DNA of 39,566 nucleotides, taken from positions 1 to 39,566 of IMG/VR virus record IMGVR_UViG_3300028925_011785, one strand, 5' to 3'. A program made the position numbers and the translations under genes. The notes below the pieces were generated by a model, which was not told where the DNA came from, ran no database searches, and was given only the letters and a program-made list of their open reading frames with translations. This document shows positions 1 to 39,566 of this stretch, piece by piece (the first letter of the stretch is position 1; each line of letters begins with the position of its first letter). The DNA is from a virus.

Positions 1-1103
1 CCGCCGTAGCGCTTGAGCATCGCGTCCAGATAGTCGCGACCGACGCGCGTCCGCTCCGCGTCGCTGTTATCCTGCATCGGCTTGACGCCGAAGCCCGGAT
101 CGCGCTCCGTTCCGGGCATGACCTGCATCTTGCCCCTTGCGCCCGCAGGAGACGTGATCAAATTGCCCTTGGCGTCACGTTCGCGGTTCCCGCTCTCGGA
201 AACAGCGGTGATATTATACATCATGGACCCAGTGACGCGGCCACCCGAAGAAGGAGCCGTCGGCCCCGCGCTCGTCGGCGCAGGCTGGAGCCCCATGATA
301 TAATCCGCGAGGCCATCCACCTTGCGCTCCAGCAACGGGCGATAGAGCGCCGCGTCGAGACGATCCTCGTCCGCCGGAAGCATGAACTCCCGCGACTGAT
401 CGACCCACGCAATGGCATCGTCGATCCGGCCATTCTGGATCAGCTTTGCACCGACGGCGCCATAGACCCCGGATTGCCACTCCTGCACGCGCAGATCCGT
501 CGTCTCTTTTCCTTCGCCCGCCTTCGCCCCGGCGTTGCGGATCTCGCTTTCGCCGACGAGCATCTCGTCGGCAAAGCGGACCGGATCCTCGAAATAGGTC
601 AGCGCGTCATTGCGCGCGGCGCCAAGGCGCGCTTCGGACTGGCGACGCTCCTCCACGCGGTATTGCTGGACCGAATAGCGTCCGATCCCCTCTTTGTCGG
701 CCGAGATCCGGCGCTCCAACGCCCGCGTCATCAGCTCCCGTTGGCGCGGATTGGCGGCGCGCGCGAGGAAATCTTCGCGGCGCTTGTCGATCGAGGCTTC
801 CAGATCGCCGCGCGCAGCGTCGGCCGCAAAGCCCTCCTTCGAATAAAAGGCATCGTCCCCGGTGAAGAGGCGCTCGCGGCTCCAGTCCGAATATTCGGTA
901 TCGACCATGCGCGCCGCGGCTTCGTCGCGCGCGGCATCGATCGCGTCGTCCGCTTCGGCTTGCTGCGCGAGCGCGCCGCCGAGGCGCTGCGTCGCTTGCC
1001 CGATCTCGCGGAAGCCCGCGGTCGCGTCCGGCGCCTGGAGCGCTGGCATCGCGCCTCCTCGCCGATCGACAAAGCCGCCGGCAGTCGTTGGAACGCGCGC
1101 CAT
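1..1103 (-). CDS. Internal virion protein with lytic transglycosylase (SLT) domain, 3' end beyond the window
   Basis: The frame is open from an ATG at 1103 to the left edge (367 complete codons). The ATG lies four bases after the stop of the gp14-like gene and has a clear ribosome site (GGAGG) ahead of it. Residues 1 to about 290 are Ala/Arg/Glu-rich and probably helical. From about 295 the protein reads as a soluble lytic transglycosylase: SESGN with the likely catalytic Glu near residue 302, then GKMQVMPGT, then the helix ending in RYGG at the edge. By analogy with T7 gp16 and related podovirus proteins it would be ejected with the DNA and cut peptidoglycan locally. The usual AAYNAGP motif would come next and is not in the window. 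It may be continuous with the giant gene at the right edge. Confidence 0.8.
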   Translation of the reverse strand, partial: MARVPTTAGGFVDRRGGAMPALQAPDATAGFREIGQATQRLGGALAQQAEADDAIDAARDEAAARMVDTEYSDWSRERLFTGDDAFYSKEGFAADAARGDLEASIDKRREDFLARAANPRQRELMTRALERRISADKEGIGRYSVQQYRVEERRQSEARLGAARNDALTYFEDPVRFADEMLVGESEIRNAGAKAGEGKETTDLRVQEWQSGVYGAVGAKLIQNGRIDDAIAWVDQSREFMLPADEDRLDAALYRPLLERKVDGLADYIMGLQPAPTSAGPTAPSSGGRVTGSMMYNITAVSESGNRERDAKGNLITSPAGARGKMQVMPGTERDPGFGVKPMQDNSDAERTRVGRDYLDAMLKRYG

Positions 1104-1106
1104 CCC

Positions 1107-1673
1107 TTATCCTCCGTATGAAGCCGCACCGCGCCGGATTGACGAAAAGGCGCCGCCGCCCGACGATCCCGAAGGGTTGCGCGCGGCATTGATCCCGCGC
1201 GCCTTGCCTACCCCGCCCAGGATCGTCGATCCCACATCGAACGCCGTCGAGATCGCGATCCCGGTTGCCGCGCGCTTCGCCGCCTTGGCTTCGGCCCGAT
1301 AGTTGGCGGCGCTGATATCGATCCCGCGGATCTCGTCGGCATAATTGGCGTTGAGGCGCGTCGCGTCCTCGCCATAGAGCTGCGCCGTATCGCCGAGCAT
1401 ATCGGCCGCAGATCCGAAGCCGACGTCCACGCCATTTGCGGCCAGGCTGGCGCGCTGGCTCCCCCGGATCGCCGCATATTTACGCGCAAGAAGCATCTGA
1501 TCTTCTTGCTGCCTGGCGATGGCGCGCCCGGCCTCCTCGCTCTTTTGCCGCGCGTTTTCGCGCGCGACGCGACCCTCGAAGCGCTTTTGCTGATAGCCCA
1601 TATATCCGGTGACAGCGGTCCCCGCCGCCGCCACGCCCGCCGCGATCAACGTCAGAGTTGCCGGCTCACACAT
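1107..1673 (-). CDS. Internal virion protein, T7 gp14-like
   Basis: A 188-residue protein that begins Met-Cys-Glu-Pro, followed by a hydrophobic Ala/Gly/Thr segment (about residues 5-25) and a long charged helical region. This resembles T7 gp14, which is released early and forms the outer-membrane part of the ejection channel. I chose ATG 1673 because GGAGGG lies just upstream and the Met-Cys start is typical; a longer frame upstream overlaps the preceding gene. The C-terminus is Gly/Ser-rich. Its place between the gp13-like gene and the transglycosylase gene matches T7 gene order. Confidence 0.75.
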   Translation of the reverse strand: MCEPATLTLIAAGVAAAGTAVTGYMGYQQKRFEGRVARENARQKSEEAGRAIARQQEDQMLLARKYAAIRGSQRASLAANGVDVGFGSAADMLGDTAQLYGEDATRLNANYADEIRGIDISAANYRAEAKAAKRAATGIAISTAFDVGSTILGGVGKARGINAARNPSGSSGGGAFSSIRRGAASYGG

Positions 1674-2142
1674 GATCGAGATCCCTCCAGAAACGAACGA
1701 ACCGGATCCCGCCTTGCTCGTAAGGCTGTTCTCCGATCGTAAAGCCCCAGCGCCGAAGAAGACGAACCGCCGCAAGGTTGTCAACCGATACGCTATTTTC
1801 CAGCCTCCGGCTATGCCGGTGCATATGCTCGATTACTTCCGTTCCGATCAGAAGCATATCCCGGCCGTGCCGCATGACGCGATCACTTCCAAGGAACCAC
1901 GGACACCCGCGATCGGTAATGGTGCAGATCGGCGAGATCCCGAACATCGCTTCGGGATCTCCATCGACGATCGCGGTCAACGCCCACACCGACGAGCGCA
2001 AGGCAAGGCGGAGCGCCGCCTTCGGCCCCCGGCCACGCGCCGCACACTCCGCCTTGTCGATCGCCCGCATCTTCGACGCGATGCGACCGACATGCGCCGG
2101 GCTCGCCGGGACCAGCGAGACGCCCTTAGTCCTCAAGGACAA
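1666..2142 (-). CDS. Acetyltransferase-fold virion protein, T7 gp13-like (DUF2833 type)
   Basis: About 158 residues. The C-terminal part (SVDNLAAVRLLRRWGF, then a short strand) is the closing region of GNAT-type acetyltransferase folds, as found in T7 gp13 and the phage DUF2833 family. In the virion such proteins are structural or assembly factors and acetyltransferase activity is unproven. The gene lies between the nozzle and gp14-like genes, exactly where gp13 sits in T7. The start is uncertain: the longest frame uses a TTG at 2142 inside the end of the upstream gene, and no ATG exists near the N-terminus. The end overlaps the gp14-like start by 8 bases. Confidence 0.65.
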   Translation of the reverse strand: MSLRTKGVSLVPASPAHVGRIASKMRAIDKAECAARGRGPKAALRLALRSSVWALTAIVDGDPEAMFGISPICTITDRGCPWFLGSDRVMRHGRDMLLIGTEVIEHMHRHSRRLENSVSVDNLAAVRLLRRWGFTIGEQPYEQGGIRFVRFWRDLDHV

Positions 2143-3943
2143 TCGGATCCATGAAGATGGCGGTCAACGTCATCGGCAGCGGGTTGCGCTGTTCGACAAG
2201 AACCGTCGCTTCCAGGCTGACAACAGGCGCCATATCGAAGGTATAGTCCCCGGTGAGCAGGCTCTTCGGCTGACCAAGCGGCTCATTGCGCCGCGTCTTG
2301 AGCGGCTTGAGATCATTCAGCGTCCGACCCGCGCGCATGCCGCGCGACTTGACGACGCGCAGCACGGCCTTGCCGACCGTCTTCGTCTTGCCGCTGGCGC
2401 GCCCACCGTCGGGAGCTGGAACTTCGAGCGGCAGCGTCTCGACGATCGAGGTAAAGCGCAGCCCGACATGGATCTTCTTCGAAGGCGTCGCCAATGCGAG
2501 CCATCCGTCCGCGGGGACAACCTTGTCCAGCATGACATTGCCATCATGCAGGACGTCAACGGTCGCGCCGATCAGATGCGGAACAAAGACACGCTCAACC
2601 GCTTCGTCATACTGGAACGACACCGCGCAATCGAGATAGCAGGCATCGAGCTGGTCTTCCCACTTCGCCGACGTCATGCGCTCGACGAAGCGGCGGCGGA
2701 CGCCGTTGATCGTGCGCTCGACAAGGAAATAGACCCGATGCTCCGCGATCGTCGTTCCCGGCACCACTTCGGGTATGACGCAGACGTCCAGGAAGACGCC
2801 TTGCGTCTCGCAAAGCGTCCATCCCCATACTTCATGCTCGCGCTCCCATGTGAAGGCGAGGAGCGCGCCGTCGCTCCGCACCGCCCACACGACGGAGATC
2901 GGATCCTCCGCGAACGCCCACGACACGATATCGAAGCCCTCGAAGAAATGCGGGCTAAAGATCGACATGTTGTCGCTCTTATAGCCATCGATCTCGAAGG
3001 TATAATTCGCAGCGCGAACGTCGTCGCCGATCGCGGGCGTATAGAAGGCGACGTCGTCGATCACTACCGGCTTGAGGCGCGAGGCGCCCCGCCCATTCTG
3101 GCGCTTCTGGCGCGGCGGCGGCGTTGCCGTGAGATAATCCTCGTTCGATCCCGACACCCGAAAGAGGCCGTTGGATCCGAAGACGAGCAGCCCACCCAAG
3201 GGGACAACCTGGTTGATCGCGTTGACCTTCGTCGCGACGAGGCGGATCGTGATCGCGTCATCCTCGACCAAGGGCCGGGAGATATCCATGTTTTTCAGAT
3301 CCGCCGAGCGGCTGAAATACATGGCATTGGGATTATTGATCGTGCGGCCGAGCCCGAGGCGCTGCTCGTCGAACCATATTGTTGACGGATAGTCGCCGGG
3401 CGCGTTGAAAGGATCGCGGCCCACGCGCGGGCCGTCGGTCAGATCCGGCGTGATATTGTCATCGGTGAACTGGAGCCCCGTCGTCTCGCCGATCCAGCCG
3501 AAGCCGCCGTCCAGATTGGCCTTGTAAACGAAGTAGCGGTCCGCCCCCGCGACGGCGCTCCAGGTGACAGTGTTATAGTTGCGCTTGAGCGACAGATCGT
3601 TGACGCAGCTATCCGGCGCCGAGGGCAACGACACTTGCCCCGTCTCGTCATCGACCGCCGCCACGCAATAGCTCGCCGAGCGCGGGAAATAGGCGTCACC
3701 GCTGTTCCCGGCATCGACGTTCGGATTGGACGCCGTCGCGTTGACGCCCGCCGGAGCGGCGATCGTCGGCCCGAAGCTGATATCGATAAACTGCCAGTCG
3801 GTATGGCCGTTGCGCACAAGCTCGCTCGGCTTGTGGTTGAGATGCGCGAAGAAGATCGACGAAACCGCCTGCTCGTAATCCATATCGAACAGCTCTTCGG
3901 CATTGAACGGAGATCCGACCTTATAGAGCCTTCGGGCGCCCAT
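2126..3943 (-). CDS. Tail nozzle (T7 gp12-like, stabilisation protein), C-terminal portion encoded as its own gene
   Basis: A 605-residue protein. ATG 3943 is preceded by AGGGGG and follows the stop of the upstream gene by 8 bases. The opening segment (SPFNAEELFDMDYEQAV, then HLNHKPSEL) is normally found well inside podovirus nozzle or stabilisation proteins, after the N-terminal domain. The rest is beta-rich with DEQRLGLGRT and FGSNGLFRVSG segments typical of the propeller part. The product should form the distal tail tube under the adaptor ring. Because the preceding gene carries the N-terminal nozzle domain, the nozzle appears to be split in two in this phage. Confidence 0.75.
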   Translation of the reverse strand: MGARRLYKVGSPFNAEELFDMDYEQAVSSIFFAHLNHKPSELVRNGHTDWQFIDISFGPTIAAPAGVNATASNPNVDAGNSGDAYFPRSASYCVAAVDDETGQVSLPSAPDSCVNDLSLKRNYNTVTWSAVAGADRYFVYKANLDGGFGWIGETTGLQFTDDNITPDLTDGPRVGRDPFNAPGDYPSTIWFDEQRLGLGRTINNPNAMYFSRSADLKNMDISRPLVEDDAITIRLVATKVNAINQVVPLGGLLVFGSNGLFRVSGSNEDYLTATPPPRQKRQNGRGASRLKPVVIDDVAFYTPAIGDDVRAANYTFEIDGYKSDNMSIFSPHFFEGFDIVSWAFAEDPISVVWAVRSDGALLAFTWEREHEVWGWTLCETQGVFLDVCVIPEVVPGTTIAEHRVYFLVERTINGVRRRFVERMTSAKWEDQLDACYLDCAVSFQYDEAVERVFVPHLIGATVDVLHDGNVMLDKVVPADGWLALATPSKKIHVGLRFTSIVETLPLEVPAPDGGRASGKTKTVGKAVLRVVKSRGMRAGRTLNDLKPLKTRRNEPLGQPKSLLTGDYTFDMAPVVSLEATVLVEQRNPLPMTLTAIFMDPIVLED

Positions 3944-3951
3944 ATGTCCCC

Positions 3952-4650
3952 CTATTGAATCTGATAGTTGCGGCCTTCCCGGCCATCCCGGTTCCAGTTG
4001 CCTGGGGGAATGACTTCCGGCGGATCCGGAGGAACATAGGGCGGCGGAACAACCGGCGGAGCTGGCGGCGGCGTCGGCGGCGCGACGCGCGTCGTCCCGC
4101 CATCGGCGCCGGTAAAGGCAAAGCCGGTTGTGTCCGCCTCTATCCGGAAGTGATCGGCATCGATCACTTCCGTTACAAGCCATGGCCGACCGTTCAGAAA
4201 ATCGCCGAGATCGCCGAGGATATCCGTCAGGAAGATCTCTTCGCCGACGTCATAATCGTGATAGGCGATCTCGATGATCGCGCCATTCTCGATCGTGATA
4301 TCCGTAATCTCCAGATGCTCCTCCAGCACCGCACCGCCGAAGGCGAGCGGCTGCATCTGCGCTTGCGTCATCAGGAGCGCATAGGTCTGCTCAATCGAGA
4401 ACTCGAAGGGGACGAGCTTCGCCGCCGCTTCGGGGATATCCCAGCCCGAGACGTCCGGATCTCCGCTATCGGGCTCGCGCAGCTCATAAGCCAGACGCAT
4501 CCCCATGCGGCGCGCGAGACCGCCATATTTGAGGACCGTCACATTGCGCGCCAGTCGCGCCGCCGCCGAATAGGCGGCGACGTCCACCCGGCCATGCAGT
4601 TTCTCGCCAAGCTCGCCCTTGGAGAAGTTGAAGAGCCCGGCGCGGATCAT
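3952..4650 (-). CDS. Tail nozzle N-terminal portion (T7 gp12-like) ending in a proline-rich tail
   Basis: A 232-residue protein whose ATG at 4650 overlaps the stop of the adaptor gene (ATGA). Residues 1-60 read as the start of gp12-like nozzle proteins: FSKGELGEKLHGRVDVAAY, then a Leu-rich stretch and LKYGGLARRMGMRL. Around residues 70-100 comes the FEFSIEQTYAL strand. Residues from about 180 form a proline-rich linker (runs of PPP and VPP) and the protein then stops. In relatives the chain continues into what is here the next gene. The two products probably assemble into one nozzle. A sequencing frameshift is possible but the second gene has its own good ribosome site. Confidence 0.75.
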   Translation of the reverse strand: MIRAGLFNFSKGELGEKLHGRVDVAAYSAAARLARNVTVLKYGGLARRMGMRLAYELREPDSGDPDVSGWDIPEAAAKLVPFEFSIEQTYALLMTQAQMQPLAFGGAVLEEHLEITDITIENGAIIEIAYHDYDVGEEIFLTDILGDLGDFLNGRPWLVTEVIDADHFRIEADTTGFAFTGADGGTTRVAPPTPPPAPPVVPPPYVPPDPPEVIPPGNWNRDGREGRNYQIQ

Positions 4651-5336
4651 CGATACCACCCGCCATAAGAGGGATCGCCCAGCATATCATTGCGCACGAG
4701 CGCCTCCTCCGACGGGAAGGCGTCCCAGCGCTTCGGGCTGTTGTTGAGATCGTCCGCCATCGCCCTGCCTTCCCACAACTCCGCATCGGCTTGCAGCTCT
4801 TTTTTGCGGCTGCGCGACTTGATAACCGGCATGCAGATACGCGCCGCGAGCGCCAGCTCAAACGAACGGTGAAACAGGGGTGAGAAGAGCGACAAATCCG
4901 GATTGGCGGCGATGAACTCGATCACCGCGAACTCAAGGTTCGTGTAGATCTTGCCCGCAGCCACGACATAGGGGACGCCGACGTCTTGCGGGAAGTAACC
5001 GACGAGCGGTGCGAGCATCTGCCCGGCGAGGATCGGCGCGCTGCTCACCGAATAGGTCGCGGCATAGTTTGGCAGGATCCGCAGGATCGTGCGCGCCTCC
5101 GTCGGATACTGATAGCAGAAGAGCCATTCGCCCTCGCGCGCGTTCGTCGTTACCGCGCCGACCTCCCGGCGGATCGCCGCGTCATAGGGGTGATGGTCGA
5201 TCAGATCTTCGAAGACATTGGCATAGTTGCGGCGGCAGGCGAGCGCGCCTTCATCATCTGGATCATTGATCGACTGGATCGCCGTCGCGGGCAGCTCGTC
5301 GAGCGCGCCGTTACAGATGGAAAGCTGATCGCGCAT
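4647..5336 (-). CDS. Tail tubular protein A / adaptor (T7 gp11-like)
   Basis: A 229-residue protein with the N-terminal pattern of head-tail adaptor proteins of T7-like phages (ICNGALDELPATAIQSIND, a CRRNYANVFEDLID helix, then a PYD strand). It would form a ring between portal and nozzle. ATG 5336 has GGAG upstream. It is the first gene after a strong terminator, so its expression depends on read-through or a promoter in the short interval that I could not identify. Family assignment is from pattern and gene order. Confidence 0.75.
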   Translation of the reverse strand: MRDQLSICNGALDELPATAIQSINDPDDEGALACRRNYANVFEDLIDHHPYDAAIRREVGAVTTNAREGEWLFCYQYPTEARTILRILPNYAATYSVSSAPILAGQMLAPLVGYFPQDVGVPYVVAAGKIYTNLEFAVIEFIAANPDLSLFSPLFHRSFELALAARICMPVIKSRSRKKELQADAELWEGRAMADDLNNSPKRWDAFPSEEALVRNDMLGDPSYGGWYR

Positions 5337-5393
5337 GCTGTCGCTCCGTTGTTGCCGTCGCCGCCTTATGCTCCAGCTTGCCGCAAAAAGAAA

Positions 5394-5424
5394 GCGGGCG
5401 GCGAGACCCCCCCTCGCCGCCCGC
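5394..5424 (-). terminator. Rho-independent terminator between the 201-residue gene and the tail genes
   Basis: A perfect 12-bp stem (5394-5405 with 5413-5424) with a 7-base loop is followed on the minus strand by CTTTCTTTTTG. It lies inside the late minus-strand unit, after the capsid genes and before the adaptor gene, so it probably makes head gene products more abundant than tail products. Confidence 0.8.
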
Positions 5425-5485
5425 GTCTCGCGTGATTTGAACCGCCCGGCGTGAAGAAATCGCCGAGCCGTCCAGCCGCGGGACG

Positions 5486-6091
5486 TTACCCCTTCTTCTC
5501 TTCCGCGTCGCCGCGGCGCTTCGGCGCTTCGGCCTGGGCGTTCGCGCCTGCCGCCGGCTTACCGCCGTCGGACTGCGAATTTTCCTTTGCCTGCTCGACG
5601 ACGGGAGGCGTCTGCGTTCCGAGCGCCGCGGCCATCGCGGCCATGAACTCGGGATTCGCCGTCAGGCTCGCGATCACTTCCGGCGACAGATTGCCGACAG
5701 TGGGATCAAGCCCATGCGTCGGATCCGCGCCGGTCTGTCCGACGAGCGTATCCGCAAGGTTCGCATGGCCGGCCGTGATCGCGGGCGTGAGCTGATTTGC
5801 GGCCAGCGACACGCCGCCCGGCGTCTGCGCAGGCGCAGCCGCGGCGCCCGACGAGACAGCAAGCGAGCCGATCAGGTTCGCCAGATCGGCCGCGCGGCTA
5901 TCATCCTTGGGGTTGCCCTTCGCGTCGATCTCGATCGCGTCATGCGGGGGCTTGACCGGGACAAGCTTTTGCTTGCCGGTTTCGGGATCAGTGACCTTGA
6001 CCTTACCGAGATCCTCCTCGGTAATGACCGAGCCCGCCGCAACGAGGCTCGATGCAATGAAGGCGACATTCGCCAAAATCCAACGCTTCAT
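5486..6091 (-). CDS. Unrecognised protein with N-terminal hydrophobic segment, in the capsid cluster
   Basis: A 201-residue protein. Residues 4-20 are hydrophobic and could be a signal-like segment or membrane anchor. The middle is Ala/Gly/Pro-rich and low in complexity, and the C-terminus is highly charged (KRRGDAEEKKG). ATG 6091 has AAAGGAT upstream. It lies between the cement protein and the terminator, so it is a candidate minor capsid or decoration component. I recognise no family. Confidence 0.6.
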   Translation of the reverse strand: MKRWILANVAFIASSLVAAGSVITEEDLGKVKVTDPETGKQKLVPVKPPHDAIEIDAKGNPKDDSRAADLANLIGSLAVSSGAAAAPAQTPGGVSLAANQLTPAITAGHANLADTLVGQTGADPTHGLDPTVGNLSPEVIASLTANPEFMAAMAAALGTQTPPVVEQAKENSQSDGGKPAAGANAQAEAPKRRGDAEEKKG

Positions 6092-6157
6092 CTTCTATCC
6101 TTTCCGGATCCTTCAATAATTCCGATTGCCGCGAGCGCGCGTCACGCGCTGGAGGCT

Positions 6158-6601
6158 TTAGCCGCCCGGACCGTTATAACCGTCCGGATAGTTGCGGATA
6201 TGATCCGAACCGCGGAGCAGCGCGCAAGAGAACTTGCCCGCGGTCAGCGGCCCCGTCCCGATCGTATAGCGACCGATAAGGAAGCGCTTCGACGTGTCCG
6301 GGATCGGAATGTCAAAGGGCTTGGCACCAATAACCAGCGCGGCCTTGCCGATCGCAGCCGACGCGGCGAGGATCTGATAATTGGTCCCGGCCGCATCGTC
6401 GGCTTCGCCGATCTCGAAAGTCACCGTCGCAGCGCCCGCCGCGGCCGCGGCTTCCTGGACGGTGAAGACGGCTCGCAAGCCATTGAGCCGACCCGCATTG
6501 CGCGATGGCGAGCCCGCGCCAAGGTCATATTGATCCGTCGTGAAAGCCTGCACCGTAACGGCCTGCTTGTCCGACAGGAGGGTCTGACGATCCACCAACA
6601 T
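6158..6601 (-). CDS. Capsid cement protein, Bbp16-like
   Basis: A 147-residue protein that starts MLVDRQTLLSDKQAV, followed by DLGAG and a beta-rich body with a SAAIGKAAL segment and RFLIGRYTIGTGPLTAG near the end. This is the pattern of the Bbp16 cement family of BPP-1-like podoviruses, whose members lock neighbouring capsomers on the outside of the HK97-fold shell. The gene lies directly after the major capsid gene, as in BPP-1. The start codon at 6601 has AAAGGA upstream. Confidence 0.75.
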   Translation of the reverse strand: MLVDRQTLLSDKQAVTVQAFTTDQYDLGAGSPSRNAGRLNGLRAVFTVQEAAAAAGAATVTFEIGEADDAAGTNYQILAASAAIGKAALVIGAKPFDIPIPDTSKRFLIGRYTIGTGPLTAGKFSCALLRGSDHIRNYPDGYNGPGG

Positions 6602-6643
6602 TGTTGAAAATCCTTTCCTTCGTTTCCTTGTGCGAACGTAGCA

Positions 6644-6671
6644 GATCCGACGATTAATTAATCATCGGATC
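6644..6671. other. 28-bp palindrome between the major capsid and cement genes
   Basis: Two 14-base arms (6644-6657 and 6658-6671) meet without a spacer around TTAATTAA. The single mismatch becomes a G-U pair in the minus-strand transcript, so the RNA can pair along the full length apart from a small central loop. No T-run follows, so this is not a classical terminator. It may act as an RNA-processing or stability element, or as a weak attenuator. Confidence 0.55.
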
Positions 6672-6682
6672 CGTTACGCGGA

Positions 6683-7738
6683 TCAGGTGACGAGCGCCTC
6701 CGAATTGAGGAGCTGATCGACTTCGCGGACCGGGATCCCGAGGAACATCAGCACTTCCTTGCCGTCGATCTGCGACAGAGAGATCTGCGCCGTCGCCTTG
6801 TTGAGCGCCTGAATGTGAAGGACCATCTTGATCGTCGGGTTCACATACCATGCCGGACGGCCGAAGCCGGCCTTGCCGACGTTTTTGCGAAGGTTCGTCG
6901 GGATGCGGTAATATGCCTGGATCATGAGCTTGATCAGGTCGGCCGCGTTGACGTTGCCGGCGATGACGTCGGAAACGTCGATGTTGGCGATACGCGCGAT
7001 GGCGCGATAGTCGCGAACGACGAGGCCGCAATTCCATTGGAAGTGATCGCGATAGCCCATGAACGCCTTGCCGTTCGCGTCGAGCAGGACGTCGCCCGTC
7101 ATCGCTTCGCCGTTGCCGGGCATCGCCTTGCGGTTGACCGTCACGTCTTCGTGGAAGAGCCCGCCCGTCGTCCCCTTCGGATACATGCCGAAGACCGACG
7201 GCCCCCAGCCGATCAGCCAGATCGACGTGTTGTCCGAGCCGACGCCGCCCGCGTTGACAATCTGCTGACCGATCGGGCCGGAGAGCGTGTTGTAACGCGC
7301 GGCAACCCCGGTGAAGCTTTCCGGCATCGTCGAGCTGTTGCCATACAGCACATAGGTCTGGAGCGTCTGGTTCATGGCTTCCATGAACAGCGAGCTTTCC
7401 TCCAGCCGATACTGATTGACATTGCCCGACATGATGGCGAGCGCGCGGTCGACCTGGAAGAAGCCTTCCAGCATCGCGGCGCCCTCTTCGAGCTTCGCCC
7501 CGGTGGACTTCGAGAGCGCAACGCCCTCGTTGAAGCGGCGGAAACCGACCGTCGGCAGACCAGTGATCAGCGTCGTCTGGTGACCCGTCGGGAGGTTGCC
7601 CTCTTTCCAGACCATATCGTCGAGCATCTCATTCGTCTGCGCGAGGAGGTTGACGCGGTCACTATCGAAAGTGCCGTCCGGACCCGAGGCGGCGGCGATA
7701 TCCGCCAACGTCGGGACCGTGGTTCCAAGAACAGCCAT
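6683..7738 (-). CDS. Major capsid protein (BPP-1-like, HK97 fold)
   Basis: A 351-residue protein. The N-terminal pattern (TVPTLADIAAAS, then DRVNLLAQTNEMLDDMVWKEGN) and the later FRRFNEGVALSKSTGAKLEEG and IMSGNVNQYRLEESS stretches match the major capsid proteins of BPP-1-like podoviruses. It lies directly downstream of the scaffold gene and upstream of the cement gene. ATG 7738 is preceded by AGAGGGAAAAG, a strong ribosome site as expected for the most abundant virion protein. Confidence 0.85.
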   Translation of the reverse strand: MAVLGTTVPTLADIAAASGPDGTFDSDRVNLLAQTNEMLDDMVWKEGNLPTGHQTTLITGLPTVGFRRFNEGVALSKSTGAKLEEGAAMLEGFFQVDRALAIMSGNVNQYRLEESSLFMEAMNQTLQTYVLYGNSSTMPESFTGVAARYNTLSGPIGQQIVNAGGVGSDNTSIWLIGWGPSVFGMYPKGTTGGLFHEDVTVNRKAMPGNGEAMTGDVLLDANGKAFMGYRDHFQWNCGLVVRDYRAIARIANIDVSDVIAGNVNAADLIKLMIQAYYRIPTNLRKNVGKAGFGRPAWYVNPTIKMVLHIQALNKATAQISLSQIDGKEVLMFLGIPVREVDQLLNSEALVT

Positions 7739-7795
7739 GTCTTTCTTTTCCCTCTAGCAGTTGAACATGACCGATTGCCGCGAAACTCTTCAAAC

Positions 7796-8770
7796 CTATG
7801 CCGGATCCGGCTTCCCATAGACGCGATCGGCGAGCGACAGCGGCGCGCCGCCGCCGCCCGGATTGCTATCCGTCTTCGCTTCGCCGATGTTGCGACCAAC
7901 CCACGACACAAAGCGGATCATGTCGGGATGATTGCCGAGCCCGCTTTCCTCCAGCATCGAGAGGAAAGGACTATCGGCCTTGATCCCCGACGCGATGAAG
8001 GCTTGCCGCGCATAGCCCTTCGCTTCCGTCAGCGTCGGATTGCCGTCCTTGCCGTTGAACTCGGCTTCGGCATCCGTCGCCCACTGGCGACGCATCTCCG
8101 CGCCCATCGTCTCGGCCGCAGTCTGCCCGCGCGCCGCGAGCATCGGCCCGATCTTCTCGGCATAGGCATTGACGAGCTGTTGCGCCGCCGCGTTCGATAG
8201 ATTGAGATCCTTGAGGACAGGCTCGATCGCACCGAAGGCTTCCGCATCGAACGTCACACCCTCCGCCGCAAGCCCCTCCGGAACCTTGAGATCATAGGCT
8301 TCCGGCGCGCCGAGGATCTCGGACGCCGCCTCGCCCTCGCCGAAGGTCAGTCGCGGACCGTCCCCGTCCGCTCCATCGCCGCCTTCCCCGCCGGGCTTTC
8401 TATCTGCGTCGCCGCGTCCAGCATCCGAAAGGATCGAACCTTCGCCGTCGGAGCCGCCAGCTCCGCCTGCGCCACCGCCAGCGCCGTCCGCCCCGCCGTC
8501 ATCAGCGCCCCCAGCCGGAGCCCCTTGGCCCTGCCCGTCCGCGCCTCCGTCAGCCGGCGGCGCTCCTGCGCCACCATCCGCGCCACCCGCGCCAGCGTCG
8601 GCTGCGCCGCCGCCCGCGTCTCCATTGCCTGCATCTCCGCCTTCTCCTCCGCCATGATCATCGGGCGCGCGCATGACGCGGCCCATCGCGCGCTCCGCAG
8701 CCGAAAGCCGGAACCGTGCAAAGCCCCTAACGGGCTGGTGAATAATCGGATTGATCGTCTTCTTCCGCAT
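7796..8770 (-). CDS. Capsid scaffolding protein
   Basis: A 324-residue protein. After a basic N-terminus (about 30 residues) comes a very Gly/Ala/Asp-rich low-complexity region (about 35-130). An alpha-helical domain follows, starting with EAYDLKVPEGL and containing LKDLNLSNAAAQQLVNAY, as in many podovirus scaffold proteins. The basic tip and acidic disordered middle fit a protein that binds the capsid protein transiently and then leaves. ATG 8770 has GGAAGGAA upstream and overlaps the preceding gene by 44 bases. Confidence 0.75.
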   Translation of the reverse strand: MRKKTINPIIHQPVRGFARFRLSAAERAMGRVMRAPDDHGGGEGGDAGNGDAGGGAADAGAGGADGGAGAPPADGGADGQGQGAPAGGADDGGADGAGGGAGGAGGSDGEGSILSDAGRGDADRKPGGEGGDGADGDGPRLTFGEGEAASEILGAPEAYDLKVPEGLAAEGVTFDAEAFGAIEPVLKDLNLSNAAAQQLVNAYAEKIGPMLAARGQTAAETMGAEMRRQWATDAEAEFNGKDGNPTLTEAKGYARQAFIASGIKADSPFLSMLEESGLGNHPDMIRFVSWVGRNIGEAKTDSNPGGGGAPLSLADRVYGKPDPA

Positions 8771-9071
8771 CGTCGCTTCCTTCCTGGTTAAATCGGGATA
8801 CTTCGTTGATGGCGAGGCCGAGCGCCGAAAACGGGCTCAAGGCAGGGTTGCGAACTGGCAACACGTCGTCGGCCATTCGAAGTATGTCGATCCCCAGGCT
8901 CCGGCGACCGTCAAAGGAAGACGTGTCGAGATTGGACCCGTAGGCTGCGCTCGCTATGCCCGCCTTTTCGGCGACTGTAAAGAGGAAGCGCAGAAACTCC
9001 GGCCGACCCATCAGCCAGAGCATATCGCGCGAGCGCTGTTCATCGAGCGAGATCCGATTGCCGCGGCGCAT
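8727..9071 (-). CDS. Bbp19-like protein
   Basis: A 114-residue protein of the small family found between portal and scaffold genes in BPP-1-like phages. The sequence reads RDMLWLMGRPEFLRFLFTVAEKAGI, followed by a Ser/Gly segment and GRRSLGIDIL, which is the family core. The C-terminus is very acidic (about residues 96-107). ATG 9071 follows the portal stop by one base and has only a weak ribosome site, which suggests coupled translation. The molecular role is unknown. Confidence 0.7.
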   Translation of the reverse strand: MRRGNRISLDEQRSRDMLWLMGRPEFLRFLFTVAEKAGIASAAYGSNLDTSSFDGRRSLGIDILRMADDVLPVRNPALSPFSALGLAINEVSRFNQEGSDDAEEDDQSDYSPAR

Positions 9072-9072
9072 A

Positions 9073-10839
9073 TCAGCTTGCGTTTATGATCTTGTCGAAG
9101 AAGCTTGCCGAGCCTCCCGCGACCGGCGTCTCCGCCAACGCCTTGACGCCTTCGGCGCCGGCCTTGAGATCGCCCATTTGACCCGCGGCTTCCTGCGCGC
9201 GCTGCGCCTGGCTGCGCTGGACACGGATCTGCTCGCGGTCGCGCGGATCCCGCAGCGCTTCCGGCGGCGCCCCGGCGCGCTCCCAATAATCGATAATGAG
9301 CTTATCGGTATCGATGTTGTCCCCGGCGCCCGCGCCCGGAAAGCCAGCATTGACTTGCCCAACGAACGCCGTCGCGCGGTCGGTCTGCTGGAGCCCGATC
9401 ATCTTTTGCGCCTGAGCGAGTATCGACGTGAAGCTAAGCTCAAGCGGCATGCCTTCCATTTCCGGCGGCGGCGGCGGGAGCATCTCGTTGCGCGCCGCCA
9501 TATCGAAGGCCCGATCACACGAAACGGTAAGCTTCTCGTCGTTGACGCGCTCGATCACCGGACCGAGCTGCGTCATCTTCTCCTCCTCGCGCGCCACGAT
9601 CTCAGGAACCGTGCGCTCCGCCGAGCTTTCGGACAAGCGAGACATGAGCATAAACAGCCGCGCATAGGTGGCCTCGTCGATCACGTCGCGCAGATCGACC
9701 TGATCATTACGGATCTCACCGATCGAGCGCCAATCGACTTTCCAGACTTCCTTGACCGCCGCCATATCGGCCTGGCTCGCATAGGTGACGGCGCCCGGCT
9801 GCATCTTGATCCGGAGGTTCGACGGCGAGAGGAGCGGAGGCTTGACCGCGTAGTCCGTCGCCTCGCCCTTGCGCTTGCCCTGGAGCTGGAGGACGCGGAT
9901 ATCGGTCAGCGCGTCATGGCCCGGCCCATAGCCGTAAACGTCGCTCGACTTCACTTCCCAGCGCGGCGCCCAAAATGGCTGCGAATGATAGCCGGCCTCT
10001 TCGAGAAGCGTCTTCTTGCAGCCCTGCCCGGCTTCCCACTTGATAGAGCGCCACGGTTTACCCTTGTCGTCGAGACGCCCAGGGATCCAAAGATCGTTCG
10101 GCTCGATCGCGTGATAGACAGGAACAACGCTTTCGTAATTGCAGTTGTCCCACATATTCCGGACGGCAATGCTGACCTTGTCCCAATTGAGGTTACGCGG
10201 ATCATGGCGATCCGCGACGAACTTCTTCACGACTTGCCGCACCGTCATATTGACTTGGCGGATCAGCCGGTCAGGCTCCAGCTTGTGATTGAGCCCGATC
10301 CAATATTCGCCGAAGGTCAGCGGATAACAAACGGGATAAACCTGTCCGGTTTCCCAATCATATTCTTCGTCCATGATGCAAGCATCAGTGCCGAAGAGCG
10401 AGATCTCGCTATAGCCGATCTTCGCCGCGCCGTAGAAATTCGACCCGCCGAGCATCTGGCGAATGATCTTCGTCACTTCGGAAAGCCAGATCCTCACCGG
10501 CTGATATTTCTGGAGATCCTTATCCTGGATCCCATATTCGAACCAAGGCCGGTTCGGCGATGACATGCCGGTATACATGCCCGCCGACAAATAACGGAAG
10601 CTCCGGATCGCATGCCCGTCATACAGCTTGTTTGCGCGCTGCTTGACGCCGCGCCCGCTGTTGCCGAACGCCATGACGTGCCGCGTCCGGTTCGGCTGCG
10701 CGAGGCTCGCGATCTCGAAGATCTCTTGCTCGCCCGGCCGGCGGACTTCCCTCATTCCGGCGAGGGACTTCTCCAGCCGCTCGCGCGTCGTCCAGCGCTC
10801 TTCGAGCGTCCGGTTTTGCATGCGGAGCGTTTCGGCCAC
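9073..10839 (-). CDS. Portal protein (T7/BPP-1-type head-tail connector)
   Basis: A 588-residue protein. The segment LYDGHAIRSFRYLSAGMYTG followed by MSSPNRPWFEYG (about residues 73-105) is diagnostic of the head-to-tail connecting protein family used as portal by T7-like phages. FYGAAKIGYSEISLFGTDACI follows. The portal ring is the DNA entry and exit pore and the terminase docking site. The annotated start is a GTG at 10839, three bases after the upstream stop; an ATG six codons further in is an alternative. Order TerS, TerL, small MC protein, portal is conserved. Confidence 0.85.
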   Translation of the reverse strand: MAETLRMQNRTLEERWTTRERLEKSLAGMREVRRPGEQEIFEIASLAQPNRTRHVMAFGNSGRGVKQRANKLYDGHAIRSFRYLSAGMYTGMSSPNRPWFEYGIQDKDLQKYQPVRIWLSEVTKIIRQMLGGSNFYGAAKIGYSEISLFGTDACIMDEEYDWETGQVYPVCYPLTFGEYWIGLNHKLEPDRLIRQVNMTVRQVVKKFVADRHDPRNLNWDKVSIAVRNMWDNCNYESVVPVYHAIEPNDLWIPGRLDDKGKPWRSIKWEAGQGCKKTLLEEAGYHSQPFWAPRWEVKSSDVYGYGPGHDALTDIRVLQLQGKRKGEATDYAVKPPLLSPSNLRIKMQPGAVTYASQADMAAVKEVWKVDWRSIGEIRNDQVDLRDVIDEATYARLFMLMSRLSESSAERTVPEIVAREEEKMTQLGPVIERVNDEKLTVSCDRAFDMAARNEMLPPPPPEMEGMPLELSFTSILAQAQKMIGLQQTDRATAFVGQVNAGFPGAGAGDNIDTDKLIIDYWERAGAPPEALRDPRDREQIRVQRSQAQRAQEAAGQMGDLKAGAEGVKALAETPVAGGSASFFDKIINAS

Positions 10840-10842
10840 GCC

Positions 10843-11049
10843 TTAGACGCCGAGCTTCATCGCGCCGCCGACGTTGCCCGTCGTCGTCGCGGGAGACTGC
10901 GCTCCAGCACCGGCCGCAGCGCGCAGGAGCGCGCTATAGCCTTGACGGCGGCGAAGCGGATCTTCGGCGCCATTGCCGCGAGCCGATCGCTCCGGCATGC
11001 GCGCATCCTGGCGCTGGACCTGTTCGGGGACGTCGGGAGCGCTGCACAT
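10843..11049 (-). CDS. Small Met-Cys-starting protein between terminase and portal
   Basis: A 68-residue protein that begins MCSAPDVPEQVQRQD and continues with an Arg-rich stretch (PLRRRQGYSALL) and a Gly/Ala/Thr-rich end (TTTGNVGGAMKLGV). Small proteins of this make-up are common in podovirus morphogenesis modules but have no proven function. ATG 11049 has GAGGG upstream; the longer frame in the same register overlaps the terminase end and is unlikely. Confidence 0.6.
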   Translation of the reverse strand: MCSAPDVPEQVQRQDARMPERSARGNGAEDPLRRRQGYSALLRAAAGAGAQSPATTTGNVGGAMKLGV

Positions 11050-11104
11050 AGATCTACCCTCTTGAAGATTGCCTTTCGCGACATATGACGCATCGCAATC
11101 AATC

Positions 11105-12709
11105 TTACAATCCCAGCTCATTCGAGCGATCATAAGACCCGTCTTCGTCATAGCCCGCAAAAGCCTGCTCGATCTGATCGAGGATCGTTTCCTGGCGCAC
11201 CGTCGAGACGAGCGCATAGATTACCGCGTCGCCATCATCCGGCGAGCGGCCGAGATCCTCGCGCATCTCTTCCTTCGACTTGATCAGGATCCCCGCCGTC
11301 GTCATCTTCCAGCGATAGGCGCACAGATCTTGCAAGAGATCGCCGTCGTCGGGGAGGTAGATCGGGATCTTTGCCGTCGGCGAGAGCGCCTCGCGCATGC
11401 GCCAGATCAGTTGCGCTCGATAGTTGACGAAGCGGAGGTTGCCTTCGAGGCTTGTCTCCATCGACTTCGCAGCGCCGTTGATCTTGACCGCCTGCACATG
11501 GTTTTGCGTCAGGAAGTCATAGCAGCTCGCGCCCCAGCCGACGACGTCCACATGCACCGGAGCCGCGTCGCGCCGGTTGATCAGGACGAGGCCGGCCCCT
11601 GTCGGGCCGTCCGGAACGTCCTTTCCCGGGAAGCGCAGAAGATCATCGAACCACGTCCCATGTCGGCGCGCGATAACGAACTTGTCCTGCCCGCCCATCG
11701 CCGGATCGACGCCCATGCTATCCATTTGCCCCTTAGCGTCGCGCGGGCGCCAGCGATCCATTGCCGCCTCGACCCATGCTGTCGGGATGACTTGCCACCG
11801 ATCGTCTTCCATGCCTGCCTCGAAATCGCCGTAGAGCATCTGGGATCGCAGCGGCTCCGGCGATGCTTGGAGCTGCGCGATATAGTCGGACCGCATGTAA
11901 TAGGGGTTATCCGTCACGCGGGAAGGAATGAAGGTCCGCGACTTCGGCTTGATGATCTCTTCGGGCGTGAAGTCTTCCGGATCGAAGTCATAGACCCGCT
12001 GCCCGCCATAGATCACGAAGCGGCGATCGTCCTCCGTCTCGAAATCCTCGCCCGCAATCGTCGTGAAGAGGCGCAGCTCGCCCGGCTGCGCGCGGTTACG
12101 ATGCTTCTTGTCGAGCCACGGCCCGAAATAGCGGATCACCCAGCGCCCTTCGACCGTCGTCGGCGGGTTGAAGGTCATCAACGCTTGCGGCTTCTGCCCT
12201 TCCTTCTCCGTCCGCATCCAGTTCATGATGAAGCGGACTTGCGCTTCGAGCAGCTCGGTCGCTTCGTCGAACGCCTTGAGGCCGTGCGCGCGACCCTGGA
12301 GCTTCTTCTCGTCGCCCTTGTTCGGGATACCGCGCAGCTCGATCACGCCATTGTCATGCCGCCACACGCGATCTTGCCCGTTCCAGCCGCGGCCGGTGAG
12401 ATCGATCTCGCCCAGCCGCTCGCGGACGCCGAAGAGCTGTTGACCATCGGCGCGCACGACGACGGAGCGCGGATGCTTCGTCAGCGCCATGCCGCATATC
12501 AGGTCCGTTTTGCCGCCGCCCGCAGCACCGCCGTATCCGATGACGTCTGCCTCGCTGTAATAGGCATCGCTTTGAGGACCGGGCAGCGGGCGCCAGAGCG
12601 CGAGATCCTGGCGGACGATCTCGATAATCTGCTCGCGCTCGCTCGGCGCCATGCGCCGGATCATCTTCTCGATCTCGTCGATCGTCATATCGCCGAAAGA
12701 AGGAAGCAT
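11105..12709 (-). CDS. terL: Terminase large subunit
   Basis: A 534-residue packaging motor. The ATPase domain has a Walker A motif GGAAGGGKT at residues 60-68 and a Walker B pair D148-E149 in LKAFDEAT. The C-terminal nuclease domain (from about 325) has the acidic set D335 in MGVDPAMGG, D388 in HVDVVG, and the SPDDGDAVIYAL segment near 490-500. It pumps DNA into the prohead and cuts concatemers. ATG 12709 overlaps the TerS stop (TGATG). The C-terminal tail (DQIEQAFAGYDEDG) probably contacts the portal. Confidence 0.95.
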   Translation of the reverse strand: MLPSFGDMTIDEIEKMIRRMAPSEREQIIEIVRQDLALWRPLPGPQSDAYYSEADVIGYGGAAGGGKTDLICGMALTKHPRSVVVRADGQQLFGVRERLGEIDLTGRGWNGQDRVWRHDNGVIELRGIPNKGDEKKLQGRAHGLKAFDEATELLEAQVRFIMNWMRTEKEGQKPQALMTFNPPTTVEGRWVIRYFGPWLDKKHRNRAQPGELRLFTTIAGEDFETEDDRRFVIYGGQRVYDFDPEDFTPEEIIKPKSRTFIPSRVTDNPYYMRSDYIAQLQASPEPLRSQMLYGDFEAGMEDDRWQVIPTAWVEAAMDRWRPRDAKGQMDSMGVDPAMGGQDKFVIARRHGTWFDDLLRFPGKDVPDGPTGAGLVLINRRDAAPVHVDVVGWGASCYDFLTQNHVQAVKINGAAKSMETSLEGNLRFVNYRAQLIWRMREALSPTAKIPIYLPDDGDLLQDLCAYRWKMTTAGILIKSKEEMREDLGRSPDDGDAVIYALVSTVRQETILDQIEQAFAGYDEDGSYDRSNELGL

Positions 12710-13728
12710 CAGGCTTCCGGCGTCACGTCGATAAACTCCGCATCAGGCGGCGGGAGCTGGCGCTTCGCCGCCTCCATGATCTTCGCCAGCCCGATCGCCA
12801 TGTCGCTTGTGGACATTTCCCGCCTTCCATTGTCCAGCGGATTGGCGTCCGGATCCCCGAGCTTGAGCATCTCGCCATAGCGTTTCGGATCCCACACCGC
12901 GAGGAGCTTGAGGCGCGCCTCGAAGCGCAACTTCGAACGCTGGATATTCTCGCGATCGAGGACGATCTCCGGAACGCCGTCGCGCTCGCGCTCCATGTAA
13001 TCATTGCTCGCGTCGTCAACGATCTCCAGCCCCTCCTCCGCGATCTCGTCGAAGCCGATCTTACGCGCGCGCGCGTAGCGCGCGAGGCGTCGGTTATGAT
13101 CAGCCGGATCCGTCTCGTCCTCCAGATATTTATAGATTGCATCCTTCGTCGGCATGTCCGGATAGCGGCAGATCTGGCGCAGCGGGATCCCGGCGGCGAT
13201 CATCGACAGCACATCATCAAAGATCGCATCATCGCACCGCGGACGCTTGCCGTCGCCGCGCAGCGTCGCGAGGATCTTCTTCGCCGTAGGCCGCTCGATC
13301 TCGTCCTCGACCGTGACCGTCGTCTTGCGACGGCGCGCGAGGCGACCGCCGAGCGGACCGGCATCCTCGTCGTCGGCAACGATCTCTTTCGTGCGCGTTC
13401 GCTTGACCTTCGGCGAGATCTCGACCGTCGCCTTATGCTTGAGCTTGCCGATCGCGCTGTCCCGCGCCGCGGCGGCTTCCTTCTTCGGATCCCAGCCGGC
13501 GAACGGATCCTTCGCCTTTTCCGCTTCGGCCTTCTCCATCGCCCCGCGCGAGGGCTTGCCGGGCTTGGCAACAGGTGCAGTCTTTGCACGAGTTGCCCGC
13601 TTCGCCTTCGGCATGTCACCTTGCGGGACGTCAGCCGCCGCCCGCTTGCGAGGCTTCGGCTTGGCGCCCTTCCGCTTCGGAGGGAGCGAGCATGAAGGGA
13701 TATCGTCGTCCGCCGCCATGCCCGCCAT
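12709..13728 (-). CDS. terS: Terminase small subunit with long basic N-terminal extension
   Basis: With ATG 13728 the product has 339 residues. The last ~170 are a typical small-terminase DNA-recognition unit: a helix-turn-helix region (MIAAGIPLRQICRYPDMPTK, then a YLEDE stretch), then RARKIGFDEIAEEGLEIVDD and RSKLRFEARLKLLAVWDPKRYG. The first ~150 residues are Lys/Arg/Ala/Pro-rich, histone H1-like and probably disordered, about doubling the usual family size. The open frame runs back to 13845, but the upstream codons overlap a candidate promoter and a 9-base tandem repeat. The start could also be ATG 13719. Confidence 0.85.
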   Translation of the reverse strand: MAGMAADDDIPSCSLPPKRKGAKPKPRKRAAADVPQGDMPKAKRATRAKTAPVAKPGKPSRGAMEKAEAEKAKDPFAGWDPKKEAAAARDSAIGKLKHKATVEISPKVKRTRTKEIVADDEDAGPLGGRLARRRKTTVTVEDEIERPTAKKILATLRGDGKRPRCDDAIFDDVLSMIAAGIPLRQICRYPDMPTKDAIYKYLEDETDPADHNRRLARYARARKIGFDEIAEEGLEIVDDASNDYMERERDGVPEIVLDRENIQRSKLRFEARLKLLAVWDPKRYGEMLKLGDPDANPLDNGRREMSTSDMAIGLAKIMEAAKRQLPPPDAEFIDVTPEA

Positions 13729-13758
13729 ATGCGCCGAAATCCCCGGCGCTTGCAAGCG

Positions 13759-13785
13759 TGTCGCCACTGTAGCCACTGTAGCCAC
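13759..13785. repeat. Three tandem 9-mers (TGTNGCCAC)
   Basis: The plus strand reads TGTCGCCAC, TGTAGCCAC, TGTAGCCAC in direct succession. It lies upstream of the likely TerS start. Further single copies occur at 13919-13927 (TGTAGCCAG), and inverted copies lie at 14370-14396 and 14487-14495. Confidence 0.8.
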
Positions 13786-13815
13786 GCCCCCGGCGACATA
13801 TGCGACAGAGGGGTA

Positions 13816-13845
13816 AAAATACCCTGATTTATGGATATCAGACAA
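13816..13845 (-). promoter_or_regulatory. Candidate sigma70-type promoter ahead of terS
   Basis: On the minus strand TTGTCT (13845-13840) and TATTTT (13821-13816) are separated by 18 bases in one of the few AT-rich stretches of the window. The -10 element lies in the inverted repeat GGGTA-4-TACCC (13811-13824), which could be an operator. It would drive the packaging and head genes. Alphaproteobacterial promoters are often degenerate, so this is only a candidate. Confidence 0.35.
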
Positions 13846-13906
13846 TAAGATAGCCAGCCCATTTCCTTAGTTGGAAAGAGGTTGCTTAACCCTGCAAAAC
13901 GGGAAG

Positions 13907-13940
13907 GCGTAGCCAATCTGTAGCCAGATCGTTGCTACGC
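13907..13940. other. Imperfect inverted repeat at the end of the 206-residue gene
   Basis: GCGTAGC (13907-13913) and GCTACGC (13934-13940) face each other across 20 bases and the right arm touches the stop codon of the 206-residue gene. There is no T-run. It may be a weak terminator or a protein site, or a relic of the TGTAGCC repeat family that is dense here. Confidence 0.3.
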
Positions 13941-14560
13941 TATTTCATCCAGCGAAGCTCCGTTCCGATGTTGGGCCAGAGCTTCGGATCGAACACGTCC
14001 CACATGAGCGCGATCGATTGCGGATCGGTGAACATATGGGCGCGATAGATATGGGCGTGGCGAGTGCCAGGGTTGAGGATCTCGATCTTCGAGCCACTGA
14101 CATAACCGACAGCGCGACCGCGGAGCAGTGAGACGACGGATTGCGTCCCTAGCAGCGGCCAACGATTGATCTCCCAAGGCCGGGCATGCGAACCGAACAG
14201 CTCGATCGGGAGCCATCCCGCCTCCAGCGCCTTCGCCGCCTTTCCGCTATCGACGAAGGCGCGGACGTCCTCGCACAGCTCGCGCCACCGCCCGCCCTTG
14301 AAGACGGGCGGGATCGGCCATTCGAACATCGCGTTCAGCTCGCGGAAAAAGACTTTGTCAGGCCCAAGTGCGGCTACAGTGGCTACACCGGCTACAGTCT
14401 TCGCGCGCTTGCGCTTAAATGGCTGTTCAGCATGGGTTTCCGCCGCCGGAGATTGTAGCAAACTGCGCTCCGCATCGGAGGACGGCGCGGCTACAGATTG
14501 TCCCGCGACAGGTCGCCCGGCCTCGCGCTTGACGAATTTCGAGGGATCGAAGCCGCTCAC
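13940..14560 (-). CDS. Unrecognised 206-residue protein, widespread phage or plasmid type
   Basis: Starts with GTG at 14560, overlapping the upstream stop (GTGA) and preceded by GAGGAC. The N-terminal ~65 residues are a low-complexity linker that includes the repeat-derived VAGVATVAALG. The rest is a compact domain with ELCEDVRAFVDSGKAAKALEAG, a WLPIELFGSH segment and VSLLRGRAVGYVSG. I know this layout from uncharacterised proteins in alphaproteobacterial phage and plasmid regions but not its function. It is the last gene before the terS promoter region. Confidence 0.65.
   Translation of the reverse strand: MSGFDPSKFVKREAGRPVAGQSVAAPSSDAERSLLQSPAAETHAEQPFKRKRAKTVAGVATVAALGPDKVFFRELNAMFEWPIPPVFKGGRWRELCEDVRAFVDSGKAAKALEAGWLPIELFGSHARPWEINRWPLLGTQSVVSLLRGRAVGYVSGSKIEILNPGTRHAHIYRAHMFTDPQSIALMWDVFDPKLWPNIGTELRWMK
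14370..14396. repeat. Three tandem 9-mers (NNGGCTACA), inverted relative to the 13759 copies
   Basis: The plus strand reads GCGGCTACA, GTGGCTACA, CCGGCTACA. The copies lie inside the 206-residue gene and encode its VAGVATVAA linker. Another copy is at 14487-14495. Confidence 0.75.
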
Positions 14561-14874
14561 GCATTGTCCTCGCGTGTATCAAGCTTGCGATAGATCATCT
14601 TGCCTTGCTCCGGATCCCACGTCACCAGCCAGCTTTCCGAGCCGTGAACCGCCAGATCCACGCCCATTTGCCTAGGGACTTCCCCCAGCGCTTCCGATGC
14701 GCGCTGGAGCCATCGCTCGATCTCGGCTGACTTACCGCCTCCAGAGCCGCCTCCATAGGTCAGCTTCATCGGCCTTGCGTCGAGCATCATCTCTTCCGCA
14801 GTCGGCATCGAGATCTTGCCGCCGCCCGCGAAGAAATCGCGTAGCCGCTCCCATGTCCAATTCGGCTCGGTCAT
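14557..14874 (-). CDS. Unrecognised 105-residue protein with a P-loop-like motif
   Basis: ATG 14874 overlaps the HNH gene stop (ATGA) and has GGAGCAAAGAAT upstream. The motif GGGSGGGKS at residues 41-49, after LTY, looks like the Walker A loop of large terminases. The protein is far too short for an ATPase domain and has no Walker B motif. It could bind a nucleotide or phosphate, act as a decoy or partner of the terminase, or the resemblance may be chance. The rest shows no family I know. Confidence 0.6.
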   Translation of the reverse strand: MTEPNWTWERLRDFFAGGGKISMPTAEEMMLDARPMKLTYGGGSGGGKSAEIERWLQRASEALGEVPRQMGVDLAVHGSESWLVTWDPEQGKMIYRKLDTREDNA

Positions 14875-15218
14875 ATTCTTTGCTCCGCCTGCTCCCGAAG
14901 CTCGCGCCGACGCGCGACCTTCCGCTCCTGATTTACCCGCTTGTGAACCACTTCGATATGATCGGGATTGACGCAAAGCGAGAAGCAACACTTATGATCG
15001 CGATCATGCTCCGGCGGACATTCCTCGCCGCCCAGCACTTCGGAGGCGAAGCGGTGGGCGCGCACGGTCCGGCCGGCGAGCCGGAAGGATCCATACCATT
15101 TGCGATTGCCCTTGCCGCGAGATCTTGCGCCCGTCCAGAACCAGCAGCCATTCGGCAGCTTGTCCACATATTTGAAGAAGCGCTTGATATCATCGGCATT
15201 CGCTCGGAGCAGGACCAT
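14871..15218 (-). CDS. HNH endonuclease
   Basis: A 115-residue protein with the phage-type HNH_3 pattern: CWFWTGAR at 25-32, YGSFRLAGRTVRAHRFASEV at 42-61, then D74-H75, C77/C78/C82 and N84-P-D-H87. H75, N84 and H87 are the presumed catalytic and metal-binding residues; the cysteines suggest a structural zinc. It may be a free-standing homing-type nuclease or assist packaging; HNH proteins near terminase genes are known to stimulate DNA cutting in some phages. ATG 15218 has GAGGAAG upstream. Confidence 0.8.
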   Translation of the reverse strand: MVLLRANADDIKRFFKYVDKLPNGCWFWTGARSRGKGNRKWYGSFRLAGRTVRAHRFASEVLGGEECPPEHDRDHKCCFSLCVNPDHIEVVHKRVNQERKVARRRELREQAEQRI

Positions 15219-15228
15219 AACTTCCTCT

Positions 15229-16047
15229 TCAATGTTGCAGAAACGCGACGTTTTTCAGCGTTGACCAACAGGCGCCGCACGTCGCGCAGCATCGCGTCTG
15301 TTCGGTTTGCTCCGGGCATATGAAGGCGTTATCCGGCCGGTCCGCTGGATCCATGATCGTGACGGTTGACATTGTCGCGCCGCCTCCGTTCGAAAAACGG
15401 ATCATCGAACGCCACTTGAGAGTAACGTTCATCAACAGGATCTCGCGGCCGATATCCGTCTCCGGCATGCGCGCCGTATAGCCGTATAGCGATAGCCGCG
15501 GATGCTTGATCAGCATGCGCCGCCAGAAAAGCACATAGGCCGGGCTATAGAAATCGCCCAGCGCATGCAGCCGGACGAGGACGCCGACCTTGTGCCGAGC
15601 GAGAAGGACGTCCAGCTCGTCCTCCAGCGCCGGGAGGAAGGCGGGATCCGTATGATCGACCCGCTTCGCAAAGGGCATGTTGTTGCCGTAGCAGCTCTGC
15701 CAATGCTCGCACGATCGCGGGCATGTCGCCCGCTCTTCGAGCGCGAGGGTATAGATCCAATATCCCTTGAACTTGCCCTTCCGCACGTCCCGCCCGATCT
15801 TGACGTTGCTGTGACCGGAGACGAGGATATGCGGCATCTCGTCGATCCGCTTCACCCGCTTGCCGAACTTCGCCCGCCCTTCCTCGACATAGGCGGGAGC
15901 GAGCGAGGGGAGGCGCGGCTGGCGCTTGCGGATCCGCTTCTCGACACCCTTCGCCCCCTCGACGCGGACATAGCGCGTCAGGGTCGCGTCATCGCCGAGC
16001 TTCTTCGACGCCAGACGATAGTGCATCGCAGGCTTCCACATCAGCAT
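15229..16047 (-). CDS. GP88-family phage protein
   Basis: A 272-residue protein matching the phage GP88 family: a first Cys cluster C109, C113, C119 (TCPRSCEHWQSCYG), then LVRLHALGDFYSPAYVLFW (158-175), LSLYGYTARMP, and a C-terminal cluster C244, C253, C254, C257, C260. The layout recalls metal- or iron-sulfur-binding proteins, but the family function is unknown. ATG 16047 is chosen because AAGGG sits five bases ahead; it overlaps the end of the preceding gene. Confidence 0.8.
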   Translation of the reverse strand: MLMWKPAMHYRLASKKLGDDATLTRYVRVEGAKGVEKRIRKRQPRLPSLAPAYVEEGRAKFGKRVKRIDEMPHILVSGHSNVKIGRDVRKGKFKGYWIYTLALEERATCPRSCEHWQSCYGNNMPFAKRVDHTDPAFLPALEDELDVLLARHKVGVLVRLHALGDFYSPAYVLFWRRMLIKHPRLSLYGYTARMPETDIGREILLMNVTLKWRSMIRFSNGGGATMSTVTIMDPADRPDNAFICPEQTEQTRCCATCGACWSTLKNVAFLQH

Positions 16048-16364
16048 AATCCCTTCAAATAGAGCCCCAGCCAGATGCACTTGCATGCGACATGGAGGAT
16101 CTGATCAATCTCGTTGCTGACCATCCCGCGCCCCTTGGCGCGGTCGATAGCGGCATGCGAAACCAGCTCCGCGAGCCCGAGCAGGGGCGAGAGCAGGACC
16201 GCGACGAAGAAGCCATGCACGGCGCCGTGCGCGCCCAGGCTGCGCCACCGCTCGCTTGCGCGCGTCGAGCGCTTCCCCGCCGACATGCCGGGCGGCTGGA
16301 GCAGGCTATCGGCGCAGGCATGGCCGAGGAGCAGCGCGCCGAAGAGGATGATCTCTTCGCTCAT
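16041..16364 (-). CDS. DUF3307-type small membrane protein
   Basis: A 107-residue protein with three or four hydrophobic segments: residues 5-20, 46-68 and 88-105. The pattern GFFVAVLLSPLLGLAELVSHAAIDRAKGRG followed by IDQILHVACKCIWL fits the DUF3307 family of phage and bacterial membrane proteins. The His/Asp residues HAxIDxAK and DQxLHxxxK are conserved in the family. Its role is unknown. The start is coupled to the upstream gene. Confidence 0.7.
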   Translation of the reverse strand: MSEEIILFGALLLGHACADSLLQPPGMSAGKRSTRASERWRSLGAHGAVHGFFVAVLLSPLLGLAELVSHAAIDRAKGRGMVSNEIDQILHVACKCIWLGLYLKGLC

Positions 16365-16570
16365 TGCTCGCCCTCGACATGCGGCTCGCCGCGGCTATGG
16401 ACGGACAGTGTCAGCGAATAGTTGACGCCGTCGGCGAAGAAGATCCACGCGGCGCGCGATCCGGGACGGATCCGATCAATCGGCTCCAGCCGGTCGATCA
16501 TCTCCAGAACCTTCTCCCCGATCTCGATCGAGGCTTCGAAGTCGTCCACGTCATCAGTATCCGCGCTCAT
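16361..16570 (-). CDS. Unrecognised 69-residue acidic protein
   Basis: Starts at ATG 16570, overlapping the upstream TGA, with two GGAGG-like sites close by. The N-terminus is Asp-rich (TDDVDDFEASIE) and the rest reads as a small beta-rich domain. No family recognised. Confidence 0.6.
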   Translation of the reverse strand: MSADTDDVDDFEASIEIGEKVLEMIDRLEPIDRIRPGSRAAWIFFADGVNYSLTLSVHSRGEPHVEGEQ

Positions 16571-16779
16571 CCCTCCGACTCCTCCAAAACGTAGCACTTC
16601 GCGCTTACGTCGTATCGGACGTGCGCTGGCTTCGTCGCGAGGAAGTCCGCGATATCGAGCGAGGCTTGCGGCACAGAGACGTCGAACTCGCGGATTATGT
16701 CCGCGCGTCGGATCTGACCGAATTGCCGCAACGTCGCCGCAATGAACTCTTGCCGCCTATCCTTGAACCATCGGCTCAT
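16567..16779 (-). CDS. Small winged-helix DNA-binding protein
   Basis: A 70-residue protein. Residues 10-50 read as the helix-turn-helix of DeoR/WYL-type regulators: FIAATLRQFGQIRRADIIREF, then DVSVPQASLDIADFL, in which the second helix would contact DNA; a short wing follows. No effector domain is attached, so it may be a minimal regulator or a partner of a larger protein. ATG 16779 has GGGAGTAGGGA upstream and overlaps the DUF3987 gene stop by four bases. Longer frames through it are shadows. Confidence 0.65.
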   Translation of the reverse strand: MSRWFKDRRQEFIAATLRQFGQIRRADIIREFDVSVPQASLDIADFLATKPAHVRYDVSAKCYVLEESEG

Positions 16780-18278
16780 TTCCCTACTCCCGCTATTCGC
16801 CAAGCCTCGCTGGCCCGCTCGCCGCCGATCACGGCGCCGCGCTCCAGCCTCGTCACATAACGCGCGCCTTCGAGGATCCGCATCATCTCGCGCACCTTCG
16901 CCGCGCTCCGGATATTGCGCGGCCCGCGCTGGCAGATATGGCGCAAACCGATATACGGCTCCGCCCACTTCTCGACCAGCCAAAGGCGCAGCTCGTTCGC
17001 CGCCTTCGTCGTCGGATCCATGCCTTCCGCATCGAGCAAGCGCAGCGCCTCGATCGCATAGAACTCCGCGAGCGTCGTCCCGGCCGCGAGATCCTCCGCC
17101 GTCAGCTTCTCGACACCATCCCGGCCGCGCTGGAACACGGCGAGGACGCAAGCGATCCGCGCCGCCTGCTCCGGCAGCTTGCCGCACACGCCGCGGATCG
17201 CGTCCCATTCCTGCCCCGGCCCTATCTTCGCCTCGACATAGTCGGCGAAGCTCCACCACATCGCTTGTGCGTCCTCCGTCATCTCGACGACGCGCGGTTG
17301 CAGCTCGCACGTCTCCGGATCCATCGGCAGCGGGCGCGACATGATCGAATAGACGCGCTGGTTATACTGATCGAGATCGGCTTCCGTCGTCGGCTGGAGC
17401 GCGCGATGGAAGCGCGTCCCCGCAAGGCTCTTCGGCGCGGAGACGAGGAGGCGGGACAGAAGCCCCTGCCCGCGCAGCTCGCCGTTGCCGAGCAGCTTCG
17501 CGGCAATCTCCGGCTGGATCATCATATGGAAGGACAGCCGCCGGCCGACGAGCAGCGTCAGCCCGTCGCCCGCGCGCACCCGCTTGATCGGCTTGCCGTC
17601 CCAAAACTCCGACAGCGCCGCCGCCGTCTTGAGCCGGTTATCGTCGTTCATGCCATAGCCGCCCAGCCAGACGCCGCCTTCGTCGGAAAACAGGCCCATT
17701 GACGGACGCGCCTCAATGAACAGCTTTTGCAGGCCCTCGATCGTCCCTTCCGTCGCGAGGATGATCGGGACCGGCGGCGCCTTCGGGGGCGATCCGAGCC
17801 CGCGCATCGCGTCGCCCGCGTCCTTTGACTTCTTCGCGCGCGTCATCGCGTCCTTATAGGCGGCTTCGTCTATGTCATATTGCGCCTTCTGATCCTTGTA
17901 TTGCCGCCACAGATCCAGCTCCGCCTCGCGGACGCCGGCAAGGGCGAAGCCGTCCGCGCTCGACTTCCGGTCGCCGGTCCCGGCAACCGTCGTCATGAAA
18001 AGGCACGTCGGCCGGATCTCGCTCGTCGGCAGTTTCACGTCCACGAAAGGCTGGACGCAAAGGCTCGCGGCCGACAGGACGCTTTGCGCGGCCAGCGCGT
18101 CGGGAACCTGGACCTTGTCCATGATCGCGCGCGCCGCCTTCGAGAGCGTCTCGCCGAGGGCGTCAAGAGGATAGGGAGCGGCGTCGCCAAGCTCGGGCGC
18201 GAGGGGGATAGGCTCTTCGGCCTTGAAATCCCCGCTCGGGTCGAACCTGTCTCCGAAGCCGCGGACGTCGCTTGTCAT
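16776..18278 (-). CDS. DUF3987-family helicase/primase-like protein
   Basis: A 500-residue protein. The opening (FPLDAL-like segment near 36-41, AARAIMDKVQVPDALAAQSVL at 48-68) and a degenerate Walker A loop AGTGDRKSS at 99-107 are typical of DUF3987 proteins found in phages and mobile elements, which are thought to act in replication as helicase- or primase-linked ATPases. Later segments LFSDEGG (Walker B-like) and RRLSFHMMIQPE also match. With the primase upstream it probably forms the replication initiation set. Start overlaps the previous stop (ATGA). Confidence 0.8.
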   Translation of the reverse strand: MTSDVRGFGDRFDPSGDFKAEEPIPLAPELGDAAPYPLDALGETLSKAARAIMDKVQVPDALAAQSVLSAASLCVQPFVDVKLPTSEIRPTCLFMTTVAGTGDRKSSADGFALAGVREAELDLWRQYKDQKAQYDIDEAAYKDAMTRAKKSKDAGDAMRGLGSPPKAPPVPIILATEGTIEGLQKLFIEARPSMGLFSDEGGVWLGGYGMNDDNRLKTAAALSEFWDGKPIKRVRAGDGLTLLVGRRLSFHMMIQPEIAAKLLGNGELRGQGLLSRLLVSAPKSLAGTRFHRALQPTTEADLDQYNQRVYSIMSRPLPMDPETCELQPRVVEMTEDAQAMWWSFADYVEAKIGPGQEWDAIRGVCGKLPEQAARIACVLAVFQRGRDGVEKLTAEDLAAGTTLAEFYAIEALRLLDAEGMDPTTKAANELRLWLVEKWAEPYIGLRHICQRGPRNIRSAAKVREMMRILEGARYVTRLERGAVIGGERASEAWRIAGVGK

Positions 18279-18571
18279 GGGGGAGCAATCTCCCCCGCGT
18301 TTAGTTGTCGGAAAGTGACGAGCGCCTTTTGTCCTGGCGAAAATCCATACTGTCGAGCAGGCGCAGCATAGCGCGGCAACAACCCCGCGAACGGCAACGC
18401 ATCATGTTCTGGCACCCCTTCGAGGAAGGGACGCCAGAACTCGTCCGCCGCCGCGTCGATCCGGTCCTCGCAATCCGCCAGCCACTCACGGACGAGCGGC
18501 ATAGTCCCGCTGTCGACGGCTTGCGACCATCGCCGGAAATCCATGCGCAGCTTAAGACGCGCCTTACTCAT
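18275..18571 (-). CDS. Unrecognised 98-residue protein
   Basis: ATG 18571 has GGAAG upstream and overlaps the preceding gene by 8 bases. The N-terminal half is helical and charged (LRMDFRRWSQAVDSG), and the C-terminal half has GLLPRYAAPARQYG. No family is recognised. Confidence 0.6.
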   Translation of the reverse strand: MSKARLKLRMDFRRWSQAVDSGTMPLVREWLADCEDRIDAAADEFWRPFLEGVPEHDALPFAGLLPRYAAPARQYGFSPGQKALVTFRQLNAGEIAPP

Positions 18572-18980
18572 TCGCCGGCTTCCACATGAACGACGGAGCA
18601 GCGTCGAGGAGCCACAGGTGACGCATGTTATGATCGTAGACGAGCTGATCGTCGGGCGGATAGATCTCCACGGCGCAGACCTCGCCGAAGCCCGCCTCGC
18701 TCTTGAGCTTTTGGAGATCGTCCCAAGTGATCCCGTCTTTGTTTTCGCCGGTCCGCGCGTCGATCTCCGCGCTATGCACCGTCAAACGGCGAGCGCCGTT
18801 CGTCTCAATCCATAGCATGACGATGAAGCGGCTCGACCGCCAAGCCTGCATTGGCATGGCATCGGAACGCAAATGCTCCGGAACAACGGACATAGGCGGA
18901 AGCGGAGCGGGGACCAGCCGATCCGGAAACCGTGTGTTGAGCTTGCGCGCTTGCCGCTGTTGATGCTTCGAGAACTTCAC
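18564..18980 (-). CDS. DUF7694-type phage protein
   Basis: A 138-residue protein with a basic N-terminal tail (residues 1-20), then WRSSRFIVMLW, RLTVHSAEID, DGITWDDLQKLKSEAG, an AVEIYPPDDQLV segment and MRHLWLLD near the end. That succession is common in phage proteins annotated DUF7694. Function unknown. It overlaps the upstream gene by four bases. Confidence 0.65.
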   Translation of the reverse strand: MKFSKHQQRQARKLNTRFPDRLVPAPLPPMSVVPEHLRSDAMPMQAWRSSRFIVMLWIETNGARRLTVHSAEIDARTGENKDGITWDDLQKLKSEAGFGEVCAVEIYPPDDQLVYDHNMRHLWLLDAAPSFMWKPANE

Positions 18981-19369
18981 TTCGCCCCGCCCTTCATTTC
19001 AAACTCCAACGCTTGCGCTTCCTCCGGCGTCGCCAGCTCGAAGCAAGCATGCTCGCCGCGCTCGTCGACAACGATCAGCTTATGGACATGGAACAGCCCG
19101 CCGAGCGTCCAGTTACAGCCGAGCTTGCCGTCGGTGCGCGGACCGCCCCACGGATCCGCCGCAGGCATGCCGCCCGCGTCGATCCACCGGCCGACGCAGC
19201 TAAACCCTATCTGCCCTTCGAGCTTCGCCTCCGGCACCCCATTGGCGGCGAGCAGCGCCATCGACTGGACCGTCCCGCAGGCCGGGCATTTGAAAGCGCC
19301 ATGCTCGCGGCCGGAGACGCCTTGCGCCGCCAGCTCCGCGCGGAACTCCTCGACCGAGATCTTCTTCAT
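18977..19369 (-). CDS. VVA0879-family protein with zinc-binding CxxC
   Basis: A 130-residue protein. AFKCPACGTVQS (26-37) gives one CxxC pair, IGFSCVGRW adds a cysteine, and GCNWTLGGLFHVHKLIVV and FELATPEEAQAL follow. This succession is the VVA0879 family, widespread in phages and without known function. I use ATG 19369 with AGGGGT upstream rather than the TTG two codons earlier. Confidence 0.75.
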   Translation of the reverse strand: MKKISVEEFRAELAAQGVSGREHGAFKCPACGTVQSMALLAANGVPEAKLEGQIGFSCVGRWIDAGGMPAADPWGGPRTDGKLGCNWTLGGLFHVHKLIVVDERGEHACFELATPEEAQALEFEMKGGAK

Positions 19370-19371
19370 GA

Positions 19372-19623
19372 TCAATACCCCTGGACGTCGCGGAAGGGCG
19401 GCGGGTTTGCTTCCAATTCCGCCTTGCGCTCACGATCCCGAACGCTGATCAAATGATCGACCCCGATCCCGACTTCGTCGAGCAAGACGCTCCGCTCGTC
19501 GGGAAAGGCGAGGGCGAGGAGCGCAGCGTCAACGCTTACCGTGAACACGCGACCGGCCGGATCCTCGATCCGAAAGCTCCAGTGCGAGATCTCGCCCATA
19601 TCCGTTGGCTGTTCGTCGCTCAT
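19372..19623 (-). CDS. Unrecognised 83-residue protein
   Basis: Its start overlaps the preceding stop by four bases. The sequence looks like a small beta-sheet domain (ISHWSFRIEDPAGRVFTVSV) followed by a helix and a charged tail. No family recognised. Confidence 0.6.
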   Translation of the reverse strand: MSDEQPTDMGEISHWSFRIEDPAGRVFTVSVDAALLALAFPDERSVLLDEVGIGVDHLISVRDRERKAELEANPPPFRDVQGY

Positions 19624-19832
19624 GACTTCGCCCCCGGAAGCGGCTCGACTTCGACCCCGCCTTCCTTCCGCTCAATGCGCTCGATCAGGTTCGCAAGCCG
19701 AGGATGGATCAGGTCAACGACATATTGCGCCTTGTCGGTCGCGAGCGCGATTTCATCGACGATCGACGCGCTGATATTAAGATCCAAAAAGCCGCCCTCC
19801 GGCGTCGTTATCGTCACGTTATAGGTCTTCAT
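19620..19832 (-). CDS. Unrecognised 70-residue protein
   Basis: A small alpha/beta protein that begins MKTYNVTITTPEGG and has a long helix (VVDLIHPRLANLIERIERK). Its start overlaps the primase stop by four bases, so it is translated with the primase. No family recognised. Confidence 0.6.
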   Translation of the reverse strand: MKTYNVTITTPEGGFLDLNISASIVDEIALATDKAQYVVDLIHPRLANLIERIERKEGGVEVEPLPGAKS

Positions 19833-20791
19833 GCTGCCCTCCGTATGCCGCGCTTCTGATCGTTCCAGTCTTCGAAAGCTGGATCTGGATAGACCGTCCT
19901 ACATTCGAGCCCGCGGTCCTGATAGTTGTTCCATGCAGCGCCCGCCGCCGCGCGCCCCGCCTTGTTGTTGTCGCCGCCGATCGTCACGCGGCGCACCGGC
20001 GCCGGGAAGCGGATCTGCGGCATCATCGACGTCCCGCATGCAACCCAAACCGGCTCCGTCGGCGTGTCCTCCGACACCGTCGCGCCGTCCTCCGGACCCT
20101 CGATCACGATCACATGATCCCCGCGCTGCGGCCCGAGGCGGATGGCGCCTCCGGCCGGACGCCCAAGCGACAGCTTGGCGTTGCGCATGTCGAGCGCCTT
20201 GCTCCGGCCGTCGGGCGACAGAAAGACACGCTGGATCCCGAGGAAGTTATCGTCCTCGTCGGTGACACAGCAGACGAGCGCCGGCCGGTCAGGACCGACC
20301 TCGCCCGTCTTGCGATCATACCAAGCCGGACACATGGCAAAGCGAAAGCGCTCCGGGAGGATCGAGATCATGCGGCTGCGCAAGTAGATCTGCGCGAGAG
20401 ATCCACCAAGATCCCGGCTATCGAGCCAGATCGCATGCGCTTCGGCGATCGCCGCCTCGCGGATCGCGCGGTCCTCTTCCTCCGCCTTAACGCGCGCCTC
20501 TTCCGAGATCCTGGGAAGATCCCCGCTCGCCAGATGCTCGCATGCCTGGACGAAGGTCATGCCGTCCTGATCCATCAGGAACCGGATCGCGTCGCCATTG
20601 GCTCCGCATCCGAAGCAATGATAGCCGCCGGTTGCCGGATAGACCGTGAAGGACGGCGTCCGCTCGCGGTGATAGGGGCAGAGGCCCTTGTAGAGCCGAC
20701 CGGCGCGCTTGAGCTTCGTATGGCGCGCGATGACGCCCACGATATCGACCGTGCGGAGAAGCTCTTCGGTGTTGATCCGGCCGCGCGTCAT
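19829..20791 (-). CDS. DNA primase, CHC2 zinc finger plus toprim
   Basis: A 320-residue protein. The zinc finger has C38, H41, C59 and C62 (LCPYHRERTPSF, then YHCFGCGANGDAI). The toprim domain has E231 in VIEGPEDG and D274 in GGDNNKAG. It makes RNA primers for replication. It is about half the length of bacterial DnaG and lacks the helicase-binding C-terminal domain, as expected for small phage primases. The ATG follows the methyltransferase-like stop by one base. Confidence 0.9.
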   Translation of the reverse strand: MTRGRINTEELLRTVDIVGVIARHTKLKRAGRLYKGLCPYHRERTPSFTVYPATGGYHCFGCGANGDAIRFLMDQDGMTFVQACEHLASGDLPRISEEARVKAEEEDRAIREAAIAEAHAIWLDSRDLGGSLAQIYLRSRMISILPERFRFAMCPAWYDRKTGEVGPDRPALVCCVTDEDDNFLGIQRVFLSPDGRSKALDMRNAKLSLGRPAGGAIRLGPQRGDHVIVIEGPEDGATVSEDTPTEPVWVACGTSMMPQIRFPAPVRRVTIGGDNNKAGRAAAGAAWNNYQDRGLECRTVYPDPAFEDWNDQKRGIRRAA

Positions 20792-20792
20792 G

Positions 20793-21482
20793 TCAGCCCC
20801 AAGCCTCCGCGAACGCGCGCGCTATGCCGGGATAGGTGGCGCTCCGCTCCAGCCACCGCTCCTCTCCGGGCGACAGCCGATTTTGGCCGGCGTCCGTCTG
20901 ATTGCTCCACCGCGGGACGGTGAAACCATACAGATCCGGTTGCCCCCCCCCTACCATTCTGGGCGTTGCGAAGCCCGAAGGGCGCAGTTTGCGAAGACGA
21001 TCGAGCCAAAGCCCGGTGCGCTTGCTGGCATCGTCTCCGAACATAAAGGGCTGGATCGTCTGGTCAGGCGGGCGAATTGCCTTGCTGACAAAAGACGGAG
21101 CCGGATTTTCTATCGCCTTTGGATAGGGCAGGGCGAGCAAGGCGCGGAAGTTGTCGAGCGCTTCGTCGCGCGCCGCGCGCCGCGCAGCTCCGACGAGCGT
21201 CCCCTCTTCGATCTTTTGATGATAACCGACTTCCGGATAGCGCACGAAATCCGGATCCGCGAAAGCCCACGCCGCCGAGATCGTCAAGAAGGTGCACATT
21301 GGATGGAAGATCCCCATATCCCAGCGCTCGCGCGCCACGTCCCATATGTCGCACTGAAAATGCTTGTCCGATCGAGAAGCGTCGCGAGGCGGCAGAAGGT
21401 CGCAAGTGTAGACGTCATGCCCCTTTGCCTCGAAAGCTGCTTGTGTAAGCGGACACGCGGAATATCCGATCAGGATCCGCAC
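20793..21482 (-). CDS. DNA cytosine methyltransferase-like protein
   Basis: A 229-residue protein of a phage family with an S-adenosylmethionine-binding-like start (LIGYSACPLTQAAFEAKGHD, then CDLLP), a HPMCTFLTISAAW segment at the position of the PC catalytic motif, and AIENPAP as motif VI-like. A QPFMFGDDASKRTGLWL block follows. Relatives usually have HPPC; here the second Pro is Met, so activity is uncertain. It could modify phage DNA against restriction. The start is GTG with a weak ribosome site. Confidence 0.6.
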   Translation of the reverse strand: MRILIGYSACPLTQAAFEAKGHDVYTCDLLPPRDASRSDKHFQCDIWDVARERWDMGIFHPMCTFLTISAAWAFADPDFVRYPEVGYHQKIEEGTLVGAARRAARDEALDNFRALLALPYPKAIENPAPSFVSKAIRPPDQTIQPFMFGDDASKRTGLWLDRLRKLRPSGFATPRMVGGGQPDLYGFTVPRWSNQTDAGQNRLSPGEERWLERSATYPGIARAFAEAWG

Positions 21483-21484
21483 GG

Positions 21485-21808
21485 TTACGCGACCGCTTCG
21501 CGCTCGACCGTGTCGCGCTCGACGACGAGCCGCTCACCGGGCTGGACGATCCCCATCTTCGCGAGACGCACCCGCGCGCCGGCCGGGAGCCGGCGCTCCG
21601 GCCAGTTATCAGGATCGGCGAGATAATCGATCAGCCCTTCATAGCGCGTCGTGTTGACGTCGCCGCCGCCGGCCAGCCGCTCGAAGAGCTTCGCGTCCTT
21701 GTGGACGCGCGCGCCCAGCGTCGCGAGGCTGACCTTTGCGTTGCCCGCGTCGTGATGCTCCTCCAGCCATTCGGCCGCGAGATAGGCGAGATTTTCGAGA
21801 AGGTTCAT
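21485..21808 (-). CDS. Putative small HTH-type protein, first gene of the minus unit
   Basis: From ATG 21808 the product has 107 residues. SLATLGARVHKDAKLFERLAGG and YLADPDNWPERRLP resemble a class of small sphingomonad/rhizobial phage proteins with a Cro-like DNA-binding look, but I cannot name the family. As first gene next to the duplicated operator it is the best candidate for the regulator that binds there. AGGGGAT lies about 13 bases ahead. Confidence 0.6.
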   Translation of the reverse strand: MNLLENLAYLAAEWLEEHHDAGNAKVSLATLGARVHKDAKLFERLAGGGDVNTTRYEGLIDYLADPDNWPERRLPAGARVRLAKMGIVQPGERLVVERDTVEREAVA

Positions 21809-21873
21809 TCGCAAGGCTCGATCCCCTGGGGATTGCTGTTGTCGATGCAATAAGCCGCGACCGGCCGCGCCGT

Positions 21874-21888
21874 CAATGGGCGCTCGCC
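21874..21888. promoter_or_regulatory. Operator-like element, copy 1
   Basis: CAATGGGCGCTCGCC is repeated exactly at 21947-21961. The element has dyad character (GGCG-CT-CGCC). It lies closer to the minus-strand start. Confidence 0.55.
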
Positions 21889-21942
21889 AATTTATTTGCG
21901 TTCCCCGCTTGTTCTATGCCGTAATTTTTTTGATCCCGCCCT

Positions 21943-21969
21943 ATTGCAATGGGCGCTCGCCCATGCAAT
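21943..21969. promoter_or_regulatory. Operator-like element, copy 2, in an extended palindrome
   Basis: ATTGCA-A-TGGGCG, then CT, then CGCCCATGCAAT forms a near-perfect dyad of 12-base arms with one extra A. The core 15 bases match copy 1. It lies 36 bases before the first plus-strand gene, where a bound protein would affect that promoter. Confidence 0.6.
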
Positions 21970-22004
21970 GAAGGGGAGGACCAAGCGGCAAACAGGAGGA
22001 TTTC

Positions 22005-22295
22005 ATGAGCTATTGGGACGTTGACCCGTCGGATCTCGATCCGGACACCGGGCGCCCCTATTCGAACTATTCGAGCCCCTCGCTCGATACCAGCTTCCAC
22101 GATCACGAAATGGACATGGAAGACGACGACGTCGAGCCGTGGCGCCGGGCGCGCGCTGCGATCTTCTCGATCGGCGAGCGCGTTACCTGGCCTAACGGCG
22201 TGATCGGCCCCGTCTGTGGCATCGATACGGAGGATGATACTCTGCTCGACGAGTGCGGCGGCTGGATCTCCGCCGATGAAGTGGAGAAGCTCTAA
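22005..22295 (+). CDS. Unrecognised 96-residue acidic protein, first gene of the plus unit
   Basis: Preceded by a strong GGAGGA. It is very acidic, with Asp-rich residues 6-14 and 34-43, followed by a small domain with FSIGERVTWPNGVIGPV and a closing ISADEVEKL. Acidic early phage proteins often mimic DNA or bind host enzymes; that is only a guess here. Confidence 0.65.
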   Translation: MSYWDVDPSDLDPDTGRPYSNYSSPSLDTSFHDHEMDMEDDDVEPWRRARAAIFSIGERVTWPNGVIGPVCGIDTEDDTLLDECGGWISADEVEKL

Positions 22296-22696
22296 TGACC
22301 GTCGGATCCTTCTCCGTTCGCGCCGTCACGGCCGACGGGCATCAGCTCGTCAACTGCGCCGCGATCTCGACCGGCCCCGCCGCTGCGCTGGCATGCGTCA
22401 AGCGCGGCATGGGAGGCTTCCCGGACGGGACGCGCTTCTTCGTTCGCGGCGGCGCGCCGCTCCGCCCGCATGACTATGCGGGCGAGCAGCTCACCGGCTT
22501 TTGGCTGGACGAGGCGGGATCCATCACGCCCGAGCAGATCGACGCGGTCCGTCAGTGGGGAACGATCGAGCGCTTCGACGAGGATCCGAAGGACGCCTTC
22601 GACGAGTATCGCGCGGGCAACCGGGCGGTCCTTTGGATCGTCGGCTTCTTCGCGGGTATGGCTGCATTTCAGGCGTTGCGTTGGTGGCTGTCATGA
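22295..22696 (+). CDS. Unrecognised 133-residue protein with C-terminal membrane segment
   Basis: Starts in a TAATG overlap. The soluble part (1-110) has a TRFFVRGG strand and a helical region. Residues about 112-131 (VLWIVGFFAGMAAFQALRWW) form one transmembrane helix at the very end, so it would be tail-anchored. No family recognised. Confidence 0.6.
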   Translation: MTVGSFSVRAVTADGHQLVNCAAISTGPAAALACVKRGMGGFPDGTRFFVRGGAPLRPHDYAGEQLTGFWLDEAGSITPEQIDAVRQWGTIERFDEDPKDAFDEYRAGNRAVLWIVGFFAGMAAFQALRWWLS

Positions 22697-22953
22697 GCTG
22701 CCCCGCAACCTTGCTCGAGAAGCTGATCGAGACGATGGACGCCGCCGACGAGGCGACGAACACGGATCGCAGCGTCGAGATCCAGCTCGATAAAGGCTGT
22801 TTGATCGTTACCGCCTACGATCTCGCTGGCGGCTGGGGCGTCGGCGAAGATCCGCGATCTGTTGAGCGGCGCATGTCGCTCGACATGGTCGATTGCAGCC
22901 TCCTTTTAGAAGTCGGCCGCGATCTCGTCGAGCAGGCGATCATGGCCCTATGA
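22693..22953 (+). CDS. Unrecognised 86-residue protein
   Basis: ATG 22693 overlaps the upstream stop (ATGA); the longer frame from 22501 is a shadow of that gene. A helix (PATLLEKLIETMDAADEAT) is followed by strands and a second helix. No family recognised. Confidence 0.6.
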   Translation: MSCPATLLEKLIETMDAADEATNTDRSVEIQLDKGCLIVTAYDLAGGWGVGEDPRSVERRMSLDMVDCSLLLEVGRDLVEQAIMAL

Positions 22954-23125
22954 CCATTCACCAATCCCAAAGGCCCCGCCGTCGTAAACCGCCCCTTTCC
23001 GGCGGCGCTACGGGCTGGAGGGTGTCGCGCGGATCAACGGCTTTGGTCCGCCGCCGCGTGACGGGCCGGACGAGTGTTTCCCCCTGTTGCCCTCGTCCGG
23101 CCTATCACATTCAGGAGCAATCAGC
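22954..23125. other. Interval with hairpin ahead of the Lar-like gene
   Basis: A 172-base stretch without a convincing gene. An Arg-rich 59-codon frame starts at 22950 but has poor coding character. A perfect 11-bp stem (23064-23074 with 23092-23102, 17-base loop) lies 23 bases before the Lar-like start. There is no T-run. It could be a weak terminator or leader structure and may have arrived with the Lar-like gene. Confidence 0.45.
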
Positions 23126-23575
23126 ATGACCAGTGAAGTAACGCAGGCGGCCTTGGAGCCGTGTCCGTTTTGTGGGCATCGAACTGTCGGTATGGCCCGC
23201 GCATGTGATGATGGGTGGTGGGCGGAATGCAATAAGTGCGGTGCCAGCCGTCTTCCAGAAAAGACAGAGCAGGAAGCCATCGCCGCATGGAACACCCGCC
23301 TCACCGCCCAGTCAGGTGAGGGCCGCAAGCTGTTTTGTGAAACGTGCGGTGATGACGTGCATGAGGTTCTTTGTCCGAAATGCGCGAAATGGTGGGAGGA
23401 TAATTCTCCCAGCGAGGGCCGCAGCGGGGCGTGGAAGGATACGCGGCTTCACGATATTGCCGACAAGATTATCGCTGCCGTGAACGCCGATGACGATTGT
23501 CGCGGACGCGGCAAGTTCGAGGTCATGCAGATACTCGCCGCCCTCAACGCCACCGACGATGCGGGAGGGGCGTGA
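23126..23575 (+). CDS. Lar-like restriction alleviation protein with extra zinc ribbon
   Basis: A 149-residue protein. Residues 9-54 form the Lar-type zinc ribbon (PCPFCGHRTVG, WWAECNKCGASRL, then EQEAIAAWNTR), known from the Rac prophage protein that eases type I restriction. A second Cys set follows (LFCETCGDDVHEVLCPKCAKWW, about 69-90), and then a helical tail. ATG 23126 has AGGAG upstream. The gene contains no GATC site in 450 bases and uses ATT and TGT freely, unlike its neighbours, which suggests recent transfer. Confidence 0.75.
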   Translation: MTSEVTQAALEPCPFCGHRTVGMARACDDGWWAECNKCGASRLPEKTEQEAIAAWNTRLTAQSGEGRKLFCETCGDDVHEVLCPKCAKWWEDNSPSEGRSGAWKDTRLHDIADKIIAAVNADDDCRGRGKFEVMQILAALNATDDAGGA

Positions 23576-23880
23576 TGGCCCCGGACACCATGCCCGACGG
23601 TTTCCCGATCGAGCGCGCGAAAGACTGGATCGGACGATGGAAAGCCGCTGGAGGCGGCTTCTTCTGTCATCCGAACGAGGAGACGGGCGAAGTCATGGTC
23701 CAGCTCGCGAGCCAAGGCTCGCTACTCGACGAGCCCGAGGTCCGCAACCGCAAGGCGGAGAAGATCCAGAGCTTGCAGGACGAGCTGCTCAAAGAGCCCG
23801 CGCTCAAGTCCGCAATCACGACGCTTGTCGCCGACACATGGGCGATGGCGCGTCAGCGCGCGCGGGGTAACGAGGGATGA
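23575..23880 (+). CDS. Unrecognised 101-residue protein
   Basis: ATG 23575 overlaps the Lar-like stop (TGATG). A first part with IERAKDWIGRWKAAGGGFFCH is followed by a helical, charged region (KAEKIQSLQDELLKEP). GATC sites and GC-rich third positions return here. No family recognised. Confidence 0.6.
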   Translation: MAPDTMPDGFPIERAKDWIGRWKAAGGGFFCHPNEETGEVMVQLASQGSLLDEPEVRNRKAEKIQSLQDELLKEPALKSAITTLVADTWAMARQRARGNEG

Positions 23881-24356
23881 CCGAGCGCCAGCCCGACATG
23901 CTGGGTGGCAAGGCCGTCCCCGCGTCCGGGCTCCGGCGCATGCGGACCCGCGCGAAGGCGCCGGTCCGCCGCGAGGGCTGGGCGGGAACGCCCGGCAATG
24001 GCCCGGAGGGCGAGACGTGCGGATCCTGCACCTATTGCGCGCTCTTCCACTATCGGAAGAGCTATCATAAATGCAGCGCCCGCCCCGGCGATCACTGGAA
24101 AGGCGGACGCGCGACCGATATCCGGCCGCTCGATCCCGCTTGCGAGAAGTGGGCGCCGACGACGGAGCGCGTCAACATCGAGAAGGCGAAAGAGCATGCA
24201 GCCTCTAGTCCTGCCCCGCTACATGGTTCGGGAGCTGGAAGCGATCCGGGACGGAAAGCCAAGCCCGACCGGGCGCGACCAAGCCGGAGTGACGCCGGAC
24301 ATGGCAATTCGATGGCTGGCAAACTCGACCCGCTCCAGCTTACCCTTGACGTCTGA
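23877..24356 (+). CDS. Cys-rich phage protein with CxxC zinc or metal site
   Basis: A 159-residue frame. Residues 42-92 hold GPEGETCGSCTYC, then YHKCSARPGDHW, ATDIRPLDPACEKW. This pattern is common in uncharacterised phage proteins and probably binds zinc through the Cys residues. The last ~53 codons overlap another frame (24196-24369) whose codon use is more typical of this genome, so the true C-terminus may be poorly constrained. The start overlaps the upstream stop (ATGA). Confidence 0.7.
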   Translation: MTERQPDMLGGKAVPASGLRRMRTRAKAPVRREGWAGTPGNGPEGETCGSCTYCALFHYRKSYHKCSARPGDHWKGGRATDIRPLDPACEKWAPTTERVNIEKAKEHAASSPAPLHGSGAGSDPGRKAKPDRARPSRSDAGHGNSMAGKLDPLQLTLDV

Positions 24357-24369
24357 TCGGAGGAAGTGA
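24196..24369 (+). CDS. Possible overlapping 57-residue gene
   Basis: An ATG at 24196 opens a frame that runs inside the end of the Cys-rich gene and stops 2 bases before the next gene's ATG. It encodes LPRYMVRELEAIRDGK, a TPDMAIRWLAN segment and a short basic end. Third-position GC is higher than in the annotated frame over the same bases. AAGGCGAAAGAG precedes it. Confidence 0.4.
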   Translation: MQPLVLPRYMVRELEAIRDGKPSPTGRDQAGVTPDMAIRWLANSTRSSLPLTSDRRK

Positions 24370-24371
24370 CC

Positions 24372-24725
24372 ATGCCCGGCGCACCATGCGAGGATCCGAA
24401 GACCGCGCTTCGCACGACGGACTTCCCGTCGAAGGACCGCTTCCTCTTCGTCGGCGGACCGTTGGACGGAAAGCGCTGCCATGTGGAGATGACGACGCAC
24501 GGTCCGGATAATATCCTCTACATGCGCGAGGCTCCGAAGATGCCCGCGCCGAGCGCGGACAACTTCCTCCAGCCGATCAGCCCGGAAGCGACCGCGACAA
24601 CGGAGCATGCCTATATCCGGCACCCGATGCACGAACGCGACGGCAAGATCCACTTTGTCTATCAGCACAGCGGCGATCACCGGAACGTGATCGCCGCGCT
24701 TATCGAGGGATATCGGAAGCCATGA
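24372..24725 (+). CDS. Unrecognised 117-residue protein
   Basis: GGAGGAAG stands at the right distance for ATG 24372. The sequence FLFVGGPLDGKRCHV (about residues 24-38) is frequent in small phage proteins of unknown function. A long loop and a helical end (HRNVIAALIEGYR) follow. No function proposed. Confidence 0.65.
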   Translation: MPGAPCEDPKTALRTTDFPSKDRFLFVGGPLDGKRCHVEMTTHGPDNILYMREAPKMPAPSADNFLQPISPEATATTEHAYIRHPMHERDGKIHFVYQHSGDHRNVIAALIEGYRKP

Positions 24726-25060
24726 AGAAGGCTATTTTCTACACGATCAAGAAGGACTGGCGGCGCTTCTCGATCCTGACCGTCACCAGCGAGAACCGCG
24801 CCGGCCGCTTCGTCGCCCGCTATGGATCCTCGCGCGTCTATGGACGCGACGAGAGAGGATGGCCGACCAACGCCACCACGCGCGATTGCTATGGGCGCTT
24901 CGAAACCGAGGAGGCCGCGCAGGAAGCGAAGACCCGCCTCGCCGGGATCTTCGCCAAGCATCAGGATCCTATTGATCGCGCAAAGGCTGCGCTGGAGAGC
25001 GCACAGAAAGCAGAGAGTGACGAGATCGACGCCATGCTCGCCGAGTTTCGCCAGCTATGA
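24722..25060 (+). CDS. Unrecognised 112-residue protein
   Basis: Starts in an ATGA overlap. The N-terminal half is beta-rich and basic (AIFYTIKKDWRRFSILTV). From about residue 60 a long helix follows (EEAAQEAKTRLAGIFAKH to the end), rich in Ala, Glu and Lys, probably a coiled coil. Confidence 0.6.
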   Translation: MKKAIFYTIKKDWRRFSILTVTSENRAGRFVARYGSSRVYGRDERGWPTNATTRDCYGRFETEEAAQEAKTRLAGIFAKHQDPIDRAKAALESAQKAESDEIDAMLAEFRQL

Positions 25061-25209
25061 ACGCGGCCTTCCCTTGCACTTGCGGAAAGCAGCTTCGTTC
25101 GCGCGAGGCACTCGACGCTCACAAGCTCGCCCTGGGTTGCAAGAACAGCCGTCAGCGCAAGCGCGCGGCGCGCCAGAGGCGCTTGCGGCGCGAAGGGAAG
25201 CGAAAATGA
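25057..25209 (+). CDS. 50-residue zinc-finger-like protein
   Basis: A short gene in ATGA overlap on both sides. CTCGKQLRSREALDAHKLALGC (C7, C9, H22, C28) reads as a small zinc finger, followed by a very basic tail (SRQRKRAARQRRLRREGKRK). The combination of a finger and an Arg/Lys tail suggests nucleic-acid binding. The tight coupling with both neighbours supports it as a real gene. Confidence 0.6.
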   Translation: MNAAFPCTCGKQLRSREALDAHKLALGCKNSRQRKRAARQRRLRREGKRK

Positions 25210-25442
25210 CCTACCGCGTCGAGATACTTTGCGTCGGCCGACTGGCAGAACCCTTCATGGATCCGGAAGCGCTATGCTATTCGCACCGCTTTAAGGAAGA
25301 CCGGCCGATCTCCGGCGATCGTGGCAACGTCGAGGTTGGAGCCGCGGAGGCGCGCAAGCTGGCGCGCGATGCTGGGTGGATCTTCATCGGCGGCGCGTGG
25401 CGCTGCCCGGCATGCAAGCCGAAGCCGGATCCCGTCGGATGA
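25206..25442 (+). CDS. 78-residue protein with C-terminal CxxC
   Basis: ATG 25206 overlaps the preceding stop. It starts MTYRVEILCVGRLAEP and ends with ARDAGWIFIGGAWRCPACKP, where one CxxC pair probably forms half of a zinc site. Similar ends occur in small phage proteins. The 206-codon frame through this region is a shadow. Confidence 0.6.
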   Translation: MTYRVEILCVGRLAEPFMDPEALCYSHRFKEDRPISGDRGNVEVGAAEARKLARDAGWIFIGGAWRCPACKPKPDPVG

Positions 25443-25801
25443 ACTGGCTGCGCCGCCTTTCTGCCTGGGTTTGGGGCATAGACATACGCGCAGCCGACGA
25501 CGAGGCTCGCAAGATCCGGCGACAAGTAAAAATCTATGATCTTGCCGCGAATGTTGACGAGCTAACCCGCGCGATCGATCTTGTCGCCGCCGCCATGCCG
25601 AACGGCGGCGGATTACTCTTCGACGATATCGAGATCCGCAAGGCGATGCTGCGCGGCATCATCGACGGCAGATCCGCGATTATTGCAGTCGATTGGGAAT
25701 ATCATCCGACGCATTGCGTCGTGATGACGACGCAGCCTAACGGGCGGGCGTTGCTTACCATTCATGAACGAAGCGAATTTTTGCAGAAGGGAAGCCAATG
25801 A
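25439..25801 (+). CDS. Unrecognised 120-residue protein upstream of the clamp gene
   Basis: Starts ATG 25439 (ATGA). The N-terminus MNWLRRLSAWVWGIDI is amphipathic and could bind membrane. A charged helical region (ADDEARKIRRQVKIYDLAANVDE) and an alpha/beta part follow. It shares an overlap with the clamp gene (stop over ATG), so the two are co-translated. Confidence 0.6.
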   Translation: MNWLRRLSAWVWGIDIRAADDEARKIRRQVKIYDLAANVDELTRAIDLVAAAMPNGGGLLFDDIEIRKAMLRGIIDGRSAIIAVDWEYHPTHCVVMTTQPNGRALLTIHERSEFLQKGSQ

Positions 25802-27033
25802 AGATCGAGACTAAGCCATTTGCCAAGGCGCTGGAGATCGCCGCCGACGTCATCGAGCGCCGCAACACGGTCCCGATCTTGGGATCCGCCAAGGTCGAAC
25901 ATCGCGCCGAGAATGATCGGCTGATCGTGACGGGAACGGATCTCGACATGATCGTCCAGGCGAGCGCGCCTTACCGCGGCGCCGCCTTCTCCCCCTTCAC
26001 CGTCGCCGGTCCCAAGGCGATGGCGCGCCTCTTCCGCGCGGGCGGCGATGATCTGGAGCTTGACGATCAGGGCGGGAAGATCTCGTTCGGATCCGGCCCC
26101 ATGACCGGATCCTTGGCGACGCTCCCGGCCGACGACTTCCCGATCCTGGGCTACAGCACCGAAGGCATGTTCCAGACGTCGCTGGGCGCGGAGCAGATCG
26201 ACATGATCCTTCGCGTCGCGGGCGCGGTATCGACCGAGGAGACACGCTATTATCTGAACGGTGTATATCTCCATCACGTGCAAGACTGGACGTGGAAGGC
26301 GGTCGCGACCGACGGGCATCGCCTTTACGTCGGGACGCTGGAGCTTCCCGACTGGCAGGGCGAGGGGATCGGCGCACACGGCGGAGGGCATGCCAGCGGC
26401 GGCGTCATCATCCCGCGGCGCTTTCTCAATCTGCTCCGCCTTCACCGGCCGCGCATGAACCTTGCCGGCGAGATCCAGATCTTCGCCGGGCGCGCCGGGC
26501 CTGTCCCGAACGAGGTCAAGGATCTCGCGCCGGAGGCGCGGACCGCCGCGCAGGGTGGCGCTTGCCGCTTCGGGATCCGCTTCTTCAACGGCGATACGGA
26601 CGTCCAGATCGTCACGAAGCTGATCGACGGCACCTTCCCCGACTATACGCGCGTCATCCCGCAGGAAGCGCCCGACGATAAGCGGATCATGTTTAAGGCC
26701 GCGGACATGCGCCGCGCGATCGACGCAATCACCGCTGGCGCGTCCGAGCGGACGCGCGCGATAAAGCTCACCTTCGACCCCAAGGGAAAGTGCGCGGTAA
26801 GCTGCAAATGGGTGGACCTGGGCTTCGAAGGGAAGATCGAGATCCCGGCCACCGTGCGCGATCAGAAGAACACGTTCGAAGTCGGCTATAATTCGAGCTA
26901 CCTTCGCCAGATCTGTGACGTCGCGGGCGGCGAGGATCTCTCGATCACGCTGCACGACAGCAACGCGCCGGGGACGCTCGCGTCGCCGGGCTCGACCGAC
27001 TTCCTAACCGTCCTTATGCCGATGCGAGTATGA
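25798..27033 (+). CDS. dnaN: DNA polymerase III beta-type sliding clamp
   Basis: A 411-residue protein (bacterial clamps have about 366-375), with motifs in DnaN order: RRNTVPILGSAKVE (21-34), EETRYYLNGVYLH (148-160), VATDGHRLYVG (169-179), IDGTFPDYTRVIP (277-289) and C-terminal LTVLMPMRV. The clamp would encircle DNA as a dimer and tether polymerase. The extra length is partly a loop around 184-202 (Gly/His-rich) and an insert near 232-260. No phage DNA polymerase is visible, so it would serve host polymerase III or displace the host clamp. Confidence 0.9.
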   Translation: MKIETKPFAKALEIAADVIERRNTVPILGSAKVEHRAENDRLIVTGTDLDMIVQASAPYRGAAFSPFTVAGPKAMARLFRAGGDDLELDDQGGKISFGSGPMTGSLATLPADDFPILGYSTEGMFQTSLGAEQIDMILRVAGAVSTEETRYYLNGVYLHHVQDWTWKAVATDGHRLYVGTLELPDWQGEGIGAHGGGHASGGVIIPRRFLNLLRLHRPRMNLAGEIQIFAGRAGPVPNEVKDLAPEARTAAQGGACRFGIRFFNGDTDVQIVTKLIDGTFPDYTRVIPQEAPDDKRIMFKAADMRRAIDAITAGASERTRAIKLTFDPKGKCAVSCKWVDLGFEGKIEIPATVRDQKNTFEVGYNSSYLRQICDVAGGEDLSITLHDSNAPGTLASPGSTDFLTVLMPMRV

Positions 27034-27332
27034 CCATGATCGAGAAGGATATCGTTGACGCCGAGACGGGCGAGAAGACGGGCAGCATGTTCATATTGCC
27101 GCCCGCCAAGGACAGGTGCCAGATCTGCGCATCGAAGCACGAACCAGCCGAGCCGCACAACGCGCAGAGCCTTTACTATCAGACAGTGTTCAACATGGAG
27201 CATGGCCGGGCAGCGACATGGCTCGACGCGATGGAGCATTGTCCGCCGGAGTTGCAAGAGATCTGGACGAAGGCGCTCGAAGATCGAGGCGTTGACGTCA
27301 AGGGCGGCGGGATCAATCCGAAGACGTCATGA
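27030..27332 (+). CDS. Phage protein with paired Cys, unknown function
   Basis: A 100-residue protein that starts in an ATGA overlap with the clamp gene. CQICASKHEPAEPHNAQSLY and HCPPELQEIWTKALEDRG recall a family of unknown phage proteins. The Cys/His residues probably bind a metal. The position directly after dnaN suggests a replication role, but only by neighbourhood. Confidence 0.65.
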   Translation: MTMIEKDIVDAETGEKTGSMFILPPAKDRCQICASKHEPAEPHNAQSLYYQTVFNMEHGRAATWLDAMEHCPPELQEIWTKALEDRGVDVKGGGINPKTS

Positions 27333-27556
27333 CCGGATATCGATCCCCGTTTCCCAAGCGATTGCATGATCCGAACACCCGGTTCACGCATGAAAAATAT
27401 CGCCGCGAAAGCTACGTCGTTCACGTCTTCCCCCGGCCCGATGGCCGGGAAGACATATGCGATCCCCGCTTTTGCCGGGAGTGCAACCGCGAGAGAGAAT
27501 GGAAGGAAGGGCAGACACATGGCAACCCCCATGAACCCGCCGAAGATAGAGCTTGA
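27329..27556 (+). CDS. Unrecognised 75-residue protein
   Basis: Coupled to the previous gene (ATGA). Basic/aromatic N-terminus, then DPRFCRECNRERE with a CxxC pair, then a charged end. Its last 38 bases overlap the next gene. Support is only moderate. Confidence 0.5.
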   Translation: MTGYRSPFPKRLHDPNTRFTHEKYRRESYVVHVFPRPDGREDICDPRFCRECNREREWKEGQTHGNPHEPAEDRA

Positions 27557-27695
27557 CGCGCGGGATCTCCACGCGCCCGAGGCGCTGCGCCTGCTCGCGC
27601 GCAAGGTGCGCGGCGTCGATCCGCGCCGCGCCGATGAGCTGGAGCGCACGGCAAAGCAATTCGAAACGTGGCGGCAGGCGTATATTCGGCGATGA
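27519..27695 (+). CDS. Unrecognised 58-residue helical protein
   Basis: ATG 27519 has GGAAGGAAGG upstream. The product is nearly all helical and charged (LHAPEALRLLARKVRGVDP, then ADELERTAKQFETW). It is coupled to the RusA gene by an ATGA overlap. Confidence 0.6.
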   Translation: MATPMNPPKIELDARDLHAPEALRLLARKVRGVDPRRADELERTAKQFETWRQAYIRR

Positions 27696-28327
27696 TCGAA
27701 TATTTCCCCCGCGGGATCCGGCGCAATGGGATCGACATTGTCTTCGCGACCTCCGTCGCGCAGCTCCCTTGCGTGATCGAGATCGAGGGCAAGGGCTTCG
27801 TCGCCGAGAGCGCGGAGAGCTGGGACGACGCCTTCGTCCAGTCGAAGGAAGAGGCCGAGCGCTGGACCTTCGCGGGCGCCATCATCATGACCGATGCGGA
27901 GCGCGAGACGGCGATCCTCCATCCGGTCGATTATTTCACGATCGATCTTCCCCTCCCGCCGTCCACGAACGCGCTCTTTGTCGAAGCGGGCGGCAGGAAG
28001 CGCGGCGAAGGGCCGCAGCGCGTGAAGACACGTGCCTATAAGCAATGGCTCCACGACGCGGGCTTCCTGCTCAATGTCGGCGCGCAGCGGGCAAAGGTCG
28101 CGCTCGACACCAAGGATCGCGCCTTCTCGACGAATTGGGGGGTCTATCTGCGCTGTGATCTCGATCACAACGCCGACATAACGAACCGGATCAAGGCGAC
28201 GGAGGATCTTTTCGTCGCCCGCAAGCTCACGATCGGGGACCAATGGGTTGACCGATGCACCGTCGAGCGCGACCGGACCGTCCCGCGCGGCATGGTCCGC
28301 GCCATCATCTACAGCATGGGAGGCTGA
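27692..28327 (+). CDS. RusA-type Holliday junction resolvase with N-terminal extension
   Basis: A 211-residue protein. The RusA fold starts near 83 with IDLPLPPSTNALF. The acidic/Lys core is at 156-172 (DLDHNADITNRIKATED), followed by VARKLTIGDQWVDRCTVER, the last strand-helix of the family. RusA cuts four-way junctions and clears branched DNA before packaging. RusA itself is about 120 residues; the first ~80 here form an extra domain I do not recognise. The start overlaps the upstream stop. Confidence 0.75.
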   Translation: MIEYFPRGIRRNGIDIVFATSVAQLPCVIEIEGKGFVAESAESWDDAFVQSKEEAERWTFAGAIIMTDAERETAILHPVDYFTIDLPLPPSTNALFVEAGGRKRGEGPQRVKTRAYKQWLHDAGFLLNVGAQRAKVALDTKDRAFSTNWGVYLRCDLDHNADITNRIKATEDLFVARKLTIGDQWVDRCTVERDRTVPRGMVRAIIYSMGG

Positions 28328-28328
28328 C

Positions 28329-28637
28329 ATGGCACGGCAGACGATCGAGAACCGCCTCGAAGGGACTATGACATTCGGGCTTCACCTTATTTTCGCGCGA
28401 GACGGCGGAGCGCGCATGACGCGCACCACGCCCCAGCTCGCCCGCGGCGAACGGTCGATGTATCTCGACATCAAGATCCCGACAAAGATCTTCGAGACGC
28501 CTTCGCTCCGCGCAGCAATCACCATCCCCGAGCCGGACGCAAGGCCGGAGATCGATATCGAGGCAGCGCGGACCGCGCTCGCCGAGGCATTGGACTGCGA
28601 TATCGTTATTACCGTTCAACCAAGTGAAGGAGTGTAA
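28329..28637 (+). CDS. Unrecognised 102-residue protein
   Basis: ATG 28329 has GGGAGG upstream and follows the RusA stop by one base. The sequence has beta-strands (MTFGLHLIFARDGG, YLDIKIPTKIF) and ends in a helical alanine-rich part. No family recognised. It immediately precedes the Tad2-like gene and may belong to that cluster. Confidence 0.6.
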   Translation: MARQTIENRLEGTMTFGLHLIFARDGGARMTRTTPQLARGERSMYLDIKIPTKIFETPSLRAAITIPEPDARPEIDIEAARTALAEALDCDIVITVQPSEGV

Positions 28638-28638
28638 A

Positions 28639-29211
28639 ATGGAACGCTATATCGGAACGAAGACGATCCTCGCCAAGCCCATGCGGCTCGGCGAATATAA
28701 CGCCTATCGCGGTTGGAACATGCCGGCGAACGAGGATCCGGCAAAGCCAGGCTTCCTCGTCGAATATACCGACGGCGAAGGCGGCAACCATCCGGACCAT
28801 GACGGTTATATCTCTTGGTCCCCGGAAGCCGTGTTCCTGGCGGCATATCGCGCCGACGGCAACCTTACCTTCGGCCATGCCCTCGACATGCTCAAGAAGG
28901 GCGCCACGGTCGCGCGAAGCGGCTGGAACGGGAAGGGCATGTTCCTCTATCTCAATGCCGGCAGCATCGACGCCAAGCCGCCCGAGATGGAACGCGGGGC
29001 GCTGATCGACGGGATCGACCCGACCCTCTTCGACAAGGGCGCCACCGGAACGGCGCCGCGCCTTCCAAACATCAACATGAAGGCGGCGAGCGGCGCGACC
29101 GTGACGGGCTGGCTTGCCAGTCAGACCGACATGCTCGCCGAGGACTGGAGCGTCGTCAGCATGCCGGTTGCTCCGGCCGAGCCCGCCGCCGAAGAAGCGC
29201 CGGCCGACTAA
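28639..29211 (+). CDS. Tad2-like (DUF2829) protein with N-terminal domain, predicted anti-Thoeris
   Basis: A 190-residue protein with a strong ribosome site (GAAGGAG). Residues 77-174 match the DUF2829/Tad2 domain: FGHALDMLKKGATVARSGWNG, KGMFLYLNAG, LPNINMKAASG and WLASQTDMLAEDWSVV. Tad2 proteins sequester the cyclic ADP-ribose signal made by Thoeris. Residues 1-72 form a second domain (YIGTKTILAKPMRLGEYNAY, then DHDGYISWSPEAVF) that I know attached to other phage DUF2829 proteins but not by function. A disordered insert around 105-145 and an acidic tail follow. Confidence 0.7.
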   Translation: MERYIGTKTILAKPMRLGEYNAYRGWNMPANEDPAKPGFLVEYTDGEGGNHPDHDGYISWSPEAVFLAAYRADGNLTFGHALDMLKKGATVARSGWNGKGMFLYLNAGSIDAKPPEMERGALIDGIDPTLFDKGATGTAPRLPNINMKAASGATVTGWLASQTDMLAEDWSVVSMPVAPAEPAAEEAPAD

Positions 29212-29423
29212 TGGCGATCGACCCGCCCGATCCGGATCCGGAACTCGACCGGCGCCGCGAGCTGATCGCCCATTGCGAGAAGCGTTGCGACCGGGCGCGG
29301 GCTAAGCTGACCGCGGCGCAGCAAGAGGTAGAGGACGCGGACAGCGCGCTCGCCTACGCTCTTGCTCGCCGCGATCAGTGGATTGCCGATCATCCGGATC
29401 CGCAACCCTCATTGCCTTTATAA
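29211..29423 (+). CDS. Unrecognised 70-residue coiled-coil protein between two predicted anti-defence genes
   Basis: Starts TAATG right at the Tad2-like stop. Residues 15-62 form a long charged helix (LIAHCEKRCDRARAKLTAAQ, QEVEDADSALAYALARRDQ) with a heptad look. No family recognised. Its position suggests a role in the same counter-defence set, but it could be unrelated. Confidence 0.55.
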   Translation: MAIDPPDPDPELDRRRELIAHCEKRCDRARAKLTAAQQEVEDADSALAYALARRDQWIADHPDPQPSLPL

Positions 29424-29433
29424 GGGAAAGTTT

Positions 29434-29673
29434 ATGTCCGACCCCATCCACCCGGCCCCGGCCGAATTTAGCGAAGCGCAGCTCGACGAGGATCCGATCC
29501 TTCGCTTCTTCCACTATGCCCACCTACCGGAAGCGCTCCAGGCGCGCAGCAAGCCATTCTGCGATCTCGCGCGGACCGTCGTCGAGACGACGCCCCGCAA
29601 CGCCGAGCGCTCGGTCGCGCTGCGCAAGCTGCTCGAAGCCAAGGACGCGGGCGTCCGCGCGCACGTCGGCTGA
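29434..29673 (+). CDS. Acb2/Tad1-like helical-hairpin protein, predicted nucleotide-signal sponge
   Basis: A 79-residue protein that reads RFFHYAHLPEALQARSKPF, then CDLARTVVETTPRNAERSVA and LRKLLEAKDAGVRA. Phage proteins of this pattern have been placed with the Acb2/Tad1 hairpin family, whose members bind cyclic oligonucleotides (CBASS signals) and cyclic ADP-ribose (Thoeris signals) as hexamers. I assign it from remembered family pattern, not a search. AAGGGAAAG lies ahead of ATG 29434. Start follows a short gap after the coiled-coil gene. Confidence 0.6.
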   Translation: MSDPIHPAPAEFSEAQLDEDPILRFFHYAHLPEALQARSKPFCDLARTVVETTPRNAERSVALRKLLEAKDAGVRAHVG

Positions 29674-29674
29674 C

Positions 29675-29917
29675 ATGGCAGAGGCAACCGTCAGCGACGA
29701 GCAGCTCCGCCTGTTCGTCGAGCGCATCGAGCGCCCTCTCGAAGAGAAGAAAGGGATCCTGGACGACGTGCGCGACGTCTATCTCGAAGCGAAGTCGCAG
29801 GGATATGATCCGAAGATCATGCGCCAGATCGTGAAGCTGCGCTCCATGCCGGTCCACGATCGAAAGGAAATGGAGGCCGTCCTCGACGTCTATAAATCGG
29901 CGCTTGGCATCGAGTAG
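29675..29917 (+). CDS. gapR: GapR-like (DUF2312) DNA-binding protein
   Basis: An 80-residue protein that reads EQLRLFVERIERPLEEKKGI, then DDVRDVYLEAKSQGYDPKIM and RQIVKLRSM with a DVYKSALG end. This is the DUF2312/GapR pattern; Caulobacter GapR (89 residues) encloses overtwisted DNA ahead of forks and stimulates topoisomerases. Pro-21 replaces a helix residue in the first helix. It is last in the unit, directly after the Acb2/Tad1-like gene (one base between), without a clear ribosome site. Confidence 0.8.
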   Translation: MAEATVSDEQLRLFVERIERPLEEKKGILDDVRDVYLEAKSQGYDPKIMRQIVKLRSMPVHDRKEMEAVLDVYKSALGIE

Positions 29918-29971
29918 GATCCTCGGTAAAAGGACCGCGTCCGATTTGCCGCGGGCATGCCCGAAAGGGCC

Positions 29972-30000
29972 AAGGGCGGGGAGGCTTTCTCCCCGCCCTT
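29972..30000. terminator. Bidirectional terminator between convergent units
   Basis: A perfect 12-bp GC-rich stem (29972-29983 with 29989-30000, 5-base loop) is followed on the plus strand by AAATTTTA. It sits between the GapR-like gene (plus) and the last lysis gene (minus, ending 30006) and can end both transcripts. Confidence 0.8.
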
Positions 30001-30005
30001 AAATT

Positions 30006-30362
30006 TTACCGATCAGGCAGCGCCGACCAATAATCGCGCCACCATTGCGCATTGTTCGAACAGACGAACAGCCGCCCCTCCAGCTCGACGACATGCGCCG
30101 CGACGACGCCGTTGCGCGCGTTGATCGAGCGGACATAGGCGTCATGCTCACCCTTCGCCTGCTCGACCGTCTGGACCTTGGTCCAGTCGATCGCATAGGC
30201 AGAAGGAAGAGCGGGGCGCGCGGGGACGCCTTCGCAGATCAGGCGCGCGGGATTGGCGAGATCAGGGCGAGACGGGACGGCTATCCGCGTCGGCTGGCAG
30301 GCTCCGGCCGTCAGCAGGAAACAGGACGTCAAAAGGATCGCCGCCTTCACTGATTTTCGCAT
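30006..30362 (-). CDS. Candidate outer-membrane spanin (Rz1-like lipoprotein)
   Basis: A 118-residue protein with a classic signal peptide (basic MRKSVKA, then ILLTSCFLLTAGAC). Cys-22 could be lipidated, though the lipobox is weak because Ala stands at -3. It overlaps the preceding candidate inner spanin by about 100 bases in another frame, a typical Rz/Rz1 layout. The rest is soluble and longer than most Rz1 proteins. Confidence 0.6.
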   Translation of the reverse strand: MRKSVKAAILLTSCFLLTAGACQPTRIAVPSRPDLANPARLICEGVPARPALPSAYAIDWTKVQTVEQAKGEHDAYVRSINARNGVVAAHVVELEGRLFVCSNNAQWWRDYWSALPDR

Positions 30363-30645
30363 CGATCATCGCCTTCTCTTGTTCGACGCGAGCGGCCCAA
30401 TCGGCCGCTCGCTGATCGGCTGGAACATTCGCTTCGGCCGCGGCGTCGTGGCTATCCTGCTCGACGCGGTCCGCCGCCTCTTTCCACGCGCGATCGGCTT
30501 GATCCCTGCCCGCATCGAAGCGCGCATCGCCATAGGCATGGAGCGCGAGATAGAAGGCGATCAGGATCAGGATCGGGATCCCGACATAGGCGAAGATCTT
30601 CGCGAGCTTCTCGGACATGCCGAGGCGCAACAGGAACGGGATCAC
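30262..30645 (-). CDS. Candidate inner-membrane spanin (Rz-like)
   Basis: A GTG at 30645 overlaps the stop of the 41-residue gene (GTGA); an ATG at 30618 is an alternative start. An N-terminal transmembrane helix (FAYVGIPILILIAFYLALHAY) is followed by an Ala/Glu/Asp-rich coiled coil (RDQADRAWKEAADRVEQ), the layout of Rz. Partnered with the overlapping lipoprotein it would disrupt the outer membrane at lysis. Confidence 0.6.
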   Translation of the reverse strand: MIPFLLRLGMSEKLAKIFAYVGIPILILIAFYLALHAYGDARFDAGRDQADRAWKEAADRVEQDSHDAAAEANVPADQRAADWAARVEQEKAMIDAKISEGGDPFDVLFPADGRSLPADADSRPVSP

Positions 30646-30767
30646 AGCTCGAAGACCAGGTAAAGGACGAGCAAGAGGACGATCATCGCCCAGGCCCAAA
30701 ATTCTTGCGGTTCGCCGTCCTCGTTCATGAAGGGCGGGATCGTGATAATGATAGGGGTTCGTCGCAT
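30642..30767 (-). CDS. 41-residue membrane peptide in the lysis cassette
   Basis: ATG 30767 has TAGGAGACATATC ahead, a strong ribosome site. The product is a short tail followed by one transmembrane helix (AWAMIVLLLVLYLVFEL). It lies between the holin-like gene and the spanin genes, and its stop overlaps the spanin start. It could be a small holin or antiholin. Confidence 0.6.
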   Translation of the reverse strand: MRRTPIIITIPPFMNEDGEPQEFWAWAMIVLLLVLYLVFEL

Positions 30768-30803
30768 GATATGTCTCCTATTGCCGCTGGAGCGCGCGAT
30801 ATA

Positions 30804-31172
30804 TCACCCTTTCTTCGGATCCGCAAATTCGCCGCGCTCGCCAGCCGCCGGCTTGGCGCCGTCGATCGGCTCCGCGACAACGCGCGGCCCGGCAGGCGGC
30901 GGAGCTGGAACGGCGCCGGTCCGCTCGACAACCTTTGCCGTCGCGACGTTGCGATCCTTCAACGCGATTGCGCCGGCCGTCGCGCCGATGCACGTCGCGA
31001 GCCCGGCGGGGAAGGCAAGCGAGAACTCGGTCAGTGAAACGCCCTTTATGATTTCCGTCGCAACAAGCAACGGCGCGGCGAGCGTATAGGTGACGGTCCC
31101 GAGCGCGCCCAGGACGCGCTGGACTTCGAACTCGCCGCCGATCCCCTTGAGCGCGTCAAACAGCTTGAGCAT
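30804..31172 (-). CDS. Holin-like membrane protein
   Basis: A 122-residue protein from ATG 31172 (GGAG upstream), overlapping the endolysin end by 17 bases. Two hydrophobic helices lie at about 28-45 (TYTLAAPLLVATEII) and 52-70 (LAFPAGLATCIGATAGAIAL), and a Pro/Ala-rich cytoplasmic tail follows. The position after the endolysin and the two-helix form fit a holin; no family match is claimed. Confidence 0.55.
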   Translation of the reverse strand: MLKLFDALKGIGGEFEVQRVLGALGTVTYTLAAPLLVATEIIKGVSLTEFSLAFPAGLATCIGATAGAIALKDRNVATAKVVERTGAVPAPPPAGPRVVAEPIDGAKPAAGERGEFADPKKG

Positions 31173-31971
31173 GGATTTTCTCCGCGGCGAGCAGCTCGTC
31201 AACGAGCGTGTTGAATTTCGATTGCCGGTCCTCGATCCCGACCGTGCCGCCATTGATCCGCTTCGTCTCGTCAGCGACACCCGGCGTATCGGCAAGGCGA
31301 TTGATATCGTTCTCCTCCCAAAACCACGCAGCCGCCTCGATCCCGCCTTCCAGCGTCCCGATATAGGCGACAGTATCGTCCACGCTCTTGCCGATCGCTT
31401 CGGCGAACGCGCGGTGATTGTCGGCGCCGGTCAGTTGCGGCGGACCATTGCCGCGATATTTCCAGCCGTCGCCGCTTTCCGGCGGACCGTTGCCCATGCG
31501 GTTCGCATAAACATGGTTTGCGATCTCTTCGGGCTTCCCGCCCAGCGCGAGCGCCAACGGGTTCGGCCCGTTGGCCGCGCGCCCGCCGAGCGCGAACCGG
31601 CCCGGCCAAACTTCCGCCAGCCGGGCGGCGCGATAATTCATATTCTCGCGCTTGCCGACGACGAAGCCGCCCTCGTGCGCAAGCGTCGTGATGAAAGCCG
31701 CGACGCGCCGGATCGTGTTGATCTGATATTTCAGGCAAGCCCGCTGGATCGGCTCGACCCACGCTTCGAGCGCGGCCTCGCTCACAGTCGGCGGCGCCAC
31801 TTTCTTGAGCAGCTTCGCATTGATCGCCGAGATCGGGAAGGGATAAGCCGACGGGATATCACTCACCCCGGCCGCATCCAGAAGCGCGTCCATCTGCGCG
31901 ATCAGGCCGGGCTTGTTCCAGATCCCCGGCACCATTGCGGCGACGGCGCTAAAGATAGGTGCGCGCTTCAT
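31156..31971 (-). CDS. Endolysin, glycoside hydrolase family 19 (chitinase/muramidase-like)
   Basis: A 271-residue protein. GH19 features: the catalytic Glu in AHEGGF (E100) with a second acidic residue at E109 in KRENMNY, HVYANRMGNG (153-162), GDGWKYRGNGPPQLTG (167-182) and RINGG near 239. Family members usually have GRG(L/F)IQLTG where this has GNGPPQLTG. Residues 1-60 form an N-terminal helical part. The enzyme would cleave peptidoglycan at lysis. No signal peptide, so it depends on a holin. Confidence 0.85.
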   Translation of the reverse strand: MKRAPIFSAVAAMVPGIWNKPGLIAQMDALLDAAGVSDIPSAYPFPISAINAKLLKKVAPPTVSEAALEAWVEPIQRACLKYQINTIRRVAAFITTLAHEGGFVVGKRENMNYRAARLAEVWPGRFALGGRAANGPNPLALALGGKPEEIANHVYANRMGNGPPESGDGWKYRGNGPPQLTGADNHRAFAEAIGKSVDDTVAYIGTLEGGIEAAAWFWEENDINRLADTPGVADETKRINGGTVGIEDRQSKFNTLVDELLAAEKIHAQAV

Positions 31972-32525
31972 CGTGTCCTCCGTCCTCTCCGCTGCATCGC
32001 CGCAGGCGGCGCCGCCGCCTGCTCCAGCGAGCGCAAATGCTCTTTCGTTGCTTCGGGCAGATCGTCCCGCAGCGCGAAAAGCTTGAGCGACGCACGATGA
32101 ATCTGCTCAATCTGACGCTCCAGGCCAACGACCTTTACGCGCAGCCGGTCGCATTCCTGCTCGCAATTGCGGTGACGACTATCGGCGGCGCTGATCGCTT
32201 CTGCATATCGCTTCTCCGCGTTCGCCATGCGCTCGTCCGAAAGCTTTTGCGTGTCGATAATCTGCCGCCGGAGCGACGCGACCTCGTTCGCGTAATGGTC
32301 GCGGATCCCGTCCTCCCCGTCGAGCGTGATCTTATCGCGATCGAGCGTGATCCTTCGATTATCGAGATAAAGCTTCACGCACAGCCCGAGCAGGCCGACG
32401 AGCGCCGTCGTCGAGATCCAGGGCCGCGCGCCTTCAAAGAAGGACATGACCCCGGAAAGGAAGCCGTGATCAGCGCCCGCTGACGCGGCGCCCAGCGCCG
32501 CCGCGATCGTTCCCTTTATCATCAT
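31968..32525 (-). CDS. Membrane-anchored coiled-coil protein of unknown function
   Basis: Starts ATG 32525 overlapping the tailspike stop. It has a hydrophobic N-terminal segment, then a transmembrane helix near 42-54 (STTALVGLLGLCVKLYL), followed by a ~90-residue coiled coil (LRRQIIDTQKLSDERMANAE, EQECDRLRVKVVGLERQIEQ) and a basic tail. It lies between tailspike and endolysin. No ribosome site is evident, so translation is probably coupled. It could be a lysis accessory or structural protein. Confidence 0.6.
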   Translation of the reverse strand: MMIKGTIAAALGAASAGADHGFLSGVMSFFEGARPWISTTALVGLLGLCVKLYLDNRRITLDRDKITLDGEDGIRDHYANEVASLRRQIIDTQKLSDERMANAEKRYAEAISAADSRHRNCEQECDRLRVKVVGLERQIEQIHRASLKLFALRDDLPEATKEHLRSLEQAAAPPAAMQRRGRRTR

Positions 32526-34351
32526 GGGAAGTAAGGATAGGTGATCTGGAGACGCACGACATGCGCGTTTGGCGCCCACACAAAGGGATAAGTGGCGCCC
32601 GCGGGCTGCGCTCCCGTCGTGTCCGCCATAAAGACCGCAATGCGATTGTCTGCGCCGCTCATTTGTGGCGTCGCCAGATAAGAGCGAACGCCGCTTTCCG
32701 TCACCAAGCCGGAACCGAACGACTGCCCGCCAGCCTTCGACGGTGCATTGAAATAGAAAACGCCCGTGCCGTAATCCGTCGTGGAGCCGCCCGCAAATTC
32801 CAGATCAACCGTGATATCTCGACCTGCGCGCGAGTAACCGGCAACCAGTGTCCCGTTGCCGAGCGCCGGAGCGCCGCCCGAGGCGACCAGCGCCGAATTA
32901 TAGGCAATCCGGCCGTGCCATATATCATTGTTGAGCCCGTTGATCGTGAGGACGACGTTCGTCAACTGGATAAGGTGGAAGGCGCTTTCGACGACTTCGC
33001 TCCCGATCGTGAAGGATTTTAGCGCCGCCTGCGTATTTGTCGGGCCGAACATGCAATTCCCGAGCGCCGGACCAGCGCCATCCCCGAAGGCAATGTCGCC
33101 CGCGAACTTGTTGTTCTCAAAATTGTTGCTGTCATATTGGACGGAGACGTTGCCGATAATGCGGTTGTTCACATAGCTGCCCGTCCCGCGAAGGACGGTC
33201 AGCTTGCCGAACTGACTATCGGAGACGAAGATCGTCGATTGTCCGTCGAGCAGGATCCCGCCGAATGTCTGTTGCGTCGAGATCCCGACGATCTTCGCAT
33301 AGAGCGACGTCCCGACGACGGTATCCTTGAACTCAAATTCATAGCCGTTCGCGGTCAGATCGAGCGTGTTCCAGATCCCGCCGAAGACCGCCGTATTGCC
33401 GCCATCGTTGAAGGCATAGAGGCAGCGCCCGAGCGTGTTGCGCGACGTGCAGCCGTGGAAGGTTGCCTCCGGCGCGGAGATCGTCAGATTGTTGCCAGCG
33501 AGCCCGCCGCCGGAAAACTCGACGCCCCAAAAGACGACGCCGCGCGCCGAGATCGTGATCGTCACCAGCGCCGACGTGCGGACAAGAATTGCCCCAGCGC
33601 CGTGGAAATGCTGATAAGTCTGGTTGAAGTTAAGCGCAGCGTGACGATACGTCCCCGGCGGGAAATGGATATTCTTGATCCCGCTGTTAATCGCGGCTTG
33701 GATCGCCGCCGTATCGTCGGCGACCCCATCCCCCACCGCGCCGAAGTCCTTGACACTCGCGCGCTCCGCCACCTTCGCGCGCAGCGCGCGCAGCAAGGCG
33801 CCGACAACCGGCAGACGGAAGCCGATCCAGTCGGCACCGTCCTCTTGCGCCAGATCGAAGCGAAAGTTTGCGTCCGCACCGACGCCCGTCGTCCAACCGA
33901 AGAGCCCCGACGGCATGACGAAAGGAAACTTCCCGATCACCGACGCGGGATCTAGCGGGAGGATCGGCGCTCGGAGCAGGCGCGCGCGCAGCCAGATCGA
34001 GCGCAGCGCGCCCGCATCGAACGTCGGATTAAGGATCGACTGATTGAAGGCGCCTTCGTCTTCGAACTTCGTAGATTGCGTGAAGTCTGGATCGAGCGCG
34101 ATATAGAGAGGCTTCCCTCCGCTGTCTGGCAGGGGCGCCGCCGTCGTTACCGTCCCGCCCGGATTATTCTCGTTCGACGACAGGACAACCGAGTAATCGG
34201 CCGAGGGAACGATCGTCTCGGACCCGTCATCCTCGATATAAAAGACCGAAACCTCGTCAGTCCCGTTCACCTTAAACGCAAATGGATATTCGACCGTGAC
34301 GCCGTTTGGATAATAAGGCCCGGTGAAAGCCGTCGTCGTCGGAACCGTCAT
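32522..34351 (-). CDS. Tailspike with pectate-lyase-type beta-helix
   Basis: A 609-residue protein. The N-terminus (TAFTGPYYPNGVTVEYPFAF) resembles the virion-attachment domain of podovirus tail fibres. From about residue 198 the typical ASVKDFGAVGDGVADDTAAI opening of pectate-lyase superfamily beta-helices follows, then repetitive beta-rungs to about 460. The rest is a beta C-terminal region ending TYPYFP. It should bind and possibly degrade host surface polysaccharide. GGGAG lies ahead of ATG 34351. It has no DGR-like repeat nearby. Confidence 0.85.
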   Translation of the reverse strand: MTVPTTTAFTGPYYPNGVTVEYPFAFKVNGTDEVSVFYIEDDGSETIVPSADYSVVLSSNENNPGGTVTTAAPLPDSGGKPLYIALDPDFTQSTKFEDEGAFNQSILNPTFDAGALRSIWLRARLLRAPILPLDPASVIGKFPFVMPSGLFGWTTGVGADANFRFDLAQEDGADWIGFRLPVVGALLRALRAKVAERASVKDFGAVGDGVADDTAAIQAAINSGIKNIHFPPGTYRHAALNFNQTYQHFHGAGAILVRTSALVTITISARGVVFWGVEFSGGGLAGNNLTISAPEATFHGCTSRNTLGRCLYAFNDGGNTAVFGGIWNTLDLTANGYEFEFKDTVVGTSLYAKIVGISTQQTFGGILLDGQSTIFVSDSQFGKLTVLRGTGSYVNNRIIGNVSVQYDSNNFENNKFAGDIAFGDGAGPALGNCMFGPTNTQAALKSFTIGSEVVESAFHLIQLTNVVLTINGLNNDIWHGRIAYNSALVASGGAPALGNGTLVAGYSRAGRDITVDLEFAGGSTTDYGTGVFYFNAPSKAGGQSFGSGLVTESGVRSYLATPQMSGADNRIAVFMADTTGAQPAGATYPFVWAPNAHVVRLQITYPYFP

Positions 34352-34399
34352 CGCGAGAACTCCCTTTTCCGGGCCTCTAACATGGCCGCACCCGCCGCG

Positions 34400-37300
34400 C
34401 TATTCCTGATCATCTTGCGGGCCTTTGGCAACCCCGAGCAGCACGTCGCCGACGCCGTCCGGATTTTGTGATCCGTCCGCCACATCGGCCAGATATTGCG
34501 CCGTCTGCCCGACCTGTCCCGTCGGCAGGCCGGTGAAATAGCCGATCGGCGTGATCGTGTTTTTAATCCAGCGTTCCGAGGGCTCTTCGCCCTTTGCGAC
34601 CTTGATCGCATCCTCGACCGGCTTCTTCACTTCGGAAAACATGCGATAGAAGGGCGCCTCGACTGCCCCGGTAAACTTGCCCTCGATCTCGCGCTGCAAT
34701 CCGGCCGCGACGTCGCGCAGCACCGGGACGCCGCTCCACAGCCCGAAGAAGAAGCGCGACACCATCCAGCTTGCCCAGCCCTCGACGTCGCGATCCTCCT
34801 CGTCCGGAACGTCGCCGGTCAGCAGCGCGGCCGCCATCGGCCCCACCATCATGATCCAAAAAACATTGGTCATCACGCGCCGCCAGTCGCGACGCTGGAA
34901 CGCGACATTCGTCTCGCGCTGCTTGTTATAGAGGATCGAGAAATAGGTATAGAACGTCGTGAGCTGGCGATATCCCTCGTTGCTGTCCTGGAACGCGGCG
35001 AGATCCTTCGCGCGCCCAGCTGCCTGGCTCTTGCGGACGCTCTTGTCTGCGAACGCAATCGCGTCCGCGACATTCATCCCCATGCTTTCGGTCGCCTTGT
35101 AATAAGCCCCGACCCATGTCGGCATCGCGACGAGATAGACGTCGATCATGCCGATCCCCCAAAAGGCTCCGGCGCGGATCTTGTCGAGCCCGATCGCGTC
35201 GCTTGCCTGGCTTATCCCGTCCAGGATCTTGTGCGTCCGGCCCGGACGCCGGCCGCGCAGCTTGCGCGAGGCGTCGCGGTAAAAGGTCCGAACGTCGCGA
35301 TCGAACGCCTCCGCGCGCCCAGCCATCTCGGGCGACATGTCGAAGACCCAGCTCCGGATCTTGCCCATGCCGAGCGCCGTCTCTTTCATCCCGCGCGCCA
35401 TCCACGCCGGACCGATCTCCGCCGCGCTATTCGCCCAGCCGCCGATCTGCGCCGCCATAGTGGTAAAGCGCAGCCCGAGCCCGACCATTGTCGCATTAAC
35501 GCGCACTTGCCGGAAGACACGCTCGATCCCCGAGAGCATGCCGGTATCTAGCGCCGCATCATTAACCTGGCGCTGGAGCCAGCCCTTGATCTGCCCATGA
35601 TATTCCGGCCCGATATGCTGATTGATCAGCTTGCGGATCTTCGGATGACCGGCGAATTTCAGCACGTCTCGCGCGTAGCGCCCATAGGCGATACGCGTCG
35701 TCACCCGGTTGATGTGATTGAAGAGAACGCGCTCAAGGCTGAAATGCACCGGGAGCGCCGCTTCCGTGCGCGTGATCGTGTGACCCTTTGGCGTCGAGAT
35801 CGTCCGGCCGATCCCGCCGAACAGCTTCGCCGCATCATCGTCGGCATTATCCGCGGCGATCTGCGATCGGTTGGGATCATAGACCATCGGATAATAGCCG
35901 CCCTGGAACGTGCCATATTTCGTCTCGACGAGACGCCCCTCGATCTTCTCCGGCGCGACCCCTGAGATATCGCGCTCGCTGCGCGCTATATCCGGCCAGA
36001 GGCTATTGATCTGGCGCCATACCGCCTCGACGAAGAGCCAGTCCTCGCGCGTCAATTCGCGATCAAGGACGGCCATCACTCGATCTTCCGTCCAGCCATG
36101 CCGAACCCGCAGCCCTTCGGGGAGCGCCATCGTCTCGCCGATCAGCATCTTCTCAAGGTTCGACGTGTTGCCGGTATTGAGCGCGACCGCGAGCAGCTCG
36201 GCGCGCGTGAACGTCGTCGCGACGGTCGCCTTCGTTTCAGGGTTGACCGTCACGAACTCCGGCACCGTGACCCGCTCCGCAAGGCGCTTGAGCTGCGCCT
36301 TCGGCATGTCGAGATAGAGCTTCGCGAGCGGATCCACGACTTGCCTTGTCAGCCGTTCCTTTTCGTTCGCAGCTTGGGTGGCGCCCTTCACCAGCACTTC
36401 ATTGAAGACGCCGTTCGGATCCCCGCCGTCCAACTGATCGGCGATGAACTCCATCTTGACGAGCGAGCTATCGACGTCGCGGATCAAGCTCCGCTCCTCG
36501 TTGCGCGCGTCAGAGAACTTGCGCATGGGAAGCGCCAGAGCCGCCGCTTCGGCGCGCTGGACCATGTCCTCGAGCCGTTGCTCTTCCTGCCCGATCAGCA
36601 GCTCCATTTTTTGTCGGCCGAGATGCGCAAGGCTTTGGACCGTATCGTCGATCGCGACGATCTCTTCGAAGGTAAGGCGCGTGAAATGCTTGTTCCCGGC
36701 CATCGTGAGACGCTCGGGAACGAAGACTTCGAAGCCCTTCTCCGCCTCGCGCTTCGCCCATTCGGTGAAGCGCTCGCGCTCGCGGATCTCGTCGCGCGAC
36801 CGCGGGCGAAGATCGTAACTCTCCAGCACTTCATGGATCCGGTCCAGATAGTCCTGATCCATGCCCTTGAGGTTGCGCGTCCGCGCGAAGCGATCGAGCC
36901 GGCGCGCGATCACATCGACCTGATCCTTCGCGTTTTTCGCCGCGCGCCACAGCTCGCTTGCGATCATCTCGCGTTGCTTCGCCTTCAACGCGACGACGTT
37001 ATCGCCGTTGAGATAGGAGCGCTCCGCCTCGCGGCTCGCTTTCGCCTTCGCCTTGCGGTGGCGCTCGACCGCCGCGCCGGACGCCTGATCGACGATCCGG
37101 CCCTCGCGCACGACGCGCTCCGCATAGGAGCGGATCACGTCGAGCGGCGTCGGCGGGCCATCGGCTTCTTTCGGATCGATTGCGCGGGCGAGCTGGCGGA
37201 TCTCGCTCGCCAGCCGCTCGGATCCGGCGTCGGTCTGGATGATCTCCAGCGCCTCCTCCTCGATCGACCCGTCGTCGAAGATATCGCCGTGACGCTCCGC

Positions 37301-39566
37301 CATGCGGCGCTCCGTCTCCAGATCCACCGCCTCTTGCTGGACGTTGCGCTTATCGTTCGCGGCGATCAGCGCGCGCCGCCGCTCCTCGACGCCGATCAAC
37401 GCCTCCAGCATCGTCTTGCCGTCGGGAAAGCCAGCATGCTCGGCGACGATATCCGGATTGACGCCATTCGCGACGACAGTCCGCGCGTTCGGCGCAGACT
37501 TCGGCAAAAGCGGAACCGCGTCGCGGCCAATGCGCGCAATGACCCCGTCGAGATCCAGCGGCATATGATCGACGCCCACGCCGCGGATCAGCCGCATCGC
37601 CTGGAACTCCGGCCGCGCCCCGACTTCGTCCGCGACTTCGGCGCGGACCTTTGCCTCCTCTTCCTGATAGCGCGCCGTGCGCGCGCGGCGGACGCGCTCC
37701 ATCGTGCGGTAAAGCAGCGCGTCGAAGGCTTCCGTCCGGCTTTGCTCGACGAGCCCCATATAAGCCAGCCGCTCTTGACCCGTCATCCCTTCGGGGACGA
37801 CGGTTTCGAAGAGCGCCCGCTCGTCGCTTTCGTGGATCGCCCAGCTTATCGCCGTATCCGTCGCGAGCATCCGGTCCATGACGCGGCGGACGTCATCGTC
37901 GATGTTGCTCCGCAAGTTTCGGACAACCTTGTAGATCCGCAAGAGCCATGCGCGGAACGAAGCGAAGGCGGTTTGCAGGCTGCGCGACGGCGCCTTGCCC
38001 TCCATGAAATAGCGCTCCATCCCGCGCGCCCACAGCTCATGCGCTTCGGTCGGGATCGGCTCGCCGTCGTTGACATCGATCCCCTCGCGCTTGAACCATG
38101 CCTTCACCGCCTCCCAATCGCCGAACAGCTTGCGCGCCTCCGGGCTCGCGTCCTCGCGGCCGACGGTCGAAAGCGCATCGGAGCGCAACTCCTCCAGCCA
38201 CAAATGCCCGCCTTCATGGAGCAGCGTCGAGAGATCCCGGTTTTGAAACAGCACGATCTGCGCGCGATTGTCGGCGAGGAAATCAATCCGGCCGCGAGCG
38301 CCGCCCTGCCCTTGGCTCTGATCGAAGCCGAAGGCTGCATCGCCTTCCGCTTCCCACCGCGCGATCGCCGCGTCGATCTCGTCGCGCGTCGCGCTATGGA
38401 TATCGACCCCCAGCCGATCGAGCAGCTCGCGCAGATCGTCGGCCGCGGCAAGGATCGCGTTATTAGCCTCCATCACCGGATCCAGCTCGGCCTCCGTCGG
38501 ATAAACCGGATCCCCGCGCAGCTCTTGCCCGATCGCGTCGAGAAGATCGTTCGTCGTCGCGCGGCCCTGCATATCACCGAAGAAGCCTTGCGACTGGAGG
38601 CGTTGCGCCCAGGCGTCGAGACTATAGTCGTTCCCGGATCCAGACCCCGGCAGCATCGACGCTTGCCCGTCCGCAGACTGATCGCGGATCAGGCTCTTGC
38701 GCTTCCGGCCGAAGATCCCGCCCGACACGACGCTATCGCCGCCCATCGACAGGATATCGCCGCCGTCGTCATTGACCCCGCCACCCTCGACGATCGTCTC
38801 GATCAAACTCTTCGCGCGCGGCGTCATCGGCTGCGCGCCCGTTCGCACCGCATTGATCAGCACGTCCAGACCATCGCCTTTGCGATAGGGTTTCAGCCGA
38901 TCCGGAAGATCCTGGCGGATCCCCGCGAAACTTTGCTGGAACAGATCGAAGGCGTTGCGCCCGTCGCCGAGCCGCTCCGCGCGCGTCGCATAGCGGTCCG
39001 CCCACAGATCCGCATAGGAGCGCGCTGCGTTGATCGAGAAGCCGGCCTCGCGCGCCTGACTAAGAACAGCGTCGAAGACCTTTTCCCGCGGCGCCGCCGC
39101 TTCGCGCTCCGCCGCAGCCTGCTCGCGCACCGTATCGCCGATCTTTGCGACGACGTCCGCATATTCGCTTTCGAACGCCTCGACTTCCTTTTGCGAGATC
39201 CCACCCGGCGACACCCGCACCGACGGCTTGATCTGCTCCCATACCGGCGTTCCCGCGAGATGCGCGGCGACAGCCGACATGGGGATAACCACGTCGCCGC
39301 CCGACGCGATCCCCGCCTCGACCTGTTTCCAGAAATCGCCGGTCAGGCCCGACATGATCCCGTCGTCTTCCTGCCCCATGTCCCAGCCGTTGGACTGATA
39401 CAGCTCGCGGATAGCCTCCGCCGGGATGAACATGTTTTCGAGCGGCGTCCCTTGGCTGATCCCGTCGATGAACTCTTCGAAGAGGCGCGGATCACGCTGG
39501 CGCGTCTTGCTCTCCGCCGCATCGCCCATGATCTTGTCGATCACGGCGATACCCTGCCGCGCCTGG
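34400..39566 (-). CDS. Giant polyvalent internal virion protein, 5' end beyond the right edge
   Basis: The frame is open for 1721 codons and enters from the right edge with no start. The 1714 residues counted from GTG 39544 begin with the polyvalent-type pattern AAESKTRQRDPRLFEEFIDG. A zincin-like HEGGH at 443-447 (STLLHEGGHLWLEEL) follows, then long coiled-coil regions (about 560-1250). Near the C-terminus are hydrophobic segments such as FWIMMVGPMAAALLTG and the closing GLPTGQVGQTAQYLADVADG found in such proteins. By T7 analogy (gp16 place) it is ejected with DNA and would act in the cell envelope. It may carry the left-edge transglycosylase as N-terminus. Confidence 0.75.
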   Translation of the reverse strand, partial: QARQGIAVIDKIMGDAAESKTRQRDPRLFEEFIDGISQGTPLENMFIPAEAIRELYQSNGWDMGQEDDGIMSGLTGDFWKQVEAGIASGGDVVIPMSAVAAHLAGTPVWEQIKPSVRVSPGGISQKEVEAFESEYADVVAKIGDTVREQAAAEREAAAPREKVFDAVLSQAREAGFSINAARSYADLWADRYATRAERLGDGRNAFDLFQQSFAGIRQDLPDRLKPYRKGDGLDVLINAVRTGAQPMTPRAKSLIETIVEGGGVNDDGGDILSMGGDSVVSGGIFGRKRKSLIRDQSADGQASMLPGSGSGNDYSLDAWAQRLQSQGFFGDMQGRATTNDLLDAIGQELRGDPVYPTEAELDPVMEANNAILAAADDLRELLDRLGVDIHSATRDEIDAAIARWEAEGDAAFGFDQSQGQGGARGRIDFLADNRAQIVLFQNRDLSTLLHEGGHLWLEELRSDALSTVGREDASPEARKLFGDWEAVKAWFKREGIDVNDGEPIPTEAHELWARGMERYFMEGKAPSRSLQTAFASFRAWLLRIYKVVRNLRSNIDDDVRRVMDRMLATDTAISWAIHESDERALFETVVPEGMTGQERLAYMGLVEQSRTEAFDALLYRTMERVRRARTARYQEEEAKVRAEVADEVGARPEFQAMRLIRGVGVDHMPLDLDGVIARIGRDAVPLLPKSAPNARTVVANGVNPDIVAEHAGFPDGKTMLEALIGVEERRRALIAANDKRNVQQEAVDLETERRMAERHGDIFDDGSIEEEALEIIQTDAGSERLASEIRQLARAIDPKEADGPPTPLDVIRSYAERVVREGRIVDQASGAAVERHRKAKAKASREAERSYLNGDNVVALKAKQREMIASELWRAAKNAKDQVDVIARRLDRFARTRNLKGMDQDYLDRIHEVLESYDLRPRSRDEIRERERFTEWAKREAEKGFEVFVPERLTMAGNKHFTRLTFEEIVAIDDTVQSLAHLGRQKMELLIGQEEQRLEDMVQRAEAAALALPMRKFSDARNEERSLIRDVDSSLVKMEFIADQLDGGDPNGVFNEVLVKGATQAANEKERLTRQVVDPLAKLYLDMPKAQLKRLAERVTVPEFVTVNPETKATVATTFTRAELLAVALNTGNTSNLEKMLIGETMALPEGLRVRHGWTEDRVMAVLDRELTREDWLFVEAVWRQINSLWPDIARSERDISGVAPEKIEGRLVETKYGTFQGGYYPMVYDPNRSQIAADNADDDAAKLFGGIGRTISTPKGHTITRTEAALPVHFSLERVLFNHINRVTTRIAYGRYARDVLKFAGHPKIRKLINQHIGPEYHGQIKGWLQRQVNDAALDTGMLSGIERVFRQVRVNATMVGLGLRFTTMAAQIGGWANSAAEIGPAWMARGMKETALGMGKIRSWVFDMSPEMAGRAEAFDRDVRTFYRDASRKLRGRRPGRTHKILDGISQASDAIGLDKIRAGAFWGIGMIDVYLVAMPTWVGAYYKATESMGMNVADAIAFADKSVRKSQAAGRAKDLAAFQDSNEGYRQLTTFYTYFSILYNKQRETNVAFQRRDWRRVMTNVFWIMMVGPMAAALLTGDVPDEEDRDVEGWASWMVSRFFFGLWSGVPVLRDVAAGLQREIEGKFTGAVEAPFYRMFSEVKKPVEDAIKVAKGEEPSERWIKNTITPIGYFTGLPTGQVGQTAQYLADVADGSQNPDGVGDVLLGVAKGPQDDQE

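Follow-up and report, generated by a model that had tools for sequence, protein, structure and literature searches.

A two-domain Tad2 relative and a putative Acb2/Tad1-related hairpin protein in one gene row of a 39.6-kb virus sequence

Tad2 proteins of the long-insertion type can bind both Thoeris and CBASS signals: the insertion is held responsible for cyclic dinucleotides, and pockets separate from it for gcADPR (review, PMC12043709). SPO1 Tad2 (Gp34.65) was reported not to bind 3'3'-cGAMP (PMC11722364). Acb2 (p26 of 8H2J/8IXZ, T4 Vs.4; PF24729) folds as short helices followed by two long antiparallel helices (PMC12043709), and Tad1 shares the PF24729 hairpin domain class. A literature search of incomplete coverage found no published description of a pairing of Tad2 and hairpin genes, and no characterised member of the two-domain Tad2 proteins of PHROG 872.

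We analysed a window of 39,566 nucleotides, the whole of virus record IMGVR_UViG_3300028925_011785, which encodes terminase, helicase, primase and tail proteins. An earlier note, made from the sequence alone, had proposed an anti-CBASS/anti-Thoeris cluster at 28639–29673 with Tad2-like and Acb2/Tad1-like genes side by side. These genes belong to a tight plus-strand row that starts at a DnaN-like clamp, continues with small genes and a RusA-like resolvase and ends in a group of five (28329–29917), all on the same strand and spaced by 0–10 nt (Table 1). The stop of the Tad2 gene shares bases with the start of the 70-aa gene (TAATG), and the GapR-like gene, whose 106-bit score to PF10073 is above the curated threshold (cut-off 22.6), starts 1 nt past the 79-aa gene. 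The likely terminator sits between this rightward row and the leftward genes beyond, although a simple terminator scanner did not list the inverted repeat. Among the leftward frames, one of 1714 aa (34400–39544, − strand) matches PHROG 9880, a family of 2231 positions, across its C-terminal 1300 residues; since only 22 bases separate the start of the frame from the end of the window, the gene is possibly truncated.

Table 1. Features of the gene row and its surroundings (window coordinates)
Feature	Position	Strand	Basis
DnaN-like sliding clamp / polymerase processivity factor, upstream in row	25798-27033	+	PHROG 947 E 2e-45
RusA-like Holliday junction resolvase, upstream in row	27692-28327	+	PHROG 34 E 8e-6
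102-aa orphan gene, 5' of Tad2	28329-28637	+	no family match
Two-domain Tad2 protein, 190 aa	28639-29211	+	PF11195, PHROG 872, fold
70-aa predicted coiled-coil orphan, between Tad2 and 79-aa genes	29211-29423	+	sequence
79-aa helical hairpin protein	29434-29673	+	PHROG 1761
80-aa GapR-like (DUF2312) DNA-binding protein, last gene of row	29675-29917	+	PF10073 E 7e-31
Likely terminator, GC-rich inverted repeat then TTAAATTTT	~29974-30012		direct sequence reading

The Tad2 and 79-aa genes are real rather than chance frames, as their family matches show together with the codon differences between the window's 79-aa gene and its relative in locus L001 (16, 10 and 50 at positions 1, 2 and 3), which are dominated by the third position. 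The group of genes that the earlier note described is confirmed, and both of the Tad2 motifs it quoted lie within the 190-aa protein, but the gene it placed before the pair begins at 28329 and falls outside the range it gave. Among named genomes, the 79-aa gene finds its nearest relatives on contigs of Sphingobium, Novosphingobium and Sphingopyxis, which makes a sphingomonad host likely. We read the locus, with a probability of about 60%, as an accessory cassette that would combine a Tad2 signal sponge with a 79-aa, Acb2/Tad1-related binder of small signals whose pocket has been rebuilt. It would be a small anti-defence-type cassette in the rightward row of a sphingomonad-type tailed phage or prophage. 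Direct support for this reading comes from Tad2 homology and fold, a hairpin model, remote PF24729 homology and the recurrence of Tad2 as a neighbour.

Sequence and predicted structure identify the product of 28639–29211 as a clear Tad2 relative. Its Tad2 domain spans residues 75–174, with a long insertion at about aa 107–138, and matches PF11195 at residues 77–173 (E 9e-22, 77.8 bits against a cut-off of 25), while PHROG 872 covers the protein over its full length (E 6e-51). The nearest solved relatives are SptTad2 (E 2e-18) and HgmTad2/AcrIIA7 (E 1e-17), to which it is 42% identical over about 95 residues with the same fold (Z 12–14); the motifs GWNGKGMF and GWLASQTDMLAEDW and the long insertion between strands are common to all three. 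Both core motifs, GWNGKGM and W.ASQTD.LAEDW, are present, and W96, G98, W158, D164, D169 and W170 are invariant in a 69-sequence alignment; the two motifs singled out in the earlier note include such residues. The AlphaFold (AF2) model built from these 69 sequences has a pLDDT of 88.5. In a Foldseek search of the PDB its top 24 rows were all Tad2 (Z 11–14; E 3e-7 to HgmTad2), with only Tad2 structures reaching significant E-values, and VIA gave Z 13.6 and 2.4 Å over 97 residues against SptTad2. The proposal of a Tad2-like domain was thus borne out at the level of both sequence and predicted fold.

Compared with the solved relatives, the protein is extended at the N-terminus by an additional domain of about 72 aa and at the C-terminus by a short tail. 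Residues 1–72 (28639–28854) form a separate beta-rich domain ahead of the Tad2 domain, which places it outside the solved Tad2 structures, since those chains are mostly 88–104 residues long. Matches to this domain came from 122 phage records, among them those of phage N4, IME10 and Vibrio phages; it had no Pfam family match, and its fold matches were weak (CarD and Tudor-type barrels, Z 4–5). The same full-length architecture is found in the two-domain Tad2 proteins of PHROG 872 from phage N4, IME10 and Vibrio phages (annotated 'DUF2829'), a group that, by sequence, the window protein newly joins.

The long insertion bears on which signals this Tad2 protein may capture. Its length is about that in SptTad2 and HgmTad2, whereas SPO1 Tad2, which has the same domain and is about 36–47% identical over the aligned core, lacks the long insertion and 12–14 of those residues. 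The insertion is not conserved in sequence and is modelled at low confidence (pLDDT 55–60). Because the long insertion is present and has a published role, the best reading of the single Tad2 protein, by analogy, is as a dual Thoeris/CBASS sponge. By homology it would form a tetramer and trap the TIR-made signals gcADPR or His-ADPR, and the insertion would probably also capture cyclic dinucleotides; such capture would keep Thoeris or CBASS effectors off. Among the solved relatives, those ranked second and third bear the deposited names 'Inhibitor of Type II CRISPR-Cas system' and 'AcrIIA7', and some phage records call relatives 'anti-CRISPR protein', which could mean that the protein is an AcrIIA7-type Cas9 inhibitor instead of, or besides, a signal sponge. 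We consider this very unlikely: such names follow homology, and HgmTad2, which is AcrIIA7, has been solved with cADPR and cGG bound (8kbj, 8kbk), so the two functions would in any case be compatible.

The 79-aa protein falls squarely within PHROG 1761 (E 2e-26), a family matched in 315 phage records, in 212 loci of the fetched set and in 186 loci of the genome collection spanning several phyla. Its AF2 model (pLDDT 92.7) has helices at residues 14–19, 21–26, 33–52 and 57–77, and in this prediction, with its short helices at the N-terminus ahead of a long antiparallel pair, it would resemble Acb2. The model is all-helical from residue 14 and has no strand in residues 1–13, so that, as modelled, it would lack the N-terminal antiparallel beta-sheet domain of Tad1. 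Across PHROG 1761, H30, L31, K65, L66, E68 and R75 are conserved at 100% and R64, K70, D71, E58 and A46 at about 98%, and the family has an invariant motif of its own, LRKLLEAKDAxVRA, that distinguishes it from Acb2. The family domain is C-terminal in an Ochrobactrum phage protein named 'anti-TRAP domain-containing' (L395:765-1133), which carries an N-terminal extension from which that name may derive. In three further loci (L028, L030, L048) it follows unrelated N-terminal sequence in longer open frames, and the domain may also exist as a fused module.

Direct searches with the 79-aa protein itself against Pfam, NCBIfam and PDB sequences gave nothing useful, and the curated PF24729 model did not match it. 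Over 57 PHROG 1761 members, PF24729 tied as the most frequent Pfam match, in four of the 57 and below cut-off, the best member reaching E 0.019 and 15.6 bits (cut-off 27). When the model was searched against PDB folds, the rows listed contained unrelated designed bundles alongside further helical proteins but no solved Acb2/Tad1. The viral fold search (BFVD) returned the protein's own relatives first and then 'Acb2/Tad1 hairpin' proteins, in rows 9–13 and in many lower ones. The hairpin that the earlier note anticipated is thus predicted by a confident model; a fold like that of solved Acb2 has viral fold matches in its favour but did not come up among the rows listed in the PDB searches.

Comparison of profiles pointed to a remote relationship through one subfamily. 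With the 79-aa family represented by a narrow profile, the commonest PF24729 group gave no signal, and a broader profile matched weakly (score 14.0, P 0.03, reached by 6 of 400 column shuffles) a set composed of one dominant PF24729 group plus T4 Vs.4 and p26. A bridging, YH-type PF24729 subfamily of seven sequences was collected from proteins of Lactococcus phage 1706 and Mycobacterium phage Saintus, both of which exceed the PF24729 cut-off; six of the seven members were scored singly, all over that cut-off. Against this subfamily the 79-aa family scored 28.2 (78% probability, P 1.8e-5, to be read as about 1e-4 because the subfamily was picked after the fold search and some eight comparisons were made). 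The subfamily itself matched the Acb2/T4 set at 97%.

A helical hairpin finds matches among many unrelated folds, and the likeness could reflect a generic amphipathic hairpin, with adjacency to Tad2 arising from shuffled accessory genes that share spots; the weak score against the set dominated by another subfamily and the rarity of the Tad2/79-aa pair fit such an account. It appears unlikely to us, because none of 1000 shuffles reached the score against the bridging subfamily (maximum 20.4; z about 9), the unrelated helical GapR family used as a control stayed at noise level, and both profile alignments fall on the same region of the second helix. We conclude that a remote relationship of the 79-aa family to the Acb2/Tad1 hairpin superfamily is probable but not certain. 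The Acb2/Tad1-like assignment of the earlier note accordingly stands in part: it holds as a remote, superfamily-level relation backed by the hairpin model, and the protein remains below the PF24729 cut-off.

The ligand positions of Acb2 are mostly replaced in the 79-aa protein. Y11 and K26 of Acb2, which we take to be ligand residues, correspond in the joint alignment, a remote one, to the invariant H30 (also His in the bridging subfamily) and to Ser39, respectively. In the same alignment, Acb2 R67 falls on Ala57, a position that is Pro or Ala across the 79-aa family, and the conserved Thr of the second helix of the Acb2 family falls on Arg64. Conservation of the ligand-binding residues, which the earlier note had put forward as a check, was therefore not observed at the K26, R67 and Thr positions. 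Because the family has a strict residue set of its own and changed pocket positions, its ligand and contacts should differ from those of Acb2 even if it is a sponge, a function that is putative. Under the preferred reading, the 79-aa protein would most likely form multimers that bind a small nucleotide-like signal, using a pocket other than that of Acb2/Tad1. We infer that assembly into tetramers or hexamers, ligand binding and any anti-defence effect would belong to the working cassette. The cover against two defences that the earlier note drew from the Tad2/79-aa pair is likewise a prediction, and a Tad2 protein of the long-insertion type may bind both kinds of signal by itself.

Tad2 and 79-aa family genes recur as neighbours. 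Tad2 was present in 8 of the 212 loci of the 79-aa family, the window included, always close by and on the same strand. Tad2 comes first in two loci (L045, L308) and the hairpin gene in five (L237, L306, L319, L342, L378); in the window one gene lies between them. ATGA-type overlaps join the two genes in L045, L237 and L308. When neighbours were clustered by BLAST over 184 distinct loci, the Tad2 cluster was adjacent in six of its six occurrences, the most of any neighbour family, and the product of the adjacency chances puts six touching pairs at about 4e-6. Co-occurrence over whole records was low, at 1 of 48 other records, with PHROG 1761 in none of 47 Tad2 records. True PF24729 genes were found in five Tad2 records, lying within about 250 nt of Tad2 in four loci (L052, L097, L106, L127), and a PF24729 gene also stands beside Tad2 in a Paracoccus genome (L391). 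The sequences carrying these five PF24729–Tad2 neighbours are phages or prophages. The side-by-side placement of Tad2 and hairpin genes is thus a recurrent arrangement but not a fixed one, so that of the proposed cluster the neighbouring of the two genes holds, while a common or conserved unit does not.

The wider neighbourhood of the 79-aa family bears on whether it does something other than capture signals. Tad2 could be a working sponge while the 79-aa protein has no more than the hairpin scaffold in common with sponges and is a protein- or DNA-binding accessory factor, perhaps a partner of GapR-like proteins or a factor of the packaging region. Terminase, portal and lysis genes are often found near the family, which also adjoins GapR-like genes in the near-identical loci L005 and L006 and in L007 and L309; its invariant residues are very strict from cyanobacteria to planctomycetes, unlike those of a fast-evolving arms-race gene, and the known pocket positions are altered. 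The neighbourhood otherwise varies widely, however: any one family lies near it in at most 8 of the 184 loci, a pattern that fits mobile accessory genes, and the most consistently adjacent neighbour is Tad2. We regard this accessory role as a serious possibility, if a somewhat doubtful one. Given the mixed neighbours and the several terminase types among them, we do not favour a function linked to a single virion or packaging module.

The 102-aa gene had no Pfam, PHROG, NCBIfam or phage match. For the 70-aa gene, viral contigs, fetched loci and phage records yielded no relative, and its only Pfam matches were weak and coiled-coil-like; the codon-position composition of both is consistent with coding. 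The earlier note had asked whether the 70-aa gene accompanies Tad2 and the hairpin in related phages, and the gene was not found elsewhere in those three collections. Position alone argues for these two genes as anti-defence factors. Conservation of the whole five-gene unit was rejected, as both are orphans and record-level co-occurrence is low.

A bolder form of the two-binder reading is that PHROG 1761 constitutes a further branch of Acb2/Tad1 sponges acting on a new signal, in a recurrent two-sponge cassette with two-domain Tad2 proteins; we offer this tentatively and think it rather unlikely. PHROG 1761 is a widespread, uncharacterised family, and its tie to Acb2/Tad1 together with its adjacency to Tad2 suggests that its members may bind nucleotide alarm signals. 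Two-domain Tad2 proteins, those of phage N4 and its relatives included, also carry an unexplained extra domain. If the 79-aa protein does bind a signal, its changed pocket would indicate a signal or a binding mode beyond those of Acb2 and Tad1.
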